Shown: positions 1-64,000 of the stretch, piece by piece
Layout of the letters: the number at the start of each line of letters is the position of its first letter
Position numbering within the stretch: position 1 is the stretch's first letter
Source: a virus
Virus record (IMG/VR): IMGVR_UViG_3300046740_000358
Coordinates: 1 to 64,000 of that record
Length of the DNA: 64,000 bases
Strand: one strand, 5' to 3'
Notes under the pieces: generated by a model
Told to the model about the DNA's origin: nothing
Databases searched by the model: none
Seen by the model: only the letters and a program-made list of their open reading frames with translations
Position numbers and translations under genes: made by a program

Positions 1-429
1 GGCGCGCGTGGCAGCCTCCGCGGCTTCCCGGGCCTCGCGCTCCACCCGTTCGCGCTCGAGGCGCTCGGCGTTCTCGACCAGGAACTTGGCGTGGGCCTCC
101 TCTTTCTCGATGACCTTGATCGCTTCGTCGATGGGATCTTCGATCGCCGAGATGGCCGTAGCGAGTTCCTTGGCCGCGCTGTCGACCTTGCGGCCGTACT
201 CGAGGGCCTCTTTCTTCAACTCCACGCGGCGAGCTTCGACGGCCACGCGCCGACCGCGCAGATCCGCCCGTGCCTCCCTGGCCAACTTGGGGTTGGCGCG
301 GACGTCCAGCCCCACGTAGAGCTTGGCCAGTTCCGCGATCTGGTCCTTAGTCGTCGCGTACGTAATGGCCCGCGCGGAGCCTTCCTGGTCGCCGACGATC
401 GCCAGCGTCTGTCCTGATTCTTTTGCCAT
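1..429 (-). CDS. DUF1351-like RecT-associated protein (C-terminus cut by window edge)
   Basis: An open frame of 143 codons runs from ATG at 429 off the left edge, so the C-terminus is missing. The protein starts MAKESGQTLAIV and is then strongly charged and helical: Arg/Lys/Glu-rich segments around residues 50-75 and 105-143 look like coiled coil. This composition and its place beside RecT and YqaJ genes match the DUF1351 proteins common in phage recombination cassettes. Their biochemical role is not established. The family call is from memory of the pattern; the neighbourhood is seen directly. Confidence 0.55.
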   Translation of the reverse strand, partial: MAKESGQTLAIVGDQEGSARAITYATTKDQIAELAKLYVGLDVRANPKLAREARADLRGRRVAVEARRVELKKEALEYGRKVDSAAKELATAISAIEDPIDEAIKVIEKEEAHAKFLVENAERLERERVEREAREAAEAATRA

Positions 430-432
430 GAT

Positions 433-648
433 CTACCTATCGGCCCTCGCCTGTGAATTCGAGCGACCTTTCTCCAACTCCTTCACCTTGTCCTGTAGGT
501 CGCGGATCTTCCGGTCCTTCTCATCGTTAGAAGCCTTCGCCTTTGCCTCCCGGTCGGCCCGGCGCGCAGCGGCGACCGCCACCGCCGCGTTGATCACCGT
601 GCTGGCGATGTTCACGACGCCCGCGACGGTGTCGATCCGTTTACCCAT
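433..648 (-). CDS. small coiled-coil protein with N-terminal hydrophobic segment
   Basis: 71 residues. Residues 8-28 are hydrophobic and Ala/Val-rich, followed by a charged coiled coil (EKDRKIRDLQDKVKELEKG). This looks like a small membrane-anchored or peripheral protein. Its start overlaps the end of the upstream 56-residue membrane protein by 8 bases, and it stops 3 bases before the DUF1351-like gene, so it is part of the RecT operon. No family recognised. Confidence 0.6.
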   Translation of the reverse strand: MGKRIDTVAGVVNIASTVINAAVAVAAARRADREAKAKASNDEKDRKIRDLQDKVKELEKGRSNSQARADR

Positions 649-811
649 GGCGCCGAACCCACCACGCGGTCACACGGTTGACCGCGACCAGCAGCAGGAC
701 CAGCCCGGCCGCCGCGATAACGACGTCGACCTCCAGAGTGCCGACCAGGGTCATGTACTCGCCATGGCCGGGGTACCAGAGCAGCGACAGGAACCTGTGG
801 CCTTCGTGCAT
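641..811 (-). CDS. 56-residue single-span membrane protein
   Basis: An ORF of 57 codons that fills the gap between recT and the coiled-coil gene exactly. Its ATG at 811 directly follows the recT stop codon, and its TAA at 641-643 overlaps the next gene. The protein (starts MHEGHRFLSLLWYPGHGEY) has one clear hydrophobic span, about residues 29-45 (VDVVIAAAGLVLLLVAVN), followed by a positively charged tail, which suggests N-out/C-in topology. The fit into the operon and the membrane span support a real gene. Function unknown. Confidence 0.6.
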   Translation of the reverse strand: MHEGHRFLSLLWYPGHGEYMTLVGTLEVDVVIAAAGLVLLLVAVNRVTAWWVRRHG

Positions 812-2065
812 CTACTCGCCCTCGGCCGCGCTGGCGCCCGGCTCTCCGGCTTCGGGCATCGCCCGCAGTTTCGCGATCTCCTCGTCCGCCTGCGCGGCGG
901 TCATGGCCGACGTGGACGGCACCCCGAGACGTTCGGTGATCTCCGACATCTGGACCCCGCGGTCCGCTGCCAGGTAGGCGATGTCCCGCGTCTGCTGGGC
1001 CGTGGCCATCTTGATCTTTGGGGGCTTCGTATCGGCCGGTGGCTTGTCGGCAACCGCCGCTGCCGGCTTGTCACCGCCGAACGCCCTTTCCTCGGCCGCC
1101 TTGGCTGCTGGGTCGGCGGGCTTGCCGGCGGCGGGCACCGTCTCGGCCTGCTTCGCCTCACGCTCGAGGCGCTTCTTCAGCGCGATGTCATCGAGCGTTT
1201 CCGGCTTCTCGGCGATGGCCCTGGGCTGCTTTGTCTCGACGTCGGCGGGCGACGTCTCCTCGGCCGCCGCGCCGATCTGCATGGGGATCGGGGCGAGCCC
1301 TTCCTCCTGGCGATCGTTGACGGCGATACCATGCGCGAGTTCGATGGAATTCGGCACCATCTTCGAGGAGCGTCGCAGTACCGTCTTTTTCTGCATCTCC
1401 TCTTCGTCCGACTTCCACGGGCTGATCGACGGCAGGTTCTTTCGGTTCTTGATCCGGTCGAGTTCCTTTTTCGTCATCACGTCGAAGTGGTAGCCGCCGT
1501 CCTTGAACTTCCACACGCAATAGGCGTGCGTGACTTGGCCGGGATCCTCCTCGTCCGTCGGAACGTGCCAGCACCGATCGATCAGGCCGTATTCGTATTC
1601 GAACTGGTCTTTCTCGTGCACCACACGCACGGCTACGCCAGCGATCTCTCCAGAGTTGCGAGCCAACTTGATCAACCCCTTGAATCCGATCACCAGCGTG
1701 CAGATGTTGACCTGGGCGCTGTTGTCTCGGAACGGAATCAGGTAGGCGTGACCCTGCGGTCCGTTGGGCTCGAGCCCGAGCTGCGCGCAGGTCAGCATGC
1801 ACGAGAACACGCTCTCCTGGGTGCAATCCAAGATGCTCAGTTGCCCCGGCTTCGGGACGGCCTGCATCGCCGTCAGGATCACCCGGTAGAAGCGCACCGG
1901 GTCGATGTGCTTCGGGAGCGCGATCTTGATCTGGTCCATGCCGCGGTCGAGCACTTGCTTGAACTGCACGAACCGGCTGGGTTGCTTGTTGGCGGGGCCC
2001 ACGATCTCGCCCGAGACGGCGGCCGGTGGTCCTGGGATTGTCGTCGGTCCTTTGGTCGTGGCCAT
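812..2065 (-). CDS. recT: RecT-family single-strand annealing protein
   Basis: 417 residues. Residues 30-260 carry the RecT fold signature: LSILDCTQESVFSCMLTCA, LGLEPNGPQGHAYLIPF, a conserved IGFKGLIKLARNSGEI block and the KKELDRIKNRKN...KKTVLRRSSK segment. RecT proteins coat ssDNA and anneal complementary strands, normally with a partner exonuclease, which here is the adjacent YqaJ-type gene 3 bases upstream. Residues 265-417 form a long Ala/Pro/Lys-rich extension ending in a compact acidic helical segment (TRDIAYLAADRGVQMSEITE), longer than the roughly 270-residue norm. A GAAGGAA ribosome-binding site precedes ATG 2065. Confidence 0.93.
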   Translation of the reverse strand: MATTKGPTTIPGPPAAVSGEIVGPANKQPSRFVQFKQVLDRGMDQIKIALPKHIDPVRFYRVILTAMQAVPKPGQLSILDCTQESVFSCMLTCAQLGLEPNGPQGHAYLIPFRDNSAQVNICTLVIGFKGLIKLARNSGEIAGVAVRVVHEKDQFEYEYGLIDRCWHVPTDEEDPGQVTHAYCVWKFKDGGYHFDVMTKKELDRIKNRKNLPSISPWKSDEEEMQKKTVLRRSSKMVPNSIELAHGIAVNDRQEEGLAPIPMQIGAAAEETSPADVETKQPRAIAEKPETLDDIALKKRLEREAKQAETVPAAGKPADPAAKAAEERAFGGDKPAAAVADKPPADTKPPKIKMATAQQTRDIAYLAADRGVQMSEITERLGVPSTSAMTAAQADEEIAKLRAMPEAGEPGASAAEGE

Positions 2066-2068
2066 GGC

Positions 2069-3025
2069 TTACTTCCTTCGCTTCTTGGTGGTGGTCGATT
2101 CGAGCCGCAATTGCCGGAACATCTCGTCCCGCGGTTCGATGTGGCGCTCCGTCGTGTACAGCGTGAGCCGCCGTCCGTCGGGCAGGACGCCGAACGTGGC
2201 GCTTCCGATGGCCTCGCGGAGTTTGTTCTCGGCCTCGTCGGCGCGCGCGCCTTCAATCTTTTTTACGATCACCATGGCCGTCTTGGCCTCCACCAAGGTC
2301 TGCCACCAGATGGCCGCCGCCGGCGGGAGTCCGATCTCGTCCCCGCTGTCCCGCGGGTGCAGGCGCTTGATCGCGCGCGCCGTCGCCTCCGACCCGTCGA
2401 TCGGCGGCGGCGTGTCGGACGTCACGTATTTCCAGAAGTCCGCGACGGTCGCCCGCACCTCGGCGATGAAGGCTTCGTTCCGCACCATGTCGCGATAGAC
2501 GAAGGAGTTCCCGCCCAGGATGCCCGCGGCGCTCCCCCACGCGACTCCCGTGCACGCGGCTTGGCACTGCACCTGGCACTCCACGTGGGGCGGCGTCGAC
2601 TCGTCCCAATTGTGGGTCATCCAGAAACCAACGTTCTTGGTCTCGAGGACGCCGTTGCCGGGCATGCCGGGGGCGTCGACGATCCAGCGGTCAGGGGTGG
2701 CGCGCAGCACTTCGAGCTCGGGGTCGATGACCACCACGTGCGGGCCTCCCCCCGCCCAGAGCTTGCGCTTCGCCCGGTCTTCGTACATGTCGGCCACCAC
2801 CGGCTCCATGCGGCGGCCGATCTCGAAGTAGTCGGCCGAGTCGTCGATCACCTTGTCGGCCCGCCCCGTCTTCTGGAGCCAGAGCGTGTAGGGGCTGCCC
2901 CAGGATGCCGGCGCCAGCCCGAACAGGATCGCCACCTCCGAAGCCCCGACACCATCACGGCGCCCAGCTAGCCAAGCTTCGCGCGTGCCGTAGTCCAGCA
3001 ACTTCCCTTGTCGTAATTCGCTCAT
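2069..3025 (-). CDS. YqaJ-like viral recombinase / lambda-exonuclease-family nuclease
   Basis: 318 residues with the PD-(D/E)XK exonuclease pattern: GVGASEVAILFGLAP near residues 26-40, the conserved GRRMEP glutamate, ATPDRWIVDAP (catalytic Asp) around residue 115, LETKN (E-x-K) about 16 residues later, and the VECQVQCQAACTG glutamine helix. These enzymes resect 5' strands so that RecT can load. The gene sits directly upstream of recT in the same operon. The C-terminus (INE-like helices and IEPRDEMFRQLRLES) is less conserved. Confidence 0.92.
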   Translation of the reverse strand: MSELRQGKLLDYGTREAWLAGRRDGVGASEVAILFGLAPASWGSPYTLWLQKTGRADKVIDDSADYFEIGRRMEPVVADMYEDRAKRKLWAGGGPHVVVIDPELEVLRATPDRWIVDAPGMPGNGVLETKNVGFWMTHNWDESTPPHVECQVQCQAACTGVAWGSAAGILGGNSFVYRDMVRNEAFIAEVRATVADFWKYVTSDTPPPIDGSEATARAIKRLHPRDSGDEIGLPPAAAIWWQTLVEAKTAMVIVKKIEGARADEAENKLREAIGSATFGVLPDGRRLTLYTTERHIEPRDEMFRQLRLESTTTKKRRK

Positions 3026-3028
3026 ACC

Positions 3029-3241
3029 CTACCTATCGGCCCCGCCGTCCGGATCCGATCGGCTTTTCTTCAGGCGCACCATCGTTTCGAGCGCCAGCCG
3101 GACGTCGGGAACCTCGGTGGCTCCCCCGTTGTGCGTCACCTCCAAGGGATCCAGGATCAGGCGGCGCTTCATGATGGCCTCGGCGCGCGCCTGGTGGGTC
3201 TTGCGGACGTCGGGGTCGGCCCAGATGCGGCGCTGGCTCAC
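3029..3241 (-). CDS. hypothetical protein, basic, 70 aa
   Basis: GTG start at 3241 overlapping the upstream stop (GTGA), and ends 3 bases before the exonuclease start. The protein is short and basic (MSQRRIWADPDVRKTHQAR...), with an MVRLKKSRSDPDGG tail and no recognised domain. Position suggests an accessory of the recombination operon. Expression is supported only by the tight coupling at both ends. Confidence 0.55.
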   Translation of the reverse strand: MSQRRIWADPDVRKTHQARAEAIMKRRLILDPLEVTHNGGATEVPDVRLALETMVRLKKSRSDPDGGADR

Positions 3242-3450
3242 GACCGCTTGACCCCTTCTATTTCGTCGGCGTCTTCCAGCAGCGCCTGGGCGAGGCGGCG
3301 CGCCACTGCGGGCGTGACCAGCATTACGGCGTCGCCACCGTTCAGCAGCGCGACGAAGCGCGTGCCGTCGGGAGCCGTGGCTACCCTGACCTCGATCTCC
3401 GACGTCGCGGCGGGCGCTGGCGTTTGCATCGGGCCAGCGGCGGCGCTCAT
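3238..3450 (-). CDS. hypothetical protein, about 70 aa
   Basis: ATG at 3450 overlaps the upstream stop (ATGA), which is why I prefer it to an in-frame start at 3459. An Ala/Pro-rich N-terminus leads into an alternating hydrophobic stretch (SEIEVRVATAPDGTRFVALL) and a C-terminal acidic helix (RLAQALLEDADEIEG), which suggests a small alpha/beta domain. No family recognised. Confidence 0.55.
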   Translation of the reverse strand: MSAAAGPMQTPAPAATSEIEVRVATAPDGTRFVALLNGGDAVMLVTPAVARRLAQALLEDADEIEGVKRS

Positions 3451-3710
3451 GACGACCACAGCCCCGCCTTGATCCTAGCGATCTCGGCCTGCAGCAGCGA
3501 CATCAATGCCCCCGGGTTCTCGCCCGTGTCCGGCGACAGCAGGATCGCCGCAAGGTGCGCGCGGGCTTGCTCCTCTGTGGCCGCGACGCCGGCGGCGATG
3601 AGCATCTGCCCCATGGCCGACTGAAACGTGACGATGACGTCCGCCAAGCTCTCACCCATGATCACGGGGTTGACCCGCGCCCAGATGGCCTTGTTCGGTT
3701 TGACGATCAT
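3447..3710 (-). CDS. hypothetical helical protein, 87 aa
   Basis: ATG 3710 overlaps the upstream stop and its own stop overlaps the next gene. The protein is mostly helical (GESLADVIVTFQSAMGQMLIAAGV, TEEQARAHLAAILL) without Cys clusters or membrane spans. Member of the tightly packed run of small early genes between the TrpF-like gene and the exonuclease. Function unknown. Confidence 0.55.
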   Translation of the reverse strand: MIVKPNKAIWARVNPVIMGESLADVIVTFQSAMGQMLIAAGVAATEEQARAHLAAILLSPDTGENPGALMSLLQAEIARIKAGLWSS

Positions 3711-3940
3711 CGGTCCGCCTCAAGTTTGTCGGCACCAGCCTTCAGGACGAAGGCGGCGTCGGCCAATGCATGGGCTCGTGCGATCTCGATCGCGTCGGTC
3801 ACGCGGTCGCACAGGGTTCCACACGGCGGTGGGACGAGTCCACGCCGCCGCATACCCTCCGCTTCGTGACAGGCGGGAACACCATCGCCCGCCAGAAATG
3901 CATTGGTGAAGGCCCGGTGGGCGCGGTCGCGGGCCGTCAC
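3707..3940 (-). CDS. hypothetical protein, 77 aa
   Basis: GTG start at 3940 coupled to the upstream stop (GTGA), and the stop is coupled to the next start. Contains two Cys (PACHEAEGMRRRGLVPPPCGTLCDRV) followed by a helical segment (DAIEIARAHALADAAFVLKAG). The cysteine spacing could allow metal binding but is not a standard zinc knuckle. No family assigned. Confidence 0.55.
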   Translation of the reverse strand: MTARDRAHRAFTNAFLAGDGVPACHEAEGMRRRGLVPPPCGTLCDRVTDAIEIARAHALADAAFVLKAGADKLEADR

Positions 3941-4338
3941 AGCCGCCCCATGATCTGGTCGCGCACCACTTCGAGGTAATACGCGATTTCACTCGACACG
4001 GGGGGCGGGCCGTCGATCCACCGCTGCACGATGGCCCCGCACCGCAGCCGTTCATACATGGCCGCCGGGTGGTCGTGCCGCGCGCCGCGCTCGATCACGA
4101 GGTCGACGCCGGCCGCCATGTGCGGCGCCAACTTCGACCGGACCGCCCGCATGACCATGGACTGCACGAGCCCTCGCGCCCACCACCGGAAGTGCAGGAC
4201 CACCGTCACCTTCCGATCCCCGCGGTCCGAGACGCTGTAGGTCTCCACGCCGAACGGGTTCATCCCCTTGGGGTAGCCTTCTCGCATCACGCGGACGAGG
4301 CTCATCAGCGTGCCGCGCTCGCTGTCGGGCACCGTCAC
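3937..4338 (-). CDS. hypothetical protein, about 123-133 aa
   Basis: The frame is open to 4653, but its upstream part overlaps the TrpF-like gene and has no protein character. Two starts are credible: GTG 4338, which overlaps the upstream stop as GTGA, and ATG 4305 (MSLVRVMREGYPKG). The protein has a beta-rich middle (GDRKVTVVLHFRWWARG) and helical C-terminus ending EVVRDQIMGRL. No recognised family; the preceding gene is translationally coupled. Confidence 0.55.
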   Translation of the reverse strand: MTVPDSERGTLMSLVRVMREGYPKGMNPFGVETYSVSDRGDRKVTVVLHFRWWARGLVQSMVMRAVRSKLAPHMAAGVDLVIERGARHDHPAAMYERLRCGAIVQRWIDGPPPVSSEIAYYLEVVRDQIMGRL

Positions 4339-5039
4339 GACATCACCGCAACTTGCTTCAGGACCGACTCGACGGCCTCCATATCCAGCGCGGAATCGTC
4401 CTCCGTCCGGACTCGGCGCTCCATGTCGATCCAGAACGGATCGGACCGGCACGCATTCCCTTCGATGGCCCTGATCTGTTCGACCACGTTGTCTGGGCCA
4501 AGGCCACCTGCGTATCCACAAGGAATACCGCTGAGCGCTCTCGGCCAAGAATCCGGCAGGACGCCGGCGCCGCCCGACGTGTCGAACAGGACCGCAGCGT
4601 CGACGCCGAGAGCCTTTGCCGCCATCGCGTTGTGGCCGTTCACGCCGTCCCACTGGAAGATGAACTTCTTACCAAGCAAGCTCCGCATGTTCGCTGCCAT
4701 CGCGGTCGACGACTCGTGTGCTTCGGCGTGAGTGTTGATCTGGACCCGCTGCCCAACCGCCGCGATCCCGGGGACATCCTCCCAGTCGAGTTCCCCTTTC
4801 AAGAGTTCGCGCACCCACTTGCCGCATAGGTGCGTCGAAACGTTCAACGGGCCGAAGCCCTTGGCGACGGACACGAAGCGATCGATCCAGCCTCGCGACG
4901 GGAACCGCGGCGTCCCCTCCTGCCTTTCTGACACCAAGATCCCCCACTCGACGAAGGAGAACCGCTGCGACAGCGCGATCAGGTGGTGGATGTTGGTGCT
5001 GTCGTCGGCCCCGGTGATGGTGACGAGGTACGGTTTCAC
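4335..5039 (-). CDS. TrpF-like TIM-barrel protein (phosphoribosylanthranilate isomerase fold, likely not TrpF activity)
   Basis: 234 residues. The pattern follows phosphoribosylanthranilate isomerase from end to end: strand 1 with VTITGADD, an LFDTSGGAGV strand carrying the catalytic-Asp position, then a phosphate-binding segment ALSGIPCGYAGGLGPDNVVEQI and a last strand FWIDMERRVRTEDDS. The TrpF catalytic Cys in the KICG motif is absent (Thr in VTITG), so the anthranilate reaction is doubtful. It is a cytoplasmic enzyme fold placed in the early operon between small genes and the helicase. It may act on a phosphorylated ribose or nucleotide compound, or be a binding protein. Fold fairly likely, role open. 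Confidence 0.6.
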   Translation of the reverse strand: MKPYLVTITGADDSTNIHHLIALSQRFSFVEWGILVSERQEGTPRFPSRGWIDRFVSVAKGFGPLNVSTHLCGKWVRELLKGELDWEDVPGIAAVGQRVQINTHAEAHESSTAMAANMRSLLGKKFIFQWDGVNGHNAMAAKALGVDAAVLFDTSGGAGVLPDSWPRALSGIPCGYAGGLGPDNVVEQIRAIEGNACRSDPFWIDMERRVRTEDDSALDMEAVESVLKQVAVMS

Positions 5040-5042
5040 GGT

Positions 5043-5291
5043 TCACGTTCCTTTCGGCGGTGGCAGATTCTTCGCCCATTCACCGAGGGCCACCACCTCG
5101 GCGCGGGTCAAAACGATGTTCGAGACCAGCCGGTTGCGGCGCCAGTGCGCGACGGCTATCACCCCAGACGGGCTCTCAAGTACCATGTGGGCGCATACCG
5201 CGGTGCCGCCATCTCGAGCGCGGCTCAGGACGTAGCCCGCTCCCAACCCGCGGCGTCGCTGTTCTTCGAAGGCCGACATGGGGTCAGTCAT
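5043..5291 (-). CDS. hypothetical protein, 82 aa
   Basis: The start at ATG 5291 (MTDPMSAFEEQRRRG) overlaps the helicase stop codon. A longer frame to 5345 would lie inside the helicase gene, so it was not used. The protein is alpha/beta (GYVLSRARDGGTAVCAHMVLE, LVSNIVLTRAEVVALGEWAKN). It sits between the helicase and the TrpF-like gene, and may assist replication or early metabolism. No family recognised. Confidence 0.6.
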   Translation of the reverse strand: MTDPMSAFEEQRRRGLGAGYVLSRARDGGTAVCAHMVLESPSGVIAVAHWRRNRLVSNIVLTRAEVVALGEWAKNLPPPKGT

Positions 5292-6762
5292 CCCTCGGCA
5301 GCCGGCTGTCGCCTGCCCACACTGAATCGAAGTCGTCTGCCGCATGGTCGTCCGAGAAGGTCATGGTGGCCTTGTCGTATATGCACGGCAGTTCTCCCGT
5401 GGCTCCCGCCCGATTCTTCGGGATGATCAGCAGCGACTTTAGCCTCAGGCGCTCACGGACCTCCTTGGGGTCAGGCTCAACGCCGCGAACCGTGGCGATC
5501 GGCTTCATTGGCTCGCTGAACGGCATGATGATCACGTCGGCGTCAGCTTCGATCGCGCCGCTGCCTTTGAGGTGTTCCTTGCTCGGCTTCTGGACCTCTC
5601 CCTCGAAAGACTTGTCGTGGGCCTTCTTCGTGAGTTGGGAGATCAGGGTTACAGGGGACTTCAGGTCTCGCGCCAGCCCCTTCGCCTCACCAGTGAAGTT
5701 TGCGATCGCATTCTCTTCGCTCTGCCCGCGCTGCTGGGCACGCTTCGCGATCTGCAGGTAGTCGATCGTCACGTTCACCAGCGGTGGCAATCCGTCGGCG
5801 GCAGGCGGCATCCCCTTCCGGACCTTCGCCGCCCAACGCCGCGAGATCGCCACCACGCGCTCGATGCTGGTCCGCTTGTCGTAGATGTATAGGGGCAGCG
5901 GACGGAGACGCTTCGAAGCCGAGTGAATCGGAATCCAATCGTCCGGCAAGACAGCGCCACGGTGGATCTTCCTGGTCTCGACCATCGACAGGGCGCCAAG
6001 GCCGCGTTCGATCAACTCCTGCTTTGACATTTCCATCGAGAAAACGAGGTTCGGGATCCCCTGCTGCTCGGCTGACTTGATCGCGACGTCCCACGCCCAC
6101 GAACTCTTGCCTCCACCCGGGAGGGCCGCGACCACGATCAGTTGGTCCCGCGCATACCCGCCGATCTTCTTGTCGAAGATCCCCAGCCCAGAGCGCACAT
6201 AGAACAGGTTCGGGTGTTCGTTTTTTGTCTCGATCGTGGACATCGCGTCGTCGATCACATCGCCAACGCGCACCGGATCGTCGTCGCCAGCGGACTCGAT
6301 CCGGGACATGTACGTCACGTGGTCATCCACCAAGTCTGTCACGTCCTCGAGGGCGTACGCGCGCGATGCCGTCTCTAGGCACTTCGCGATCACGCGTCTG
6401 GCGGTCGCCCGCTCCTTCACGATCGCGGCGTAGTGGCCCACGTTTTCGGCCGTGCCAACCGCCCCGGTCAGAGTCAGCAAGTAGGACTCTTGCCCATCCA
6501 GCATCGAAAGCTTGCCCCGCCGGCGGAGATCTTCTGCCAGTGGGATCACGTCGATGGGATCTCCGTTTTCGATAAGCGTTCGCATGGACTCGAAGATCTC
6601 GCGATGCTGGGGGAAAAAGAAATCGTCGACGGCCAGCAGGCCAGCGACGTCGTCGAACGCTGACGGCTTGATCAGCACCGCGCCGAGGGTTGCTTGCTCA
6701 GCTTCGAGACTGCTCGGGGATTGGCGCTTTCCAGCCGCCTCGGCATCAAGTCCGGTTGCCAT
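5284..6762 (-). CDS. dnaB: DnaB-type replicative DNA helicase
   Basis: 492 residues from ATG 6762, which has AGGAG upstream; the frame continues to 6915 but only inside the loader gene. Residues 15-120 are the DnaB N-terminal helical domain (SLEAEQATLGAVLIKPSAFDD). The RecA-like core has a Walker A variant ALPGGGKSSWA around residue 225, FSMEMSKQELIERGLG, the H3 strand VTIDYLQIAKR and the H4 block with NAIANFTGEAKGLARDL...TLISQL. It is the hexameric 5'-3' helicase that opens the fork. The adjacent loader and initiator genes make a self-contained replication module. Confidence 0.95.
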   Translation of the reverse strand: MATGLDAEAAGKRQSPSSLEAEQATLGAVLIKPSAFDDVAGLLAVDDFFFPQHREIFESMRTLIENGDPIDVIPLAEDLRRRGKLSMLDGQESYLLTLTGAVGTAENVGHYAAIVKERATARRVIAKCLETASRAYALEDVTDLVDDHVTYMSRIESAGDDDPVRVGDVIDDAMSTIETKNEHPNLFYVRSGLGIFDKKIGGYARDQLIVVAALPGGGKSSWAWDVAIKSAEQQGIPNLVFSMEMSKQELIERGLGALSMVETRKIHRGAVLPDDWIPIHSASKRLRPLPLYIYDKRTSIERVVAISRRWAAKVRKGMPPAADGLPPLVNVTIDYLQIAKRAQQRGQSEENAIANFTGEAKGLARDLKSPVTLISQLTKKAHDKSFEGEVQKPSKEHLKGSGAIEADADVIIMPFSEPMKPIATVRGVEPDPKEVRERLRLKSLLIIPKNRAGATGELPCIYDKATMTFSDDHAADDFDSVWAGDSRLPRDD

Positions 6763-6769
6763 GGGTCTC

Positions 6770-7015
6770 CTAGTCCGGGATCGGGTTCGTGATCCACTGC
6801 TTGGGGCGCGCTGCCTTCGCGAACGCCAGCAGTTCGGACACCAGCGGCATGAACCGGCATTCGGTGATCGCGCGCTTGGCCGCACCTTCGAGCTCGTCTT
6901 GGGGCAAACCCTCAAGCCCGATCATGTACGCCTCGACGGCGCGCTCTGTGAGCGGGTGGCGGAAGTATTCCGAGAGCGTCTTCACGACTTCGACGGTGTA
7001 TTTCTGGATGGTCAT
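6770..7015 (-). CDS. G39P-like replicative helicase loader/inhibitor
   Basis: 81 residues, helical: KYTVEVVKTLSEYFRHPLTERAVEAYMIGLEGLPQDELEGAAKRAITECRF, then FMPLVSELLAFA. The pattern of three helices followed by FMP...EL is typical of the N-terminal part of phage helicase loaders such as SPP1 G39P, which hold DnaB-type helicases until they load at the origin. Position between initiator and helicase is the classical gene order. Start overlaps the initiator stop (ATGA). The disordered C-terminal part of G39P is short here. Confidence 0.7.
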   Translation of the reverse strand: MTIQKYTVEVVKTLSEYFRHPLTERAVEAYMIGLEGLPQDELEGAAKRAITECRFMPLVSELLAFAKAARPKQWITNPIPD

Positions 7016-7902
7016 GCCTTGGGGTCTCCGTTACGAGCTTGGAACTTTGCGAACGAATCGGCCGTCGAGACCTTGCCGGGCCCGGCGCGGGCCTCCTGCC
7101 GCGGCACCCCCAGCCCCCCGAAGGCGGTCACGAAAAACGTGAACGGGTGGCGAGCCTTGGCCACCGCTGGCGCCTCATCGGCCAGGAACTCCGAAATCAT
7201 CGCAGGCGCGCGCGCCTCGAACTCCAGACGCTCGGGATCTGTCTTGCCGGCCAAGAAGTCCGCCAGCACCCCAGACGCCTTCCCGTCGCTCGGGTTGCCG
7301 TAGGTGAGGCGCTTGTACTTCGCCGCCCATGCCCGTCCGAACTCGCGGAGCCAATCCCCTGCTGCCCACGTACCCGTGCGTGGTACCACTGGGATCGCGC
7401 GCGTCTCAAGATCCGAAAGCTTTGAGACAGATGGGGATCCAGAAAGAGAGAGATCAGATCGTGCGGGTGCGGGAGGAGGAACACTTGCTTGCAAACGGCG
7501 GCCATTTGCATCCCACGATGCGGCAGCGGCGCGCTGGCGGACAGTCCGAATGGTGTCCCCTGCCGCCTTCCGCTTGGCTTCGCGCTCCCAGCGTTTCAGC
7601 ACGTAGTCGGGGGCGTGGTCTTCCAGGTCGTGCACTGCAAACGCCTGCAAATGGCCGCCGTTTGCATCCGCTTGCACGACATCAAGAAACCCACTCGACA
7701 CCAGCGCGGCGGTCAATTCCCCTGGTTTCCCGCGCCAATCTGCCACCGCCTCAACTGAAAGCGAGTCTCCGATTACAGGATCTCCGGAAGCGTAGGCCGC
7801 GTCCCAGATCAGTTCGAGCGCCCCCCGAGCTAAGCCGCGCCCCCCCACCAGTGACGCCAGCCGGAAGAACTTTGGGTGCGTCCCGAGGGTCGGCCTGGCC
7901 AT
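7012..7902 (-). CDS. replication initiator / replisome organiser with N-terminal winged helix
   Basis: 296 residues from ATG 7902. The opening MARPTLGTHPKFFRLASLV, then ALELIWDAAYASGDPVIG and GELTAALVSSGFLDVV, is the winged-helix pattern of phage initiators (HxKxxxLxxLL...GxLxxLWxxA). A linker rich in Pro/Ser follows (residues 150-190), then a helical C-terminal domain. The frame stays open upstream to 8154, but those 84 codons lack protein character. The neighbouring loader and helicase support a role in origin recognition and helicase recruitment. Confidence 0.7.
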   Translation of the reverse strand: MARPTLGTHPKFFRLASLVGGRGLARGALELIWDAAYASGDPVIGDSLSVEAVADWRGKPGELTAALVSSGFLDVVQADANGGHLQAFAVHDLEDHAPDYVLKRWEREAKRKAAGDTIRTVRQRAAAASWDANGRRLQASVPPPAPARSDLSLSGSPSVSKLSDLETRAIPVVPRTGTWAAGDWLREFGRAWAAKYKRLTYGNPSDGKASGVLADFLAGKTDPERLEFEARAPAMISEFLADEAPAVAKARHPFTFFVTAFGGLGVPRQEARAGPGKVSTADSFAKFQARNGDPKA

Positions 7903-8134
7903 CAGGTCACCCACGTCCGCTGCCCGAAGCCGCCACCCTCCGTCAACCTGGCATCTCGTCTCGGGAGTGATCCCGGCGTTGATGTGCGTTCCCGATCGGG
8001 AGGAGAGGGGCAGCTTCTGACAGCGGACGCGTGAAAGGTCATCATCGGGAACGCGAGGCGATCTGTACTTCGTTTCGCGATCGGATCGCAAGATCTTTTC
8101 GCGTCTGGCCATCGAAACGACATCGCCATACTGA
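7903..8134. other. non-coding gap with palindromes; candidate origin or control region
   Basis: No convincing gene between the initiator start and the DUF3268 gene. A perfect 12-base palindrome TCCCGATCGGGA lies at 7990-8001. A 10-base inverted pair, GCGTTCCCGA at 7986-7995 and TCGGGAACGC at 8044-8053, brackets the following 50 bases, and several GCGATC/GATCGC motifs follow to 8130. A dyad-rich gap next to an initiator gene is where phage origins or initiator autoregulatory sites are often found. This is inference only. Confidence 0.35.
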
Positions 8135-8800
8135 TCACTTGCGCCCGATCCCACGGCAGAGGTCGACGACCTGGTGGGCCTCGGCGGCGCTCATCTCGGC
8201 GATGTGAACCTGCTGATCGCGCCCCATCTGGGTGGTCAGCCAGCGGTAGCCGGCCCCGCGGGCTTCGTTCTTGGAACACCCGTCACGCTTCGCCTTGGCC
8301 TTGCACAGGCGATCGAATTCAGCGTGGGCCGCAATCCTCGCCGTCCTAGTCGTCGGGCCGCCAGGGCGCCCGAGGGCCCGCTGCGTCCCCGCGTGGCAAC
8401 CAACGTACGCGCCGCAGTCGACGCACCGCCAGAACCAAGGCTCGACACCGCCTCGAGCGCGCGGGTTCCAACGCGGGTAGATCTCGCCGCCCTTCACCAG
8501 TTTGGACGTCGCCCCGCACTCGACACAGGTCGGCGCCGGCGGTGGTGGCGGCGCTGGCTCGGCCGGTTCAGCCGCCTTGGCCAGCACCAGCGCGGCATGC
8601 GGTGGGCAGTGATCCTTGTCGCCGTCCTTCGTCGTGCACCGCTCGCAGAGCCTGTGGTCGCAGGTTCCAGACTTCCGGCGGGACACCGGGTAGTCGCACT
8701 CAAGGGTCGCCCAGTTTTGGCAGGAAGGGACGGTGCACTTCACCCGCGGCGCGCGGCCGCCGCAGATGAACCCGCCGGGGATGGGGCGGCAGTCCCTCAT
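8135..8800 (-). CDS. zinc-finger protein with C-terminal DUF3268 domain
   Basis: 221 residues. The N-terminal part has many Cys/His (VKCTVPSCQNWATLECDYPV, GTCDHRLCERC) typical of a zinc-binding domain. After a Pro-rich linker (AEPAPPPPPAP) comes CVECGATSKLVKGGEIYPRW, then CVDCGAYVGCHAGTQRALG and RGAGYRWLTTQMGRD. These match the DUF3268 zinc-finger-containing domain of phage proteins. The role is unknown, probably nucleic-acid binding. The gene is coupled to both neighbours; the double-domain arrangement is longer than the usual stand-alone DUF3268. Confidence 0.75.
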   Translation of the reverse strand: MRDCRPIPGGFICGGRAPRVKCTVPSCQNWATLECDYPVSRRKSGTCDHRLCERCTTKDGDKDHCPPHAALVLAKAAEPAEPAPPPPPAPTCVECGATSKLVKGGEIYPRWNPRARGGVEPWFWRCVDCGAYVGCHAGTQRALGRPGGPTTRTARIAAHAEFDRLCKAKAKRDGCSKNEARGAGYRWLTTQMGRDQQVHIAEMSAAEAHQVVDLCRGIGRK

Positions 8801-9342
8801 TCGTGCGCGCTCTCGACCCGATCTCCGTCGTGCAAGTCAGACCACGATTTCCAGCCGGCCTCGGTCAGTTCACGTGAGTAGACCTCGCCCCGCGGAAGGA
8901 GCGGCACCTTGAAGTCGGGGGACGTGAAGACGCGATAGTGCCAGACGTCGTGTTTCTTTCCGTGTTCGGAGAACGGCGGCTCGGCCCAGATCAGGCGCTT
9001 CCACTGGCCGAAGAAAAACTCGACCCACTTCTCGGTCAGCGCGACGTGCTTCGGCGCCAGCCCGCTGGTCTCCCTGTCTTGGAAGGACAGTGATAGGTGG
9101 AGGCACCTCGAGTAGTCGGGGTTCTTCCACCAGCCTGACGAGTGCATCCCGTCGTCCCGAGTGAAGATCAGCGTGGACCCTGGATCCGTCGGCACGTGGC
9201 GCTTGCACCGATTGAAGTAGGTAAGCGCCTCGCGCGTCTCAAGGCGTCCAGTGTAGATGCCGTACTGGCACACGCGCTTCATGGCGCTTGCAACGGCTGC
9301 CATCTGGTCGTCGGTCGGGGGCGGTGGTATCTCGGTCTTCAT
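8797..9342 (-). CDS. hypothetical protein, 181 aa
   Basis: Start at ATG 9342 (MKTEIPPPPTDDQM), which overlaps the upstream stop as ATGA; the longer frame to 9588 overlaps two other genes. Aromatic-rich alpha/beta protein (KWVEFFFGQWKRLIWAEPPFSEH, VWHYRVFTSPDFKVPLLPRGE). No family recognised. It sits among small early genes upstream of the DUF3268 gene. Confidence 0.6.
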   Translation of the reverse strand: MKTEIPPPPTDDQMAAVASAMKRVCQYGIYTGRLETREALTYFNRCKRHVPTDPGSTLIFTRDDGMHSSGWWKNPDYSRCLHLSLSFQDRETSGLAPKHVALTEKWVEFFFGQWKRLIWAEPPFSEHGKKHDVWHYRVFTSPDFKVPLLPRGEVYSRELTEAGWKSWSDLHDGDRVESAHE

Positions 9343-9539
9343 CGGTTTGCTCCTATCGCGCGGAACTCCCAGCCCGCCGCCTTCAGCCGCCCGAGCTCGC
9401 CAATGGGGCACCTCCCCAAGTCCACGCGCCCCGACACCGTCAGCCCCCGGCCTCCGTGGCGTGGAGGGGCAATCAGGACGTGCCAGCGGCCTACGCGGGC
9501 GGGGTGGGTGGCAACGTGGGTGGCGAGGTGGCGCTTCAC
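9339..9539 (-). CDS. hypothetical protein, 66 aa
   Basis: GTG 9539 overlaps the upstream stop (GTGA) and the stop overlaps the next ATG, so this start was chosen over one at 9584. The protein is basic with a short beta-rich centre (VGRWHVLIAPPRHGGRGL). No family recognised. Confidence 0.5.
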   Translation of the reverse strand: MKRHLATHVATHPARVGRWHVLIAPPRHGGRGLTVSGRVDLGRCPIGELGRLKAAGWEFRAIGANR

Positions 9540-9766
9540 GAGACGACACCAAGGGCGTGCACCACGAGGACGCGCTTGCGCCAATCATTCGTTTTCCGGC
9601 TGGTCAACAGCCCGGCGCCAATTCGCTCCTTGAGCGCGTCGGAGACCTGTTTCTCGCTGAGGCCGAAGCGCACGGACATCTGACCGTTGGTCGGTGAGGT
9701 CCCGTCGTGCTGGCGCTTGAATTCCTCGACGAACACCAGAAGCGGATCGAGGCCGGATTTCATCAC
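9536..9766 (-). CDS. small winged-helix-like protein
   Basis: 75-76 residues, starting GTG 9766 or ATG 9763. The segment LLVFVEEFKRQHDGTSPTNGQMSVRFGLSEKQVSDALKERIGAGLLTSRK reads as a helix-turn-helix with wing: it resembles the pattern in which a two-residue variant of 'sxxeLAxxlglsxxtvxraLxxLexxGLi' occurs. A small DNA-binding regulator is plausible. The gene is in the early operon, coupled to both neighbours. Confidence 0.6.
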   Translation of the reverse strand: MMKSGLDPLLVFVEEFKRQHDGTSPTNGQMSVRFGLSEKQVSDALKERIGAGLLTSRKTNDWRKRVLVVHALGVVS

Positions 9767-9966
9767 ACACCGTCCATGTAAAAGACCTTAGCTAGTTGCT
9801 CAAACGTGGCGCATCGCACGCCGTCGAATTCTCGGCAGGAGCACTCGGCCGACGTCTCGCACGGCCCCATGACCACCAGCGTGGCGTCAGCGATGACGCA
9901 GGAACAGCCCTCGTGTCCCGGGCGCGGGAGGTTCGGGCGCACGACAAACGGCGTGACGTCGATCAT
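9763..9966 (-). CDS. hypothetical Cys-rich protein, 67 aa
   Basis: ATG 9966 (MIDVTPFVVRPN) overlaps the stop of the DUF1643 gene. It has five Cys, including CSCVIADATLVVMGPC and ECSCREFDGVRC, which suggests a small metal-binding fold. No family recognised. Confidence 0.55.
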   Translation of the reverse strand: MIDVTPFVVRPNLPRPGHEGCSCVIADATLVVMGPCETSAECSCREFDGVRCATFEQLAKVFYMDGV

Positions 9967-10481
9967 GCGCCCCTCGTCGCGAACGGAACGATCTGGGTGT
10001 GGGGTGGTAGGAAGAGGGGGTGTTTCGGCCAGCCGTCCTTGGTGCGCCCGAAGCAATGCACCACGGGCTTGTGCCGCAACAGCGCCGCCCGCACCTCGGA
10101 CGTCCGCAGTTCAAGCACGCGGTGCTTGAGCGGGATCGCGCCCCAAGCGGCAACCACCACCTCACAGCGCGCGCACATGGCTGCGATCGCGGGGTCGTTG
10201 TCGACGGGCGTGAACACGTCGAGGCCCGCCCGGATCGCGTCCACCAAGCGGTCGGGGTCCGTGGCCCGAAAGGGCGAGACGTTGACGACCATGATCCCGT
10301 CGAAGCCGTTGTGCGCGGCGATGCGACAGACGGACCTGATCGTGTTGTCGTTGCTCGTCTTGTCGTCGACGAACTCCTCCGATGCCATCGAAGGGTTGAC
10401 CATGCAGATACCAAGGGGCCGCGTTGGGTTGTCCGTGATGCTTCGTCGAAGGGTGAAGCGGTACGTGGTCGGCTCGCTCAT
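9963..10481 (-). CDS. DUF1643 family protein
   Basis: 172 residues from ATG 10481, coupled to the methyltransferase upstream (ATGA). The family pattern is clear: YRFTLRRSI, LGICMVNPSMASEEFVDDKTS, then VNVSPFRATDP and VVVAAWGA, and RTKDGWPKHPLFLPPHT near the end. DUF1643 proteins are frequent in phages and mobile elements, often near DNA modification genes; their activity is not known. The neighbour here is indeed a cytosine methyltransferase. Confidence 0.85.
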   Translation of the reverse strand: MSEPTTYRFTLRRSITDNPTRPLGICMVNPSMASEEFVDDKTSNDNTIRSVCRIAAHNGFDGIMVVNVSPFRATDPDRLVDAIRAGLDVFTPVDNDPAIAAMCARCEVVVAAWGAIPLKHRVLELRTSEVRAALLRHKPVVHCFGRTKDGWPKHPLFLPPHTQIVPFATRGA

Positions 10482-12175
10482 TGTCCACTCGCTTTCCGTT
10501 GCTCGGCGATCGCCCGTCCCACCGCTTCGCCCATCGCGATCGGCATGGCCATTCCGATTTGCTTCCATCGGGCCGACTTGGTGACCCCCGAGAAGTACCA
10601 CCGGCGGACCTCCCCGCAGAACCTGCACTTCTCCCCCGGGCGCACGCCGTCGCGCATCAGCCCCGGCGTCTCGGCGTCCACCTGGTGGCCCACGCAATCC
10701 CCATCTGGGAACCCCTGCAGGATGGCGGCCGCGCGCTCCGACAGGATGACGGCGTTCGGGCCCTTGTGCTGGGAATTGCCCACCGCCGGATCGTGGTGAC
10801 CGGGCGTGCCCATGCGCTCGTCGCCCTGGATGGTCGTCGACGGCCTATCCCACGGCCACTCCAGCGTGGTCCCGTTCCCCATCTCATTGCTCAGGACGGC
10901 GGGGGCGGGGTCGGCGCCGGTGGCAAACGTCTGGCAGCGCGCGCCGCGGGTCGGGCCTACCGTGCGCTCGAGTTGGGGGACGTCATCGACCAGCAGCGAC
11001 GTACCACCGCGCGAGTTCCGCCCGCCGTTGGTCTTGATGGTGCGGCCCGGCTCGTCGAGCTTGCTCTCCGGGTGGTTGTCCCAGGAGCGAGCCGCGGGGA
11101 CCGCCAGCGCTCGGCCGCCCTGCGCTCCCCTGTTCGCCCGTGAACCCGTGACCGCTGGCGCTGGCGCATCGAGTGTCGCAGGCGGGTGCCTGTCGTTGAA
11201 AGTGTTTGTCGCCGGCGCTCGGTGCGGCGCGGTCGCAATCAGGACCTGGCCGCCCTTGATCCCTTCGTGCGACGTCACCACCCGAGCGGGTTCGTCGGGC
11301 CGGCTGCAGACGGACTCGTCGCCGCCATTCGGGACGTATGCCATCGGTTCCGGCGCCGGCACGCCCGCGATCAAGATCTGGCCTCCCTTGTGGTGCTGGC
11401 GCGCGGTGACGGTTCGCGCCGCCTCGTCGCCCGTCGAGCATCGCGTGTCGTCGCCGCCGTTCTTTCGCCCGTCCTCTCCCCGCGCGCGCATCCGCATGTT
11501 CACCGGGCGTCCGAGCTCGGCCAGGGGGAGGTGTTCCAGCGCCTGGCGGCAAGTCACGTAGGGCAGCAGCGCGTGCCCGTCGAACGATGCTTGTCCCGTG
11601 GCGGGGGCGTGGGTCGGCGCCGGCCACTTCACGCACGGGCCGTCGAGATGGCCGAACCAGAACGGGCGGGACCGGAATTGCGGCACGCCGAACGAGACCG
11701 CGTTGAGAGACGCGAAGTCGCGAACGCAGTACCCGACCGCCGCGAGCGGGGCCAGCACCTCTTGCACCACGTGCCACGACGTCGAGTCCTCGAGCCCCGG
11801 CACGTTGCCGATCAGGTACGCGCGCGGCCGCAGCAACCGAATGATCTCGGCGGTGACGTGGAGACAGTCCCGCTCGTCAGCGGTCCCCAAGCGCTTCCCG
11901 GCCCGGCTCCAAGGGGTGCAAGGCGGGTCGGCAACGATCAGGTCCAGCCGATCGCCAAACTGCGCCGGCGTGTGCCCGTCCAACGTCGGGCGCCATCCGT
12001 GGCGGACCATCTCCGCCAGATCGTTCACGTCGATCTGGATCGGCCGGTGCCCGTGGTTGCGCTCGTACGAATCGCAGGCGTCGGCGTCTTTGTCGAAGGC
12101 CATGTGCATCTTCACGCCAGCGCGGCGAAGGCCCTCCGCCAATCCACCGCTGCAAGGGAATAACTCTATGTTCAC
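10478..12175 (-). CDS. C5-cytosine DNA methyltransferase with repeat-rich middle region
   Basis: 565 residues, GTG start at 12175 (GTGA overlap). Motif I FPCSGGLAEGLRRAG, motif IV ADPPCTPWS with the catalytic Cys, motif VIII QFRSRPFWFG, and C-terminal motifs IX/X including LQGFPDGD and GMAMPIAMGEAVGRAI. Motif VI, normally ENV, reads IGNVPGL (Gly replaces the catalytic Glu), which could weaken activity. Residues 225-430 replace a compact target-recognition domain with four or more loose repeats of the type DEPARVVTSxxGxKGGQVLIA. Probable role is protection of phage DNA from host restriction. Confidence 0.9.
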   Translation of the reverse strand: MNIELFPCSGGLAEGLRRAGVKMHMAFDKDADACDSYERNHGHRPIQIDVNDLAEMVRHGWRPTLDGHTPAQFGDRLDLIVADPPCTPWSRAGKRLGTADERDCLHVTAEIIRLLRPRAYLIGNVPGLEDSTSWHVVQEVLAPLAAVGYCVRDFASLNAVSFGVPQFRSRPFWFGHLDGPCVKWPAPTHAPATGQASFDGHALLPYVTCRQALEHLPLAELGRPVNMRMRARGEDGRKNGGDDTRCSTGDEAARTVTARQHHKGGQILIAGVPAPEPMAYVPNGGDESVCSRPDEPARVVTSHEGIKGGQVLIATAPHRAPATNTFNDRHPPATLDAPAPAVTGSRANRGAQGGRALAVPAARSWDNHPESKLDEPGRTIKTNGGRNSRGGTSLLVDDVPQLERTVGPTRGARCQTFATGADPAPAVLSNEMGNGTTLEWPWDRPSTTIQGDERMGTPGHHDPAVGNSQHKGPNAVILSERAAAILQGFPDGDCVGHQVDAETPGLMRDGVRPGEKCRFCGEVRRWYFSGVTKSARWKQIGMAMPIAMGEAVGRAIAEQRKASGQ

Positions 12176-12363
12176 TGGTCGGTCTCCTCGTCTTCAATCG
12201 GTTCCCGCTCGCGCGGCAGTCGCTTCCTGGGGCGCAGCAGTTTCACATGCGATGCCCACACCACGAACGTGTATCCGGTGATCAGCCGCGGTGCCGCCCG
12301 CCAACCGATGCCAGCGCTGGATAGGCGGACGAGATCGCCAACGCGGAGTTCGGCGCGCGCCAT
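12172..12363 (-). CDS. hypothetical protein, 63 aa
   Basis: ATG 12363 overlaps the upstream stop as TGATG; the longer in-frame start at 12405 would overlap that gene. The protein reads as a small beta barrel followed by a basic then acidic tail (ELRVGDLVRLSSAGIGW, VKLLRPRKRLPRERE). SH3- or KOW-like fold possible, not proven. Confidence 0.55.
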   Translation of the reverse strand: MARAELRVGDLVRLSSAGIGWRAAPRLITGYTFVVWASHVKLLRPRKRLPREREPIEDEETDQ

Positions 12364-12596
12364 CAGGTCCACTTCGCGATCAGTTCCGGGGTCAGGCCCT
12401 GGCACATCAACCGTTCGGCCACCCTTGCCCGCGAGGTTCCGTGCAGCCCCGTCTTTGCAAGTTCGTCCAGCATGGCCGCCACGACAGGGGCGACCGTCAT
12501 TGTCACCCTGACGCCGCGGTCGTACGCGCGCCCAGTCGCACGCATATGACGGCGGGCCTTCGCCAGTTCCAGGGCGACTCGAGAAGCCGAAGGCAT
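12363..12596 (-). CDS. ribbon-helix-helix-like protein
   Basis: 77 residues. GVRVTMTVAPVVAAMLDELAKTG, then TSRARVAERLMCQGLTPEL, fits a ribbon-helix-helix fold: one beta strand, then two helices joined by a Gly-Thr-Ser turn. Such dimers bind operator DNA. One of at least six RHH-type proteins in the window. Confidence 0.6.
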   Translation of the reverse strand: MPSASRVALELAKARRHMRATGRAYDRGVRVTMTVAPVVAAMLDELAKTGLHGTSRARVAERLMCQGLTPELIAKWT

Positions 12597-13007
12597 CTAC
12601 TCGTCTCGCCCTGGAACGCTAGAGCGCCGTGCGGCCTTCATCGCCCCGTTGACCTTGACCAACCTGGCGCCCTGAGCGTCGGCCTTCACCTTGTCGAACC
12701 GGAGTTGCTTGCACGTCGGGCACGTGATGCCGGCGCCGGACATCGAGAAGCGGAGGTGAGACCCGCGCTCCGTGCACGCGGCCACGTCCATCGCAGGACC
12801 AACGCGGGCGTGGACGGGCACGCGCTCGAGTTCGGCGATGGCTGCAACGATGGCCGCCTGCAACCCGGGGAGAGACGCGATCCTTTCGGGAGACAGCACC
12901 TGGGCAGCTAGTCCCGACGTCAGCGACTGCTCGATGTCGGCGATGACGATGGTCATGCGATCGATCACCCGGCGCTTCATCGGCGCCGGGACGTCGAGCC
13001 ACTTCAT
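12597..13007 (-). CDS. hypothetical protein with C-terminal CxxC zinc motif, 136 aa
   Basis: Start ATG 13007 (MKWLDVPAPMKRRVIDRM) overlaps the upstream stop; the longer frame to 13301 lies in another gene. Helical N-terminus to residue 75, then VAACTERGSHLRFSMSGAGITCPTCKQLRFD, a CPTC knuckle with a possible partner Cys about 20 residues earlier. Basic tail (VKVNGAMKAARRSS) suggests nucleic-acid binding. No family recognised. Confidence 0.6.
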   Translation of the reverse strand: MKWLDVPAPMKRRVIDRMTIVIADIEQSLTSGLAAQVLSPERIASLPGLQAAIVAAIAELERVPVHARVGPAMDVAACTERGSHLRFSMSGAGITCPTCKQLRFDKVKADAQGARLVKVNGAMKAARRSSVPGRDE

Positions 13008-13285
13008 GGTCGCGCCCCCAGCGGGTTCTCGTCGTCGAGTTCCAGTCCGAGACCCGCCAGCCAGTCCACGTACGCCGGCAGCGGCGACCCCAGCAGGTAC
13101 CGCGACCCGCTGTGCGTGGTGACCGTCCTCCCCTCGGCCGCGACCACCTTGGACGTGATGATGCACTCCCCGTCGAGGTCGACGAACCCGGACAGATGCG
13201 CCGGGGCGAAGTGCGGGCGCACCCGCTGGGCCCGGCTGCCCACAAGTTCCCAGTTCGCGAGGGTGATAACGGACTTCGAGCTCAT
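13004..13285 (-). CDS. hypothetical protein, 93 aa
   Basis: ATG 13285 (MSSKSVITLANWELVG) overlaps the stop of the upstream 42-residue gene as ATGA. Beta-rich (GFVDLDGECIITSKVVAAEGRTVTTHSGSRY). The pattern of short strands with a central ECIITS resembles small phage domains that form OB- or SH3-like barrels; no firm family. Confidence 0.55.
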   Translation of the reverse strand: MSSKSVITLANWELVGSRAQRVRPHFAPAHLSGFVDLDGECIITSKVVAAEGRTVTTHSGSRYLLGSPLPAYVDWLAGLGLELDDENPLGARP

Positions 13286-13410
13286 CGAAACCACTCGTCA
13301 ACGATGAAGCCGTGCCGGCTGGCCCAGCGCCGGAACAGTTTGGCTTCCTTCCGCGCCTTCCGGTTCGACCTTCCCCGGTGTAGGTAGTGGACTTGTCGGC
13401 GCGTCTTCAT
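13282..13410 (-). CDS. 42-residue basic protein
   Basis: Short ORF coupled at both ends: ATG 13410 overlaps the stop of the membrane peptide upstream, and its TGA overlaps the next ATG. The protein starts MKTRRQVHYLHRGRSNRKAR and has an FRRWASRHGFIVDEWF tail. It is highly basic, so nucleic-acid binding is possible. Support is the perfect overlaps at both ends. Confidence 0.5.
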   Translation of the reverse strand: MKTRRQVHYLHRGRSNRKARKEAKLFRRWASRHGFIVDEWFR

Positions 13411-13532
13411 CGGCACACCAGCCACGAGGCCACGCCTGCCAGCGCAGCGAGAACCAGCAAGGCCCGGCCCTCTCGTCGGTAGCGCCGGGAACGCTGGTCG
13501 GGGGTTTCGGTCACAAGTTGCGGGGGATTCAA
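13407..13532 (-). CDS. 41-residue single-span membrane peptide
   Basis: TTG start at 13532 overlaps the upstream stop (TTGA); GTG 13514 is an alternative. The basic N-terminal half (TPDQRSRRYRREGR) is followed by a hydrophobic span ALLVLAALAGVASWLVC. Predicted C-out if the positive-inside rule holds. Role unknown; holin-like small membrane peptides occur in phages, but nothing here proves that. Confidence 0.5.
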   Translation of the reverse strand: MNPPQLVTETPDQRSRRYRREGRALLVLAALAGVASWLVCR

Positions 13533-14107
13533 GATGCCACCTCCTGTTTCAATTCTTCCATCGCCGCTCGCAGGGCCCGCACCTCACGGGACCGCTCCGC
13601 CGCTCGCCTGTAACGCCCCAGCGCCGCCACCACCGCCGTCACCGGGATGCCGTACCGCCTCCCCAGGTCGATGTAGACGCCGTAGTAGCGCCCCTCGTGC
13701 ACCACCGCCCCCATCTCCCGAATGAACCTCGGCAGGCCGCGGGCGGCGTACTGCTCGGCCGCGAGGATTGCCGCGTCCAGCGTGGCCACGCGGGCGGCGA
13801 GCTGCGCAGTCGACACGAGGTCTTCTGGTGACGGGGCGCGCCCGGCCGACGTCGGTTCGAAGGCCACCGCTCGAATCGTTGCGAGGTCGTACCCCCTCGC
13901 CAGTCGATTGTCGTCGGTCACGCTCACCGGCAGGGCCCAATGGGTCACGCGGCGCAAAACCTCCTTGCGCTGGAACCCGTCGAAGCGTCCGGCGTCGAGC
14001 GCGACGAGGGTGGCCTCCTGGGCGATGTCATCGCGGGAGACGCCCTGCCATCGGCGAGCGGCCCAGCTGGAAAACTTGGTGATTGCAAGGGTTGTTGAGG
14101 GGGTCAT
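13529..14107 (-). CDS. possible sigma-factor-like transcription protein
   Basis: 192 residues from ATG 14107 (ATGA overlap). Residues 10-50 (SSWAARRWQGVSRDDIAQEATLVALDAGRFD) resemble sigma70 region 2, with DDIAQEA like the usual DDLVQEG. The C-terminal third has a helical segment with IDLGRRYGIPVTAVVAALGRYRR, which could be a helix-turn-helix. Region 4 is not obvious. If real, it could redirect RNA polymerase to phage promoters. The resemblance is weak and rests mainly on region 2. Confidence 0.45.
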   Translation of the reverse strand: MTPSTTLAITKFSSWAARRWQGVSRDDIAQEATLVALDAGRFDGFQRKEVLRRVTHWALPVSVTDDNRLARGYDLATIRAVAFEPTSAGRAPSPEDLVSTAQLAARVATLDAAILAAEQYAARGLPRFIREMGAVVHEGRYYGVYIDLGRRYGIPVTAVVAALGRYRRAAERSREVRALRAAMEELKQEVAS

Positions 14108-14382
14108 TCTGACGGCTCCAGATGCCGGGCAAGATGCTTTTCGATGACGTCCGCAAGGTGAAGGTGCTCGTCCCAGTCGTTGTCGCCGTGGTCGGCGCAG
14201 ACGGAGCGGAGCGCGGCTACGGTCGCTTCCCGCTCCAAGATCCACTTCGCCCGCGTGGCCTCCGTATCCTCGTAGCCAAGCTCCATCAGGCACCGCTGCA
14301 GCACCGACGTCCACGCCGCGCGGTGTCCCCGGATCCAAACCCGCTCCCCTTCGTCGGTTCTGTCGGCTTCGATGGTGCTCAC
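14104..14382 (-). CDS. hypothetical helical protein, 92 aa
   Basis: Coupled by ATGA overlaps at both ends. Mainly helical and acidic (VLQRCLMELGYEDTEATRAKWILEREATVAALRSVCADHG, HLHLADVIEKHLARHLEPSE). The last helix could form a dimer contact. No family recognised. Confidence 0.6.
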   Translation of the reverse strand: MSTIEADRTDEGERVWIRGHRAAWTSVLQRCLMELGYEDTEATRAKWILEREATVAALRSVCADHGDNDWDEHLHLADVIEKHLARHLEPSE

Positions 14383-14657
14383 GGCTTCACCGCCCGTGCG
14401 GCGTCCGCCTGCCCGGCGAGCTTCGCGGCCCGTTCAAGGACATCAGGGTCTGTCCACGACTGCGCCACGCCAGCCCGATTGTTTCTCTCGGCCGCACGTC
14501 GAAGAAAAGCCAGGCCGAATTCGCGACAAGCGTCGAGGCCCATATTCACCACGGACGGCGCGTGGAGTTCGTGTGCAAGCTCCCGCGCATCCTCCTGCGT
14601 GCCGCACGCGAAATAGGTTCCGTGGTGACACACGACGGGATACCCGCTTTCGGTCAC
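14379..14657 (-). CDS. hypothetical protein, 92 aa
   Basis: GTG 14657 overlaps the upstream stop (GTGA); the ORF extends to 14723 but only inside that gene. Mixed alpha/beta with VVCHHGTYFACGTQEDARELAHELH near the N-terminus, then a helical C-terminus (DVLERAAKLAGQADAARAVK). No family recognised. Confidence 0.55.
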   Translation of the reverse strand: MTESGYPVVCHHGTYFACGTQEDARELAHELHAPSVVNMGLDACREFGLAFLRRAAERNNRAGVAQSWTDPDVLERAAKLAGQADAARAVKP

Positions 14658-14944
14658 GGCTTCGCCGCCCGTGCGGCGTCTCGCCACGCTTCGATCCCGC
14701 CGGCCCTGATCTCGATAGCGCACGCCTGCAGTTCGAGCTTTCGCGCTACCGCGCCATCATGCAGGGCCGCCGCCTTTGCTTCGAGGTATGCGGCCACCTG
14801 GTCCGTCGTTAGGCCAAGGACCGGAGGATTCGCCGAGTTCAAGCGTCCGCACGCCCGCCCCCATCGGTGCGCCAAGAAAGCGGCACCAGCCCACAGCACG
14901 GAGAGGATCGCTCCGAAAGCAAGAAACACTCGCTCCGAAACCAT
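14654..14944 (-). CDS. small membrane-anchored protein, 96 aa
   Basis: Residues 3-25 (SERVFLAFGAILSVLWAGAAFLA) form a hydrophobic N-terminal anchor, followed by a soluble helical domain (TTDQVAAYLEAKAAALHDGAVARKLELQACAIEI). ATG 14944 overlaps the upstream stop as TGATG; GTG 14947 is an alternative. The C-terminal helix pattern (LDAARxAP/AARAAKP) resembles the neighbouring genes' ends, perhaps by duplication. Role unknown. Confidence 0.55.
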   Translation of the reverse strand: MVSERVFLAFGAILSVLWAGAAFLAHRWGRACGRLNSANPPVLGLTTDQVAAYLEAKAAALHDGAVARKLELQACAIEIRAGGIEAWRDAARAAKP

Positions 14945-15444
14945 CACGGCGCCTTCCGTGCGGCGTCTAGGGCCGCGAGGATGGTTGCCGCCGCCCGCTC
15001 GCCCTTGTTATCCGCTGGGCTGTGGCCGGAGCCGTACTCTCGGAGTTCTCCGAGCGTCAGACGCAGCGCCGCCTCCATCTCAGGCGCCAGCCGGATCATC
15101 TCGCGGGCGAGGGGAGATGCCAGTTCAATCCAGGAAGCGTCGTTGGTAAGTGTCAAGACGTCCGCACAGTTGGCGTCTTCCAACCCCCAGGCCATGCCGT
15201 ACTCTCGCCACCGCCACGGCGCGGGGTGCTCGCCTGTGCCGGCGCGCGACGCGACCTGCGCCGGATGCTCGGTCGGATGCGATCCGGCGCCCGCGATGCC
15301 CTCGGACGCGACGTAAGTCTGGTTGCCGCCCACTCCCCCCACTGACACGACGAACGCCTGTGGGGCATGGCCAGCAACGATGGTCGCCTCGTCATGTGGT
15401 CGTTTGACGGCCTCGCCGCCCTCGTGCTTCTCTTCGTCTGACAT
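14944..15444 (-). CDS. hypothetical protein, 166 aa; paralogue of the gene at 62495-62866
   Basis: Start at ATG 15444 (MSDEEKHEGGEAVKRPHDE) rather than 15522, which would cross the strong hairpin at 15488-15518. The C-terminal 100 residues read GEHPAPWRWREYGMAWGLED, then ELASPLAREMIRLAPEMEAAL and ATILAALDAAR. The same blocks occur in the same order in the protein at 62495-62866. The N-terminal 65 residues are unique, Gly/Val-rich and probably flexible. No known family; duplication of an unexplained phage domain. Confidence 0.65.
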   Translation of the reverse strand: MSDEEKHEGGEAVKRPHDEATIVAGHAPQAFVVSVGGVGGNQTYVASEGIAGAGSHPTEHPAQVASRAGTGEHPAPWRWREYGMAWGLEDANCADVLTLTNDASWIELASPLAREMIRLAPEMEAALRLTLGELREYGSGHSPADNKGERAAATILAALDAARKAP

Positions 15445-15487
15445 CGGGTCTCCTCCGTTCAGGGGACTTGCGGGTGAACCTGGAAAG

Positions 15488-15518
15488 CCCCGGGGGCGCG
15501 AGTGAGGCGCCCCCGGGG
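15488..15518 (-). terminator. strong GC hairpin directly after a stop codon, probable transcription stop
   Basis: A perfect 12-base-pair stem (left arm 15488-15499, right arm 15507-15518) with a 7-base loop starts immediately after the TGA at 15519-15521. On the minus strand only CTTTCC follows, not a strong T-tract, so it may be a partial terminator or mRNA-stabilising end. It separates RusA-to-15519 from the rest of the early block. Confidence 0.5.
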
Positions 15519-16010
15519 TCAACCTTTCGGGGTGGTAACGATTCGCGTGAGGATCACTGTCGTGGTGTCCGAAGCCACCTGGCCGTGGTCGTAACTCCGC
15601 GTGCGAATGACGTCGTCGACGTGGAATTCGTCGCCTTCGATCACCAATGGCTTGCCACTAGTCTGGAGCGCCGCGATCGTTTCGTAGGCGCGTCTCTGTC
15701 TAGCCTCGCGATCGTCCGCTGGTTTGCGGATCGGTTCGGTCACGTCCTCGCGCATCGACACGTGGAAGTCGGAGAGGATGTCACTGGCGATGGCTTCAGC
15801 GGGTTCGGTGTTCTCCGTGGTCGGCAGTAAGCCACCGAGAACGGCATCGACCAGCGCCTGGCGGTCTGTCTTCATCTCCTCGTCCTCGGCGGCACGGAGG
15901 GCGTCGAGGGCAACGATTGCGATACCGCAGAAGGACAATGACGCCGATCCTGACATCGCATCTCCGACGGCCCGCTCGACGGCCTTGATCAGCGCCTTGG
16001 AGTGCCTCAT
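15519..16010 (-). CDS. hypothetical protein, 163 aa
   Basis: ATG 16010 (MRHSKALIKAVERAVGD) overlaps the stop of the 29-residue peptide upstream as ATGA; the frame extends to 16034. Helical N-terminal half, then a beta-rich C-terminal half with SGKPLVIEGDEFHVDDVIRT and TTTVILTRIV. No family recognised. Its stop is followed at once by a strong hairpin. Confidence 0.6.
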   Translation of the reverse strand: MRHSKALIKAVERAVGDAMSGSASLSFCGIAIVALDALRAAEDEEMKTDRQALVDAVLGGLLPTTENTEPAEAIASDILSDFHVSMREDVTEPIRKPADDREARQRRAYETIAALQTSGKPLVIEGDEFHVDDVIRTRSYDHGQVASDTTTVILTRIVTTPKG

Positions 16011-16096
16011 CGCGGCCACCGGAATGGCCACCACGTCACGAGGACCGCGGCGACGATGCAGTCCAAGGCGCCCACCACGGCCTGGGCTGTGGTCAC
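16007..16096 (-). CDS. 29-residue membrane peptide
   Basis: GTG 16096 overlaps the RHH stop (GTGA) and its TGA overlaps the next ATG, so it fits between its neighbours without a gap. Sequence TTAQAVVGALDCIVAAVLVTWW is almost wholly hydrophobic and long enough for one membrane span, with a short PFRWPR basic tail. Very small, so the call rests on position and hydrophobicity. Confidence 0.4.
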   Translation of the reverse strand: MTTAQAVVGALDCIVAAVLVTWWPFRWPR

Positions 16097-16275
16097 GACT
16101 CCACCGAAGGGCGGACCGGGTAGGCCGCGACGGAGCGGCGGATCAGTTCGGCGATCCCCACCCCGTGGGCGCGCGCCTTCGCCCGCAGGCGGATGTTCTC
16201 GGACTTCGTCAACCGGAACACCGGCCCGACAAGCGGGCGTGGAATCCTTGACCTCGGCTCCATCTGTTTCTGCAT
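16093..16275 (-). CDS. ribbon-helix-helix regulator (Arc/CopG type)
   Basis: 60 residues from ATG 16275 (MQKQMEPRSRIPRP). VFRLTKSENIRLRAKARAHGVGIAELIRRSVAAY fits beta strand, helix, turn, helix with the typical helix-2 start G-xx-x-AELIR. Such dimers bind short palindromes, and a near-perfect palindrome centred on GATATC lies 14 bases upstream of its start. Autoregulation is therefore plausible, by analogy with Arc. Confidence 0.7.
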   Translation of the reverse strand: MQKQMEPRSRIPRPLVGPVFRLTKSENIRLRAKARAHGVGIAELIRRSVAAYPVRPSVES

Positions 16276-16288
16276 GCGACAGACGGTA

Positions 16289-16302
16289 TCGTGATATCGC
16301 GA
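16289..16302. promoter_or_regulatory. near-palindromic operator candidate upstream of the RHH gene
   Basis: TCGTGATATCGCGA has 2-fold symmetry around GATATC, with one mismatched pair (T4 against G11). It lies between the RHH start (16275) and the RusA stop (16317). The same GATATC core appears three times in the promoter region at 56.67-56.75 kb. Confidence 0.45.
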
Positions 16303-16316
16303 CCTCGTCAAATGCC

Positions 16317-16754
16317 TTATGCGTCGACCGTCGTCAGGTAGATCACGACACGCGGGTTCGCGGCGTCTTTCAGGCGGCGGCTTCCGTCCCAATGCGCGAT
16401 CAGGCTGTCATTCATGATGACGCCCGCGTTCTGGAGCGCGTCCCCGATCGCCTGGTAGTAGCCGTTGGCATCTCCCGTGGCCCGATCGCGGAAGATGCCC
16501 GCACGCACCGTCACCGGCTGGTTGATTGCGCCGGCCCTATGCCACTGCTGGCGGAGTTGCCGGATCGCGCTGTCCGCCCAGTCCTTCGTGAAACTGGCGC
16601 TCATGATGAACGGCGTCCCGTCGCGCTTGCGTGCGATGCGCTGGGACGTCTTCTTTGTCCGGGGCGGGCCCAAGATCTCGAACCGCCACCGCTCGCCGAT
16701 GGGCTGTAGGTCCAGAGCGGGCGGCTTCGGTTTCTTCGGCTGGCGGCGTGACAT
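16317..16754 (-). CDS. rusA: RusA-like Holliday junction resolvase
   Basis: 145 residues from ATG 16754 (MSRRQPKKPKPP); the frame extends to 16796. WRFEILGPPRTKKTSQRI, then VTVRAGIFRDRATGDANGYYQAIGDALQNAGVIMNDSLIAHWDGSRR with two conserved acidic sites, and NPRVVIYL at the end. RusA dimers cut recombination and replication four-way junctions into packageable linear DNA. It is the first gene after the terminator, at the start of the early block. A TTGACA hexamer lies upstream at 16787-16792, but no matching -10 is present. Confidence 0.9.
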   Translation of the reverse strand: MSRRQPKKPKPPALDLQPIGERWRFEILGPPRTKKTSQRIARKRDGTPFIMSASFTKDWADSAIRQLRQQWHRAGAINQPVTVRAGIFRDRATGDANGYYQAIGDALQNAGVIMNDSLIAHWDGSRRLKDAANPRVVIYLTTVDA

Positions 16755-16802
16755 CGCCGACCACCGTGCGCCCGCCCGCGCGGCGGTGTCAACCACAAAC
16801 GC

Positions 16803-16827
16803 AAAACGGGGCCCGACCTGGGCCCCG
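16803..16827 (-). terminator. intrinsic terminator separating late and early blocks
   Basis: An 8-base-pair perfect stem, CGGGGCCC (16807-16814) and GGGCCCCG (16820-16827), with loop GACCT. Read on the minus strand it is followed by TTTTGCGTTTG. It lies after the stop of the gene ending at 16854 and before the rusA start. Textbook form, and it fits the strand of both blocks. Confidence 0.85.
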
Positions 16828-16853
16828 CATGCTTCGATCTCGACCGGCCTACG

Positions 16854-17612
16854 TCATTCCGCCGTCCACGCCCCCGGGCCGTTGCCGGGCAAGATGTAGA
16901 CGCGATCGTTCCGCAGGTCATGCCGGTAGGCGGTCCTGCTGCGCTCGTCGGCCTTCTTGACGGTGACGGCCGCGATGTACTCGACGCTCGCCTTCGAGCC
17001 GAACACGTTGGACGTCGAACCGTCGTCGTTTTCGACGATGATGTACCCATGGCTGTAGTCGCCGGGCTCCGTGCACGTCCCCATGAAATCCAGTCGTCCA
17101 ACGCCCTCGCCGAACCACGCGGGGCAGACGAAGTTCGACACCTCGACGTCGCGCGTGACCCGGCCAATGGTTGCCGCGATCGTGTAGTGGTCGTTTTCCA
17201 CCGCATCACACACCTCGAGAGCCGTCACGATCCCGGACGCCATCCGCACCCAGCGATCCCCGTACGGATCGCCAATGAGCTCGAGCGCCTCGTGCCCCAT
17301 GACCGTCGGGATCGGCTGGCTCCGCCCCCAGGCAAGATCGGGCAGCGCCAAGCCGCCGTGGTCGCCGAGGTAGCCCGGCGTCTCCAGTGACGGCACGATC
17401 TGAATCGGCGCGAAGGATCCGGCGGAGAGGTTGTCGGAGTTCGAATACCCCACCACCTCCACCGGCCTCTTGACGGGCAGGTAGTCCTGCCACAGCGGGA
17501 GAAAATCGCGCTCGACCTGGATGCGGAGCGCCTCCACGGCGAAGGCGAAATCGTCGGGCTTCATCAGGCCGCGGTCATTCAGGAACGCGACCTCGCGGAC
17601 CATGTCCATCAT
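16854..17612 (-). CDS. protein with HExxE metalloprotease-like motif
   Basis: 252 residues from ATG 17612 (MMDMVREVAFLNDR); the longer frame to 17852 overlaps the lipoprotein gene. TVMGHEALELIGDPYGDRW around residue 145 is an HExxE-xxxDP pattern seen in phage and bacterial proteins that resemble zinc peptidases. The third ligand is not certain, and the HExxH His is a Glu. The segment with GEGVGRLDFMGTCTEPGDYS is unusual. It ends the late block just before the terminator; a role in lysis or virion processing is possible but not shown. Confidence 0.55.
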   Translation of the reverse strand: MMDMVREVAFLNDRGLMKPDDFAFAVEALRIQVERDFLPLWQDYLPVKRPVEVVGYSNSDNLSAGSFAPIQIVPSLETPGYLGDHGGLALPDLAWGRSQPIPTVMGHEALELIGDPYGDRWVRMASGIVTALEVCDAVENDHYTIAATIGRVTRDVEVSNFVCPAWFGEGVGRLDFMGTCTEPGDYSHGYIIVENDDGSTSNVFGSKASVEYIAAVTVKKADERSRTAYRHDLRNDRVYILPGNGPGAWTAE

Positions 17613-18115
17613 GGGACGCAGATTCCCCAGCCCGGTTTCGGCGCAGGACCCGTCGGCACGCGGCACACCAGCGGGGGCACGCACGCCGGTGAACAGAACG
17701 GACCGGACGCGAGACCAGACGCAAACCGCACCTCGCGCGCCGTCAGGTAGGCCATCGCGTTGGCCGTGACGACGTCCGCATTCGGCTGGGCGCTGCCCGG
17801 GTGGGCCGCCTTCCGGTTCTCGGCGGCCGTCGCCGCCAGCGCCACCGCGCACACCACCGCATCGTCACCCACGCGCTGCGCGAGCTTGGTCAGCAGGCCG
17901 ACGTAGTCCTTCGACAGAAGGTCGGTGGTGACGTCCGTGATGATGCTCGGCAATTGGCTCTGCACCTTGTCGGCGGCGCAGTCGACCACGTCGACCACCT
18001 TGGTCAGGACGGGCGTCGCTGGCGGCGGCGTCCCCGTGGTTGTGCACCCTGGAACCGCCATCGAGACGGACAGGAGGGCCAGGAGGAGGGCGGCGGTTCG
18101 AATGGACGTGTTCAT
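17609..18115 (-). CDS. lipoprotein
   Basis: 168 residues. An N-terminal signal (MNTSIRTAALLLALLSVSM) ends in a VPGC lipobox, with Cys at 24. The mature part is Pro/Thr-rich, then helical with AADKVQSQLPSIITDVTTDL, and has a Cys-rich tail (SPACVPPLVCRVPTGP). Exported and lipid-attached to a Gram-negative-type envelope if processed. Position at the end of the late block would suit a lysis-linked outer-membrane role, but no spanin partner is proven. The downstream start overlaps its stop. Confidence 0.65.
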   Translation of the reverse strand: MNTSIRTAALLLALLSVSMAVPGCTTTGTPPPATPVLTKVVDVVDCAADKVQSQLPSIITDVTTDLLSKDYVGLLTKLAQRVGDDAVVCAVALAATAAENRKAAHPGSAQPNADVVTANAMAYLTAREVRFASGLASGPFCSPACVPPLVCRVPTGPAPKPGWGICVP

Positions 18116-18136
18116 GGTAGTGGCTCCCTTGCGATT

Positions 18137-18772
18137 TCAGTTGATCCAGGCGGCGAAGTTCCCGCCAGCAGTGAGCGACACAGTTGCCTGCCAGCACCCC
18201 GTCGCGTTTCCACAACTTGCAGGCGGACGGTAGGTGATCGCGCCAGCGACGGCTGTGCCCCCACCCTTGTAGGTCCAGGTCCCGCCAACGGCGTGGGTGT
18301 AGACCGAACACTGGACCCAACTGACGCTGACGAGTTGCGGGTTGTACTGCGGAGCCGGTCCGAGAGCGTCGCTCATCCCCATCGACTGGCACCGAAGCTG
18401 AATTTCAGCAACGGCAGGATTCAAGCTGTAGGTCGCAAACGTGGATGGGGCGACGGGGGCGATGTCCCCGCAGGTGCCGATGCCCGTCCCGAAAACCTTC
18501 ATCATCGTACCGGCCGGCTGCGTGGGCGTGTACGGAGGAGGGGGCAGCGGGTAGGGCGCGTAGCCCCAGGACTCGACAACCGTCTGGCGAAGCGCGAACG
18601 GTCCCTGCCCGCCGAAGTAGTACGCGCCGGCCGGCGTGAACACGCCGCCCACGTTCCACGCGGGGCTCAAGTACACCACCGCTGGGTTGACGTAGGCGCG
18701 GGCCTCGGCGGCAAACAGACTCACGGCACAAAGCGCGGCGATGGCGAGGAGCGATTTCAGTCGTGGGATCAT
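18137..18772 (-). CDS. secreted protein with signal peptide, 211 aa
   Basis: Start at ATG 18772 (MIPRLKSLLAIAALCAVSL) gives a standard signal peptide with a likely cut after AEARA, residue 24. The mature part has Gly/Tyr-rich stretches (NVGGVFTPAGAYYFGGQGP), a Pro-rich patch, and many Cys (GTGIGTCGDI, LRCQSMGM, VQCSVYTH, SCGNATGCW) that could form disulfides. Not recognised. An exported phage protein of this type could alter the envelope or take part in lysis. Confidence 0.6.
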   Translation of the reverse strand: MIPRLKSLLAIAALCAVSLFAAEARAYVNPAVVYLSPAWNVGGVFTPAGAYYFGGQGPFALRQTVVESWGYAPYPLPPPPYTPTQPAGTMMKVFGTGIGTCGDIAPVAPSTFATYSLNPAVAEIQLRCQSMGMSDALGPAPQYNPQLVSVSWVQCSVYTHAVGGTWTYKGGGTAVAGAITYRPPASCGNATGCWQATVSLTAGGNFAAWIN

Positions 18773-19167
18773 GTGATGGGTCCTTTCGGTTGGTCGTCTT
18801 GACGTGGAGGGATGGGCGGACGGCGGCGCTCGACTCCGACGTCTCGCATGGTGGTGCGACGGTCGGGCCCGAAATAGAACTCGTGCCCCCCCAAGCGGAT
18901 CCAGAAGGAGACGGCACAAAGCGCCCAGTCTCCCCGCTTGCTGGCGATGCACGTGGGCAGCCGGCCAACCTCGAAGGTGGAGGTCGGCGCCGGCGCGTCG
19001 ATGACGACGGCGTCCACGCCGCACTTTCGGAAGCACGTTGACGGCGCGGACGTCGGCGTCTGGTCGCCATCCTCTTCGAACGGCTCCTCGAGGAGATCGT
19101 CCGACGGCAGATTGGTGCCATCAGGGACAGTGATCGGGTCGTCCTGGAAGTCGTCGGGCTTGGTCAT
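18769..19167 (-). CDS. hypothetical acidic protein, 132 aa
   Basis: Acidic N-terminal third (DDLLEEPFEEDGDQ), then CFRKCGVDAVVIDAPAPTS and a C-terminal basic Pro/Arg tail (GVERRRPPIPPRQDD). ATG overlaps are present at both sides. No family recognised; it is coupled to the secreted-protein gene below it. Confidence 0.55.
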   Translation of the reverse strand: MTKPDDFQDDPITVPDGTNLPSDDLLEEPFEEDGDQTPTSAPSTCFRKCGVDAVVIDAPAPTSTFEVGRLPTCIASKRGDWALCAVSFWIRLGGHEFYFGPDRRTTMRDVGVERRRPPIPPRQDDQPKGPIT

Positions 19168-19194
19168 GGGGTCCGGGCCTAGCCGGGGATTCTA

Positions 19195-19557
19195 CTATCC
19201 CTTGCGCCCGGGGGACGAATCGTCACGCCCTGCAGCCCGCTTCCGTCGAGTTTCCGAGGTCTCGTCCGGTGGACTGAGGCGTCCGCTCGCGATGTCGAGC
19301 GCGTCAGCCTGCGCGATCGCCAGCGTGGCCGCCTGCTCTTGCAGCGGGATCGACTTCCTTATCGCGCTCGCGGCAGCTCGGAGAACCCACGGGAGATCAG
19401 GGCCCTCAACTCCGTTTGTTCTTCGGAGAGTCTCGCAAATAGTATCGACATGGGCTCGGAGGACTTCCCAGGTTTTGGGATCGATCGCCTTGCGCTGAAC
19501 CGGCGCACCCTTGACCCCAGATCCCGAACTGCCGTTGCTAGATGACCCATGCGCCAT
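19195..19557 (-). CDS. hypothetical helical protein, 120 aa
   Basis: Ser/Gly-rich N-terminus (SSSNGSSGSG) then a long helical core (TWEVLRAHVDTICETLRRT, LRAAASAIRKSIPLQEQA) and a charged tail. The arrangement is reminiscent of small assembly or antitoxin-like proteins, but there is no sequence signature. Located between membrane and exported proteins at the end of the late block. Confidence 0.55.
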   Translation of the reverse strand: MAHGSSSNGSSGSGVKGAPVQRKAIDPKTWEVLRAHVDTICETLRRTNGVEGPDLPWVLRAAASAIRKSIPLQEQAATLAIAQADALDIASGRLSPPDETSETRRKRAAGRDDSSPGRKG

Positions 19558-19579
19558 GTCTCCTCGCGTTCGTTGATCG

Positions 19580-20215
19580 TCACGGCTTCGCAGGGGAAGC
19601 GTCGGGGGGGATCTGCTGCACAGCCGGCGCCGCAGCGATGGGCGCTAGCTTGGCCGGCGCCGGCGGCAGTTCCGGGGGCGGCGCCGCGATCACGGGGGCT
19701 GGCTTCGCCTTGCGCAAGGCCAGCTCCTTGCTGTCCCTGGCGGCGTTCTCGCGGACGGCCTTGACCAGGCCGGCGTCGACCCGCTTCCGCCGCGCGGCCG
19801 CCGGCTGGCCCTCGACCACGAAGTCCCGGCCCATCGACTCGATGACCGCGCTCTGCGCCTTGGACGTCGCTTCAGCCGCGGTGACACGCGCCTCGAGGGC
19901 GGCCAACTCCTTCACCAGGTCCCTGGTGGGCGTCGCGAGCTTCTTGTATGCGCGCTTGGTGGTGGCCTCGGCTTCCACCTCCACCTGGTCGACCTTCTTG
20001 TCCGTGTCGGCCTTCCCAGACTGGGAATGCAGCACGGCCAAGACGAGCGCCGCAAGTGCGGGGCCTGCCGCCACGGCAATCTTGGGCAGCAGCGGGACCA
20101 CGGGCTTGATGACGATCCGGAGGCTGGCCCAGACGATGGCCTTGTCCTTTTTCGACAGGAGCGTGTTCGGTGGCGTCTTCTCGACCCGCTCAAACTCATT
20201 GGTCTCAGGCGCCAT
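19580..20215 (-). CDS. membrane protein with coiled coil, 211 aa
   Basis: A basic segment precedes one or two hydrophobic stretches, residues 29-62 (ASLRIVIKPVVPLLPKIAVAAGPALAALVLAV). A coiled coil follows at residues 70-125 (DKKVDQVEVEAEATTKRAYKK), and a Pro/Ala-rich tail (APPPELPPAPAKLAP) ends it. The layout of TM then coiled coil then Pro-rich tail is like an inner-membrane spanin subunit, and the lipoprotein at 17609 could be the outer partner. This is inference from shape, not homology. Confidence 0.55.
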   Translation of the reverse strand: MAPETNEFERVEKTPPNTLLSKKDKAIVWASLRIVIKPVVPLLPKIAVAAGPALAALVLAVLHSQSGKADTDKKVDQVEVEAEATTKRAYKKLATPTRDLVKELAALEARVTAAEATSKAQSAVIESMGRDFVVEGQPAAARRKRVDAGLVKAVRENAARDSKELALRKAKPAPVIAAPPPELPPAPAKLAPIAAAPAVQQIPPDASPAKP

Positions 20216-20260
20216 TGGTTAAGTGAAGCACATACGGACTGCACCCGAAAGCGGTGGGTC

Positions 20261-21301
20261 CTAGACGTACTCCTCAAGGATGATCAAGCCCGGCGATCCG
20301 GCTGCGCCGGCGCGGGAGTCGGCGGTGACATCAGCGATCGATCCACCCGAGCCACCGGAACCGTACCCCGACGCCGCCGTTCCAACGGCCGTCGTCACGG
20401 GGCGCGACCTGGGCCGGCCGCCAACCCCGTAGGGCAACAGTGACGCCCCGCCACCGAGGTCTCCGTAGGAGGTGGCGTACGCCCGGAACCACCCCTGCTG
20501 CCCGTAGACGCCGGGCAGTGCCAACTTCAGAGCCCCCGGGCCCGCGGTCACGGAAGCCGCAGCGCCCGGAACGCCACCTGTGCCAGCCGGGGCTGGTGAC
20601 GAGGACACCAAATTGACCCGCGTGCCGCCGCCACCTCCGGGAGCCGTCCAGGTCGTCGCGCCATCAGTGAAGGTGGTCGGGCCACCCGCGCCGCCATCGC
20701 CGGGCGTAGCGTTGCCAGCGATCCCGGCGGCGCCGAGCGTGTACCCCCAGGTAGCCGGGATGGTCGCGGTCTCGAACATGCCCCAACTTCCGGTAGCCCC
20801 GCCGCCCGCGATGCCTTCGCCGATATTGCCGTCTCCGGCGGCGCCGCCGCCTCCGCCACCACCCCCGCAGAACCAGACGCGCGCGTAGCCGCACCCCGTC
20901 GCCTTGGCGAGCGTCGTGCCGCTGGTGAGCCACGACGTCCGGATCAAGGACCCCGCCTGCGGCAGCACCATCAACTCCCAGTGGGTCGTGTCGACTGTCG
21001 GGTTCGTACCCGCCGGCGACGCGGTCTTGCAGCGGAACCCGACGCCGCCGTAGGAGACGAAAGACCCGACCACGTAGTTGGTCTCGCTGGCGTCCCACTC
21101 GGGGAGGCCCTGGGCCATGTAGTAGCGCAGTCCTTGGTGGAACTTCTGCGTCAGCCAGTTCAACGTGCCGCGCTTGAGTTTCACCGGGAACGGGAGGTAC
21201 CCGGTGTTGATCAACCCCGCGCTGGGCGCGACGATGTCCGGCGAGCTCGAGACGCTGTTCGCCCACGTGGCGGAATCGACTGTCGGTTTCGTGATGGCCA
21301 T
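20261..21301 (-). CDS. Gly-rich tail fibre protein
   Basis: 346 residues. N-terminal 110 residues start MAITKPTVDSATWANSV and contain a NYVVGSFVSYGGVGFRCKTAS chitin-binding-like or carbohydrate-module pattern. Then come YARVWFCGGGGGGGGAAGD and many more Gly-rich strands to the C-terminus (GGGGGTRVNL, GSGGSGGSIADV), the form of Gly-rich phage fibre tips. Position next to DUF2612 and the baseplate operon fits a fibre or receptor-binding protein. Confidence 0.75.
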   Translation of the reverse strand: MAITKPTVDSATWANSVSSSPDIVAPSAGLINTGYLPFPVKLKRGTLNWLTQKFHQGLRYYMAQGLPEWDASETNYVVGSFVSYGGVGFRCKTASPAGTNPTVDTTHWELMVLPQAGSLIRTSWLTSGTTLAKATGCGYARVWFCGGGGGGGGAAGDGNIGEGIAGGGATGSWGMFETATIPATWGYTLGAAGIAGNATPGDGGAGGPTTFTDGATTWTAPGGGGGTRVNLVSSSPAPAGTGGVPGAAASVTAGPGALKLALPGVYGQQGWFRAYATSYGDLGGGASLLPYGVGGRPRSRPVTTAVGTAASGYGSGGSGGSIADVTADSRAGAAGSPGLIILEEYV

Positions 21302-21316
21302 GGTGCGCGGTCCCTT

Positions 21317-22030
21317 CTAGATGAACTCGGCCAAGTAGCCGCCGATTGAATCGTCGCCAATTTCGCTCAGGCCAACGGCGCCCGGGTCGGGGTCATCGTC
21401 CCAGCCAACGAAATTTCCCGCAACGTACCAACTCGCGTCGAGGCCGACGCCCATGGGCCGCGGGATGAGATCGTCGTGGATGGCGGCGACCTCGAAGGCG
21501 GTCGGCTGTCGGGCCATCTGCAGATCGATGTACATCATCCCGGGCGACGTGTACGTGATGAGCGTGGCATCGTTCACGAGCGCGCGCAGGGCCTCGATGA
21601 TTTCGGGGCCCGAGCCGATGGAACGGTTTCGGATCTTCCGCAGCGCGATCAGGATGCGCAATTCCGCATCAGACGCGACGTAATACCCCGCCATCACGCG
21701 GCCCTGGCCCACGAGGGACGCCGTCACGTCGAGGTTGACGCCGCTCGCTTGGTCGGGGTCATCTAGCAGCGGGATCAGCATCAGCGCGTTGGCAACGTCC
21801 TGCAGGAGGTAGACGGTCAGCAGGATCCGCGCGGTCAACTTGGGCTTGCCCTGGTACTGGCTGATCAGGCGCGACAGGGCGACCGTCACGAGATCGGGCG
21901 CACCGTTGGCGGCCGTGACGGGGGCGACGCCAGGAATGAACGGAGGCGGGTCCGTGCTGGGCGGTCCGACGAAGCCACCGCCGCCGGCCCCACCAGGCCC
22001 AAACGGGAGCGGTGCGAAAGGTCCGGGCAT
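21317..22030 (-). CDS. DUF2612 tail/baseplate protein
   Basis: 237 residues. After a Pro/Gly N-terminus comes ALSRLISQYQGKPKLTARIL, LQDVANALMLIPLLDD, an ASGVNLDVTASLVGQGR strand and LRILIALRKIRNRSIGSGPEII. This is the DUF2612 pattern; the family lies beside baseplate J in many phages and is thought to be part of the distal baseplate. The following fibre gene may attach to it. Confidence 0.75.
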   Translation of the reverse strand: MPGPFAPLPFGPGGAGGGGFVGPPSTDPPPFIPGVAPVTAANGAPDLVTVALSRLISQYQGKPKLTARILLTVYLLQDVANALMLIPLLDDPDQASGVNLDVTASLVGQGRVMAGYYVASDAELRILIALRKIRNRSIGSGPEIIEALRALVNDATLITYTSPGMMYIDLQMARQPTAFEVAAIHDDLIPRPMGVGLDASWYVAGNFVGWDDDPDPGAVGLSEIGDDSIGGYLAEFI

Positions 22031-22036
22031 CCGCGC

Positions 22037-22639
22037 CTACTGTTGGGTCGGGTTCGCGACGCCTTCGTCAATGACGGCGTAATCGTCCATGCGCACGCCG
22101 TTGAGGGAACTGCTCGAGGAGATGCCAGCCCAGAAGTCGAGCGTGTTGACGATCGACATGTCGAAGCCGCCGCCGAGAACGGGGTTGACCTGCGGGGCGT
22201 GAATCACCTGGTCGCCCTGCAGGCTGTCCGTCTGCCCCGACGTCTTCGTGATCTGGATGCCGCGGAAGATGCCACGGCCGAACAACTTGCCGGTGGTGGC
22301 GTCCCCCATGTTGTCCTTGTCGGTCCGCAGCCAGATATCGAACGAGAACGGCAGGACGGCGTGCGCGGACGCATTGAACTGGAGCGCCCCAGAGTCGTAC
22401 ACCGTGACCGGACTGGCGATGGTCCCGAGCTTGACCAGAAACTGGATCGTCGGGTTGCCCGTCGTGTTCTTGAGCGCCCCCCCGCCGCGAAGCCAGATGC
22501 CGCGCTTCGTGACCCAGAACCCGCGGTTGAGGTCAACCCGGTCCTCGGGATTGATGATGCTGACGGCGGTGGTGTAGGTGTCCTGGATAGTCCGCGCCCG
22601 GGACTGCCGGGCGAGACACGACGGGAAGAAAAGCGCCAT
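22037..22639 (-). CDS. probable virion protein, 200 aa
   Basis: Beta-rich throughout: VTKRGIWLRGGGALKN, NPTIQFLVKLGTI and FSFDIWLRTDKDN read as a jelly-roll-like domain. The C-terminus is NTLDFWAGISSSSSLNGVRMD. Position between the 53-residue gene and DUF2612 suggests a minor virion or fibre-linked part. No family recognised. Confidence 0.55.
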   Translation of the reverse strand: MALFFPSCLARQSRARTIQDTYTTAVSIINPEDRVDLNRGFWVTKRGIWLRGGGALKNTTGNPTIQFLVKLGTIASPVTVYDSGALQFNASAHAVLPFSFDIWLRTDKDNMGDATTGKLFGRGIFRGIQITKTSGQTDSLQGDQVIHAPQVNPVLGGGFDMSIVNTLDFWAGISSSSSLNGVRMDDYAVIDEGVANPTQQ

Positions 22640-22696
22640 TCCTCTATCGTCGGGCCAGAGGGCCCCGGTGTCAAACTGGCGCGCGCGAGACGCGGC

Positions 22697-22858
22697 TCAG
22701 GCGTCGTCGACGGGCGCAGGGTCGACCACCGCCCAGCCGGCCTCGGTCTTCACGAACGGGGCCCCCCCGAACCAAACGAGGTCGCTTGGGCGCACCTGGG
22801 CGGCCTCCTCCTCCGTCAGCAGGAGGCGAACCGGGTAGGTCGGGCGGGTGTCGGACAT
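22697..22858 (-). CDS. 53-residue hypothetical protein
   Basis: ATG 22858 to TGA 22697. The protein starts MSDTRPTYPVRLLLTEEEAAQV and continues with RPSDLVWFGGAPFVKTEAG. It is compact, with alternating hydrophobic residues that suggest a beta hairpin. It has a codon pattern like its neighbours, so it is likely real. No family recognised. Confidence 0.55.
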   Translation of the reverse strand: MSDTRPTYPVRLLLTEEEAAQVRPSDLVWFGGAPFVKTEAGWAVVDPAPVDDA

Positions 22859-22992
22859 CTGGACGAGGGGCACAACGGTCGAACCATGCGCACTGGACCC
22901 GATGCCGTCAACCCCCTGTTCCGATTTTGCCGTCAGGAATGAGTGCCGATCGACCGGGCGGCCTCATTCGAACGCCAAAAACAGGAAGTAAC

Positions 22993-23009
22993 CGCCTGAA
23001 CGTCAGGCG
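22993..23009 (-). terminator. hairpin candidate downstream of the tRNA
   Basis: CGCCTGA (22993-22999) and TCAGGCG (23003-23009) form a perfect 7-base-pair stem with a 3-base loop. On the minus strand a TTTTT run lies about 10 bases after the stem. It could end tRNA transcription, but the T-run is too far from the stem for a textbook terminator. Confidence 0.35.
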
Positions 23010-23152
23010 TTAAGTCGGGAGGCGCCCGCTCGCATGCGGGTGGTCCGGCGTGCTGCGACCAATGGCCGACTTACGACCTGGCCGTGTCCGGGCGCTTCGG
23101 GCGCCTCCCCACCTATTCAATCGCGCCAGCCACGCCAACCCGGAAAGACATT

Positions 23153-23195
23153 CTTCCTCTTTTTCGCCCCCCGGCGATGGTCCCAAAAGAGGAAG
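23153..23195. repeat. 11-base inverted repeat, large hairpin
   Basis: CTTCCTCTTTT (23153-23163) and its exact complement AAAAGAGGAAG (23185-23195) with a 21-base spacer. A long AT-rich perfect arm in a GC-rich genome is unlikely by chance. It lies 95 bases below the tRNA on the minus strand, so it could be an RNA end structure. Confidence 0.5.
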
Positions 23196-23289
23196 TGAGC
23201 ATGTACCCCCGCCGCCCTCGTGGCTCCTTTCTTGCCGACTCGCTTGGACGGCGGGGGTGCGGCCTGCGAGTGGGCCGCGCTGTGCGTGG

Positions 23290-23364
23290 TGGTTGCAGGG
23301 GCTGGGATCGAACCAGCGACCTTCGGGTTATGAGCCCAACGAGCTACCGCTGCTCTACCCTGCA
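23290..23364 (-). tRNA. tRNA-Met (CAT anticodon), CCA encoded
   Basis: The minus strand folds into a full cloverleaf. The acceptor stem pairs TGCAGGG with CCCTGCA (7 of 7). The D stem is GAGC/GCTC. The anticodon arm is TTGGG-CTCATAA-CCCGA. The T arm is GCTGG-TTCGATC-CCAGC. An encoded A-CCA tail follows. The anticodon is CAT. An elongator Met is the simplest reading, but tRNA-Ile2 (lysidine) also carries CAT and cannot be separated by eye. The TTCGATC T-loop is standard. Confidence 0.93.
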
Positions 23365-23664
23365 AAAGCCGCCCGGGTCGACTGGGGACCGAATGCAACG
23401 GCAATCCCTCTGCCCGAGCGTCGGACCTCACTGTACCAGAATAGAAACCCCGTAAAAACCACGTATCTATGGGGGTGGGCGCCACCCCGGGCCCGCCCCG
23501 CTGAGCGGTCAGGCGAGGCCCGGAGCGCCGGGCTTGCTCCCCCGGCTGAGGCGTGCGCACCCTACCAGAGCCGGAAGCCCGCGCGCGACCACTGAACACC
23601 CGTCACGTATCGACCAATGTCGATTCGCGTTGCACGGCTATCATTCTCGGCCCATGCTTGATCT
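23365..23664. other. intergenic region, no gene seen
   Basis: 300 bases between the tRNA and the plus-strand cassette. The segment 23437-23475 (ACTGTACCAGAATAGAAACC...) is AT-richer than its surroundings and could hold the tRNA promoter on the minus strand. No hexamer pair is good enough to call. No promoter for the plus-strand cassette could be called either. Confidence 0.4.
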
Positions 23665-23880
23665 GTGAGCAAGACGAACCCAAGACGCGGCGGCAAGCGG
23701 CCCGGAGCTGGCCACCCGATCACCACCGGCAGCAACGCGACGGCGAGGGTGGTCTACCGCGTGTCGGCCGCCCAGCGCGCCGAACTCGCGACCGAGGCCC
23801 AGCGCCTCGGTCTGTCCTCCGCCGACCTTGCGGCCAAGCGCCGCGCGTTCCCACCGTCCACCCAAGGAGAATCAAAATGA
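23665..23880 (+). CDS. ribbon-helix-helix-like protein, plus-strand cassette gene 1
   Basis: 71 residues, GTG start at 23665. A basic KRPGAGHPITTGSNA N-terminus is followed by RVVYRVSAAQRAELATEAQRLGLSSADLAAKRR. This pattern of strand plus two helices is common in short phage and plasmid regulators. It opens a three-gene cassette on the opposite strand to the whole late block, ending with an ATGA overlap to the next gene. Probably autoregulatory. Confidence 0.6.
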   Translation: MSKTNPRRGGKRPGAGHPITTGSNATARVVYRVSAAQRAELATEAQRLGLSSADLAAKRRAFPPSTQGESK

Positions 23881-23996
23881 AAATGTCCCGAGTCCTATTC
23901 GCCGTTGCCTTTGTCCTCGGCCTCGCCTACGGCGGTGCGGTTGTGGCGAAGTCGGTTTCTGATCTGGTCGTCGAAGCCAAGGAGTCCGCCCAATGA
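23877..23996 (+). CDS. 39-residue membrane peptide, plus-strand cassette gene 2
   Basis: ATG 23877 overlaps the upstream stop, and its TGA overlaps the lipoprotein start (both ATGA). The sequence MKMSRVLFAVAFVLGLAYGG has a basic N-terminus and a hydrophobic span, then a KSVSDLVVEAKESA helix. It could be a short signal-anchored peptide. Membership of a coupled three-gene cassette is the main support. Confidence 0.55.
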   Translation: MKMSRVLFAVAFVLGLAYGGAVVAKSVSDLVVEAKESAQ

Positions 23997-24430
23997 ATGC
24001 CAAGAAACTGTTCGCGCTGTCGCTCGTCGTTTCGGTTCTTTCAGTCCTGGGATGCAACGATGCACCCGAAGACCAGGCCACTGCCGAACTTCGCCTCCCG
24101 GGGATCTGCGGGTTCCACGTCGGCCGCTACATCTTCGCGCTGGGCGAACGCCTAGATAGCGGCGCCGGCTGCCAGTATGCGCCGACCACCGAAGACCTCA
24201 TCCTGCCTACCGAGCACGCGGGGGTGGCGTGCTCGACGTTCCTGAGCCACTACGCCGCAGAACCCGCCAGCGGGTACAGCCGCTTTCTGGGACAGGATCA
24301 GACGTGCAACTGGTCCAGAAACGGCGACGTGGGAACCTGCGTGATTAATCAAAAGGCCCGCGTCGCGGGCGTTGAGTGTGCGTCCAAGTTCGCGATGACT
24401 TACAAGCGCGTCGAGGTCATCGCTTGGTAG
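23993..24430 (+). CDS. lipoprotein, plus-strand cassette gene 3
   Basis: 145 residues. Signal sequence (MNAKKLFALSLVVSVLSV) with an LGC lipobox at Cys 21; the mature part holds at least six more Cys (RLPGICGFHVGRY, GAGCQYAP, GVACSTFL, TCNWSRNGDVGTCVINQ). It is likely exported and disulfide-bonded. Phage morons often encode lipoproteins that block re-infection; here the plus-strand cassette interrupts a minus-strand late operon, as morons often do. Function itself not recognised. Convergent with baseplate J with one base between stops. Confidence 0.65.
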   Translation: MNAKKLFALSLVVSVLSVLGCNDAPEDQATAELRLPGICGFHVGRYIFALGERLDSGAGCQYAPTTEDLILPTEHAGVACSTFLSHYAAEPASGYSRFLGQDQTCNWSRNGDVGTCVINQKARVAGVECASKFAMTYKRVEVIAW

Positions 24431-24431
24431 G

Positions 24432-25682
24432 TCAGATCTCGGTGGAGATGTTCGTCGTGAAGTCGGCGACCGCGATCCTGCTCTGACCGCCGGTCGCGAT
24501 CGTCCCGAACGCGCGCTCCCACGTCGGATATTTGTTGAACGGGATCGCTAGGTCTTCCTGCTGGATGATGTTGTAGACGTACCCGAGGTAGATCGACTGG
24601 ACGGCGGGCGCGTCTCCGATCGCGTTGACTGCGGCCAGCACCACGCCATACAGCGGTGCTAATTGTACCGACTGCCCCGTCCTAGAATTGTCCTCGCCGT
24701 AGTCTGCCAATGCGTTTCTTATCGCAGGCCCCAGCGCCGAAGACACCGCTTGCCCAGCATATTTCTGCTTGAGTCGCACGTAGTAACAGACTCCGAGCGC
24801 GATCGGCCTGTCGAACTTTATCGGCTGCCCGTTCCCTTGCGCATCGATGATGGAGGCGGTGACCGCCCCCACCAGCGTCACGCCGCCCGAAGCCTTCGCC
24901 CAGATGGCCGCCGCGATGTCGGCGTCGAGTCCCCCGCGCACGACTGCCTGAATCGAGTTGGGCGGGAGGTCCGTGCTTCCAGGCCGCGCGATGGGAGAGC
25001 CGGTCTTGTTCTCGAATACCGCCGCATCCGAGACGCCTTGGATGTTCGCCAGCGCGGCGTAGAGGGAGTCGACCACCGACTTCCCCGTCAGCGCCACGGA
25101 GGCCGCGCGCCGAATCCGCAGGGCCGCGTCCGTCTCGATGTTCGACCCGAGGTTGACGCCCAGCGCGTTGGTGCAGCCCGTCCACCCCGAGATCACCGTC
25201 TTGATGGCCGTGATGGTGCCGGCGCCGGCGAACACGGGCCCGGTGGTGGTCGCGCGCACGGCCCCGGGCGTCGCCCCGCTGGCGTCGATGGTGACGTCGG
25301 CCAGCGTCTGGAAGTGCGCGGGATCGGCATCGGTGTTGTCGACCAGCGAGCCAGCCGGGATGAAGGTCCCCGGCGTGCCCGTCAGAATCACGTCGTCCGT
25401 GCTGTAACTGGCCCCGTTGCGGGTGATGCCGTTGATCTGGACGAGGCGGGAGAGCGCCGCGCGCTGCGCTCCCGCGGGTGACCTGGCGACGAACACCGCC
25501 TCGGCGAGCTGGCTCACGGTGTCGATGGCCTCTGCCGTGATGCCGTCGTACTGTCCATCAGGCGAGCTCGGGGTCGTGTCGTAGTCCTGGCCGTAAATGG
25601 TCTTCATCGCGGCGTCGACGTTCGCCAGGATGACGTCGAGGCGGTCGCGCGTGAACCCGGTTGCGTCGATGACGGTTGCCAT
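24432..25682 (-). CDS. baseplate J-like protein
   Basis: 416 residues. GFTRDRLDVILANVDAAMKTIYG and LSRLVQINGITRNGA near the N-terminus, then a GTPGTFIPAGSLVDN strand repeat, TETDAALRIRRAASVA and IQGVSDAAVFENKTGS, match baseplate J/gp47 of P2-, Mu- and related myoviruses. It forms the baseplate wedge arm that links the hub and tail fibres. Start at ATG 25682. It is the distal side of the late operon, followed by the plus-strand cassette. Confidence 0.92.
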   Translation of the reverse strand: MATVIDATGFTRDRLDVILANVDAAMKTIYGQDYDTTPSSPDGQYDGITAEAIDTVSQLAEAVFVARSPAGAQRAALSRLVQINGITRNGASYSTDDVILTGTPGTFIPAGSLVDNTDADPAHFQTLADVTIDASGATPGAVRATTTGPVFAGAGTITAIKTVISGWTGCTNALGVNLGSNIETDAALRIRRAASVALTGKSVVDSLYAALANIQGVSDAAVFENKTGSPIARPGSTDLPPNSIQAVVRGGLDADIAAAIWAKASGGVTLVGAVTASIIDAQGNGQPIKFDRPIALGVCYYVRLKQKYAGQAVSSALGPAIRNALADYGEDNSRTGQSVQLAPLYGVVLAAVNAIGDAPAVQSIYLGYVYNIIQQEDLAIPFNKYPTWERAFGTIATGGQSRIAVADFTTNISTEI

Positions 25683-25694
25683 GCTGGTCAGCTC

Positions 25695-26093
25695 CTACGG
25701 GCTCAAGGGGTAGAGGTCGGACACGGACCATGCATCGCCGTCGACGTCCTTGCCGCTGGCGTTGATGGTGACCATCCTGGTGTTGCGGTCGAAGACCAGA
25801 TCAAACGACGTGATGCTGGCCACCCCGTTGGTCGTCAGGATGCGAGCCTTCAGCGTGGCCTCGGCGTAGGCGGCGTTGGCGGGCATGTGGCCGAGGATCG
25901 GCTCGACGTCGGTCCCGTCCTGGTACCACGGGACGCCTTCGTTGGCATCGAGGAACCACTCCCCCAAGATCACCTTCAGGTTGCACTCGAGGCGCTGGGC
26001 GGTCGCGCGTGAGCCGTAGTGAAAGTTGGCCATACCCCGTCCGCGCATTTCGTCGCCGTTGGAGTCGAGCTTGCGGACGTGCATCGTGGCCAT
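25695..26093 (-). CDS. baseplate wedge protein (gp25/GpW-like role)
   Basis: 132 residues. GSRATAQRLECNLKVILGEWFLDANEGVPWYQDG is the pattern of a phage family lying just before baseplate J, with GEWFLD and GVPW motifs, and is followed by a short C-terminal beta part (VFDRNTRMVTINASG). By position it corresponds to gp25 or W in other myoviruses, which stabilise wedge and sheath; homology to those two is not visible by eye. Confidence 0.7.
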   Translation of the reverse strand: MATMHVRKLDSNGDEMRGRGMANFHYGSRATAQRLECNLKVILGEWFLDANEGVPWYQDGTDVEPILGHMPANAAYAEATLKARILTTNGVASITSFDLVFDRNTRMVTINASGKDVDGDAWSVSDLYPLSP

Positions 26094-26105
26094 GCGGTTG
26101 CGGCC

Positions 26106-26309
26106 TTAGGCGTCGAGGGCTTGGATCACGAAGTGAAAGACCTCGTCGTACATCTCGAGGAGAGGGCCATCGGCCACGAGAGACCCGCGGCGTCCCGTGC
26201 GCTTGAAGACCCGATCGCCGAGGGCGACGGTATCCGGCACCAGGTCGGGGACGTCGGCGGTCCCGACGGCGCCCGCCTCGCGGTTGCTGACCAGCATGAT
26301 TTTCGCCAT
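26106..26309 (-). CDS. small baseplate-region protein, 67 aa
   Basis: ATG 26309 (MAKIMLVSNREAGAVG). Beta-rich small protein: DTVALGDRVFKRTGRRGSLVADGP, then a helical DEVFHFVIQALDA. Located between the GpW-like gene and the minor tail gene, so probably part of baseplate assembly. No family recognised. Confidence 0.55.
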   Translation of the reverse strand: MAKIMLVSNREAGAVGTADVPDLVPDTVALGDRVFKRTGRRGSLVADGPLLEMYDEVFHFVIQALDA

Positions 26310-26337
26310 GGTCACGAGGATACCACCGCCTAGGGCG

Positions 26338-26808
26338 TCAGTGGATCGGCGCGACCGTCGGCGTGGGGGTCGTCGCCGTCGTGACGATGACGGTCAGGGC
26401 GTGCGCGTGCAACTCGGCAGCGATGGCCGCGCAGGCGTCGGCGGCCGATTTCATTCCCGCGATGTTGCCCGCGAACACCGGCGCGAGGTTCGGACCGGCC
26501 CCGGGTGATGTGACCACGCCCGCGAACGCGCCCGCAAACGCGATGGGGGGGGCACCCCAGAACGCCACGAACGCCGCCTGCATGGCTGGCGCAGCGGCAC
26601 CGCCAGACGCGAATGCAGCCCCCAGCGCGCCCGCGAGCACACTCACGGCCCCCGCCACGCTTGGCACACCATTGATAGACGACCGGGCGGCCGCCGCATA
26701 CCCGCCGTACGCCTGCGCCCATCGCTGACCAGCCTCGGCGTGTGACGCGGGGAACGACGTGGCGATGTCCTCTAGTGCGCTTGCGAGGCTGCCCTGATCC
26801 AGCGCCAC
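26338..26808 (-). CDS. Ala/Gly-rich minor tail protein, 156 aa
   Basis: Helical and Ala-rich, with several hydrophobic segments (VPSVAGAVSVLAGALGAAFASG, APPIAFAGAFAGVVTSP). Occurs between the spike and the small baseplate gene, so it is probably a baseplate or hub accessory protein. No family recognised. Low complexity makes any homology call unsafe. Confidence 0.5.
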   Translation of the reverse strand: MALDQGSLASALEDIATSFPASHAEAGQRWAQAYGGYAAAARSSINGVPSVAGAVSVLAGALGAAFASGGAAAPAMQAAFVAFWGAPPIAFAGAFAGVVTSPGAGPNLAPVFAGNIAGMKSAADACAAIAAELHAHALTVIVTTATTPTPTVAPIH

Positions 26809-26812
26809 CTGA

Positions 26813-27490
26813 TCACGGCCCCACGAACGCGGTCATTGATTTTATCTTTGCCTTGAAGGCCGCCATGTTGAGCGGACCGACTCCCGTCGGCCCCATTCCG
26901 GTAGCGAAGCTCATTTCGGCGATGCACTCGAGGATCGCTTCCGACAGCACCGCTGCCTGGGCAGACCCCTGCCCCGTGCCGCCGCCCTCCGGTGGTGTCG
27001 CTCGGAAGATGATCGCCCCCTCGCGCGTCCGGAGCTCGGCGGAGGTCATGCTGAACGTGCCGATCGCCCGCGGCTCGCTCGAGATCCCCGGGATGAACAT
27101 CGCGTCCGACGGATCGTGGAACCGGATCTCGCTCGGCTCCTGGGTGCCCCCCTTGGCCAGCCAGTGGTCGATCGCGCGATCCCCGAAGACCAAGATCCCC
27201 TCGTCTCCCTCCTTGATCGGGAACGTGAGGATCAGCGGGCCGCCAGCGGGGAATTGCACCGGCACGTTCACGCACGGCTGGGCGTCGCGCACCTCGGACC
27301 CGCGGAACTTTTTCTTGATGGCCGGCTGCACGCTGGCGGTCTGGGTGACGGGGTCGAAGGACATCACGATCCCGGGACCGGAGACACAGATCCGCTTGAG
27401 CATCGCGCGCGCGGCCGCGCTGTGGGCATCCTCGTCCGAAGCGTTCAACTCCTCGTCGGTGCGGTCTTGGTTGCTCTCGTCTTCAGCCAT
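26813..27490 (-). CDS. Gp138-type membrane-puncturing spike protein
   Basis: 225 residues. The N-terminal OB fold is visible in GIVMSFDPVTQTASVQPAIK, followed by PVQFPAGGPLILTFPIKEGD, which fits the Gp138 spike N-domain, and EGILVFGDRAIDHWLAKGG. A beta-helix-type C-terminal domain is short. The Gp138 spike sits at the tip of the tail tube and pierces the host outer membrane. Located between the hub and baseplate wedge genes, as in many myoviruses. Confidence 0.85.
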   Translation of the reverse strand: MAEDESNQDRTDEELNASDEDAHSAAARAMLKRICVSGPGIVMSFDPVTQTASVQPAIKKKFRGSEVRDAQPCVNVPVQFPAGGPLILTFPIKEGDEGILVFGDRAIDHWLAKGGTQEPSEIRFHDPSDAMFIPGISSEPRAIGTFSMTSAELRTREGAIIFRATPPEGGGTGQGSAQAAVLSEAILECIAEMSFATGMGPTGVGPLNMAAFKAKIKSMTAFVGP

Positions 27491-27493
27491 GGG

Positions 27494-28450
27494 TCACGCC
27501 GCCTTTTTCGCTGGGATCGGCTTGCTGAGGGACACGCACAGCGATTCCGTGTGCCACTCCTTGCCGAGAGTATCGCCTTTGTGGGTCAGGCTGATCACCT
27601 TGTAGAGCCCGTCGGGATCCATGCGGGCCGGGCCGTGCTTTTTCTTCGTGACCTTCTTGCCGGGTTTCTTTGCGCCGGCGGCCTGCTCGGTGATGGTCCG
27701 CAGTTCCTCCTTCAGATCGTTGTTGTCGAGTTGGACCACGCCGCCGATCTTGATGGCCGGGTTCAACAGGCACCACGCCTTGATCCCCTTGTCCGTGACC
27801 TCCGGCGCCTTCAGCATGCCGGTGTCGGCGCGGATGACGATCGCTTCCCCGGGGAGAGTGCCCTCGAACGGGATGAAGTGGAGCACGCCGTTCTGGATGG
27901 ACCAGTCGCACTCGGCCGCCGCGGCGATCTGGTGGAGGTAGTCGCGGGCCATCCCGTTCATGACCTTGGCCCTCGAGCGCTTGCCCTTGTTGGCGGCGAC
28001 CGCCGCCGCGTTGCCAAGCTTCGTCGACTTGAACTGGCTGACGATGTGGTTCAGGACATCCGAGTCCGTGGTCCCCGCCGCCAGGACGGTGTTGATGACC
28101 GTGCCGTAGTAGTCGCCATCGCCGTCGCCCGCGATCAGTTGGGTGATCTGATCGTTGCCCTCCCGGTACCGCCGCGGGCGAACGAGGTTCCCCGCGAACA
28201 CGAGGCGGGCTTCGCGCTGGTAGCCGGCGTTGCACTGGACCTCGTCGAACTCCCCCTTGATCCGAGACTCGGTGTCGTCGGCCAAGTTGTAGATCAGGAA
28301 CTCGGCGTGATTCGGCGTGTGCTTGATGGTCTTCGTGATCTCGAACTTGATCCGGAAGTCCTGGTTCGCTACCGCGCCGTCCCCCGTACTCGCCTTGCCG
28401 ATCAGGAGTTCGAAGACCCGCCGGTACTGCAGGACCGGATCGGTGCTCAT
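27494..28450 (-). CDS. baseplate hub protein (gp27/late control D type)
   Basis: 318 residues from ATG 28450; the in-frame extension to 28825 lies inside the plug gene. DFRIKFEITKTIKHTPNHAEFLIYNLADDTES is the hub entry pattern, then a barrel domain with ARLVFAGNLVRPRRYREGNDQ and a LISLTHKGDTLGKEWHTE finish. Hub trimers join tube, tape measure and spike, and both genes flank this one. Confidence 0.75.
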   Translation of the reverse strand: MSTDPVLQYRRVFELLIGKASTGDGAVANQDFRIKFEITKTIKHTPNHAEFLIYNLADDTESRIKGEFDEVQCNAGYQREARLVFAGNLVRPRRYREGNDQITQLIAGDGDGDYYGTVINTVLAAGTTDSDVLNHIVSQFKSTKLGNAAAVAANKGKRSRAKVMNGMARDYLHQIAAAAECDWSIQNGVLHFIPFEGTLPGEAIVIRADTGMLKAPEVTDKGIKAWCLLNPAIKIGGVVQLDNNDLKEELRTITEQAAGAKKPGKKVTKKKHGPARMDPDGLYKVISLTHKGDTLGKEWHTESLCVSLSKPIPAKKAA

Positions 28451-28800
28451 GCGCTGGCGTCCGCCGCCGCCTCGGCCATCTCCTCCGCGCTCAGCCAGTA
28501 GACGTTGACGCGCACGCCGAGATCTTCCGACCCGGCGTCGACGTCCGTGTTCGCCTCGTCGAACGGGATCAGCGACCCGATGCCCAGCGCGTAGGGCGCG
28601 AGGATGTCCTGCCCCAGCAGGATCGGCACGCCCGACAGCAACTTGACTTGGTCGATCTGGCGCGTGATGTCGACGGTCCAGAACCCGGGATCCCCTGGAA
28701 TTCCTTCGTTCCAGCGGGTCTCGAAGTCGTACTTGGCCCCGTCGCCCAGGGCGCACGTGAAGACCCTCGAGGGCTCGCTGTTGAACGGGATGAGGAGCAT
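28447..28800 (-). CDS. baseplate plug protein (Pam3 gp18-like)
   Basis: 117 residues from ATG 28800. MLLIPFNSEPSRVFTCALGD, then YDFETRWNEGIPGDPGFWTVDI, VKLLSGVPILLGQDILAPYA and GIGSLIPFDEAN give the plug-family pattern, a small beta barrel at the bottom of the tube. Starts and ends in TGATG/ATGA overlaps with the Dit-like and hub genes, showing it is part of one polycistronic baseplate unit. Confidence 0.75.
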   Translation of the reverse strand: MLLIPFNSEPSRVFTCALGDGAKYDFETRWNEGIPGDPGFWTVDITRQIDQVKLLSGVPILLGQDILAPYALGIGSLIPFDEANTDVDAGSEDLGVRVNVYWLSAEEMAEAAADASA

Positions 28801-29456
28801 CAGAGGACCCCCGTCGCCTGGCCACCGCGCAGGAACACCGACTTCCGCTTGGCGACCGTCTGCTCGGGCGCCTGCTTGGCCCCGCTGGTGGTCTTCGGGT
28901 CGGCCTTGCGCGCGGTCGCCTTGTCGGCCCGCGGGGTGTACTTGACCGTCCTGGTGCTGACGATCCGCACCTCGCGCAGCGTCGCCCGGAAGAGAAGCGC
29001 GCCGCCCGTGCGCTTGTCCTGAGTCGCCCCGAGCTTCTTCAACAGCAGGCTCTCCCGGAGGCCCAGCCCCGTCTGGTACGAGAACGGGTTCCCCGACGCC
29101 TGCAGGTTCAGCATGTTCTGCAACGCTCGCGCGTGGCGGCTCAAGGTGTCGCCGCCGGCTGCAGGCACGAGCCAGTCGTAATCGCGCGCCAACTCTAGGA
29201 CTCGGTCCCGGTCGGACTGCCGCATCCCAAGCCAGATCTCCGACACCACCGCGTACATCTCGATCACCTTCGGCATCAGGACCACGTGGTCCGAGACGAT
29301 GAAGCCGGTTTCGACCGGGTTGTCCATGATGTCGAGCTCGGAGGTGGTGTCCTCCGAGATCACGGTGTCGAACTCGAAGGGCGGCTGGCGCAGGCCGTTC
29401 TCGTCGGTCCCCATGATCCAAACGCTCCGCATGGGAGGTGCAGTCATCACCGGCAT
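28800..29456 (-). CDS. Dit-like tail protein
   Basis: 218 residues. PFEFDTVISEDTTSELDIMDNPVETGFIVSDHVVLMPK is the entry segment of the Dit-like N-terminal domain, followed by DRVLELARDYDWLVPAAGGD helices and a basic C-terminal tail (RKADPKTTSGAKQAPEQTVAKRK). Dit-like proteins connect tube, hub and fibres. The gene overlaps the plug gene (TGATG) and the tape-measure stop. Confidence 0.7.
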   Translation of the reverse strand: MPVMTAPPMRSVWIMGTDENGLRQPPFEFDTVISEDTTSELDIMDNPVETGFIVSDHVVLMPKVIEMYAVVSEIWLGMRQSDRDRVLELARDYDWLVPAAGGDTLSRHARALQNMLNLQASGNPFSYQTGLGLRESLLLKKLGATQDKRTGGALLFRATLREVRIVSTRTVKYTPRADKATARKADPKTTSGAKQAPEQTVAKRKSVFLRGGQATGVL

Positions 29457-31735
29457 CAGTATTCCTCGGCGGTGCTGAGGTTGCGGATCACTCGGGCGTT
29501 TTTGGTCTTGGCCTCGTCGCGGACCTGGGCGGCCACCCGCTGGGCGAACCGCTCGACGTCGGCGGGCTTCATGGGATCGCCCTCGAACTTGAGATCGCCG
29601 AAGGTGAAGTGCTGGTCAATCTTGGTGTCGCCGCCGAGTTTGGACTTGACCAAGTCCAGCATCGCCTGGGGAGGAGCGTTGGCGGAGCCGCCGTAGGCCG
29701 CTCCCTGCATCCCGCCGACGCCGCCCAGCATGGAAGCGATGTCGATGCCGCTGCCCCCGCCGAACTTCCCGAACATCTCCTGGAGGCCCGCGACCAGCCC
29801 GGTCTTCTTTTCGTCTGCCAGCGCCGACGGGCGGAACCCGGGGCCCTCGGCGGTACCAGCCGCCGGCAGCGCCCCGCGGGGGGCGTACGGGCTATTCCAC
29901 GCCCCCTGGGGGCCGGTGTCCTGGCCAGGCAGGCGGACGCCGTCTCCCGCCGCCAGTTCCGCTTTCTCCGAGAACGTCGGCAGGGTCACCAGCCCGGTGG
30001 CGTTCATGGTCTCGGCGAAGGAGTTCCACGCGGCCTTCATCTTGGCCACGAGGTCGTCGAAGTGCGTTCCGATCGACACGATGGCCGCGAGGATGGGTCC
30101 GAAGACCGGGATGTTCACCAAGAACGCGGCGAAGGACATCCAGTTCTCGCGCATGAAGCCGGTGACCGCCTGCCAGTTCTGCCACAGCAGGTAGACCGTC
30201 GCGCCGGCGGCCAGCAGCGCGGCGATCACCAGGTAGACAGGCGACGCCACCAGCAGGAACGCTGCGGCCGCCTGCAGGGACGCCACCAGCGCCGCCGCCT
30301 TGAATGCGATGAGCACGCCGGCCAACGTCGACACCACCGTGATGACGCCGACGATCGCCACCTGGGCGGCCGCGCCGAACTCGCTCCAGTGATCCTGGAG
30401 GTACCCGACGACCTTGATGGCGCCGTAGATGGCCGCGCCCAGCAGCAGGACCGGGGCGAGAATCCGCGCCATGCTGAAAACGGCCGCGAGCGCCGTGCGC
30501 ACGAACGCGAAGCGCAGCGCGGCCAGGCCCAGTACCAATGTCCCGAGCACGGTCTTGGCCAGCCACAGACCCGCCGGCCCGAGCTCGGTCACGATCATGC
30601 CGGTGACTGACTCCCCCCCCGTGTAGAACGTGTAGAGGTCCTCGGCGATCAGCCCGATGGCCACCAGCAGAGCCCCGGTGAAGAGGCGCTTGAGGTTCAT
30701 CAGGCTGTAGACCAGCAGCCCCACGCCCTTGGCCACCTTCTCGAAGGCCAGCCCCGCCATCGCGAACCCCAACAGGACCGCCGTCGCCTTCACCGCCATC
30801 ATCGCGGTGTCCGACTTCAGGAACCACTCCACCAGCGCGGCCACACTCTCCACCGCCTGGGTGACCATACCGCCGATGCTGTTGCCGACATCGACGACCC
30901 GCTTCCCCAGCGCGGTCATCGCTCCGTCCGCCGTGAAGAACGCGGCGTTGAGCTTGGCGATCCCGCGCTTCATGCCCTCGAACAGCACCTCGCCCCCGCG
31001 GCGGGTGAGCATCTTGGCTGCCGAGATGATCGCGCCCTTCATGGCGTCGAAACTCGAGGCGGACCGCTTCAGCATCGGGTCGAGCTTGGAGAAACTGGCC
31101 TTGAACAACTCGAGCCGCTCGGGAGCGGTCATCTTGTTGAAGGATTCCTGGGTCAGTTTCGCCTGCCCCTGGACCTGACGCAGGAACGGCAGGAACCGCT
31201 TGAACAGGATGTTGATGCGGGTGGCGTGACCTTGGCCAGCGACGAACAATTCCTGCATCTCGCGGGCGGCCACCTGGTGCGGCACCTTCAAGGTGTGCCC
31301 GATGGCGGCCAGCTTGTTGGTGAACTCGGTAATCTGCTCGACCTTCCAATCGGGCACGGCGTCCTTGATGACCGGGAGCCCGCCGCGGAACATCTCGATG
31401 TATTCGTCAGCCTCGCCCGGGAGGAGCGCCGCATCACGGATGATCTGGTCCATCGTCGTCGCGGCTTCCTTCATGCCCGCGTTGAAGTCGCTGGAGATGC
31501 CGAGGGCGTCGAAGAACCCGGCCAGCGCGATGGTGTTCTGCTCGTATTCGTCGCTGATGTTGGCGATCGCCTTGACGGCCAGCCCGCCCAGGACGGCGCC
31601 GGCGGCCGCGCCGTAGGTCAGGAGTTGCGTCGAAGCCTCCTCGGCTCGCTTCTTGAAGGTCTCAAGGCCGGAGAAGTCCGGCGCGAAGCCCAGGGCGATG
31701 AACAGGCTGTCGATGATCGTGCCGCCGACAGGCAT
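29456..31735 (-). CDS. tail tape measure protein
   Basis: 759 residues. Long helical protein with an N-terminal half of coiled coil (residues 30-280) and a large central cluster of hydrophobic spans: LLTYGAAAGAVLGGLAVK, MMAVKATAVLLGFAMAGLAF, RLFTGALLVAIGLIAEDLY, VAIVGVITVVSTLAGVLIAF and SPVYLVIAALLAAGATVYLLW. A Gly/Pro-rich C-terminal third follows. It sets tail length and later moves through the host membrane to allow DNA entry. 759 residues would give a tail of roughly 110 nm by the usual rule of 0.15 nm per residue (inference). Confidence 0.9.
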   Translation of the reverse strand: MPVGGTIIDSLFIALGFAPDFSGLETFKKRAEEASTQLLTYGAAAGAVLGGLAVKAIANISDEYEQNTIALAGFFDALGISSDFNAGMKEAATTMDQIIRDAALLPGEADEYIEMFRGGLPVIKDAVPDWKVEQITEFTNKLAAIGHTLKVPHQVAAREMQELFVAGQGHATRINILFKRFLPFLRQVQGQAKLTQESFNKMTAPERLELFKASFSKLDPMLKRSASSFDAMKGAIISAAKMLTRRGGEVLFEGMKRGIAKLNAAFFTADGAMTALGKRVVDVGNSIGGMVTQAVESVAALVEWFLKSDTAMMAVKATAVLLGFAMAGLAFEKVAKGVGLLVYSLMNLKRLFTGALLVAIGLIAEDLYTFYTGGESVTGMIVTELGPAGLWLAKTVLGTLVLGLAALRFAFVRTALAAVFSMARILAPVLLLGAAIYGAIKVVGYLQDHWSEFGAAAQVAIVGVITVVSTLAGVLIAFKAAALVASLQAAAAFLLVASPVYLVIAALLAAGATVYLLWQNWQAVTGFMRENWMSFAAFLVNIPVFGPILAAIVSIGTHFDDLVAKMKAAWNSFAETMNATGLVTLPTFSEKAELAAGDGVRLPGQDTGPQGAWNSPYAPRGALPAAGTAEGPGFRPSALADEKKTGLVAGLQEMFGKFGGGSGIDIASMLGGVGGMQGAAYGGSANAPPQAMLDLVKSKLGGDTKIDQHFTFGDLKFEGDPMKPADVERFAQRVAAQVRDEAKTKNARVIRNLSTAEEY

Positions 31736-31998
31736 CAGTGCTTCTCCTTGGCTTTGCGCTGGCGCTCCATCTCGACCCGATACCTCCTATGGTACTCCGC
31801 TTCCTCGTCCATCAGTTCCCAGAAGTCCGCCAAGTGGTTGATGGTGTAGGTCCCGTCGAGGAGTTCCCTCCGGCTGCACAGCGGCGGGTCGCGCGCGATG
31901 ACGCGCATGATTCGCCAGTCGATGTTGGCCGAGACGATCGGCTTGATGTCTACGTCAGGGGGAGCGGGCTCGAAGGCGAGTCCGCGTCGGAGAAAAAA
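31735..31998 (-). CDS. -1 frameshift extension of the tail assembly chaperone (gpGT-type)
   Basis: A second frame, in the -1 register to the chaperone gene, begins at the slippery site 31998-31992 and runs to a TGA at 31735-31737 that overlaps the tape-measure ATG (TGATG). It reads LRRGLAFEPAPPDVDIKPIVS, then MRVIARDPPLCSRRELLDG, YTINHLADFWELMDEEAEYHR and a Lys-rich end. It has no good start of its own near its beginning; a later ATG at 31908 lacks a clear role. As in lambda G-T, this would be the tape-measure-binding part of a 241-residue fusion product. Confidence 0.7.
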   Translation of the reverse strand, partial: FFLRRGLAFEPAPPDVDIKPIVSANIDWRIMRVIARDPPLCSRRELLDGTYTINHLADFWELMDEEAEYHRRYRVEMERQRKAKEKH

Positions 31999-32459
31999 TC
32001 GCGGTAATTCTCCCGCAGAGCGGGGAGCAAGACCTGCCACACGAGTTTGGGCCGCCCGCCGAAGACGGTCTGAAACATGGCGCTGTCCGCCAAGGGGGCG
32101 TGTGAGGCGTTCCCCTTCCCCGGCTCCCGCTCGGCGGTGACGTGCGCGAACACCGTCTTGACGATGGCCAAGTATTCGTTCGGGTCTGCCGTCTGCAGGA
32201 TCGTCGAGATGGCCTTGAGCGCGCTGGCGCCGCTGGCCTCGTCGGCAGAGAACATCTCCATGACCTGGGCCAGTGTCAACTTCCGGACGTCCCCCTGTTG
32301 GGAGGAGAACGCGATCAGGAGGCGAAAGGCCGTCTCCCCGATCTGCTTGACGATGCGAAGGGAAATGAGAAAGGACGTCTCCGCCGGCATCACGCCGAAC
32401 GAAAACGTCCTCCCACCGATGGTCTCTTGGGGTGCGCTCATGGACACCAGCGTATCCAC
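31950..32459 (-). CDS. tail assembly chaperone, main frame (gpG-type)
   Basis: 169 residues, GTG start at 32459 with GGGGAG five bases upstream; ATG 32441 (MSAPQETIGGRTFSFGVMP) is an alternative. Helical domain with ETSFLISLRIVKQIGETAFRLL and YLAIVKTVFAHVTAEREPG. By place and order between the tube and tape-measure genes this is the chaperone that folds the tape measure. The shift heptamer lies 14 codons before its own stop, matching the lambda G/GT scheme. Confidence 0.75.
   Translation of the reverse strand: MDTLVSMSAPQETIGGRTFSFGVMPAETSFLISLRIVKQIGETAFRLLIAFSSQQGDVRKLTLAQVMEMFSADEASGASALKAISTILQTADPNEYLAIVKTVFAHVTAEREPGKGNASHAPLADSAMFQTVFGGRPKLVWQVLLPALRENYRDFFSDADSPSSPLPLT
31992..31998 (-). 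promoter_or_regulatory. -1 ribosomal frameshift slippery heptamer
   Basis: T TTT TTC on the minus strand (GA|T TTT TTC in zero frame), the canonical X-XXY-YYZ form with U-rich pairing in both sites. Shifting gives TTT TTT CTC and enters the open -1 frame. Located before the tape measure, as in most tailed phages. Confidence 0.8.
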
Positions 32460-32486
32460 GAACGCTCCCCATGGTCAAACCAGCCC

Positions 32487-32930
32487 CTACAGGTCGAAGA
32501 TCGACGCCCCGCCGTAGGTGTGGTCGGTGCGCTCGATGACGAGGGTCCATTCCATGTCGCTGGGCTTCTCGCCGCGGCCGAAATCGGCGGGCTTCTTGAT
32601 GTAGCCCACCGTCCCGATCGCCACGTCCTGGAGGGCCTGGTCCTTGGCGTAGAAGCGGATCGGGACGAAGGTCGCCGGCCCGCCCTCTTGGAGTTCGCAC
32701 AGCGTCCCCAGGTAGGTGTTCGAAGCGCTGTCGGCGGCGAACTTGAAGGTCACCTCGCCGCTGCGATCGCGGCTGCGAAAGACGGTCATGCGACCGTCCG
32801 CCCCCACCTCGTCGCTGAATGAATCGGTGCGTCGCTTGACGGTGACGACGTCGTCGCCCTTGGCGAACCCCCCGAGCGTCACCCCGTTGAGGATCCACGT
32901 CCAGGAGGCAAAGTCATATGGCATTTTCAT
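32487..32930 (-). CDS. tail tube protein (KPP10-type, DUF3277 family)
   Basis: 147 residues. YDFASWTWILNGVTLGGFAKGDD, RMTVFRSRDRSGEVTFKFAADSASNTYLGTL, FVPIRFYAKDQAL and FGRGEKPSDMEWTLVIERTDH are the pattern of the DUF3277 tube family, known from KPP10-like phages. It follows the sheath gene directly, as expected. A hexamer stack of this protein makes the inner tail tube. Confidence 0.85.
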   Translation of the reverse strand: MKMPYDFASWTWILNGVTLGGFAKGDDVVTVKRRTDSFSDEVGADGRMTVFRSRDRSGEVTFKFAADSASNTYLGTLCELQEGGPATFVPIRFYAKDQALQDVAIGTVGYIKKPADFGRGEKPSDMEWTLVIERTDHTYGGASIFDL

Positions 32931-32960
32931 TGGTCAGGTCTCCTTGGAGGAAGGTCCGTT

Positions 32961-34451
32961 TCAGCGGTCGAAGACGAAGGTGATGGCCGCGCCGTGGAAG
33001 GCGCCAGCGCCCTTGGCGGCGATGGTGATGGGCGGGGTGATGCGGATCGCCCGGTCCGATACCGACTGAGTCGCCATCGGCTCCATGCGCAGGCGGTAGC
33101 CGGTCTTCATGAACTCGCCCTGGGTGACGAGGTTGGCGATCGAAGCGCTGAGCCACGTGCCGGGGGCGAAGAACCCGTTTCTCACGAACTTCTCGCAGGC
33201 CGGGATCGCCCCCTGCAAGACCTGCTGGCCGCCCGCGTCGGTCTGCTTGACCTTGGTGGTTGGGGTCGCCAGCGCGGTGAAGACGCCGTTCTGGACCTCG
33301 GCCGAGAAGGCGTCGAGGCCAAAGCGCTCGTCCGAAAACACCCCGTCGGCCATCTTGCCGTTCTCGAGCTCGTTGAGCCCGGTCGCGCCCGGGGCCGCGC
33401 GGGTGACGTAGAAGTTCCCGTTTTTGGCCTTCATCGCCGCGATCTGGGTGGGGGTCAGGTTGCTCGCCGTGACGCCCGGGAGCTGCTTGAACATCAGCGT
33501 CCCCATGCCGTCGATCGCGTTCAGGTTGGTCACCTGCTCGCGCGCCATCGCCGACACCGCCGCGTAGGGCGTCTCCTGGTAGAGCACGAACGTGTAGCCG
33601 TACGATGTCGCCTGGGCGTAGTACATCAGGTCGGTGGTCGACGCCGGGTCGTAGCAGGTGACGTCCGGCGTGGTGCACCAGAACTTGATCTTGTTGGTCT
33701 GGCAGAACGCCATGCAGTCCTTGTTGTCCTGCACGCTGTTCTGCTGGGGAATGGCCAGGCCGTACCAACCGGCATCGAGCGCCAGCGTGGCGGTCAGGCT
33801 GGCGGTCATCGACTCGATGGCGATGCCGTCGACCTTGCGGGCGCCCGTGGTCACGGTGATCTGCAGGAGCGCCGTGATGTCCACCGGGGCGCCGCCGCCG
33901 GTGGGAGCCACCGCGTACGACACGAGGCTGGTCGCGCCGGTGGTGGGGCTGTTGATGACGAAGCGCCCGTTGGTGAACGTGCACGTCGTCGAGGCGAGGC
34001 CCGCGGCGAGCTTGGTCTGAATCAGCGCCGCGACGGCCGCCATGCTGGCCGCGCCCGACAGGTTCAAGGCCGTGACCTGGATCAGGGTGGCGTTCACCGT
34101 GATGTCGAACCCGCCGTTGGTGATCGCGGTGTACGAGGCCAGCACCTGGGTCACGCCGCCGCTCAGCAACTTGCCCGACTGCGCGGTCAAGAACTGACGA
34201 CCGATCTTGAACGGACCCGCCGGCCGCGGGATCTGCGCGTAGTACATGTTGGTCGCGAGGTACTCCTCGCTGGTCGCCGAGAAGCCCGCGGCGGTGGCGT
34301 CCGACGGCTGGGCGGTGATCAGCACCCGCGACTCGAGGGGAAGGACGGTGGACCGCCCGACGAACATGCCGGCGCCGAACCCCTGCACGCCGGGAGGGAT
34401 CGCCGAGGCAAGCACGGTGACGGGGACGATCGAATCAAGGGTGACGCTCAT
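32961..34451 (-). CDS. contractile tail sheath protein (DUF3383 type)
   Basis: 496 residues from ATG 34451 with GAGGT seven bases upstream. VTLDSIVPVTVLASAIPPGVQGFGAGMFVGRS at the N-terminus, then an insertion domain (residues 95-235), and FWCTTPDVTCYDPASTTDLM, VSAMAREQVTNLNAIDGMGTLMFKQLPG toward the C-terminus, match DUF3383 sheath proteins. This proves a contractile tail. The gene is directly upstream of the tube gene. Confidence 0.92.
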   Translation of the reverse strand: MSVTLDSIVPVTVLASAIPPGVQGFGAGMFVGRSTVLPLESRVLITAQPSDATAAGFSATSEEYLATNMYYAQIPRPAGPFKIGRQFLTAQSGKLLSGGVTQVLASYTAITNGGFDITVNATLIQVTALNLSGAASMAAVAALIQTKLAAGLASTTCTFTNGRFVINSPTTGATSLVSYAVAPTGGGAPVDITALLQITVTTGARKVDGIAIESMTASLTATLALDAGWYGLAIPQQNSVQDNKDCMAFCQTNKIKFWCTTPDVTCYDPASTTDLMYYAQATSYGYTFVLYQETPYAAVSAMAREQVTNLNAIDGMGTLMFKQLPGVTASNLTPTQIAAMKAKNGNFYVTRAAPGATGLNELENGKMADGVFSDERFGLDAFSAEVQNGVFTALATPTTKVKQTDAGGQQVLQGAIPACEKFVRNGFFAPGTWLSASIANLVTQGEFMKTGYRLRMEPMATQSVSDRAIRITPPITIAAKGAGAFHGAAITFVFDR

Positions 34452-34463
34452 GGGCTTACCTCA

Positions 34464-35117
34464 TCAAGGGGTGATTGTTTTCGTGGTGACGCCGCCGGCC
34501 GGGTTCTCGACCGTGATGCCGGTGCTGCCGAGCGAAGCGAAGGTGGAGACGGGAGCATTCTCGGACGCGATCACGGAGATGTACAGATCCACCTGCCCGC
34601 GGCTCTCGCGGTGGGCGTCGGCGATGCCCGACAGGTTGCGCGCCTTGCTGGCCCCGATGAAGCCGATGTTCGCCGCGCGCAGCAACTCCGCGAACGTGGT
34701 CAGGCGCAGGCGTAGGGGCAGCCGCTTCGCTCGGTCGTAGGCCGCCGTCGTGAAGACGGGCAGCCCCTCGTCGTCGGCCGCCGGCGCCTTGCCCCGAAAG
34801 AAATTGACCGACACGGTCAGGTACTGCTGGACCGTCACGGCCTCGAGCTCGGAGCCGTCCTCCTGGGTGGCGTTGACGGCCTCCGGGATCGCGGCGTCTT
34901 CGTTGTCGATGAACGTGAAGGTCGCGAACTCCTCGCCGACGTTCCCGGTCGGCGCGTCCTGGCCCGCCCACCGCACGCTGTTCGGCGCCATCTCCATGGC
35001 CGCCTCGATGATGTCGCCGATGGCGCGGCCCAGCCGGTCAGACCCGGGGACCTCGAGCCCGACGGGGGGCTCGCCGCCGTAGTCGGAGGCCCAGCCCTCT
35101 TGCCATGCGGTGGTCAT
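34464..35117 (-). CDS. neck/tail terminator protein (LIC_12616-like)
   Basis: 217 residues from ATG 35117 (MTTAWQEGWASDYGG). GDIIEAAMEMAPNSVRWAGQD, FATFTFIDNEDAAIPEAVN, then LTVSVNFFRGKAP and YDRAKRLPLRLRLTTFAELL fit proteins placed between head-tail connectors and sheath. They cap the tail at the neck. The assignment rests on position and a moderate match to the neck-terminator pattern. Confidence 0.65.
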   Translation of the reverse strand: MTTAWQEGWASDYGGEPPVGLEVPGSDRLGRAIGDIIEAAMEMAPNSVRWAGQDAPTGNVGEEFATFTFIDNEDAAIPEAVNATQEDGSELEAVTVQQYLTVSVNFFRGKAPAADDEGLPVFTTAAYDRAKRLPLRLRLTTFAELLRAANIGFIGASKARNLSGIADAHRESRGQVDLYISVIASENAPVSTFASLGSTGITVENPAGGVTTKTITP

Positions 35118-35416
35118 GCGGGAACCCACTTCCCCTCGCGGATGAAACCGTGATGCCCGCACGTCGTGCAGAGCACGGAGGGGGACAACGTCAGGGGCTC
35201 CTCGCTCTCGACGGCCCACGATGGCCTCGTGGTGGTGTCGTTGAGCGGGATGCGAAGGCGCACGTACCCAGAGCATCGCGCTCCGGCATTATCGTCATGC
35301 TCCTCGATGAGCCCGACCACCTGGCCCTCGTAGACCATGGGGATGAGCGTCACTCCGTGGCCGATGTCGATCTTGCCCTTCTTCTGGTTCTCCAGAACGA
35401 GGTAGTCGAGGCTCAT
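35114..35416 (-). CDS. DUF6527 family protein
   Basis: 100 residues from ATG 35416 (MSLDYLVLENQKKGKIDIG). PSWAVESEEPLTLSPSVLCTTCGHHGFIREGKWV is the DUF6527 signature with a CxxCGxHGFI zinc-like motif. The family occurs in phages and islands and has unknown function. Here it sits inside the neck gene cluster, which is unusual for a cargo gene. Confidence 0.75.
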   Translation of the reverse strand: MSLDYLVLENQKKGKIDIGHGVTLIPMVYEGQVVGLIEEHDDNAGARCSGYVRLRIPLNDTTTRPSWAVESEEPLTLSPSVLCTTCGHHGFIREGKWVPA

Positions 35417-35781
35417 GCTGACCTCGGAGGCAAGAAGCCCTCGGCGACGGCGTAGGTGTACCCGTGGGCCTGCCACGCCTCGGCCTTCATGACCCGGTAG
35501 TGCTTGTCCCCGTCGATCACCACGTCCGACAGGACCGCGGCCCCGTCGCCCTTGCGGATCGCGGTGGCGCTCCAGATCTCCACCAGTTCCGTGGAGCGCT
35601 CGCCCTCGGCCATCTGCTCGATGGTCTCCGGCGACGCCGGCTGGATGATGCCCACGGCGGGGATCTCGTCGTACCCCTGGACGCGGAACGCTCTCGAGGC
35701 GTCGAAGTCCCCGCGGGGTCGCTTGATCGTGAATGACCGGGCGAAGTCCGGATCGGTCATCATCTCCGAAACGTCGATCAC
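35413..35781 (-). CDS. probable head-closure or neck protein, 122 aa
   Basis: MIDVSEMMTDPDFARSFTIKR begins a barrel-like sequence (AVGIIQPASPETIEQMAEGERSTELVEIWS, DVVIDGDKHYRVMKAEAWQAHGYTYAVAEGFL) in the style of head-closure/neck proteins that plug the portal. Location between the gp10-like tail-completion and DUF6527 genes supports it. No firm family. Confidence 0.65.
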   Translation of the reverse strand: MIDVSEMMTDPDFARSFTIKRPRGDFDASRAFRVQGYDEIPAVGIIQPASPETIEQMAEGERSTELVEIWSATAIRKGDGAAVLSDVVIDGDKHYRVMKAEAWQAHGYTYAVAEGFLPPRSA

Positions 35782-36236
35782 GGCGTCACCTGGTAGGTCA
35801 CGGTCTGCAGCACTTGCGACGTGTCGATCAGGGGCTTGCTCGACCCCTTACGTCGGATGGTCGACGGGGCGTTGGGCACCCACGGCCCAGCCACGATCGC
35901 CCGCTGGACCTCGCTCTTGCCGTACTCGCCCAGCAGGCCCAGCGCGCGCGATGCCGCCATGCGACCGTCGATCACGCCCTTCAGGTTGGCCTTGTTGAGC
36001 GCGCGGACCCCGGGCTGCGCCCGCTTGATGCCCGTGCGCAGCGCCGGCCGCTCCGGGATGGTCTCGGTCCCGAACTCGTTCCACGCGGCCACCTGAGCGA
36101 CCGACGTCCCGTCAGCGTACTTCGGGCCCTGGGCCCAGCCGATCTTCACGGTGGCGTGCGCCAGCGCGCGCAAGCGAGCCTCCACGGCGCCCAGGCCGGG
36201 GAGTTTCGAGCTTTGTGCATTGGTGCGCATGGTCAA
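35778..36236 (-). CDS. tail completion/neck protein of HK97 gp10-like type
   Basis: 152 residues; TTG 36236 (TTGA overlap) or ATG 36230. VKIGWAQGPKYADGTSVAQVAAWNEFGTETIPERPALR is the entry pattern of gp10-like tail-completion proteins, and GPWVPNAPSTIRRKGSSKPLIDTSQVL is the usual end. These join the tail to the head. Neighbouring DUF4054 and neck genes support this. Confidence 0.8.
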   Translation of the reverse strand: MTMRTNAQSSKLPGLGAVEARLRALAHATVKIGWAQGPKYADGTSVAQVAAWNEFGTETIPERPALRTGIKRAQPGVRALNKANLKGVIDGRMAASRALGLLGEYGKSEVQRAIVAGPWVPNAPSTIRRKGSSKPLIDTSQVLQTVTYQVTP

Positions 36237-36619
36237 CAGACCGGAGCCGCGAGCGTCGAGCCGCCGAAGACGAGCTCGACGAGGTAGGTGTACCGCTGGC
36301 CGAACCGGGTCCAGCCGTACGGGTTGTTCATGTTGGCCAAGATGACCTGGGCATCGCGCTGGACCAGCACCCGCCCGACTTGCTTCATCGTCTCGGTCCC
36401 GCTGGCGGCGCCGACCGCGCCGACGGTCGCCAAGATCTTGTTGGCCACCAGCCGGTCAGCTACCCAGTTGGTGACGCCCTCGACGTAGAAGGTGCCCCAC
36501 TCGGTGACCGACAGGTAGGTAGCCGACGCGGTCAGAGCGGCCTGCACCGTCGGGTCCGGCCACTCCGTGACCGAATCGAACAGCGGTGTCATGGCCGCCC
36601 TGAATTCCGCGACGGTCAT
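36233..36619 (-). CDS. head-tail adaptor (DUF4054)
   Basis: 128 residues from ATG 36619 (MTVAEFRAAMTPLFDSV). The pattern FRAAMTPLFDSVTEWPDPTVQAALTASATYLSVTEWG matches DUF4054, with a helical pair WVADRLVANKILATVG. These adaptors bind the portal and start the neck. It lies between the capsid-region gene and the gp10-like gene. Confidence 0.8.
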   Translation of the reverse strand: MTVAEFRAAMTPLFDSVTEWPDPTVQAALTASATYLSVTEWGTFYVEGVTNWVADRLVANKILATVGAVGAASGTETMKQVGRVLVQRDAQVILANMNNPYGWTRFGQRYTYLVELVFGGSTLAAPVC

Positions 36620-36621
36620 GG

Positions 36622-36933
36622 TTACTTCTTGGGCTGCCCCTTGTCGGCTTCCTTGCCCTCGGTAACCGCCTCGACCACCAGTTGCGGGCGGCCGCGGTGA
36701 TCGTTCTTCAGCCACGACGCCGTGACCGGGTGGCCCTTCATCCGCTCGATGACGGCCGAGTCGACCTCGACCTCCCCGGGCGTCTCGATGCCGACGCCGT
36801 CCATCCCCGTCCGAATCCCAAGGCGAGGAAATTTGATGAGCCCCGACGCCGCGCCCCCGGGAGCCGCCGCACTGCTGACGCCCGGGAGGTCGAAGTCGTG
36901 CTCCGCGAAGTTCTTGACGATCACTTTTGCCAT
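36622..36933 (-). CDS. small virion-region protein, 103 aa
   Basis: ATG 36933 (MAKVIVKNFAEHDFDLPGV); ATG start and position show it is not the longer 254-codon frame, which runs into the capsid gene. Residues 35-75 (FPRLGIRTGMDGVGIETPGEVEVDSAVIERMKGHP) look like a small beta domain. It lies between MCP and head-tail adaptor, where many phages carry a small head decoration or assembly protein. Confidence 0.6.
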   Translation of the reverse strand: MAKVIVKNFAEHDFDLPGVSSAAAPGGAASGLIKFPRLGIRTGMDGVGIETPGEVEVDSAVIERMKGHPVTASWLKNDHRGRPQLVVEAVTEGKEADKGQPKK

Positions 36934-37018
36934 GGGTCGGTCTCCTTGAAGTCTGGTCTCAGGCGGCGGCCGAGGACATTCGCGACCGCCACCTGTACGA
37001 GATTGGGCGACGAGGCCC

Positions 37019-37044
37019 GGAGCCGTCAAACCGGCCCCGGCTCC
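37019..37044 (-). terminator. hairpin just after the major capsid gene
   Basis: GGAGCCG (37019-37025) and CGGCTCC (37038-37044) form a 7-base-pair stem with a 12-base loop, starting 3 bases after the capsid stop. No T-tract follows. It may be a partial stop that keeps capsid RNA in excess, or a stabilising end. Confidence 0.4.
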
Positions 37045-37046
37045 TG

Positions 37047-38174
37047 CTACGTGGTGCCGTCCATGTAGTACATGTTGGTGACGCGCTTCACCTCGACACC
37101 GGAGAGGCGGAACTCGCCGGGGACCTTGACCTTGGTGTTCTCGAGTTGAGGCGCCAAGTAGGCCAGCGGCATCGGGATGTGGAAGACGAGGGTGTCTTCG
37201 TTGTTGACGTAGAACGTCGTGCGCCCCGTCGAGCTCGCGCCGGCGGTGGCCGCGGCGAAGATCGGGAGGATGGTCAACGGCTTGTTGGTGCTGGCCGTGT
37301 AGATGTTGTTCTCCTGGAGGAACTTCAGGATCGTGATGTTCGTCGAGTTCGCCGTGTTCAACGGCGTGACGGACAGGTACTGCCAAGCCAACTCGGGCAG
37401 GCCGACGGTGTCGGGCATCACGTTGAAGCCCGAGTTCGCGTAGACCTTCTGCATCCCGAAAGCGAAGTCGGTCAGGATCTCCGCCACGGAAGCGGCGGTA
37501 CTGCCGCCGATGCCGGCCGCGCCGGTCCAGTTCTTCGTCGAAGGGGTGACGGCCGACGTCACGCCCGCGTTGTTCAGGAGTCCCGTGAGGGCCTTCGGGG
37601 TGTCGCCCAGCAGGCCGACGCGGTTGCAGAAGCGCTGGTACGCCTGCACCGACGCCTGGAACCGGCGCTCAGACAGCGGCGCCTTCAGCAGGGCCGTCGT
37701 CCGGATCTCCTGCTGCGTGAACATGTACCCGACCTCGGCGCCGTGGATGTTGAAGGTCTTCTCCGACCAGGACACGTCGGCGTTGCCCGTGTCGTTGGCC
37801 TGAGAGTCAGCCCACTTGGCCTGACCGACCTGGTCTTCGATCTGGTAGCGGATCGAGGTTGCCGCGGGCCCTGCTTCGCCCGTGATCGGCAGGAGCCGCG
37901 TGTACTGCATCGGCTCGTAGTACCGGGGCAGGATCTTGGCCTCGGTGTACGCGAGTTGCGAGACGAAGAAGGCATAGCCTTCCGCCGCGTCACCCGCGCG
38001 CGGGCGCCGGCGCAGCATCGCCTGCTGCTCGGACGGGCTCCCGACCACGGTGTACAGCAAGGGCCGGAACATGGCGTCGAGGGCTTCGACGCGGTCCTGG
38101 TTCACCCACGCTTCCTTCAACTCGCCCGGGGCAAGCTGCTCGTCGGCGACCAGCACTCTCTTCAGGTTCTTCAT
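37047..38174 (-). CDS. major capsid protein (DUF2184 family)
   Basis: 375 residues from ATG 38174. LVADEQLAPGELKEAWVNQDRVEALDAMF, then SQLAYTEAKILPRYYEPMQYTRLLPITGEAGPAATSIRYQIEDQVGQAKW and SWSEKTFNIHGAEVGYMFTQQEI match the DUF2184 HK97-fold capsid family. NTKVKVPGEFRLSGVEVKRVTNMYYMDGT ends it. The SD upstream is weak (GAAAGA), unusual for a highly expressed gene. Downstream hairpin noted. Confidence 0.9.
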   Translation of the reverse strand: MKNLKRVLVADEQLAPGELKEAWVNQDRVEALDAMFRPLLYTVVGSPSEQQAMLRRRPRAGDAAEGYAFFVSQLAYTEAKILPRYYEPMQYTRLLPITGEAGPAATSIRYQIEDQVGQAKWADSQANDTGNADVSWSEKTFNIHGAEVGYMFTQQEIRTTALLKAPLSERRFQASVQAYQRFCNRVGLLGDTPKALTGLLNNAGVTSAVTPSTKNWTGAAGIGGSTAASVAEILTDFAFGMQKVYANSGFNVMPDTVGLPELAWQYLSVTPLNTANSTNITILKFLQENNIYTASTNKPLTILPIFAAATAGASSTGRTTFYVNNEDTLVFHIPMPLAYLAPQLENTKVKVPGEFRLSGVEVKRVTNMYYMDGTT

Positions 38175-38224
38175 TTTGGTTGTCTTTCGCTTTGTGGTTG
38201 AAGGTGGTGGACTGGACCGGCCGA

Positions 38225-38776
38225 TTAGGTCGTGACGCGACCGCGGACGCCGAGGCCCTGGACGAGGAGACGCGCCAACGCGCCCGACGCCACCGTGTCG
38301 AGGTACTTCGAGTTCAAGAGAACGATGCGGCCCGTGGTGGCCACGCCGCCCTTGCTCGAGGCGAAGGCTCCGGCGGTGGCGTTGCCGGCGCCGCCCGCGG
38401 TGATGATCAGGCCCTCGTCGCCTTCGCGAACGGCCTCAGCGACCTGGACCCAGATGCAGCCCTCGATCAGGTACGGGACGTTCTGGTACTGGGCGTACGA
38501 CACCACGCCCGCCACCGAAGATGGCGCCACGATCGCGTTGCGAACGGAGATGCCCGCGTAGCGATCGCCGTCAGCCGCCCAGGGCTTGACCTGCTGGTCG
38601 GTACCAGCCGCCGGCGCCGCCGCTCCCGTCGCGGCGATTGCCACGCCGAAGTCGATGCCCGTCGCGCTGCTGTTGATTCCCGTGAGGACCCGCGCCGGGA
38701 ACTGCGCCGAGATCATACCCGCGTAGGCGATCTCGAATTCCCGTCCGCCAGCCGTTGCCAAAGTCGCAAGTGCCAT
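38225..38776 (-). CDS. structural cement / head decoration protein (DUF2190, Gp24-like)
   Basis: 183 residues from ATG 38776 with AAGGAG eight bases upstream. A beta-rich protein with EFEIAYAGMISAQFPARVLTGIN, then KPWAADGDRYAGISVRNAIVAPS and EGCIWVQVAEAVREGDEGLIITAG is typical of small capsid cement proteins. Its place between protease/scaffold and capsid genes fits. It probably stabilises the expanded shell. Confidence 0.75.
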   Translation of the reverse strand: MALATLATAGGREFEIAYAGMISAQFPARVLTGINSSATGIDFGVAIAATGAAAPAAGTDQQVKPWAADGDRYAGISVRNAIVAPSSVAGVVSYAQYQNVPYLIEGCIWVQVAEAVREGDEGLIITAGGAGNATAGAFASSKGGVATTGRIVLLNSKYLDTVASGALARLLVQGLGVRGRVTT

Positions 38777-38833
38777 TGCTCATTCTCCTTGTAGTGGGGC
38801 CCGTTGTCCGTTTCGTTTCGTGGAGCGCGGGCC

Positions 38834-39595
38834 CTACTGCCGCGCCTCTTCGAGAACCGCTTCCGCCTCGGCGACCTTGCCCAGCCGGTGCAGCCGGTTG
38901 GCCTCGGTGACCGCATCCATGCCGGTGAAGCGCGGGGGCTTCCCGGCCTTCTGCGGCGCGCTGGTCGACGTCTCGCCGGCGCCGGCGCTGCCACCGCCAG
39001 CCAGCGCGGCGTCGCGGGCGCGGACGTCGGCGTCGTTGGCGCTGGCGTCACCCGTTCCGCGGAGGCGCTTGGCGATCGCGGCCGTCGTCGAGAACGTCGC
39101 GGTCACCACCTCGGCAGGAGCCTTGTCGAGCGCCACGGCCCCGAGGCCAGCGGTCACGATCGGCTTCAACTCTTCATCGTTCGCCATGATGGCCCCCAGC
39201 ACCTCGAGGCGGATCGCGGGGACCGTCTTCCCCTTGCTGTCGAAGTCCTTCACCAAGATCATCGCGTCGCCGACCACGGAGGTTCGTTCGATGGCGGCGA
39301 GCTCGACCAGGGCGGGGATGCCGTCCAGTTTCTTCTTGGCCTCGTCCAGCGCCGCGTCGGTCGCGCGCTTGGCGGCCTCGGCCGTGGACAACTTGCCCTC
39401 GGCAGCGTCGGCGCGCTCCTTCTCCATGTTGCGGCTCTTGGTCATGGCGTCGTGGGCCATGTAGCAGTCCTGCAGGCCGGTCATGTGACGGTCGTAGGCG
39501 TCCTGGACGTTGGTGACCTCGTTCTCGGCGACAGTGAACGAGAACCCCGGGACGGTGATGTCTCCGATCTTCTTGTCCTTCACGGTGATGCGCAT
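38834..39595 (-). CDS. nested scaffold protein starting inside the protease gene
   Basis: ATG 39595 (MRITVKDKKIGDITVPGF) is in the same frame as the long gene but has a perfect AAGGAG Shine-Dalgarno six bases upstream, at 39602-39607. The product would be 253 residues containing only the scaffold domain, from the linker onwards. Nested scaffolds made from protease genes are known (lambda C/Nu3 scheme). The start is therefore probably used, but no direct evidence exists. Confidence 0.6.
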   Translation of the reverse strand: MRITVKDKKIGDITVPGFSFTVAENEVTNVQDAYDRHMTGLQDCYMAHDAMTKSRNMEKERADAAEGKLSTAEAAKRATDAALDEAKKKLDGIPALVELAAIERTSVVGDAMILVKDFDSKGKTVPAIRLEVLGAIMANDEELKPIVTAGLGAVALDKAPAEVVTATFSTTAAIAKRLRGTGDASANDADVRARDAALAGGGSAGAGETSTSAPQKAGKPPRFTGMDAVTEANRLHRLGKVAEAEAVLEEARQ

Positions 39596-40183
39596 GCTGG
39601 TCTCCTTGGTTGGCTGGGTCGGGTTGCGGTCCGCGATTCGAAGGGCGGGACCGCCCCGAGCCGCATCAACGATCGCTACGTGGTTGCCTGTGATCCCTCG
39701 CTGGATGCCGTCGTACGCCTGGCCGTTGAACGTGCCAGGCGTCATGTCGAGGTCGAAGTCGTACCCGCACGAAAGCTGTACGGTGCCCTCTTTCTCGACG
39801 ACGTCGATCGCGGTCTGGTCGCGGATCAGCAGCACGGCGGCGGTGGTGTCTCCGGCTGGCCGGACCTCGTGGACGTCGCCAGCGGCCACGCGCTTCCACT
39901 CTTTCGAGTCCACGCCCTTGGTCGGGTGCGTGACGGTGAGGGTGGCGCGCTCGAAGCTGGCCAGCGTGTCCTTCGAGAAGACCTCCGCCCGGGGGCGGAA
40001 GAGGCGGACCACGCGGTCGGGATCGCCGTCCGTCAGCCCGAGCTCGCGTGCGCGGTACGGCTGCACGTTGTCGGCCGTCGAGATCAGAGCAGGCGCAGAG
40101 AGGAATCCCTCGCGCGTGCGCGTCCGCTGGCTGGCGGTGCCGCGGAGATCCCACGTCGACAGGTCGACGACGGTGATTTTCAC
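38834..40183 (-). CDS. prohead protease and scaffold fusion (DUF2213 type)
   Basis: 449 residues. Protease half (residues 1-190): AIDVVEKEGTVQLSCGYDFDLDMTPGTFNGQAYDGIQRGITGNHVAIVDAARGGPALRI, the DUF2213 signature. Scaffold half (from about residue 196): coiled coil with ERADAAEGKLSTAEAAKRATDAALDEAKKKLDGI. A second, strong ribosome-binding site precedes codon 197, described separately. The protease matures the shell and removes scaffold. Its start overlaps the 40180-40506 stop. Confidence 0.85.
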   Translation of the reverse strand: MKITVVDLSTWDLRGTASQRTRTREGFLSAPALISTADNVQPYRARELGLTDGDPDRVVRLFRPRAEVFSKDTLASFERATLTVTHPTKGVDSKEWKRVAAGDVHEVRPAGDTTAAVLLIRDQTAIDVVEKEGTVQLSCGYDFDLDMTPGTFNGQAYDGIQRGITGNHVAIVDAARGGPALRIADRNPTQPTKETSMRITVKDKKIGDITVPGFSFTVAENEVTNVQDAYDRHMTGLQDCYMAHDAMTKSRNMEKERADAAEGKLSTAEAAKRATDAALDEAKKKLDGIPALVELAAIERTSVVGDAMILVKDFDSKGKTVPAIRLEVLGAIMANDEELKPIVTAGLGAVALDKAPAEVVTATFSTTAAIAKRLRGTGDASANDADVRARDAALAGGGSAGAGETSTSAPQKAGKPPRFTGMDAVTEANRLHRLGKVAEAEAVLEEARQ

Positions 40184-40506
40184 GCGGCCCCCTTCGGGAC
40201 TTCGTTCACGGCGTCTTCGGCGGACCTCTGGATCGCGTCGGCGCGCGGAGAGTTCACGATCGCAGCGCGAATGCCCGTCAGCGCCCGGAGGGCACCGCCC
40301 GCATCCACCGCTTCGTTGGCCGCCTGTCGGATTTCATCCAATCTCGGGTACGAATGAGCAAAGGAGGACGCCGCCAGACGCCGAGCGCCCGCAATGATCC
40401 CGTCGTACTGCTCGACCTCTATGCCGATCACCTCAAGGAGGCGGCCAGTGCACGGATCGGCAAGCCACTTCTCCCACTGCGCGGGCGTGATCTTGAACTT
40501 GGTCAC
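40180..40506 (-). CDS. hypothetical head-region protein, 108 aa
   Basis: GTG 40506 overlaps the minor-head stop (GTGA); the frame is open to 40641 but there overlaps that gene. Helical (KFKITPAQWEKWLADPCTGRLLEVIGIEVEQYDG, IRQAANEAVDAGGALRALTGIRAAIVN). Lies between the F-like gene and the protease/scaffold, so it is probably a minor head or assembly factor. No family recognised. Confidence 0.6.
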   Translation of the reverse strand: MTKFKITPAQWEKWLADPCTGRLLEVIGIEVEQYDGIIAGARRLAASSFAHSYPRLDEIRQAANEAVDAGGALRALTGIRAAIVNSPRADAIQRSAEDAVNEVPKGAA

Positions 40507-41408
40507 GCGGCCTCGCCCTCGCCGAACTCGTCCGGCAGATCGCCGAGGTTGATGATCGGGCGCGCGCCGCAGCGGCAGTTGATGTCCTCGCCCGGGTGGA
40601 CGTGATCGCCATCGACCAAGGGGCGCGCATCCCACCGGCACCGCTGGCCCTCCATGTCGAGGTGGGACTTGCGCTCGCGCTGGTCCAGCACGCCGGCCCA
40701 GGTGTACTCCTCGATCCCCAGCGACGTCTGGCGGACCTCATTGAAGGCCGCGTTCATCTTCGAGGTCTGGTCACGGGCGATCAGGCGAGCCCGGCGCTCG
40801 GTGATGTGGCCGATCTCGACGAGATCCTTCGCGAGGTCTTCCCAGCGCTGGCCGTCCACCCAGGCCCGCGTGACGGCGTTTCGCACCCGGCCGAGGTAGC
40901 GCTCCGGGATCGTGGTGATCAGGTCGGCGGCCGCCTGGGCGGCGTCGCGCATGGCGGGAACGATGGCATGGCCGATCGCGCTCGAGGGCTTCAGCAACTG
41001 CGAGACGTCCACGCGCACCGACTCGAAGATCGCCTTGGTCAGGCGCTCGTCGACGTTCGCCAAGTTCTTCTGGACCGCCAGCGCCGCGAGGTATTCGGCC
41101 TGCGCGCGGGTGTTGCCGATCTGGGCCGCCAGCGCGTCGAGGCGGCGTGTCCCGTGTCCCGGGAGGCTCGACCGCGGGCGCGGCGCCGCATCCCATGCGT
41201 GGGAGGGCTCCGCGAACATGGCCCGCAGATCGGCGATCGCGGCGGCGCCGGCGACCGTCATCCGCTTGACCAGTTGCAGGAGTTCCCAGCGCAGCCAGAT
41301 CTCGCTGGCCATGCTCCTTGAGATCGCCCGCAACCGCCGCTCGCGGTTTCGCAGCCGCGCCACGTGCGGGTGCGGCAAAACGAAGTGTCGGATCAGGGCG
41401 TGAGGCAC
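40503..41408 (-). CDS. minor head protein of Mu gpF type
   Basis: 301 residues. Helical N-terminus (RLRNRERRLRAISRSMASEIWLRWELL), then AWVDGQRWEDLAKDLVEIGHITERRARLIARDQTSKMNAAFNEVRQTSLGIEEYTWAGVLDQRERKSHLDMEGQRC and VHPGEDINCRCGARPII. The RDQ...R...H...HP..NCRC order is the F-like head morphogenesis signature. It is the upstream end of the minus-strand head operon. Confidence 0.9.
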   Translation of the reverse strand: MPHALIRHFVLPHPHVARLRNRERRLRAISRSMASEIWLRWELLQLVKRMTVAGAAAIADLRAMFAEPSHAWDAAPRPRSSLPGHGTRRLDALAAQIGNTRAQAEYLAALAVQKNLANVDERLTKAIFESVRVDVSQLLKPSSAIGHAIVPAMRDAAQAAADLITTIPERYLGRVRNAVTRAWVDGQRWEDLAKDLVEIGHITERRARLIARDQTSKMNAAFNEVRQTSLGIEEYTWAGVLDQRERKSHLDMEGQRCRWDARPLVDGDHVHPGEDINCRCGARPIINLGDLPDEFGEGEAA

Positions 41409-41463
41409 GGCTCGCGCAATGATAGAGGCACCGTCCGAGGCGCCTCAATGCACGGGACGTGCC

Positions 41464-41652
41464 TTATGTACGTACAACGGGAGGCAAGGCGAACGCTTTC
41501 AGGGCGGATTCGATCGCGTCTGTCAGCGTCATCTCCCGCGCGCGCGCTGCCTTTTCGGCCGCTTTTCTGACGTCGACAGGGATCCAGACGTTCACGCGGA
41601 CGTAGTTGCCGCCCTTGCTCCGATCGATGGTTTGCCGAGACCGTCGCGCCAC
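41464..41652 (-). CDS. ribbon-helix-helix protein between portal and minor head genes
   Basis: About 62 residues if GTG 41652 is used (MARRSRQTIDRSKGG); the frame also starts at a TTG at 41688, which would give 74. YVRVNVWIPVDVRKAAEKAARAREMTLTDAIESALKAF is a typical RHH segment. It lies between the divergent portal gene and the head operon, so it is well placed to balance both. Confidence 0.6.
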   Translation of the reverse strand: MARRSRQTIDRSKGGNYVRVNVWIPVDVRKAAEKAARAREMTLTDAIESALKAFALPPVVRT

Positions 41653-41699
41653 TCCAAGGATCCGACACCGTTTTCGCCCCGTCGTCAAGGCGGGTTACC

Positions 41700-43331
41700 A
41701 TGACGTCCATGGCCACATTCTGGGATCGGGTGTTCCGCCGCCAACCTACAGCCGACGCGAGCTCCCTGGCTCCCCGGGCCCCCAGTGACGCGATGCTGGC
41801 CGCCATCGGGCGCGACAGCGCAGTGGCAGCGACGGCGCCGAGCCGCCCTGGCGTGTGGGACGGGATCCAGAACTGGGCCGCCGGCATCGGTGCCGGTCCC
41901 GACAAGCGCCTCGGGAATGCGTTCAACCCGATCGCGTTCCTGACCAGGCAGGAGTGCGAGGCGTACTACAACGGCGACTGGGTGATGGCCGCCGCGGTGG
42001 ACAAGCCCGTGGAGGACATGACCAGGAACTGGCCGACCCTCGTGTGGCCGGGCAAGGACAAGGACGAAGCGGCAACCAGCGCGCTCGCGGACGTAGAGGA
42101 CGAACTGCAGATCCGCGAGCACGTCGTCGAGGCCATGACCTGGGGGCGACAGTTTGGCGGCGCCGCCCTGATCCTCATCATCTCGGGTGAGGATGACTGG
42201 TCGCTCCCGATCGGGTACAAGCGCGGCGCCATCGTCGCCCCCGGGACGCAGCCCAACTATGACGCGATCGGCGTTGGGGATCTCGACCTCGTCTACCCGG
42301 TAGACCGCCACCGCCTTGCCCCCACCGGCATGGCCGACAACGCGCGCCGCGATCCCAGGACGGGCAAGTCCAACCAGAACTTCGGGCAGCCGCTGGCCTA
42401 CAGCTTCACGGACGAGGCGGGCATCAGCGAGTACAACGTCCACTGGTCGCGGGTGATCCGCTTCCACGGCAAGCGCCTGTCCCGATACGACTGGTGGCGG
42501 AACGGCCGCTGGCACGCGAGCGTGTTCCAGAAGATTCAGACCGACGTGATGGACTATGCCGCCTCCCGCGCTTCGACGGCGACGCTGGGCCTCGAGCAGG
42601 CGGTGGACATCCTGAACATCCCGGGGCTCGCCGAGAAACTGTCGACGCCCCTGGGCCGCACGCAGGTGATGGACCGCATCGCCTTCGGCGCGAACCTCAA
42701 GGGGCTCAACCGCGTCTGGCTGCTGGACGGCGGCAACAAGACCGTCAACCGTGACCCCGAGATGTACTCCCAGAAAAAGGTCGACTACAGCGGGTCGGCA
42801 GCGGCGTTGGAAAGTTGGATGTACATCATCAGCGGCGCGACGGGCGTGCCGGTCACGCGGCTATTCGGGCGCTCCCCGGGCGGGCTGAACAGCACCGGGG
42901 ACAGCGACATGAAAAACTACCGCGAGCAATGCGCGAACGGGCAACAGACCGACATGCGCCCCGCGCTGCTGCGCCTGTACGAGGTGGTGATTCGCAGCGC
43001 CATCGGCTACATGCCCGACGACCTCAAGATCGTGTTCCCCCCGATCGACGATCCCAGCCGCTCGGAGGCGGCCGAGATCTTGGCGAAGGAAGCGACGGCC
43101 TACAAAGCCTTCGTCGACATGGGGATGCCCCTCGGGATCGTCATGCGGGAGTTGAAGTCGAAGGGAACCTCGTTCACGACCCTCGAGGACGCCGACGTCT
43201 CGGCCGCAGCGGACCTCGACAAGCAGGACGCGGAGCTCGCCAAGGCGGGCGCGAAGGCGCAGGCGGCGGCGTTCAAGAAGGGCGAGGTACCGGGGGCGCC
43301 CGGCAAGACGAGGCCGGCGCCGGCGGAGTAG
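41700..43331 (+). CDS. portal protein (DUF1073 family)
   Basis: 543 residues. FNPIAFLTRQECEAYYNGDWVMAAAVDKPVEDMTRNWPTL, then MTWGRQFGGAALILIISGEDDWSLPIGYKRG and SEYNVHWSRVIRFHGKRLS match the DUF1073 portal family. YTSATGVPVTRLFGRSPGGLNSTGDSDMKNYREQ is the stem/crown sequence. The portal is the 12-fold ring in the head vertex that admits DNA. It is alone on the plus strand against the minus-strand head operon; AAGGCGGG precedes ATG 41700, and ATG 41709 is an alternative. Confidence 0.88.
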   Translation: MTSMATFWDRVFRRQPTADASSLAPRAPSDAMLAAIGRDSAVAATAPSRPGVWDGIQNWAAGIGAGPDKRLGNAFNPIAFLTRQECEAYYNGDWVMAAAVDKPVEDMTRNWPTLVWPGKDKDEAATSALADVEDELQIREHVVEAMTWGRQFGGAALILIISGEDDWSLPIGYKRGAIVAPGTQPNYDAIGVGDLDLVYPVDRHRLAPTGMADNARRDPRTGKSNQNFGQPLAYSFTDEAGISEYNVHWSRVIRFHGKRLSRYDWWRNGRWHASVFQKIQTDVMDYAASRASTATLGLEQAVDILNIPGLAEKLSTPLGRTQVMDRIAFGANLKGLNRVWLLDGGNKTVNRDPEMYSQKKVDYSGSAAALESWMYIISGATGVPVTRLFGRSPGGLNSTGDSDMKNYREQCANGQQTDMRPALLRLYEVVIRSAIGYMPDDLKIVFPPIDDPSRSEAAEILAKEATAYKAFVDMGMPLGIVMRELKSKGTSFTTLEDADVSAAADLDKQDAELAKAGAKAQAAAFKKGEVPGAPGKTRPAPAE

Positions 43332-43333
43332 GG

Positions 43334-44773
43334 TCACCCGGCGTTCGGTCCGAAGGCGTCGAAGATGGACGAGGGCCCCTTCGCGATGTTCCAGCCGTTC
43401 GACATGGCATCCACCTGGTCGTCGTGGGCGTCGCCAACGCCCGTGAACTTCGAGCACTCGTCCAAGAACTTCCCCAGCCATTTCGGGGCGTCCTTCAGTT
43501 CGAAGGCGGGCACCAGCAGCCGACCGATGTTCCAAGCTGCGGCGGCCGGCTGGGCGCGGGTGAACTTGTCGCCGATAGGGACCACCTCGACGATCCGCTC
43601 GACGCCAAGTTCTCGGAGCATCTGCGGGATCGCCAGGAACGCCCCCACGCACTCTACCCCGATGGGGGTCTGCCCCCACTCCTCCTGGATGGCCAGCAGG
43701 TCACGCACGAACGCTGGGATCGTCTTCTGCTCGCGGTAGACGTAGCGAACGTAACCGATGATGTAGCGGCGGCCGTCGTCTTCGACGACATCCCGGATCG
43801 ACATGACCACCACCGCGCTGTAGTCGGCCGATGTCCTTTGGCTGGCAGCGGGGTCGGACATCAGGATGAGACGACACCCCTCGAAAGACGTTGTCGCAGG
43901 ATCGTAGTAGTGCGCCTCTCCGAATACGGATCCGCCGCGTGGGCGGGGGGCGCCCTGGTAAAGGGAGGCGAACGCGAACTCTCCGAGATCTTCCTCTCGT
44001 TCCTCGAGCTTCTTGAGCGGGTAGAGTTCGGGCCACAGCGCTTCGCCGGGCTGACGGTTGAGTGGATCGTCCTTCTCGGCGATGGCCGACAAGTTGATCA
44101 CCTTCCAGCCCTCGCGCTTGGAAAGGCGCCCGATCAGGTCGTCTTCATGCCAGCGGGTGTGGATGACGAACACCGACGCGCCCTCGAGCCGGGTCAGCGC
44201 CACCGTCTTGAACCAGTCGTCTACTTTCTCACGGAATACCTCGCTGTAGGCGTCAACCGGGCCCTTGAATGGGTCGTCGACGACCAGCATGCCCTTTATG
44301 CGCTGGCCCGTGAGGCCCGATCCGATGCCGCCGGCAAGCAGGCCACCTCCCTGCGTGGTGCGCCACTCGCTCTTGTTGTCGGTTGACTTCGAGATCTTGA
44401 TCCCAGCGCGCCCGGCGAGCTCGCGCGCCAGCACGCTTTTCGAATGCGCCTGCTGGGAGTTGTAGGAGAAGTAACCGTTCGGGTCGGACGGGTGCCGGGA
44501 CAACCACCAAGCGATCGCGTTCACGAACAGCGTGGTCTTGGCGTGTCCCGGGGGAAGCGAGATCAGGACGCGGACGGGCTCGAGTTGCGCGCGCTCAAGT
44601 TCCGCGATGATGGGGTAGAGGTGCCGCGGCGCCGGGTGGTGCGGGGACATCCGCGCGATGAAGTCGCGAAGCGACTCCCCGCCGCTCATCCCCTCCAAGC
44701 ATGTCAGAAGTTCGTTCTGCTCAGACTCAGAGAGGGTCGCCCACTCCTCAGGTGTCAGATCCGGAATGTCCAT
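43334..44773 (-). CDS. terL: terminase large subunit
   Basis: 479 residues. Walker A VLISLPPGHAKTTLFVNA near residue 80, Walker B GMLVVDDPFKG near residue 160, then the RNase-H-type nuclease with LILMSDPAAS near residue 300 and a DDQVDA motif at about 450. The pattern fits phage terminases of the T4-like ATPase-nuclease type. It cuts and pumps DNA into the head. The portal gene ends 2 bases away on the opposite strand, so it is convergent to it. Confidence 0.95.
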   Translation of the reverse strand: MDIPDLTPEEWATLSESEQNELLTCLEGMSGGESLRDFIARMSPHHPAPRHLYPIIAELERAQLEPVRVLISLPPGHAKTTLFVNAIAWWLSRHPSDPNGYFSYNSQQAHSKSVLARELAGRAGIKISKSTDNKSEWRTTQGGGLLAGGIGSGLTGQRIKGMLVVDDPFKGPVDAYSEVFREKVDDWFKTVALTRLEGASVFVIHTRWHEDDLIGRLSKREGWKVINLSAIAEKDDPLNRQPGEALWPELYPLKKLEEREEDLGEFAFASLYQGAPRPRGGSVFGEAHYYDPATTSFEGCRLILMSDPAASQRTSADYSAVVVMSIRDVVEDDGRRYIIGYVRYVYREQKTIPAFVRDLLAIQEEWGQTPIGVECVGAFLAIPQMLRELGVERIVEVVPIGDKFTRAQPAAAAWNIGRLLVPAFELKDAPKWLGKFLDECSKFTGVGDAHDDQVDAMSNGWNIAKGPSSIFDAFGPNAG

Positions 44774-45212
44774 CCGGCTTCTTTGTTCGAGCCTTGGCCC
44801 GTGCGATCAGTTCTGCCGCGCGGTCGCGCTTCTCCGCGGAACTCATCATCTGCACTTGGGCGATGGACAGGGGCGCTCCGTCCGGGCCAGCGACTTCGAT
44901 CTTGCGAGGACCCGTGACGTCCATCGTCTCGAAGACCATCTCGATCGACGGCTCGCGGCCGAGGAGAGCGTTCTTGTACAGCGACGCCATCACGTTCTCG
45001 ACACGGGGGACCTTGCGCGATCCGCTCTTGTCGGTGATGTCCTGAGCATCTGCAGCGAAGTAGTCCTGGACCTTTTGGCGCCAGTTCACGCCGGTCTTTC
45101 CGAGTGGGTTGAGCACCTGGCCTGGCTTGATGGGCCGTAGATTGGCGATCCGCCGCTCACGGGCCTCCGGCGTCTCCGTCCTCTTGCGCCGCGTCTTGGG
45201 TTGCCGTGCCAT
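44748..45212 (-). CDS. probable terminase small subunit
   Basis: 154 residues from ATG 45212 with GGGAGGAG nine bases upstream; the frame continues to 45644 but overlaps plus-strand genes. Basic helical start (MARQPKTRRKRTETPEARERR) and IKPGQVLNPLGKTGVNWRQKVQDYFA pattern, then VMASLYKNALLGREPSIEMVFETMDV. This layout is that of small terminase subunits that recognise packaging sites. It overlaps terL by 26 bases. Family call is moderate. Confidence 0.65.
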   Translation of the reverse strand: MARQPKTRRKRTETPEARERRIANLRPIKPGQVLNPLGKTGVNWRQKVQDYFAADAQDITDKSGSRKVPRVENVMASLYKNALLGREPSIEMVFETMDVTGPRKIEVAGPDGAPLSIAQVQMMSSAEKRDRAAELIARAKARTKKPDGHSGSDT

Positions 45213-45302
45213 CGTTTCGGTGTCTCCTCCCGCCCATGATACCCTGAGACCTTGACACCCCGTCAATCTGACCGGGGGAACCTCACGTGAAGGAGCGCAA
45301 CC
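45213..45302. promoter_or_regulatory. divergent promoter region between terminase and the plus-strand operon
   Basis: A perfect TTGACA (45252-45257, plus strand) overlaps an inverted pair TTGAC...GTCAA. On the minus strand TTGACG (revcomp at 45261-45266) is followed 19 bases later by TATCAT (revcomp at 45236-45241), a fair sigma70-like promoter for terS-terL despite the long spacer. No convincing -10 follows the plus-strand TTGACA. The two genes start 90 bases apart. Confidence 0.5.
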
Positions 45303-45413
45303 ATGGCGACGAAGAAGGCGAAGAAGACCGGGGCGAAGGGCAAGAACGGAAAGACGGGCGGCGGCAAGGGCGGCAAGCGTGCCGCGGGTGGTGGCGGCAA
45401 GGGCGGGGGCTAG
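45303..45413 (+). CDS. 36-residue Lys/Gly-rich peptide
   Basis: ATG 45303 to TAG 45413 with an AAGGAG seven bases upstream, a strong signal. Sequence MATKKAKKTGAKGKNGKTGG and a tail of KGGKRAAGGGGKGGG: very basic and flexible, like histone-H1 or silaffin-type tails. Binding to nucleic acid is the obvious guess. First gene of the plus-strand operon. Confidence 0.6.
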   Translation: MATKKAKKTGAKGKNGKTGGGKGGKRAAGGGGKGGG

Positions 45414-45425
45414 ATAACCCTGGAG

Positions 45426-45453
45426 CCTCCCTCCTTTTGATTCAGGAGGGGGG
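45426..45453 (+). repeat. hairpin between the two Lys/Gly-rich genes
   Basis: CCTCCCTCCT (45426-45435) pairs with AGGAGGGGGG (45444-45453), 10 base pairs with one G-T, and an 8-base loop. No T-tract follows, so not a textbook terminator. It could hold or free the AGGAGG stretch, though that lies 19 bases before the next start. Confidence 0.45.
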
Positions 45454-45468
45454 CACCCGAGGCACGCC

Positions 45469-45657
45469 ATGCCAACGAAATCCGGGATGCCCACGGCTGC
45501 TGAAAATAGGGCCGGGAACGAGTTCTTCAGAAAGAACGCGCTGAACAACGCCAAAATGCGCGCGCGGTACGCGGCCCGGAAGGCAGCAGCCGGAAAAGGC
45601 CGGGGCGCCAAGGGCGCGAAGCGCTCTGGCAAGTCCGCAGGCAAGGGTGGGGGCTGA
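45469..45657 (+). CDS. 62-residue Lys/Arg/Gly-rich protein
   Basis: ATG 45469. A short N-terminal helix (SGMPTAAENRAGNEFFRKNA) then a basic Ala/Gly/Lys tail (RKAAAGKGRGAKGAKRSG), ending SAGKGGG like the 36-residue peptide. It is probably a paired or duplicated nucleic-acid-binding peptide. Its stop directly precedes the PP-loop gene start. Confidence 0.6.
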   Translation: MPTKSGMPTAAENRAGNEFFRKNALNNAKMRARYAARKAAAGKGRGAKGAKRSGKSAGKGGG

Positions 45658-46332
45658 GTGAGTCAGCTTTCAGAATCGCTCGCGGTCCTCACGAGGGGCC
45701 GCGAGCTTTCTGATTCTGTCCTGGTCGCCTACTCGGGTGGCAAGGACTCGATGGTCGTGCTCGACATGTGCGTGAACACCTTCAAGCGCGTCGAGGCGTT
45801 CATGATGGAGTTCGTTCCCGGGATGCCCATGAATGACGAGCGCTGCGCCTACGCCAAGTCGCGCTGGGGCGTCACCGTCCGCCGCGGCTACCCGGATCCC
45901 TCGGGCGTCGCCGCCCTCGAGGAGGGCATCTTCTGCGACTACCCAAAGAAGAAAGGGAAGCCGCTCCACTACCGTCAGGTCCACGAGCTCGCCCGGCGTG
46001 ACAGCGGCGTCACCCTGGTAGCCACCGGCCACAAGCGCAGCGATTCCATGGGCAGACGGGCCGAGTTGCTTCGCGTCGAGAAAGACCCCCTGCGCCTGAC
46101 CCCCCTCGCCGCCTGGAACAAGGCCGACGTGCTGGGCTACCTGAAGGCCAAGAACATCCCCCTCCCCCGTGACGAGGGGCGCAACAGCAACGCGATCGGC
46201 CTGGGGGACAAGTTCCTCCTGTGGGCCTACGACCACAGCCGGCCCGACTTCGACCGGATCGCCTCCGTCTTCCTGTACGCCCCCGCATTGATCTGGCGCC
46301 GGACGTTCTACCCCGAGACTGCTGAGGACTGA
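45658..46332 (+). CDS. PAPS-reductase-like PP-loop ATP pyrophosphatase
   Basis: 224 residues, GTG start at 45658 right after the previous stop. VLVAYSGGKDSMVVLDM is the PP-loop. Then come RVEAFMMEFVPGMPMNDERCAYAK, VTLVATGHKRSDSMGRRAELL and AWNKADVLGYLKAKNIPLP, the PAPS reductase/DndC-type pattern. Such enzymes activate a substrate with ATP, and a partner supplies sulfur or a base. No DndA, DndD or DndE is present here, so DNA phosphorothioation is not supported; many phages carry a stand-alone copy beside a ParB-like gene and terminase, as here. A hairpin covers its first codons. Confidence 0.85.
   Translation: MSQLSESLAVLTRGRELSDSVLVAYSGGKDSMVVLDMCVNTFKRVEAFMMEFVPGMPMNDERCAYAKSRWGVTVRRGYPDPSGVAALEEGIFCDYPKKKGKPLHYRQVHELARRDSGVTLVATGHKRSDSMGRRAELLRVEKDPLRLTPLAAWNKADVLGYLKAKNIPLPRDEGRNSNAIGLGDKFLLWAYDHSRPDFDRIASVFLYAPALIWRRTFYPETAED
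45671..45718 (+). promoter_or_regulatory. two-part hairpin over the first codons of the PP-loop gene
   Basis: CAGAATC (45671-45677) pairs with GATTCTG (45712-45718), and GCTCGCGG (45678-45685) pairs with CCGCGAGC (45699-45706). One 5-base bulge lies on the right arm. It starts 11 bases after the GTG and could hold down translation or serve as a protein-binding site. Confidence 0.5.
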
Positions 46333-46337
46333 CCACC

Positions 46338-46892
46338 ATGGCCAAGGCACCGCGCGAGCCGACGACGTCGAAGGCGCCCAAACCTCCCAAGGCGGCGGAG
46401 CCCGTCCCCCACCTCACGAACGAGACCTTCAAGATGGAGGTCGTCCCTCGGACGAAGATCAAGCCAGCTCCGTACAACCCGCGGTCCATCACCAGCGAGG
46501 CCAAGCGCAAGTTGGGGGCTGTGATCGACTCCCTCGGGATGCTGATGCCCTTGGTCTGGAACAAGCGCTCCGGCAACCTGGTCAGCGGGCACCAGCGGCT
46601 CAACAAGCTCGGACAAGACCATGGGGTACCCGTCGAAACAGAAGGACTACACGTTGACGGTGGCGGTGGTCGACCTGGACGACGCCCACGAGCGGGCCGC
46701 CAACGCCGCGATCAACAACGCGGCCGCGCAGGGCGACTTCGACATGGAGGCGCTCGAGAACATGCTCCGCTTCCCCGGGGTCTCCGAGAACATCGAGGCC
46801 ACCGGGTGGGACCAAGCCGACGTGATGCGGCTATTCGGGTCGATGGACACGTCCAGCAGCGACGCGGCCAAGGAAGCGCAGGCGGCTGCTGA
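46338..46892 (+). CDS. ParB-like protein, N-terminal frame (broken by frameshift)
   Basis: The real protein part runs from ATG 46338 to about 46625: FKMEVVPRTKIKPAPYNPRS, ITSEAKRKLGAVIDSLGMLMPLVWNK and GNLVSGHQRLNKLGQDHG. NPRS and the SGHQRL box are classic ParB/sulfiredoxin motifs. Beyond that point the frame has no protein character, while the ParB pattern resumes one base later in the frame of 46621-47088. Removing one G from the GGGG run at 46622-46626 would join them into one 250-residue protein. Confidence 0.75.
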   Translation: MAKAPREPTTSKAPKPPKAAEPVPHLTNETFKMEVVPRTKIKPAPYNPRSITSEAKRKLGAVIDSLGMLMPLVWNKRSGNLVSGHQRLNKLGQDHGVPVETEGLHVDGGGGRPGRRPRAGRQRRDQQRGRAGRLRHGGAREHAPLPRGLREHRGHRVGPSRRDAAIRVDGHVQQRRGQGSAGGC

Positions 46893-47088
46893 CGCTGCCC
46901 GAGCGCACGCCGAGAAGTACGACGCCGAGATGCAGGCCGCCCACCAGAAGAGTTCCGACGACTTCTTCATGGTCGTCATCTTCAAGGACTCGGACGCCCG
47001 GACCGCCTTCGCCACGAAGCACGGCCTCGACGACAACCGCTACCAGTCCGCGGCGGCCTTCGAAGCGCTGATCGCCGGCGACGACTGA
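46621..47088 (+). CDS. ParB-like protein, C-terminal frame
   Basis: YTLTVAVVDLDDAHERAANAAINNAAAQGDFDMEALENMLRF is the part of ParB-like phage proteins that directly follows the GHQRL segment. Then a helical linker (AAKEAQAAADAARAHAEKYDAEM) and a small C-terminal domain (FFMVVIFKDSDARTAFATKHGL). It has an ATG at 46621 with no good ribosome site. It is read here as the second half of one gene. ParB-like phage proteins often bind DNA near packaging sites. Confidence 0.75.
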   Translation: MGYPSKQKDYTLTVAVVDLDDAHERAANAAINNAAAQGDFDMEALENMLRFPGVSENIEATGWDQADVMRLFGSMDTSSSDAAKEAQAAADAARAHAEKYDAEMQAAHQKSSDDFFMVVIFKDSDARTAFATKHGLDDNRYQSAAAFEALIAGDD

Positions 47089-47240
47089 TCCGGGGCCCAC
47101 GCCAGCACCGCCGCTCGGATCGCCGCGCTGACCGTCAGGCCGGCCACCGATGCCTTGCGCTTCAGGCCCTCGAGTTCGGACGGCGACAGCCGCACCCGGA
47201 CGGGTGGGATCTCGGTCCGCTTGTGGTTGGTCCTGCCCAT
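47040..47240 (-). CDS. ribbon-helix-helix protein (CopG-like)
   Basis: 66 residues from ATG 47240 (MGRTNHKRTEIPPVRVRLSPSELEGLKRKASVAGLTVSAAIRAAVLAW). The strand-helix-helix pattern with a GLTVSAAIRAA turn is a clear RHH. Its 3' end overlaps the convergent ParB-like gene by 49 bases, so each may limit the other through antisense overlap. Confidence 0.65.
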   Translation of the reverse strand: MGRTNHKRTEIPPVRVRLSPSELEGLKRKASVAGLTVSAAIRAAVLAWAPDQSSPAISASKAAADW

Positions 47241-47323
47241 GTGCCGTTTTCCCGCCTCCCGCTTTGTGTGGCCACACAATCTCGCCCCTTGCGAATCCCC
47301 GCGATCGGCCCCACGTTCCCCCC

Positions 47324-47485
47324 ATGAACCTCGTAACCGTCTCGGGCCTCGTGATGCTGGTCGGTGGGCTCCTCTACTTGCTCCCGGGGGCCCCCGCTCC
47401 TGAGCGCCTGGGCCGGCTGTCGACCATGGGGCTGGTCATGTTCGGGGTGGGGTTGTTCTCGCTGCTCGTCCGCGCTTGGCGCTGA
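47324..47485 (+). CDS. 53-residue two-span membrane protein
   Basis: ATG 47324 to TGA 47485. VTVSGLVMLVGGLLYLLPG and STMGLVMFGVGLFSLLVRAW are two hydrophobic spans joined by a short polar loop. No good ribosome site is visible. Two-span small proteins in phages are often holins, but this one lies far from any recognised lysis gene, so the role stays open. It overlaps the minus gene 47436-47810 convergently by 50 bases. Confidence 0.5.
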   Translation: MNLVTVSGLVMLVGGLLYLLPGAPAPERLGRLSTMGLVMFGVGLFSLLVRAWR

Positions 47486-47810
47486 CGCCGTTCGCCCGGC
47501 ACATCGCCTCGACGCTCGGGTAGAGCGCGTGCCCCCCGTCGCTCACCACCTCCAGCGCGGCGGCCGCCTCCCCGTCCGTGAGCACCTTCATCCGCAGGGC
47601 GATCGACGGCAGCCCGCGCGCCCTCTGGTCCAGCAGCCATCCCGCGCAGAACCCGCGCTCGGCGTCGGGCAACCCGCCTTGCTTGTGGCAAGCGTAGGTG
47701 GCTACGATCTGGTCGGCCTCGGTCTCCAGCAGGCGTTCGAATTCCTCCCGGTCCCACAACTTCCTCGGCGCGTCCTTGCGGTACGGGCAGTTCTCACAGG
47801 GGGTCTTCAT
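47436..47810 (-). CDS. DUF6283 family protein
   Basis: 124 residues from ATG 47810 (MKTPCENCPYRKDAP); the frame continues to 47861. PCENCPYRKD, then IVATYACHKQGGLPDAERGFCAGWLLDQ: four Cys and a His, the DUF6283 pattern, likely metal-binding. Family function is unknown; many members are in phages. First gene at the left end of the accessory block. Confidence 0.75.
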   Translation of the reverse strand: MKTPCENCPYRKDAPRKLWDREEFERLLETEADQIVATYACHKQGGLPDAERGFCAGWLLDQRARGLPSIALRMKVLTDGEAAAALEVVSDGGHALYPSVEAMCRANGVSAKRGRAARTTPPRT

Positions 47811-47818
47811 GTGGGCTC

Positions 47819-48205
47819 TCACGGTGCGGGCTCCACGTAGGGCTCGTCGAAGTCGAGCCAAGTATCAGCGCCTGCCGCAATGCTGACCACCCCGATACCG
47901 TGGGCCGCGCAGAAGGCATCAGCCGCTTGCAGGATGGCCGACCGTCTCTCCTGCGCTCTGTAGCCGTATCGGTAGCCTGCCTCGGCCGCCATCAGCACCA
48001 AGTCGATGGTGTTGGTTTCCCGGTCCGTGGTCCAGCAGCGCCGGCACAGCCGAGGGCGTTCGGTCACCCGGATCGGGATGCCGCACGCCCTGCAGGTCCC
48101 GTTCGGCGTGTTCGCCTTCACCTCGGCCCACGCCAAGCGCTCGTCCTTCAGCTTGGCGCGCGCGGCCGCCCTCTCCTGGCAGTGGGGGCACTTGGGGCAA
48201 CTCAT
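47819..48205 (-). CDS. zinc-ribbon protein, 128 aa
   Basis: CPKCPHCQERAAARA at the N-terminus, then GTCRACGIPIRVTERPRLCRRC, two or three CxxC knuckles. The C-terminal half is helical and then beta-rich (FCAAHGIGVVSIAAGADTW). Probably binds nucleic acid or protein through zinc. No family recognised. Confidence 0.6.
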   Translation of the reverse strand: MSCPKCPHCQERAAARAKLKDERLAWAEVKANTPNGTCRACGIPIRVTERPRLCRRCWTTDRETNTIDLVLMAAEAGYRYGYRAQERRSAILQAADAFCAAHGIGVVSIAAGADTWLDFDEPYVEPAP

Positions 48206-48208
48206 GGC

Positions 48209-48958
48209 TCAGAACCGATCCGGCTCGAGGGCAGCGGGCTCCGCCTCGCCCGGCGATTGCTCCCCGGGCAAGTCCGGCATGCTCGGGTCCACCTCCCGCA
48301 CCAGCGCCGCGATCCCCTTGGTGACCGCCTCGTCAGCCCCGGCCGACTGGGCCAGCGTCTGCGCGATCCTCGTCACGCAGTAGGCGTTCGCGTGGTACCC
48401 CCGGCGTGTGAACTTCAGCAGGCGCAGCATGGTGCCGCCGGCGGTGTTGCCGGCAGGCGCCATGAAGCGCAGCCGCTTGGCCGCCATGTCGACGTAGAAG
48501 CGCGGGTCGCAGACCGAGAGCCACTGCCCTGCGGCGGCGTCGCACCAGATGGCGGCGCGCGCGATCGTGAAGTCGAACGATTCGATCAACTTCCTCGGGT
48601 CGTCGAACGTCCACTTCGTGATGAACTGGATCATCAGTTCGCCGCGGGCGGTGAGGGAGATCGCGTTGTCGGTCTCGGTCCGTCGGTACTCGATAGGCCG
48701 CGCCTCGTCCTCGAGCGCGGTGCACACCAGCTTTCCAGCCATCACGGTGGCGGCGACCTCATTCGCGCAGAACACGTCGACGTCGGAGGGCTTCTCGTTC
48801 GCGATCACCGTGCGGATGAACCCGCCGGCCACCACCAGCGGGGTGGTGCGGTTCTTGTCGGTCATCATCCAGCGCAACTTCGACGGCAGGCGGCGCGCGA
48901 TGCGCTCCACGTCGTCGGGGTCAAGTTCGGTCGTTTCCATCGTCGCCCTTTCGCTCAT
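48209..48958 (-). CDS. nucleotidyltransferase-fold protein
   Basis: 249 residues from ATG 48958 (MSERATMETTELDPDD); the frame to 49441 overlaps the ASCH gene. VVAGGFIRTVIANEKPSDVDVFCANEVAATV is the GG...DxD motif of the nucleotidyltransferase fold, with the third acid perhaps in FDFTIARAAIWCD. It could attach a nucleotide to RNA, protein or a small molecule; CCA-adding and toxin relatives use the same core. The substrate is unknown. Lies in a five-gene coupled run. Confidence 0.65.
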   Translation of the reverse strand: MSERATMETTELDPDDVERIARRLPSKLRWMMTDKNRTTPLVVAGGFIRTVIANEKPSDVDVFCANEVAATVMAGKLVCTALEDEARPIEYRRTETDNAISLTARGELMIQFITKWTFDDPRKLIESFDFTIARAAIWCDAAAGQWLSVCDPRFYVDMAAKRLRFMAPAGNTAGGTMLRLLKFTRRGYHANAYCVTRIAQTLAQSAGADEAVTKGIAALVREVDPSMPDLPGEQSPGEAEPAALEPDRF

Positions 48959-49416
48959 GGTCCCTCGATCTCCCCTCGGTACGTCCACAGCCCGAGCTGC
49001 CCGCGGACTGGAATCGGCGTCTTGAACAGCCGGGGTTTGGCCAACTCCCAAGCGAACCGGCCTAGCGTGAAGTCTCCCCACCCGAGGTGGTCTGTCCACT
49101 TGATGGCGCCGGCGGGTCGGCAGGCCACGAGGTCGACCGCGCCGAGGATGCAGCCCAGTCCCAGGGATTCGTTCTCGGTGAGTTCGCGGAACCTGCGCGC
49201 CAGCGCCGAGTCGTTTGTCCCCGTGTCTATCGCGGCGAACGGCGCGCCGTTGCGGACGCCATTCCGGATGACCGAGAAGTCCACCGCCTTCCCCGCGTGG
49301 ATCAGCAGCGGGCCGCGGTACTTCGTTGGCCAGGACCGCGTCTCGAAGCGCTTCAGCCCGGCGAAGATGGCGGCCACGTGGGGTTGCTTGATCGTGATGG
49401 TCTTGTGTTCGGTCAT
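48955..49416 (-). CDS. ASCH-domain protein
   Basis: 153 residues. TITIKQPHVAAIFAGLKRFETRSWPTKYRGPLLIHAGKAVDF is a strong ASCH start (KxxxxRxW, YRGPLLIHAGK), then LGCILGAVDLVACRP and LGWGDFTLGRFAWELAKPRLF. ASCH proteins bind RNA or modified nucleosides (PUA-like). In phage blocks they often sit beside modification enzymes. Here the neighbour is the nucleotidyltransferase-like gene. Confidence 0.8.
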   Translation of the reverse strand: MTEHKTITIKQPHVAAIFAGLKRFETRSWPTKYRGPLLIHAGKAVDFSVIRNGVRNGAPFAAIDTGTNDSALARRFRELTENESLGLGCILGAVDLVACRPAGAIKWTDHLGWGDFTLGRFAWELAKPRLFKTPIPVRGQLGLWTYRGEIEGP

Positions 49417-49706
49417 CGGAACCTCCGGATCGTCCTGTCACGCCACACCTCCGGCTCGCGCTCCATCGCTTGGCCGCCGTACCGCGCCAGAAAGTCCGCC
49501 CGCCACGTTGCCCGCTTGCGCCGCGCCGCCGCTACGACGCGCCTATTCCAGGCCAGCGACAGGAGGGCGATACCAGCCGTGAATGCCTCGTGGTGGGTGG
49601 CCAGCGCCATCCCGTGCGCGGCCAGCCACGCCAGTCCGTACAGTTCTGCCCCGACGATCGCCAAGCAGACGGCGAATCCGATCAGGAACAACCCGAGGCG
49701 TATCAC
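49413..49706 (-). CDS. membrane protein, 97 aa
   Basis: GTG 49706 overlaps the upstream stop (GTGA). RLGLFLIGFAVCLAIVGAELYGLAWLAAHG gives one or two hydrophobic spans, and FTAGIALLSLAWNRRVVAAARRKRATW is a third with a basic end. Inner-membrane protein of unknown role; no family recognised. Confidence 0.55.
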   Translation of the reverse strand: MIRLGLFLIGFAVCLAIVGAELYGLAWLAAHGMALATHHEAFTAGIALLSLAWNRRVVAAARRKRATWRADFLARYGGQAMEREPEVWRDRTIRRFR

Positions 49707-50035
49707 CGCATCCTCGACATCTGGAGGCGGTATGCCTCCTCTTTCCATCCGTCGTCTGTGTCCACGTATCTCGGCGTCGGCCTGACCTTCGGCAGGACGG
49801 GGACCTCGGCCGTCACCTCGGCGCGCGGTTTGCGCTCGAGCTCGCGCGCCAGCAGGCCCATCACCCGTTCGACCTCTTCGGGCGTCGCCTTGTACACCAC
49901 CAAGGAGCGGCGGACCCAGTCCAGAGCCTTGTCACGCGCTCCGCACATCCACGCGGACTGAGTCCCCCACGTGACGTTGTAGCCGTTGCCGCCACCGGGG
50001 GAGCGCTCGATGACGATGACCACGGCCTGGGTCAT
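49703..50035 (-). CDS. hypothetical protein, 110 aa
   Basis: ATG 50035 (MTQAVVIVIERSPGGGNGY) with ATGA overlap. N-terminal beta-rich part (VVIVIERSP, YNVTWGTQSAWM) then helical segment (EEVERVMGLLARELERKPRAE) and acidic/basic end. No family recognised; part of the coupled run. Confidence 0.55.
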   Translation of the reverse strand: MTQAVVIVIERSPGGGNGYNVTWGTQSAWMCGARDKALDWVRRSLVVYKATPEEVERVMGLLARELERKPRAEVTAEVPVLPKVRPTPRYVDTDDGWKEEAYRLQMSRMR

Positions 50036-50238
50036 CCGTGCACCAAGTTCGTCACGAGCGTATTCCAGTCGAGCCCCTGGTTGACGACCAACGCTTGAAA
50101 CGCCGCCTCCCCGTAGGGCTCCGCGTGGCCATTGGCTGCGGCCTGGCGGTTTGCCGCCTCCATTCCTATCGCCTCGATCATTCCCGCTGCGGCCTGAGCG
50201 ATGACCATCGCTGCCTTCTTCGCGTCGGGGCAATCCAT
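50032..50238 (-). CDS. hypothetical helical protein, 68 aa
   Basis: ATG 50238 overlaps the upstream stop as TGATG. Helical with Ala/Met (KKAAMVIAQAAAGMIEAIGMEAANRQAAANGH), then GEAAFQALVVNQGLDWNTLVTNLVHG. No family recognised. Confidence 0.55.
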   Translation of the reverse strand: MDCPDAKKAAMVIAQAAAGMIEAIGMEAANRQAAANGHAEPYGEAAFQALVVNQGLDWNTLVTNLVHG

Positions 50239-50525
50239 CAGGCCACCATCCCCGCCGCCCGCGCGACCACCTGGGTTGCCAACTCCACGAGGTGCGCGCT
50301 CGCCTTCTGCAAGTCCTCGGCGGCGCACGAGATGCACAGCAGCCCCCCGCGCTTCGTCACCACCACCGCGAGTTCGTCGCAGCAGGCGCAGACGGCCGTC
50401 CCCTCGCGACAGCCAGCGTGGCACTCCTCGACGACCTCCTCCGTGTTCGGGTCTCCCGGGCCCAGGACGCCGACGTCGAACACCACCTCCCCGCGTCCCT
50501 CACATTCGCTGCATTCAATCGGCAT
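50238..50525 (-). CDS. DnaJ-type Cys-rich zinc-binding protein
   Basis: 95 residues. ECSECEGRGEVVFDVGVLG is a CxxCxGxG knuckle as in DnaJ central domains, then ECHAGCREGTAVCACCDELAV gives further CxxC pairs, and GGLLCISCAAEDL is a third. Helical tail. Metal-binding accessory protein; function unknown. Confidence 0.65.
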   Translation of the reverse strand: MPIECSECEGRGEVVFDVGVLGPGDPNTEEVVEECHAGCREGTAVCACCDELAVVVTKRGGLLCISCAAEDLQKASAHLVELATQVVARAAGMVA

Positions 50526-50528
50526 GGC

Positions 50529-50783
50529 TCACCCCCTGACGTTCGTTACCCGCTTCATCGGCGCAGGCACCGGGCCGCGCTCCAAGCGCTCCCGGATCAC
50601 CTCGGCCCGCGTGGTCTTGCGCCTCTCGGCGTCGGCGTCGATTTCCTCGAGGAGATCGCTCGACAGCCGCGTGTGGATCGGCGTCATCTTCGGCGTCTTC
50701 TCCCGCAGGAGTTCCGCCAGCGTGATTCCGCGTCGCCTCGCCTCGGCGGACAGCGCGGCATCCAGGTCGGTTGTCTTGCCCAT
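50529..50783 (-). CDS. ribbon-helix-helix regulator
   Basis: 84 residues from ATG 50783 (MGKTTDLDAALSAEARRRG); the frame continues to 50825. TPIHTRLSSDLLEEIDADAERRKTTRAEVIRERLERG fits a C-terminal RHH: strand, helix, TT turn, helix. An N-terminal helical extension (LAELLREKTP) precedes it. A partly symmetrical site with GTATC...GATAC arms lies upstream at 50816-50834 and could be its target. Confidence 0.65.
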   Translation of the reverse strand: MGKTTDLDAALSAEARRRGITLAELLREKTPKMTPIHTRLSSDLLEEIDADAERRKTTRAEVIRERLERGPVPAPMKRVTNVRG

Positions 50784-50815
50784 GGCTACGTGCTCCCCGT
50801 GTTGTGCATCCCGTG

Positions 50816-50834
50816 TATCTATCACGACGATACC
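50816..50834. promoter_or_regulatory. dyad upstream of the RHH gene at 50529
   Basis: GTATCTATCACGACGATAC has GTATC and GATAC arms. It also shares TATCACGA and GATACC with the region at 16285-16297. It could be a target for one or more of the phage RHH proteins. Short arms; this is a suggestion only. Confidence 0.35.
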
Positions 50835-50878
50835 CGTCCTGCCAATACCGCCAAGAGGAGGGGCTTGGTGGCGGGCAT

Positions 50879-51121
50879 CTAGCGGTGTCCCCTGTCTGCC
50901 TGGATCTGACGCGCGGCTTTCGCGGCGGCTTCGCGCGCGTCGAACACGTCGACCTCACGCCCGGTGACCGTCGTGTGCAGGCCATTCGACCAGCGGACCC
51001 GCGCTCCCGCCTGGTCGACGGACACTACGACGCCGGAATCCGCGTCGTAGCCGTCGCCCACCCCTGGGCGAGTCGCGACCCAATTGCCAGCCTTGATCTC
51101 GATACCCGCGTGGTTGGTCAT
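50879..51121 (-). CDS. hypothetical small beta-barrel protein, 80 aa
   Basis: ATG 51121 (MTNHAGIEIKAGNWVATRP). GNWVATRPGVGDGYDADSGVVVSVDQAGARVRWSNGLHTTVTGREVDVF reads as a KOW/SH3-like barrel: alternating strands with an RVRWSNG turn. Then a helical basic tail. No family recognised. Confidence 0.55.
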   Translation of the reverse strand: MTNHAGIEIKAGNWVATRPGVGDGYDADSGVVVSVDQAGARVRWSNGLHTTVTGREVDVFDAREAAAKAARQIQADRGHR

Positions 51122-51123
51122 GG

Positions 51124-51444
51124 CTACGCGACCTCCGTGATTCTTGCGTGTTCGTTGCGGCAACGGATTCCGCCCGGTCCGACGCCGTGCTGCTGAATCG
51201 CCTCAATCGGCGAGAATGCGCAGCCTAGGCAAACGAACCTGTGATCGGATATCGCAACGGTCAACGCCGTCGTCTCGTGCTCACCGTTCTCGGAGCAGCA
51301 GCCCCGACGAAACACCCCCTGGGAGTCCTCTCCTACTCCACGCGATCCACAGTTGGTGCACGGCTCAGCGGCGAGCAACTGCACACCGGGGAGCAGAGGT
51401 CGCAGCGACAGGATGCCGATCAGGTCTCTATTCGAAGCGTTCAT
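51124..51444 (-). CDS. zinc-binding protein, 106 aa
   Basis: ATG 51444 (MNASNRDLIGILSLRPLLPG). CTNCGSRGVGEDSQGVFRRGCC and FVCLGCAFSPIEAIQ hold CxxC pairs with CC between. Metal-binding, function unknown. It is the gene after the methyltransferase fusion. Confidence 0.55.
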   Translation of the reverse strand: MNASNRDLIGILSLRPLLPGVQLLAAEPCTNCGSRGVGEDSQGVFRRGCCSENGEHETTALTVAISDHRFVCLGCAFSPIEAIQQHGVGPGGIRCRNEHARITEVA

Positions 51445-51507
51445 GGTGGGTCTCCTTGTTTCCGTCGGGCTCAACCTCCCGACGCTTTGGGTTAGTTGGT
51501 TGTGGGA

Positions 51508-53451
51508 CTAGCCTCGGCCGTTGATTACGACCATGGCCACGCGAACGTCGGTGCCTTCGCTGCGAAACGATCCCGGGGGGAGTGGGCGGTACGAACCGCC
51601 GCACTCCTCAATCAGCGGCGCGAACGCCTCGCGACGCCCGGGCCCGTCGGCGCAGAGCGCGACCAGCCGGCCGTCGGGCTTGAGGAACGTATGCGCGTGA
51701 AGAATGTGCGCGATGTCCGCGCCCCGCACGAACGGGGGGTTCATGACGACCCGATCAAACCGTGCCAGCGCCATGCCTCCGCCGGACACGCCGACGCTCG
51801 TGCTCAGGAAGTCCTCGACCACCACCGTTACGGCAAGGTGCCTCGGCAGCGCATGCGCAACGCTCGCGTTGATCTCGACGGCTACCACCTCGGCGGCCTG
51901 CCCTCCGCCCGTGCGCGCTTGCTCGGCGTCGCCGATGGCCTCGAGGATTCGTCCCGTGCCCGCGCTGGGCTCGAGGACACGCATCCCCGGCCCGATGTCC
52001 GCGATCTCGACCATCCGCGCGGCCAGGGGGGCGGGGGTCGGGAACAACTGCGGCGCGCTGACCACCGTGACGCCGGCCTTCATGGACTGCTCGATGGCCT
52101 TGAACGGTGCGGCGGCGGCGTCCCGCTCGGCGCGGGCTGGCGCGGTCGCTGCGCGGTCTGCGGCGCGCTGTTCCAAGCGGGCCAACTCCTCGCGCGCCGC
52201 GCGGTCAACTTCACGCGCATGGTGATCGGCGCGCATCTTGGCTTCCTCGGCGCCCGGCTTGTCGTGCTTCTTTGAGTCGGTCAGATAGACGGCCGACTGC
52301 CCGTAGCCTACGCCGCTCACCTCAACGGCAGCGGCGCCACGCGCGGCCATGATGCGGCGCAAGGGGGAGTTGCAGACGATTCGGATCCGGTGCGTGCGGC
52401 ACTCTGACAGCCGCGTGCCCTTGTAACTCGGGTCGACCTTGGCCAACTCCGCCTTGGTGACGCCGATCGCCGGCTCGCGGACAACGTCGCGGCCATACAG
52501 ATACGCCACCTCGCCCGAGTAGTTGAGGATCGGCAGGTCTGACTTGGTCTTCGGCTTTGGGGGCGGCGTCCACCCGGACTCCCCCAGCATGGTGCGCTCG
52601 TACGCGATGCGGTTCGTCAAGTGCTCGATCCACCGATTCGTGCTGGACTCCGGGTCCAGCGTTCGCCCAGCGTTCGCCAGCACGGAAGCGGCGGCCCACT
52701 TCTCGTCAACGATCCCGTCTTCCAGCGCCGACCACAGGCTCATGTCCCCTTCGTACTGCGATGCGGGGGGCTGGCGGGGGAACTCGGCCAGCGGAAAGCG
52801 TCGCGAGAAGTGGTTCATGTTTGCCAGCGCCAGCGCCTGGGCCTTGGTCAAGCCCTCTTGCGACCACGCCTTGACCGTCGCCTCGGCCTTGGCAATCGCT
52901 CGCTGGTACCCGCGGAGCTCGGCCTCGAGGGTCTTGATCCGCCGCGCCCGGACGGCCGGGAGTTCCTTGTATTCGGCGTGCGCCAGCGCGGCGGCAGCTC
53001 GGCCCGTCCAGTAGGTCGACGTCTTCCACATCTTCACGGCCTTGGCCATGCCGCTCTGAATCCGTTCGGCGTCCTTCCGGGCCTTCCGCTCGGAGTGGTG
53101 ACCGACAAGGATCGGCTGCCCGAACTCGAACCGCTTGGACACCTGTTCGACCTGGCGGCGGGCCCCGTCGGCATCCGCCGCGCGGCGCTCGCTGTAGCCG
53201 TCGAACCGATCCGCGCGTGCCTCGGCTCGCTCGGCCAAAGTGGTGCTCTCGTCTTCGAGATCGTCTTGCCCCGACAGTTCGAGTGCCAGATCTTCGCGGG
53301 CGGGCGACCACACCGCATAGAAAACCTCCTGCTTGGGTGCCCACCCGTATCCCAGCGCCTTGACCCGCTGGTAGGTCTCGGTGTCGAGCTTCGCGCTGGC
53401 GCTGATTCGGATCTTGTCGTCGGCGGGGTCGTACGTTGCTGAAATGATCAT
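51508..53451 (-). CDS. DUF3560 protein fused to a SAM-dependent methyltransferase
   Basis: 647 residues from ATG 53451 (MIISATYDPADDKIRISA). Residues 1-160: LGYGWAPKQEVFYAVWSPAREDLALEL, TTLAERAEARADRFDGYSERRAADA and RFEFGQPILVGHHSERKARKDAERI, the DUF3560 signature. Residues 455-647: LEPSAGTGRILEAI (motif I) and FDRVVMNPPFVRG (NPPF motif IV) of an N6-adenine-type methyltransferase. It could modify DNA or RNA. The fusion is an accessory-region hallmark of large phages and plasmids; its substrate is unknown. Confidence 0.85.
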   Translation of the reverse strand: MIISATYDPADDKIRISASAKLDTETYQRVKALGYGWAPKQEVFYAVWSPAREDLALELSGQDDLEDESTTLAERAEARADRFDGYSERRAADADGARRQVEQVSKRFEFGQPILVGHHSERKARKDAERIQSGMAKAVKMWKTSTYWTGRAAAALAHAEYKELPAVRARRIKTLEAELRGYQRAIAKAEATVKAWSQEGLTKAQALALANMNHFSRRFPLAEFPRQPPASQYEGDMSLWSALEDGIVDEKWAAASVLANAGRTLDPESSTNRWIEHLTNRIAYERTMLGESGWTPPPKPKTKSDLPILNYSGEVAYLYGRDVVREPAIGVTKAELAKVDPSYKGTRLSECRTHRIRIVCNSPLRRIMAARGAAAVEVSGVGYGQSAVYLTDSKKHDKPGAEEAKMRADHHAREVDRAAREELARLEQRAADRAATAPARAERDAAAAPFKAIEQSMKAGVTVVSAPQLFPTPAPLAARMVEIADIGPGMRVLEPSAGTGRILEAIGDAEQARTGGGQAAEVVAVEINASVAHALPRHLAVTVVVEDFLSTSVGVSGGGMALARFDRVVMNPPFVRGADIAHILHAHTFLKPDGRLVALCADGPGRREAFAPLIEECGGSYRPLPPGSFRSEGTDVRVAMVVINGRG

Positions 53452-53642
53452 GAAAGCCTCGCGATCGTGAGAAACGCCGCCGCTGCGGCGTGGAGTCGTT
53501 GGTTGCTGTGCGGCTGCGGACAGAAAACATCGTGCCCGCCTGTCAACACCTGGATAACCTCCGTCGCGGCGGCGTGGTTCGCCTCCAAGGCTTCTCCTGC
53601 GATCTTCAATACCCACGCCTCAAGCTGCGCACGCGGCATCAT
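53448..53642 (-). CDS. hypothetical helical protein, 64 aa
   Basis: Coupled to the methyltransferase fusion by ATGA. Helical (LEAWVLKIAGEALEANHAAATEVIQVLTGG), then HAAAAAFLTIARLS. No family recognised. May be a partner of the fusion protein, from its place alone. Confidence 0.5.
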   Translation of the reverse strand: MMPRAQLEAWVLKIAGEALEANHAAATEVIQVLTGGHDVFCPQPHSNQRLHAAAAAFLTIARLS

Positions 53643-53672
53643 GAAATCACCTCGGCTAGTTCTCGGCGCGCG

Positions 53673-54086
53673 TCATTGTGACACCGCTTCGAAGATCTCC
53701 AACAACTCGGCCCGCACCGCCTCCAGCCGTTGGAGCCGCGATCGGTGTTGGTCGCGCGCCATGGGGAACGCCGTGTCGCCGAGGGGGTAGTAGTCGCGCG
53801 CGTTCGGCGAGCACTCGGCCACCGCGTCGATCGCCAGCCGGACCGCGCCCTCGGCCTTCGCCAATTGCGATTCAAGCTCGTCGCGCGACGTGCCGTTGAG
53901 ATGGACCATCGGCGCGATCCCGCCCACCGGCATTCCCGACCCGTCGACGACGTAATAGGTGTCTCCGGTTGATGCCGCCATCCGCCCCGCCATCGCGCGA
54001 GCTTCTCCCAGATCCGTCGACTCGTGGACCGTCCTATCGCCGCGCTGGCGATTCCCGCGCTTCACGAAGTATTCGCCCGTTAGCAT
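53673..54086 (-). CDS. hypothetical protein, 137 aa
   Basis: ATG 54086 (MLTGEYFVKRGNRQRGDRTV); the frame to 54341 is inside the upstream gene. Alternating strand/helix: VHESTDLGEARAMAGRMAASTGDTYYVVDGSGMPVGGI, then ELESQLAKAEGAVRLAIDAVAEC and QHRSRLQRLEAVRAELLEIFE. No family recognised. Confidence 0.55.
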   Translation of the reverse strand: MLTGEYFVKRGNRQRGDRTVHESTDLGEARAMAGRMAASTGDTYYVVDGSGMPVGGIAPMVHLNGTSRDELESQLAKAEGAVRLAIDAVAECSPNARDYYPLGDTAFPMARDQHRSRLQRLEAVRAELLEIFEAVSQ

Positions 54087-54502
54087 TTCTCGACCTCCGA
54101 ACACGTCGGACGGTGGAACCGCTCGCCGCCGCACTTCGTGCAGGCATAGCCGCCGACTACGCCGCAGATCGTGCAAGACCCCGTCTCGTCCACGCCACCC
54201 GCTACCGCGCAGTCCCCATCTGTGGTGTGCTGGACCGTCGCGGGGACCTCGGTGGTCGCCAATTGGTGACCGCACGCGCCGCATCGATAGCCGACGACGT
54301 GACAGATGTCTGCGCACGTTTCGGTTTCTTCGTAATCCCATTCCAACGGCTCGGCGCTATTCACCGTGATGTCCTGAGATGCGCCGATTAGTTGCTCCTC
54401 CACGAGATCTGATCCGATCACGTCGATGCCACACCCCGGGCACGTGTCCGGGAGTTCCATCTCCACCTCGGTAACGGTGACCTTGTCCATCTTGATCTTC
54501 AT
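54080..54502 (-). CDS. multi-zinc-knuckle protein, 140 aa
   Basis: CPGCGIDVIGSDLVEEQLIG at the N-terminus, CADICHVVGYRCGACGHQLATTE, and CTICGVVGGYACTKCGGERFH near the end: at least six CxxC pairs, three likely zinc sites. Acidic N-terminal half. Its role could be nucleic-acid or protein binding; no family recognised. Start 7 bases into the overlap with the next gene. Confidence 0.6.
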   Translation of the reverse strand: MKIKMDKVTVTEVEMELPDTCPGCGIDVIGSDLVEEQLIGASQDITVNSAEPLEWDYEETETCADICHVVGYRCGACGHQLATTEVPATVQHTTDGDCAVAGGVDETGSCTICGVVGGYACTKCGGERFHRPTCSEVEKC

Positions 54503-54589
54503 GATCGGTGTCTCCTTAGTTCCTTTCGTGGTCTCGTCAGTACGCGCGTCACGCGCAGACCGGGGGCCTGCCCCTCCCGGTTTCGACCT

Positions 54590-55570
54590 TTACGCGGTTG
54601 CCCGCTGCTCTTCCTCTCCCTCGTCCGGCACCATCTCCACACAGTCGTACGGGTGATCGGCGTCCGGACTCGGATCCATCGCGTCGGCGTCCAGCGCTTT
54701 TTGAAGCGCGGCCCCGTCGATGAATTCCGCTTCAAAGATGTGAGTCACCTGGAACAGTTTGGCAATTTCCAAGTGAAACGCATTGTTACCAGGCGCCTTC
54801 TCCTTTCGCAGTAGCAGCACCACCCCCGACGCGCTTTTCGTGACGTTCACAACGTGCGCCGCTACATCCGCCAACGTCTGAGCCGTTCGGTAGCGCGTCC
54901 CGAACCGAGTCCGAAGCGAGTTTGACGACCAACCCTTGCGAGCTAGCGTGTTCGCCCGCGTATCCACGATCGCGGTGATGCCCAGCGCGGCAACGATCCG
55001 ATCCAAGTGCTCGGGGAGCATCCCCTCATAGCCGATCGTGAAGACGGCCCGCGACAGACCGAAAAGCGGATCGGTCGGCGCGTCCTGCGGAACATCCGCC
55101 ACAACAGCCGCGCGCGGTATCACCGCAAGCTCGGTTGACGGCTCGGCAACCACGTCGATCGCGCCCTTGCGCTTGCGCGATGCCTTTGTCGGCGTCTCGA
55201 TCGGCACCACTTCCGGCCCAGACGTCGGCACCATGTCCGCCAGCGCGACCGGCGCCGATGCCTTGATCTCCCACGTCCCGATCGCGTCCGGCGCATGTAG
55301 CGCGTCGCGCACCTCCGTCATCGTCGCTACGGCCTTTGACCCATCCGACATGACCCGCCAAACCACCTGCCCACCGATCGGCGCCTTTAACCAGTCGAGC
55401 AATTCCTTACGCGCCCAGCCGAGACGCCGTGCCCGTGCCGTCATTGCCTCGTCCGTCTCGTTTTCCCCTCGGCGGAGATTGTCCACGCGGATCGTAGCTG
55501 TCATCCCATCGTCCAGCATTTCGTATGCCGCGACCGTCGGCGGACCCTGAACCTTCTTTGCTCGCTTCAT
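54590..55570 (-). CDS. protein with C-terminal DUF488 domain
   Basis: 326 residues. Residues 1-175: a unique, partly disordered region rich in Ala/Pro and Lys (TPTKASRKRKGAIDV). Residues 176-305: VFTIGYEGMLPEHLDRIVAALGITAIVDTRANTLARKGWSSNSLRTRFGTRYRTAQTLADVAAHV, the DUF488 pattern with TIGYEG and a VDTRA strand. DUF488 proteins are often in phages and islands and have unknown function. The long N-terminal addition is unusual and has no match that I recognise. Confidence 0.75.
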   Translation of the reverse strand: MKRAKKVQGPPTVAAYEMLDDGMTATIRVDNLRRGENETDEAMTARARRLGWARKELLDWLKAPIGGQVVWRVMSDGSKAVATMTEVRDALHAPDAIGTWEIKASAPVALADMVPTSGPEVVPIETPTKASRKRKGAIDVVAEPSTELAVIPRAAVVADVPQDAPTDPLFGLSRAVFTIGYEGMLPEHLDRIVAALGITAIVDTRANTLARKGWSSNSLRTRFGTRYRTAQTLADVAAHVVNVTKSASGVVLLLRKEKAPGNNAFHLEIAKLFQVTHIFEAEFIDGAALQKALDADAMDPSPDADHPYDCVEMVPDEGEEEQRATA

Positions 55571-55590
55571 CTTGAATTCCCCTTTCTGTT

Positions 55591-55833
55591 TTACGGATAT
55601 GTGTAGCCAAGTACCTTGCGGATCTGACGCTTGAACACCGCGCGTCGCGCGCTCGTCATTCCGTCGACGTTCGATCGTGCGGCGGCGAGCGCCTCTATCG
55701 CTGCGTCAATCTCGCGCGTCGCGCTAGAGCCGACCCACCTATTGCCGCCTCGGACGGCGGCGCGTGCGACGCGTATCGCATTGCGCGCATTTTTCAACCA
55801 TTCGAGCGTTGCCTTTGTTGCGATCTTGTCCAC
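55591..55833 (-). CDS. hypothetical basic helical protein, 80 aa
   Basis: Helical and very basic: TLEWLKNARNAIRVARAAVRG and AIEALAAARSNVDGMTSARRAVFKRQIRKVL. Bends towards nucleic-acid binding. Overlap with the next gene is absent, one base apart. No family recognised. Confidence 0.55.
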   Translation of the reverse strand: MDKIATKATLEWLKNARNAIRVARAAVRGGNRWVGSSATREIDAAIEALAAARSNVDGMTSARRAVFKRQIRKVLGYTYP

Positions 55834-55834
55834 G

Positions 55835-56101
55835 TCAGACCTCCACTTGCGCGTCGTGCGCGGCTAGAAATTGCTCCCAAAGTTGAAGCTTCAACTCGTG
55901 CCAGAAACCGAGAACGGCCTTCCGTGACAGCGCGCGGAGTCGGTTCGGATTCTTGCGGCAAGCCATGCCGCGCATCATTCGAACCACTGCGCGATACGAG
56001 AGACCCGTTCGGAATGCCGAGTATCCCGGCACCCCCCCTCCCCATTTCGCGTCCCTGTAAGCGTCTCGCTTGCTCACGGACCGCTTGCGTGCGCCCGTCA
56101 T
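55835..56101 (-). CDS. hypothetical protein, 88 aa
   Basis: ATG 56101 (MTGARKRSVSKRDAYRDAK) coupled to the upstream gene. Basic, helical: GLSYRAVVRMMRGMACRKNPNRLRALSRKAVLGFWHELKLQLWEQFLAAHDA. No family recognised. Confidence 0.55.
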   Translation of the reverse strand: MTGARKRSVSKRDAYRDAKWGGGVPGYSAFRTGLSYRAVVRMMRGMACRKNPNRLRALSRKAVLGFWHELKLQLWEQFLAAHDAQVEV

Positions 56102-56328
56102 CGGCGGACCTTTCGCTTGTACGGTCCGACCATGACCCCCCCATCGACCCCCTCGCCCGTAACGGCGTCCACTGCCGGAAAGTGCCGAATGTCCAGACAC
56201 CCCGCCTCTGCTACGCGCTCTGAGAATGCGTTTCGCTCTGCGATCGTCGCAAATACCGCGTGATAGTCGGCCGGACCCATGTCTCCGCTATTCCACGACA
56301 CCCCGAAACCGTTAGCCTCCGATGTCAT
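56098..56328 (-). CDS. hypothetical protein, 76 aa
   Basis: ATG 56328 (MTSEANGFGVSWNSGDMGP) overlaps the stop of the leaderless gene. Small alpha/beta protein: YHAVFATIAERNAFSERVAEAGCLD, then VDGGVMVGPYKRKVRR. The end resembles the end of the neighbour (CKGKVRR), perhaps from local duplication. Confidence 0.5.
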   Translation of the reverse strand: MTSEANGFGVSWNSGDMGPADYHAVFATIAERNAFSERVAEAGCLDIRHFPAVDAVTGEGVDGGVMVGPYKRKVRR

Positions 56329-56654
56329 CGGCGGACCTTCCCTTTGCACGCGGCGCAGAGCGATTCATCTACCTCCGCCGCTTGCTTGCCGCACCCGTCG
56401 CAATCGTGAAACGGTTCACCCGTCCTTGCGTCAATCCCGCGTGCCGTCGCGAACGCCACGATCGCGCGGCGCAATCCCTTCGCCGTCCCACCTACGGACG
56501 GAAAGAGCACCCCAGCCTGCGCGGCGTATGCCCGCGCGCGACGCATTCCCTCGGCCCTCGACACGCCCTTGTCCATGCCCATCTCGCCCGTAGCGTGTTC
56601 GGTCCAAGAGAAAGCATCCTGCAAAACCAACCGGAGATTTGTCGTCGTCGCCAT
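56325..56654 (-). CDS. first gene of the accessory operon, predicted leaderless
   Basis: 109 residues. MATTTNLRLVLQDAFSWTEHA, then MRRARAYAAQAGVLFPSVGGTAKGL and EPFHDCDGCGKQAAEVDESLCAACKGKVRR, a two-CxxC zinc knuckle. A good sigma70-like promoter places +1 at or within 2 bases of this ATG, and there is no Shine-Dalgarno in the CTTCTAC before it. So the message is probably leaderless. An alternative is an internal ATG (MGMDKGVSRAEG). Confidence 0.6.
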   Translation of the reverse strand: MATTTNLRLVLQDAFSWTEHATGEMGMDKGVSRAEGMRRARAYAAQAGVLFPSVGGTAKGLRRAIVAFATARGIDARTGEPFHDCDGCGKQAAEVDESLCAACKGKVRR

Positions 56655-56697
56655 GTAGAAGAGTATACAGACGATATCGGCGCTATCAATACCTCCT
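56655..56697 (-). promoter_or_regulatory. sigma70-like promoter of the accessory operon
   Basis: On the minus strand: -35 TTGATA (revcomp at 56684-56689), 16-base spacer, -10 TATACT (revcomp at 56662-56667). The +1 site, 6-8 bases further, falls at 56654-56656, the start codon. A GATATC palindrome lies in the spacer and two more upstream. AT-rich island in GC-rich surroundings. Confidence 0.75.
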
Positions 56698-56748
56698 AGA
56701 CCGATATCTATCTACAACGTCACTTTATGACGCCGTGCGCCGATATCG
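56672..56748. promoter_or_regulatory. three GATATC operator candidates
   Basis: CGATATCGG (56672-56680), CCGATATCT (56701-56709) and GCCGATATCG (56739-56748) lie 30 and 39 bases apart. The first is in the promoter spacer. Each GATATC core is fully palindromic. GATATC is rare elsewhere in this GC-rich window; one further copy sits before the RHH gene at 16275. Probably a regulator's sites. Confidence 0.6.
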
Positions 56749-56794
56749 CTCTGAGCCCCTACAGAACGCGCCTAGACCCGCCGATGCCTCTCCT

Positions 56795-56944
56795 ATGCCC
56801 ATGCCCCTCCCCGTCGTTTCCGTGCGCGTACGGCTCGCAACGTTGCTCACGTGCCGCGCCCTTGACCAACGTCTGCCTGCCGACGTGCGCGCGGCCTACC
56901 TGCGATCGGCGTGGCGCCTACTGCGCGACGTAGCTACCGAGTAG
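56795..56944 (+). CDS. possible 49-residue protein, plus strand
   Basis: ATG 56795 to TAG 56944 (MPMPLPVVSVRVRLATLLTC..., then DVRAAYLRSAWRLLRDVA). The frame stays open to the left to 56639, where it overlaps the accessory promoter. Its basic, Leu/Arg-rich pattern looks like protein, but no ribosome site or promoter supports it. The region 56655-56966 otherwise holds no other gene. Confidence 0.3.
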   Translation: MPMPLPVVSVRVRLATLLTCRALDQRLPADVRAAYLRSAWRLLRDVATE

Positions 56945-56966
56945 CCCGCCAGCGCGGCGCCTGCCG

Positions 56967-57362
56967 TCACGACCGGAACGCGGGGGAGACCGCGAGCCAG
57001 TAGCCCTGGCCAGCGGGAGGGACCGTCTGCTGGTGGCCGGCGTTGTCCGTGATGACGAAACGGAGATCGTGGTTGCTCCCAGGAGGGACGACGGGCCCCC
57101 CGGTAGAAAGCCAGTCGATCCAGATGGTGCCGCGCTTCACTGTGGGCGAGGTCTGCCGGATGACCACGCCGCGGGTGACCTTGGGATCGGTTGTGACCCG
57201 GTTCTGGTACTCGACGACAACCGTCTTGAACGTCAGGTCGGCGTTCTGCAGGTTCATCGGCAGGCCGACGATCGAAGGGGCCACGGGCGCGTCCAGGAGC
57301 ACGATCTCCTCGAGGGGGCCGGTGTCGCCGGGGCCGAGGGCAATGTCGGGAACTGCGCTCAT
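56967..57362 (-). CDS. probable virion-surface protein, 131 aa
   Basis: Beta-sandwich-like: NLQNADLTFKTVVVEYQNRVTTDPKVTRGVVIRQTSPTVKRGTIWIDWLS and DLRFVITDNAGHQQTVP. It follows the repeat-rich gene in the same operon, so it is likely a fibre-bound or decoration protein. No family recognised. Confidence 0.5.
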   Translation of the reverse strand: MSAVPDIALGPGDTGPLEEIVLLDAPVAPSIVGLPMNLQNADLTFKTVVVEYQNRVTTDPKVTRGVVIRQTSPTVKRGTIWIDWLSTGGPVVPPGSNHDLRFVITDNAGHQQTVPPAGQGYWLAVSPAFRS

Positions 57363-57374
57363 GTTGGTGTGCTC

Positions 57375-60191
57375 CTACGTGGCCTGTGGGTCGGGCTTCA
57401 CAACGATGATAGACGCATGCCCCCCCGGGAACCTAGCGGCGGCATGACCGCGCGGGAAGACGGCGCCGGCGTGACGGCGAAGGTGGGCGATGGTATCGGG
57501 CAGGATCCAGAGCGCGCCCGCCGCAGCGAAGGACTTGACGATGACGGTCGCAGTGCCGGTGATGAAGGTCGACCCGCTGACCCCGCTGGCGGTCACAGCG
57601 AAGGGGGCGAGCGCGGCGGCGACCTGGGCGACGTAGGTCTCGAGGCCAGAGCCAGCAGCACCAGCGGGCGGGATAGCGGCAGATCCGCTCCCCGTGATGG
57701 TCTCAGTGCCGGCGCCAGCGGCGGCGGGGGAGCGCGCGGCCGCGCTGCCCGAACCCGAGAACGTCTGGACCGCGGCGGCCAAGGCAGCGAAGGAGGCCAA
57801 GGCGGCGGCTCCCGTGCCGGTGATCCCGTTGACCGCCGATCCCGTTGCGGTGGCGGCGAAGGGTTGCTCAGCGGCCGACCCCGTCCCGGTGAACGTCTCG
57901 CCCCCAGAACTCGCGGCGGCGAAGGCTTGGAGCGCGGCCACTAGCGCCCCCGTGAAGGTCTCCGCGCCCGAACCTGCAGCCGCGAACGGGGACACCGCCG
58001 CGCTGCCGGCGCCGATGATGCCCCCGGTGGTGCCAGCGCCGCTGGCGGCGAATGCCTGGAGGGCGGCGGCCACCGTGGCGGTGAACGTCTCCAGGGCGGC
58101 GGCAGACGCCCCGAACGGCGCCAAGGCGGCCGAGGCGGTGGCTGTGAAGGTCTCCGCCCCAGTGGCGCTCGAGGCGAAGGGCGAGGCCGCTGCCGAGGCG
58201 GTGCCGCTGATCCCGCTTCCGCTGACCCCGGTGGCCGCCGCCGCGAATGCCTGGACCGCCGCGACAGCCGCCGCCGTGAAGGTCTCGAGCGCGGCGGCCG
58301 CTGCACCGAAGGGCTGGGTGGCGGCGCTGGCCGTCCCCGTGAACGTCTGCGCGCCCGAGCTCGCGCCCGCGAAGGGCTGCTCAGCCGCGGATCCAGATCC
58401 GCTGTAGGTCTCGGCTCCCGCTCCCGCCGCGCCGAACGGAGCCTCGGCCGCCGATGCCGTGGCAGTGTACAGTTCCGTCCCGATGGCTGCAGCGGCGAAG
58501 GGGGACTCGGCCCCACTTCCGCTCCCAGAGAATGTCTCGGCGCCGGCGCCGCTCCCAGCGAACGGGGCCTCAGCCGCCGCGCCCGATCCGGCGAAGGTCT
58601 CGGCGCCAGCGCCGGCCGCGCCGAATGGCGACACCGCAGCCGAGGCGGTGCCCCAGATCGCAGATACCAAGCCAGACCCACTTGCAGAAAACGGCGAGAC
58701 CGCCGCCGCCGCAGTCGAGGTGAACGTCTCCGCGCCAGCGCCAGCCACGGCCACGGGTGGGAGCGCCGCCGACCCGGTGCCGCTGTAGGTCTCGGTGCCA
58801 GATCCCGATCCCCCAAAGGGGGACGCAGCGGCGGCTCCCGTGCCGGTGAAGCCGCTCGTGCCCTTGCGAACGCGAACCAATAGCCCAGGGCCGCGGAGGT
58901 TCGTCGATGTTCCGCCGATCGTGGCCGTCATCGTGACGGCGGTGCTGCCAGACGCGGCGGTGACGGTCGCGACGGCCGCCAGCCCGCCGATGTCGTTGCC
59001 CGTGGCGATCTTGAAGTCGGCGATCTCGGAGACGGTCCCCGTCGTCAGTCCCGTGCCCGTGAACGCCTCGGCAGACGCCCCGCTGGCGATGTCCGTCGGA
59101 GAGCACATCAGCCCGATCAGGACGTCCGCCGCCGCGACGTCCACCGCCCCGAACGTCAGCGACACGTTGCCAGCGCTCGTGTCCTCGGCGTCGGACGTCG
59201 CGAAGTCGTAGGTGCCGTTGTTGGATCTGACCTGGATGAAGAACGCCCACGCGACGTTGTTAGTGCCGGTCGTGATCGTCAGCGTTCCGGACTCGCTCCC
59301 CGTGACCGTGTCCTTTTTGTAGAGGTATAGATTGGTGTTGCCAGTGTCAGCGCCGAGGGTCGCGCCGTAGCCTCCGGCCGCGAGCTTCGACGCCAGCAGG
59401 GTGAACCCGGCCGGCGTGGTGACGGTCCCCCCGTTCGCTGTCGACGGCTTCTGACCGACAACCAGCAGCAGGCCGTCGTCGGCTGTGAGAGACGGGTACG
59501 TCGGCGTGGGGTTCGTCGCGCTGTTGGCCACGGCGCTGATGGCGATGTACTCGATGTCACCGGGAACTGGCAGCCGCACCAAGTGCGCCTGCATCTTGAC
59601 GGTGCCCGTCGTGTAGGTCGGGGTGACGCTGAACGTCCCCATCGCCCCCGCTGACAGGTTCTCCTTGGTGGCGACTGCGATGTTCGCCCAGTCTCGGTGA
59701 ACGTCGGCGCGCTCCGTTGCGCTGTTCGTCCAGGACGCAAAACTGGTGTTCGAGCCGACGTTCTCGTCCGCCATCATCACGGCAATGGCGATGTCGTCTC
59801 CGGCGACTGCGGTCACGTTGTTGGTCGGCGTCCCGGTCGCCCCGCTAGCTACGCTGGCGCCCGCCTTGAAGTCGACGACCCAGGCCCCCTGAGTGCGTCC
59901 GCTCCACGCGGTGGCAATCCAAGCGTGCTCCCAAGTGCCGCCGTTGAATGGGAATGACCACGGGGCGCTAGCGACCTCAGCCGCGTTTTTCTGGAACGTG
60001 TAAAGCGTCTGCCCGCCGACGGAGTCGGTGTCCTGGCGCAGGAGCGTGAACCCAGACGGCGCGGCGACGGTGTTGTCGACGTTCACCATCATCTGGACCA
60101 AGATCCTATCCCCCGCCGACGCGCCGGCAGGCGCCGACACGGACGCGGCCGTTCCCACCCCGGTCCCAGATGATGCGCCTACGTACGCCAT
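57375..60191 (-). CDS. 938-residue repeat-rich virion fibre-like protein
   Basis: Two copies of a beta domain come first: residues 1-205 and 206-445, each with a GDxxLVxxMM...PSGFTLL or LLLVVGQ...PAGFTLLASKL start. From residue 448 to about 875, some 20 copies of a 21-residue repeat (consensus FTGTGSAAxxPFAAxGAGAET) follow. A short end with HLRRHAGAVFPRGHAAARFPGGH closes it. Alternating Gly/Ala/Ser suggests an extended fibrous shaft. Position at the far end of the structural genes supports a long tail fibre or head fibre. No known family. Confidence 0.65.
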   Translation of the reverse strand: MAYVGASSGTGVGTAASVSAPAGASAGDRILVQMMVNVDNTVAAPSGFTLLRQDTDSVGGQTLYTFQKNAAEVASAPWSFPFNGGTWEHAWIATAWSGRTQGAWVVDFKAGASVASGATGTPTNNVTAVAGDDIAIAVMMADENVGSNTSFASWTNSATERADVHRDWANIAVATKENLSAGAMGTFSVTPTYTTGTVKMQAHLVRLPVPGDIEYIAISAVANSATNPTPTYPSLTADDGLLLVVGQKPSTANGGTVTTPAGFTLLASKLAAGGYGATLGADTGNTNLYLYKKDTVTGSESGTLTITTGTNNVAWAFFIQVRSNNGTYDFATSDAEDTSAGNVSLTFGAVDVAAADVLIGLMCSPTDIASGASAEAFTGTGLTTGTVSEIADFKIATGNDIGGLAAVATVTAASGSTAVTMTATIGGTSTNLRGPGLLVRVRKGTSGFTGTGAAAASPFGGSGSGTETYSGTGSAALPPVAVAGAGAETFTSTAAAAVSPFSASGSGLVSAIWGTASAAVSPFGAAGAGAETFAGSGAAAEAPFAGSGAGAETFSGSGSGAESPFAAAAIGTELYTATASAAEAPFGAAGAGAETYSGSGSAAEQPFAGASSGAQTFTGTASAATQPFGAAAAALETFTAAAVAAVQAFAAAATGVSGSGISGTASAAASPFASSATGAETFTATASAALAPFGASAAALETFTATVAAALQAFAASGAGTTGGIIGAGSAAVSPFAAAGSGAETFTGALVAALQAFAAASSGGETFTGTGSAAEQPFAATATGSAVNGITGTGAAALASFAALAAAVQTFSGSGSAAARSPAAAGAGTETITGSGSAAIPPAGAAGSGLETYVAQVAAALAPFAVTASGVSGSTFITGTATVIVKSFAAAGALWILPDTIAHLRRHAGAVFPRGHAAARFPGGHASIIVVKPDPQAT
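57507..58850 (-). repeat. tandem 63-base coding repeats
   Basis: About 20 in-frame units of 63 bases (21 residues), with occasional 69-base units. Unit pattern: F/Y-T/S-G/A-T-x-S-A-A-x-x-P-F-A-A-x-G/A-x-G-x-E-T. Copies are diverged but in register, and the length is easy to change by unequal crossover. Confidence 0.85.
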
Positions 60192-60217
60192 CTAAAGCGC
60201 GGCCTCCGCGCCGCGAG

Positions 60218-60511
60218 TTACTTGGCCTTAGGGGTGACGGTGCCAACCGCGCTGACGGCAGGACCTGCCACGCCGGCCGTGCCGGTGTTGTCGCCAGTGG
60301 CGACCGTGCCGGGGCGCTCCGGGAACACGGGCAGCGTCGACTCGTCTGTGATGAACTCGGCTTCGTGGATCATCACCCAGCCCTCACGTCCGTGCATGCG
60401 CTCGCACTCGGCCTTGATGGGCGCCTGCTGCGCCTCCGTGGGAGGGGAGCGGAACGCATGGGAGGTCACGATCCCCGCCTTCTGATGCCGAACAAAGTAG
60501 ACCTTCGCCAT
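60218..60511 (-). CDS. hypothetical virion-operon protein, 97 aa
   Basis: MAKVYFVRHQKAGIVTSHAFRSPPT, then AECERMHGREGWVMIHEAEFITDESTLPVFPERPG and a Gly/Ala tail (GDNTGTAGVAGPAVSAVGT) like the fibre protein. Likely expressed with the fibre genes. No family recognised. Confidence 0.55.
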   Translation of the reverse strand: MAKVYFVRHQKAGIVTSHAFRSPPTEAQQAPIKAECERMHGREGWVMIHEAEFITDESTLPVFPERPGTVATGDNTGTAGVAGPAVSAVGTVTPKAK

Positions 60512-60520
60512 GGGGACTCC

Positions 60521-60931
60521 TTACGCGGCCTGAGTGATCGACAGGGAGGTGACGGCGACCGCAGCGCCGGCCGAGATGGCTACGCTGTTCAGGTTCAGGT
60601 TCGCGCCCGACGTCCCGACGCTGCCGTCCAAGACCGCGTCTCCGCGGGTGCCTCCCGACTTCACCAGCGAGAACCAAGTGGCGGTCCCGGCGGCGTTCGC
60701 GCTCGAGTCGGAGGTGATGGCGTTGGCGGCCTTGGCCCCGGCGGACGCAGCGGCGAACGCCGTGGCGTTCAGGGTGAGTTCGGCCAGCAGGACCTGGGCG
60801 CCCAGGGCGGTATCCGCGTCCGTTGGCTGGGTGCCGTCATAGATCCGAAGGAACCCACCGTTGAGCGGGTCGAAGCCGGCGTTAAGGGCGAGGTTTCGCG
60901 ATGCCGCCGCGGTCTTCGGGTTGAGCGCCAT
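60521..60931 (-). CDS. Ala-rich virion-like protein, 136 aa
   Basis: NLALNAGFDPLNGGFLRIYDG, LLAELTLNATAFAAASAGAKA and ATWFSLVKSGGTRGDAVLDGSVG, all beta-rich small virion-like domain. The pattern GGFLRIYDGTQP...LLAELTL is common in phage structural-operon proteins of unknown function. It stands upstream of the fibre genes. Confidence 0.6.
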   Translation of the reverse strand: MALNPKTAAASRNLALNAGFDPLNGGFLRIYDGTQPTDADTALGAQVLLAELTLNATAFAAASAGAKAANAITSDSSANAAGTATWFSLVKSGGTRGDAVLDGSVGTSGANLNLNSVAISAGAAVAVTSLSITQAA

Positions 60932-61003
60932 GCCAGCAAGGATAGGGCCGGGGGCTCGGACCCCTCAACAACGGGGCCGAGACTTGCGTACGTACCAGCA
61001 TGG

Positions 61004-61420
61004 TCAGGTCATCAAGATCGGCTCGAACCAGTGCCGGATGTTCCCAGTCTTGCCGGTGGCCTCTTCGGCTCCTGGCATCCCGAAGGCCGTCAGGACACGC
61101 GCGCACTCCGTATCATCAGGTGGCCGCCCGCGCTTCTCGATAGCCAGCCACCAATAGATGGCGTCCGCCTTCTCTGGCGAGGTCTCCTTGCCCAGACGCG
61201 ACACGACCACAAGCCCGCCATACGACCACGCTTCCGAGTCCGCTGGCGCCGGCAGTCGGGTCCAGTGCGATGGCGGGCGGCGTGGCCGCCGCGGGTCCGC
61301 TGGCGGGTGGTGCGACGCCCGGAACATCCGCTCGGCGAGCTTCTCCACGGCCGCGCGCTCGGCGGCGGCGCCCTTGAATGGCTCGTCTTCGACTCGGTAG
61401 CGGCGCGTTTTTGTCTTCAT
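61004..61420 (-). CDS. hypothetical protein, 138 aa
   Basis: ATG 61420 (MKTKTRRYRVEDEPFKGAAAE) overlaps the upstream stop (ATGA). Basic, then AWSYGGLVVVSRLGKETSPEKADAIYWWLAIEKRGRPPDDTECARVLTAFGMPG. No family recognised. Confidence 0.55.
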   Translation of the reverse strand: MKTKTRRYRVEDEPFKGAAAERAAVEKLAERMFRASHHPPADPRRPRRPPSHWTRLPAPADSEAWSYGGLVVVSRLGKETSPEKADAIYWWLAIEKRGRPPDDTECARVLTAFGMPGAEEATGKTGNIRHWFEPILMT

Positions 61421-61617
61421 ATCGTCTGCTCGAGGCGCATGCAGTCTGGGCAAAACACCTTCGGGTAGTGGTCGACGTCCCAGCCGCCTGCTGCGGCGTT
61501 ACCGATCAGGGCGTCGTCGTTTTCCCCGGGCTGGGAGACCTCGATCTCTTTGCACGGCTTGCCCGCGTCGTCGGTGCCGTCGCACCGCAGGACGCGGACC
61601 ATCTCCAGCGTGATCAC
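61417..61617 (-). CDS. Cys-containing protein, 66 aa
   Basis: ATG 61617 overlaps the glycosyltransferase-like stop. RVLRCDGTDDAGKPCKEIEV and VFCPDCMRLEQ suggest a small zinc-ribbon. No family recognised. Confidence 0.55.
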   Translation of the reverse strand: MITLEMVRVLRCDGTDDAGKPCKEIEVSQPGENDDALIGNAAAGGWDVDHYPKVFCPDCMRLEQTI

Positions 61618-62498
61618 TTCGACTCCCCCATGGCCGCGCGCAGTTCGCGGACGTAGGGCTCATAGACGACTCGGATCGTCTCCTCAGCCAGCGCGTATTC
61701 TGGGTTGGCGTACTGGGTGACCTCGCCGCCGGGGGACATGCGAAGGGACGAGAAGTGCCAGGCTACGAGTGTTCCACCGGCAACCGACGGTCCGTGCCGA
61801 GGTTCGTCCGGTCCGATCGCAGCCGCTTGGCTAGGCGCGAACTTCTTCGAGGTCCACGGCCCCGGGAACGCCCACGGGGGCAGGATGCTGGCCCCGCGAA
61901 TAAGTGACAGCTCCTCCAGGAACTTCTGGTCCGCGAACTTCCCGTCTTCGGCGCGGAAGTAGCACCACGCGCGGGTCATGTCCGCCCAGCGACGGGCGAT
62001 CTCCGCATCCCGCATGATGACCGACCCGCTGTTGTGGACGCCGTACAACTCGGCGTGGCTTTCGTGGGTGATGCCGGGGAGGCCCTCGGCGGCGCACGCG
62101 AAGTAGTGGGGCATGAGGCCCATCGGCGCTTGGTGCAACTCAACTTGTTCGAACAGCGGCTCGGGCGAGGAGAAGAAATAGAGATCGGCGTCGAGTTGGC
62201 ACACTGAATCGACAACGCCCCCGCGAAGTAGCAGCGCGGTCAGGTCGCCGCGCGCCGACCACATGCGCTCGTGCAGCGTCCGCGGCGGGCCCGGCAACTT
62301 ACAGGTCATCCACGCCTCGGCGAGCTCGGGATGCGCCACCACGCCTCCCGCGTTCGGGCCCTCGGCCCAGGCCGTGACGTCGTCATCCCACGGCAGAACG
62401 TTGAGGGTGAACGGCGCGCAGTGCCGCACCATCGAGGCGTGCAGCACCTTCAGGCGTGGAATGAACGCGCGATCGCAAACCGTGACGTAGTGTCTCAT
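61614..62498 (-). CDS. glycosyltransferase-like protein
   Basis: 294 residues. SVCQLDADLYFFSSPEPLFEQVEL is a nucleotide-sugar binding DxD strand, followed by YGVHNSGSVIMRDAEIARRWADMTRAWCYFRAEDGKFADQKFLEEL with a DQKFL motif. Both are typical of GT8-like bacterial transferases. Likely transfers a sugar to a virion or host-surface acceptor. Next to the fibre genes, this could decorate the fibre or capsid, or change the host receptor. Donor unknown. Confidence 0.75.
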   Translation of the reverse strand: MRHYVTVCDRAFIPRLKVLHASMVRHCAPFTLNVLPWDDDVTAWAEGPNAGGVVAHPELAEAWMTCKLPGPPRTLHERMWSARGDLTALLLRGGVVDSVCQLDADLYFFSSPEPLFEQVELHQAPMGLMPHYFACAAEGLPGITHESHAELYGVHNSGSVIMRDAEIARRWADMTRAWCYFRAEDGKFADQKFLEELSLIRGASILPPWAFPGPWTSKKFAPSQAAAIGPDEPRHGPSVAGGTLVAWHFSSLRMSPGGEVTQYANPEYALAEETIRVVYEPYVRELRAAMGESK

Positions 62499-62866
62499 GT
62501 TGCCTTCCTAGGAACGGTCACCGCCCGTGCGGCGTCGAGGGCCGCGAGGATTGTTCCGATCGAACAGCCAGTCTCGTGGGCAGGCGCCGGTTCGAATGCG
62601 TGAAATACGACGCCACATTCGTAACACGCCGTTTCTTCGCGGTCGGAGATCCATTCCAGCCGGCGCAGCGCCGCCTCCATCTCCGGGGCGAGGCGGATCA
62701 ACTCACCAGCCAGGGGCGACGCCAAGCGGACGTTCGGATCGTCGAAGTCGAACTCTCCGGAGATGACCTCGCGTCCATTCGCATCTTCGAGCCGCCAAGG
62801 CTTCCGAATGCCTCCCGAATCCGTCGTCATGGCCCACTGCCACGGCGCTGGGTGCTTGTCGCTCAT
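62495..62866 (-). CDS. hypothetical protein, 123 aa; paralogue of 14944-15444
   Basis: HPAPWQWAMTTDSGGIRKPWRLEDANG, VRLASPLAGELIRLAPEMEAALRRLEW and GTILAALDAAR occur in the same order in the protein at 14944-15444. An insertion CYECGVVFHAFEPAPAHETGC adds a possible zinc loop. Two copies 47 kb apart in one phage indicate an internal duplication of an unknown domain. Confidence 0.7.
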   Translation of the reverse strand: MSDKHPAPWQWAMTTDSGGIRKPWRLEDANGREVISGEFDFDDPNVRLASPLAGELIRLAPEMEAALRRLEWISDREETACYECGVVFHAFEPAPAHETGCSIGTILAALDAARAVTVPRKAT

Positions 62867-63153
62867 CTGCCTTCCGCCCTTCTGTTGACCGCTTCGATTT
62901 CATCCCTTGGGTAGCCAAGCACCATCATCAACGTTGCGATCTGCACGTCGAGGCGCATCCGGATCAGGCGCCTCTCGTCGGCGTCGGGCTCCGTGGGAGT
63001 CAGCCACCCGTCCGGCTCAATCCAGCCGACGCGCGCCTCGTCCTGGATGTACAGCAGCGATTGCAGCAGTTCCTGGCTGGCCATCGTCCGCACGGGCCCC
63101 GGTGTGCTGATGGCTGCCGCGGCGATGACGCCGATGTCTTCCATCCGCGTCAC
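62863..63153 (-). CDS. hypothetical protein, 96 aa
   Basis: GTG 63153 overlaps the upstream stop. Helical: TMASQELLQSLLYIQDEARVGWIEPDG, then DERRLIRMRLDVQIATLMMVLGYPRDEIEAVNRRAEG. No family recognised; coupled to the glycosyltransferase-like genes. Confidence 0.55.
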   Translation of the reverse strand: MTRMEDIGVIAAAAISTPGPVRTMASQELLQSLLYIQDEARVGWIEPDGWLTPTEPDADERRLIRMRLDVQIATLMMVLGYPRDEIEAVNRRAEGR

Positions 63154-63929
63154 CGCGACACCAACGTTCTTTCCGCCCAGTGGATAGGGCTGTCATCCTT
63201 GGACGACGCGAGCCACGCCGTTTCCTTTGCGATCGCCCCCAGCACCCCCGGGCCGTAGCCGCGGCCCGAGTAGATATTCTTGATGACGTTCGACGGCTGG
63301 CACTCCGAGGCGAAGGCTACCCGGTGGAACACGTCCCATGCTTGCCCATTCGGCGTGACGTGGATGCTCGGGCGGTCGACCCACATCGACAAGTGCAGCA
63401 GCATCGACCCGTTCACGTGCTGACCAGGGCCTGGGCGGTCCATCAGGCAGCCGGTCACGCGCTTGCCGTTGGCCAAGGCGCGATCGTGCTCGATCCTCAG
63501 CCGGTCAATCCAGTCGACCGACAGGGGGCACCCGTCGTGCTCGATCGTGAACACGGACGGGCGCCCGTGGCCAGCCTGCCATTGCTCGGCGAGCGTCCAC
63601 ACCGTCCCTGCCCACAGCGCGTTCGCTCCGTCGGGGTGGCTAGTGCGGGGCTCTTTGCCGACCTCATCCATGGGGTCCTTGATGGCCAGCGCCATCGTCG
63701 GGATCTTCTCTCGGCACCGCGCCAGCGTCGCCTGCAGGTCCGGCGAGTCTGGGCAGTCGGCCCGCCGGCACAGCGCCAGCGCGACATCGCATCGGGGTTT
63801 TGCCTCGATGTCCGCCAGCAGTCGCGCGAGCCGGAGGGCGAGCTCGGCGTCACCGCTCCAGTATTGAAGCGCGATCACGAAACCTTCCATTGGCGTGTCC
63901 ACGTAGTTGCTCTCCATCGGTGCTGGCAT
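63150..63929 (-). CDS. possible glycosyltransferase, 259 aa
   Basis: GFVIALQYWSGDAELALRLARLLADIE is an opening like that of phage glycosyltransferases (first strand, then acidic/aromatic turn). VFTIEHDGCPLSVDWIDRLRIEHDRALANGKRVTG holds a likely DxxxDW motif, and HVNGSMLLHLSMWVDRPSIHVTPNG follows. Donor and acceptor unknown. Start ATG 63929; the remaining 71 bases to the right edge hold no gene start that can be seen. Confidence 0.5.
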   Translation of the reverse strand: MPAPMESNYVDTPMEGFVIALQYWSGDAELALRLARLLADIEAKPRCDVALALCRRADCPDSPDLQATLARCREKIPTMALAIKDPMDEVGKEPRTSHPDGANALWAGTVWTLAEQWQAGHGRPSVFTIEHDGCPLSVDWIDRLRIEHDRALANGKRVTGCLMDRPGPGQHVNGSMLLHLSMWVDRPSIHVTPNGQAWDVFHRVAFASECQPSNVIKNIYSGRGYGPGVLGAIAKETAWLASSKDDSPIHWAERTLVSR

Positions 63930-64000
63930 TCTTGGTTCTCTGCTCGCTCGAAGTGGGCGCCGAAGGACGCGTGCCCCGGCAAGGGCACGTACCTCTCACG

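What the first reader, a model, noticed from the sequence alone, without database searches (positions are those of the whole stretch)
4335..5039. TrpF-like TIM-barrel enzyme in a phage replication operon
The protein keeps the barrel and phosphate-binding signatures of phosphoribosylanthranilate isomerase (GGLGPDNV, LFDTSGGAGV) but lacks the catalytic Cys. A phage-borne enzyme of this fold beside recombination and helicase genes is unusual. It might act on nucleotide- or ribose-phosphate-linked signals, or bind a host metabolite.
Basis: partly seen in the sequence, partly recalled or inferred. Interest (0 to 1): 0.65.

Follow-up and report, generated by a model that had tools for sequence, protein, structure and literature searches.

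The report
Phage TrpF-fold protein, not TrpF
A phage gene makes a barrel-shaped protein related to a tryptophan-making enzyme, but it lacks that enzyme's key cysteine and belongs to an uncharacterised family spread over phages, large plasmids and tiny-genome gut bacteria that do not make tryptophan, so it probably handles some other small, perhaps nucleotide-derived, molecule.

Summary
Window 4335-5039 (-) is a real, translationally coupled 234-aa gene between a DnaB helicase and RecT/exonuclease genes of a tailed phage. AlphaFold gives a confident (beta/alpha)8 barrel (pLDDT 96), and the nearest solved structures are TrpF enzymes (VIA Z up to 16.8). Profile comparison with TrpF is significant over strands 5-8 (E 2.5e-8). 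In 172 aligned relatives no member has Cys at the TrpF base position (Thr/Ser instead), while the general-acid Asp (D153) is near universal. A family-specific pocket is conserved: R45, H70, C72, Q100, N102, S155, D205, E207.

It is not a phage copy of trpF. The family is separate on a tree. Most large-genome carriers have a true TrpF as well. In an order of gut Alphaproteobacteria with 0.5-1.1 Mb genomes, 39 of 96 carry one to three copies, yet none has TrpF or TrpA; none of 54 phage records has TrpA. It is a mobile accessory gene, not a conserved part of a replication module. Neighbours lean to nucleotide- and RNA-related families, but none is constant. Best guess: an enzyme on a (phospho)ribosyl or nucleotide-derived metabolite; substrate unknown. 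No description of the family was found in the papers searched.

The parts
4335..5039 (-). TrpF-fold protein, 234 aa, (beta/alpha)8 barrel
5004..5015 (-). beta-1 loop T9-G10-A11-D12; T9 stands where TrpF has its catalytic Cys (equated by motif and strand order, not by profile)
   Evidence: Thr/Ser (rarely Ala) in the family, never Cys
4899..4907 (-). R45-F-P47 after strand 2; R45 resembles the anthranilate-site Arg of TrpF
   Evidence: R in 133 of 137 main-clade and 35 of 35 gut-clade members
4821..4832 (-). H70-L-C72-G73 at the end of strand 3; no counterpart in TrpF
   Evidence: H 133/137 and 35/35; C 130/137 in main clade, N in gut clade
4734..4748 (-). R98-V-Q100-I-N102 at strand 4 (TrpF has QLHGxE)
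   Evidence: Q100 in all 172 members, N102 in 171 of 172
4653..4655 (-). Q129 at the end of strand 5
   Evidence: Q 133/137 main clade; variable in gut clade
4563..4583 (-). D153-T-S155-G-G157-A-G159, end of strand 6; D153 aligns with the TrpF general-acid Asp
   Evidence: hhalign; D 136/137 and 35/35
4488..4517 (-). GYAGGLGPDN, strand 7, phosphate-binding-type motif as in TrpF
4407..4433 (-). W203-I-D205-M-E207...R211, strand 8; replaces TrpF DVSSGVE
5043..5345 (-). preceding small ORF (100 aa, or shorter from a later start), 3 bp upstream; no convincing family match
3937..4338 (-). following ORF, 133 aa, overlaps by 4 bp; no family match and not found beside relatives
5284..6762 (-). DnaB-like replicative helicase, next known gene upstream (start site uncertain; ORF runs to 6915)
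   Evidence: PHROG_19 E 1.7e-75
812..3025 (-). RecT-like annealing protein (812-2065) and RecE/YqaJ-like exonuclease (2069-3025)
   Evidence: PHROG_148 and PHROG_434

Best explanation
Shown: a distinct, uncharacterised family of the TrpF (beta/alpha)8-barrel kind, carried sporadically by phages, huge phages, megaplasmids and some chromosomes, that lacks the TrpF base and does not serve tryptophan synthesis. Inferred: it is an enzyme that binds a phosphorylated sugar or nucleotide-derived molecule at the top of the barrel. The phosphate would sit on the beta-7 GGLGP loop helped by R211. D153 would act as general acid as in TrpF, and the base role would move from the beta-1 Cys to the H70/C72 pair on strand 3 (H70 alone, or another residue, in the gut clade). 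R45, Q100, N102, Q129 and E207 would hold the rest of the substrate. The likely chemistry is isomerisation or cleavage of a (phospho)ribosyl compound. For a phage or plasmid this would mean remodelling the host's nucleotide or NAD-type metabolite pool, or removing a signal made from it.
For: Fold and kinship. Pocket residues conserved across phages, plasmids and bacteria, placed at the C-terminal ends of strands where (beta/alpha)8 enzymes have active sites. Purifying selection. Not TrpF: the family splits from TrpF on the tree (SH-aLRT 100); 12 of 13 sampled carriers with genomes of 2.8 Mb or more have a separate full TrpF; 39/96 gut Alphaproteobacteria carry it with 0/96 TrpF and 0/96 TrpA; 0/54 phage records have TrpA. 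Nucleotide leaning of neighbours: a nucleoside-deoxyribosyltransferase-like gene coupled in L017 and a weaker match beside it in L115; NAMPT-like plus PRPP-synthetase-like genes near it in L019 and L125; 12/54 carrier phage records have a NAPRT/NAMPT-family gene; a BtpA-like second TIM barrel coupled in L113 and L118.
Against: No substrate or activity was shown. The beta-8 half of the TrpF phosphate site is changed, so phosphate binding is not assured. The proposed base Cys72 is Asn in the gut-bacterial clade, so the mechanism cannot be identical there. No neighbour is constant; the neighbour counts are small, were partly found by models built from the near copies, and lack a proper base rate. 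hhalign aligned only strands 5-8; equivalence of the N-terminal half rests on fold order and motif.
Confidence: 0.42

Rival explanations
1. Catalytically dead ligand sponge or sensor: the barrel binds and sequesters (or senses) a nucleotide-derived signal of host defence, as known phage sponge proteins do with other folds.
For: Solitary mobile accessory gene in many unrelated phages and plasmids; canonical base lost.
Against: Conservation of D153, H70, Q100, N102, D205 and E207 is what one expects of catalysis. The gene is kept and tandemly duplicated in reduced bacterial genomes beside rlmN, which does not suit an anti-defence sponge. Only stray matches to defence-related models.
Confidence: 0.17
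2. Another phosphosugar enzyme chemistry on the same barrel (aldolase, epimerase, or a PdxJ-like condensing enzyme) in cofactor or carbohydrate metabolism, unrelated to nucleotides.
For: PdxJ, putative keto-acid aldolases and ribulose-phosphate epimerases follow TrpF in the fold ranking.
Against: TrpF entries rank first and only PRAI is found by sequence; no pathway gene recurs beside it.
Confidence: 0.22
3. It acts on RNA or in an RNA/DNA-modification cassette (for example on a modified-base precursor), as suggested by ASCH, DUF5131, DUF1643, PAPS-reductase-like and methyltransferase neighbours and by rlmN in gut bacteria.
For: These families lie on the same strand, often within 2 kb; rlmN directly upstream in 11 gut loci (rlmN named from the sequence, not by a family search).
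Against: Each is present in a small minority of loci and they are common phage accessory genes; no base rate was measured.
Confidence: 0.12
4. Plain phosphoribosylanthranilate isomerase carried by a phage as an auxiliary metabolic gene.
For: Fold, Pfam PRAI match, retained Asp and GGL motif.
Against: No catalytic Cys in 172 members; carriers without TrpF or TrpA; separate clade from TrpF.
Confidence: 0.02

Closest known systems
Phosphoribosylanthranilate isomerase TrpF (Pfam PF00697; e.g. PDB 1nsj, 1lbm, 1pii, 7ety)
   Same: (beta/alpha)8 fold, Z up to 16.8; Asp at the end of strand 6; GGL phosphate-type loop on strand 7; Arg after strand 2.
   Different: Beta-1 Cys replaced by Thr/Ser; strand-3 HxCG added; QLHGxE replaced by QxN; FDW and SSGVE motifs gone; 14-18% identity; carriers need not make tryptophan.
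HisA / PriA phosphoribosyl isomerases
   Same: Same barrel type; VIA hit to PriA 2y85 at Z 13.1.
   Different: From general knowledge these need Asp on strand 1, which this family lacks (Thr/Ser).
PdxJ pyridoxine 5'-phosphate synthase
   Same: Next best solved fold after TrpF (Z 14.3).
   Different: 9-11% identity and no sequence match; no vitamin B6 genes seen among the neighbours identified.
trpF in blaNDM plasmid segments (bleMBL-trpF-dsbC; PMC10732066)
   Same: A TrpF-annotated gene on mobile elements.
   Different: That gene is annotated as ordinary TrpF beside blaNDM; the present family is a separate lineage. I did not compare the sequences directly.
Phage NAD+ reconstitution pathway NARP1 (Adps, Namat; PMC12774641)
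   Same: PRPP-synthetase-like and NAMPT-like genes lie near the TrpF-like gene in L019 and L125.
   Different: A TrpF-like protein is not a described part; most loci lack these genes nearby, and the window's record has no NAMPT-family match.

Membership tests
TrpF (phosphoribosylanthranilate isomerase) | (beta/alpha)8 barrel closest to TrpF | tested here: met
TrpF (phosphoribosylanthranilate isomerase) | score over Pfam PF00697 cut-off | tested here: not met
   19.4 bits against 22.7 for the window protein; a few relatives pass (27.3 bits for L007)
TrpF (phosphoribosylanthranilate isomerase) | catalytic Cys at the end of strand 1 (KICG) | tested here: not met
   T9; 0 of 172 relatives have Cys
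TrpF (phosphoribosylanthranilate isomerase) | general-acid Asp at the end of strand 6 | tested here: met
   D153 aligned with the TrpF Asp by hhalign; near universal
TrpF (phosphoribosylanthranilate isomerase) | anthranilate-site Arg after strand 2 (SxR) | tested here: inconclusive
   R45 conserved in a like place, but the N-terminal half was not aligned by profile
TrpF (phosphoribosylanthranilate isomerase) | phosphate site: GGL loop (beta 7) and SSGVE (beta 8) | tested here: inconclusive
   GGLGP kept, SSGVE replaced by E-x-x-V/L-R
TrpF (phosphoribosylanthranilate isomerase) | role in a tryptophan pathway | tested here: not met
   0/96 TrpF and 0/96 TrpA in an order where 39/96 carry the gene; 0/54 phage records with TrpA
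TrpF (phosphoribosylanthranilate isomerase) | isomerase activity | not testable with these tools
   needs complementation or assay
HisA / PriA | Asp base on strand 1 | tested here: not met
   Thr/Ser at that place; role of the Asp from general knowledge
PdxJ | sequence kinship or B6 context | tested here: inconclusive
   fold match only
Phage anti-defence (NARP-type or sponge) | shown interference with a defence system | not testable with these tools
   only neighbourhood hints

The most novel reading that the evidence does not exclude
A new enzyme activity on the TrpF barrel, with the base moved from strand 1 to a strand-3 His/Cys pair, used by phages and plasmids to remodel or destroy a nucleotide- or NAD-derived metabolite or defence signal, and taken over as a housekeeping function by genome-reduced gut Alphaproteobacteria.
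Probability: 0.2. Interest if true: 0.8.

Novelty: new variant of a known kind. Interest (0 to 1): 0.55.

Why it matters
TrpF and HisA are the textbook pair for how one barrel fold takes on new reactions. Here is a natural, widespread branch of the TrpF barrel that stands outside tryptophan synthesis, lacks the TrpF base, keeps the acid, and travels with phages and plasmids. At least 116 viral contigs and 139 places in bacterial genomes encode it, but only 4 of 50,697 deposited phage records do, so it has stayed out of sight. Finding its substrate would name an unknown metabolite that phages find worth handling.

Tried and rejected
A single-protein scan of viral contigs found nothing; the alignment-based scan found 116. 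The first genome contigs call with A1 failed for lack of a conserved stretch. The PDB sequence search with A1 gave TrpF only weakly, and with A2 gave chance topoisomerase hits on top; neither is used as evidence. PHROGs and NCBIfam gave no match. PADLOC gave only stray single-member hits at E 2e-3, taken as chance. The BFVD fold search listed no named TrpF-like viral protein; this shows nothing about absence. The idea that the 133-aa next gene is a partner was rejected: no homologue beside relatives. One constant partner was sought and not found. The neighbour enrichment test is partly circular and is not relied on. The C-terminal part of the Azospira/Azonexus fusion looked to me like a deoxyribosyltransferase/SLOG fold, but Pfam and PDB gave nothing for it and a Bosea relative matched such families only at E 0.13-0.2, so it stays a hunch. 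A single-sequence model of a gut-clade member was too poor to use (pLDDT 49.5). Literature: no paper on phage- or plasmid-borne TrpF-like proteins of this kind was found. TrpF residue roles (Cys, Asp, Arg) are from my own knowledge, as the one paper checked did not contain them under the names searched.

Full report
WHAT IS THERE. The window is part of a 75,172-bp virus record with terminase, portal, major capsid, DnaB, RecT and exonuclease genes. ORF 4335-5039 (-) encodes 234 aa from a GTG with AAAGGAA upstream; the preceding ORF ends 3 bp before it and its stop overlaps the next GTG by 4 bp. Codon-position GC is 62/46/82% and dN/dS in the pairs where it could be computed is about 0.08-0.37.

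FOLD AND KINSHIP. With 54 viral relatives as alignment (A2) AlphaFold gives pLDDT 96 and pTM 0.92, eight strands in barrel order. Foldseek ranks T. maritima TrpF first (E 1.1e-5), and VIA lists TrpF entries at ranks 1-9 (Z 14.4-16.8, 14-18% identity), followed by PdxJ at Z 14.3. By sequence the single protein reaches PF00697 at E 9e-4, below the curated cut-off. Of the 55 aligned proteins 22 match PF00697 and essentially nothing else. hhalign of A2 against nine true TrpF sequences (A5) gives E 2.5e-8 over 115 columns, strands 5-8, pairing D153 with the TrpF Asp and GGLGP with the TrpF GGL loop. The N-terminal half is matched only by fold order and by the motif T-x-T-G for K-x-C-G.

THE FAMILY. 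Relatives: two huge-phage genomes (735 kb, held as two records, and 635 kb) and Microcystis phage Mwe-JY13 among 50,697 phage records; 17 plasmid records, mostly megaplasmids; at least 116 IMG/VR contigs; 139 places in bacterial genomes, from Patescibacteria, Bacteroidota, Pseudomonadota and others. In 289 Alphaproteobacteria the profile matches only 5 genomes and does not pick up ordinary TrpF, so the family is sporadic and the profile is specific. On a tree the 110 family rows and 9 TrpF rows separate with SH-aLRT 100 and long stems (quick tree).

THE POCKET. Over 172 aligned members position 9 is Thr or Ser (Ala in three), never Cys. R45, H70, Q100, N102, D153, S155, G157, G175, G178-G179, P182 and D205 are almost universal. 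C72, D12, Q129 and R211 are conserved in the main clade but not in the gut-bacterial clade (N; N/R; S/Q/P; mostly K). From the strand limits, these polar residues lie at or just after strand ends, the active-site face of such barrels; E31, also conserved, lies at the start of strand 2. This pattern speaks for a real, specific pocket, different from that of TrpF.

NOT TRYPTOPHAN. Of 13 sampled carriers with genomes of 2.8 Mb or more, 12 (among them Bradyrhizobium, Paraburkholderia, Achromobacter, Azospirillum and Spirosoma) have a full TrpF elsewhere as well as this gene. In the order of gut Alphaproteobacteria to which G018 belongs, genomes are 0.5-1.1 Mb; 39 of 96 carry the gene, some in two or three neighbouring copies (G018, G328), while 0 of 96 have TrpF and 0 of 96 TrpA (both controls ring in 14 of 14 known genomes). 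None of 54 carrier phage records has TrpA. Many of these genomes and records are incomplete, but the joint absence across so many makes the plain-TrpF reading very unlikely.

CONTEXT. No neighbour is constant. Recurrent same-strand neighbours within a few genes are ASCH-domain proteins, DUF5131, DUF1643, HAD and PAPS-reductase-like proteins and DNA methyltransferases. A nucleoside-2-deoxyribosyltransferase-like gene overlaps it in L017 (E 1.2e-27), and a weaker match lies beside it in L115. NAMPT-like and PRPP-synthetase-like genes lie near it in L019 and L125, and 12 of 54 carrier phage records have a NAPRT/NAMPT-family gene somewhere. BtpA-like second barrels are coupled to it in L113 and L118. 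Azospira and Azonexus plasmids carry it fused to an unassigned C-terminal part of about 300 aa. In gut Alphaproteobacteria it follows rlmN (named from its sequence) in 11 loci. The lean is toward nucleotide and RNA matters, but counts are small and no base rate was measured.

HOW IT MAY WORK. Shown: barrel, kinship, absence of the TrpF base, conserved new pocket, no tie to tryptophan synthesis. Inferred: an acid-base enzyme on a phosphorylated sugar or nucleotide-derived molecule, with D153 as acid and H70/C72 taking the base role in the main clade. The substrate is open, and another phosphosugar chemistry or an inert binder are the main alternatives.

VERDICT. A real and overlooked protein family, a new variant of a known kind. 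It is interesting because it is widespread, mobile and clearly does not do what its nearest named relative does. It falls short of a top score because no function could be shown.

Noticed in passing
L129-L172 and genomes G012-G019, G312-G402: Gut Alphaproteobacteria with 0.5-1.1 Mb genomes keep one to three neighbouring TrpF-fold genes next to rlmN-, surA- and lptD-like genes (named from sequence) although TrpF and TrpA are not found in them.
   Followed up: partly
L005:5989-7596: Azonexus and Azospira plasmids fuse the TrpF-like barrel to an unassigned C-terminal part of about 300 aa; a deoxyribosyltransferase/SLOG-like fold is suspected only.
   Followed up: partly
L113:8738-9415 and L118:7288-7959: A second, BtpA-like TIM barrel is translationally coupled to the TrpF-like gene in two unrelated loci.
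   Followed up: partly
L019:10093-12384 and L125:49-2688: PRPP-synthetase-like and NAMPT-like gene pairs, resembling phage NAD+ reconstitution genes, lie near the TrpF-like gene.
   Followed up: partly
window 41700-44773: The portal gene (+) and terminase large-subunit gene (-) are convergent with 2-3 bp between them, an unusual layout for a tailed phage.
   Followed up: no
window 9963-10697: DUF1643 protein on the same strand in the window; DUF1643 genes also occur near the TrpF-like gene in several other loci.
   Followed up: partly
window 23290-23364: A tRNA-Met (CAT) gene on the minus strand.
   Followed up: no
phage collection against viral contigs: The family is seen in only 4 of 50,697 deposited phage records but in at least 116 metagenomic viral contigs.
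   Followed up: yes
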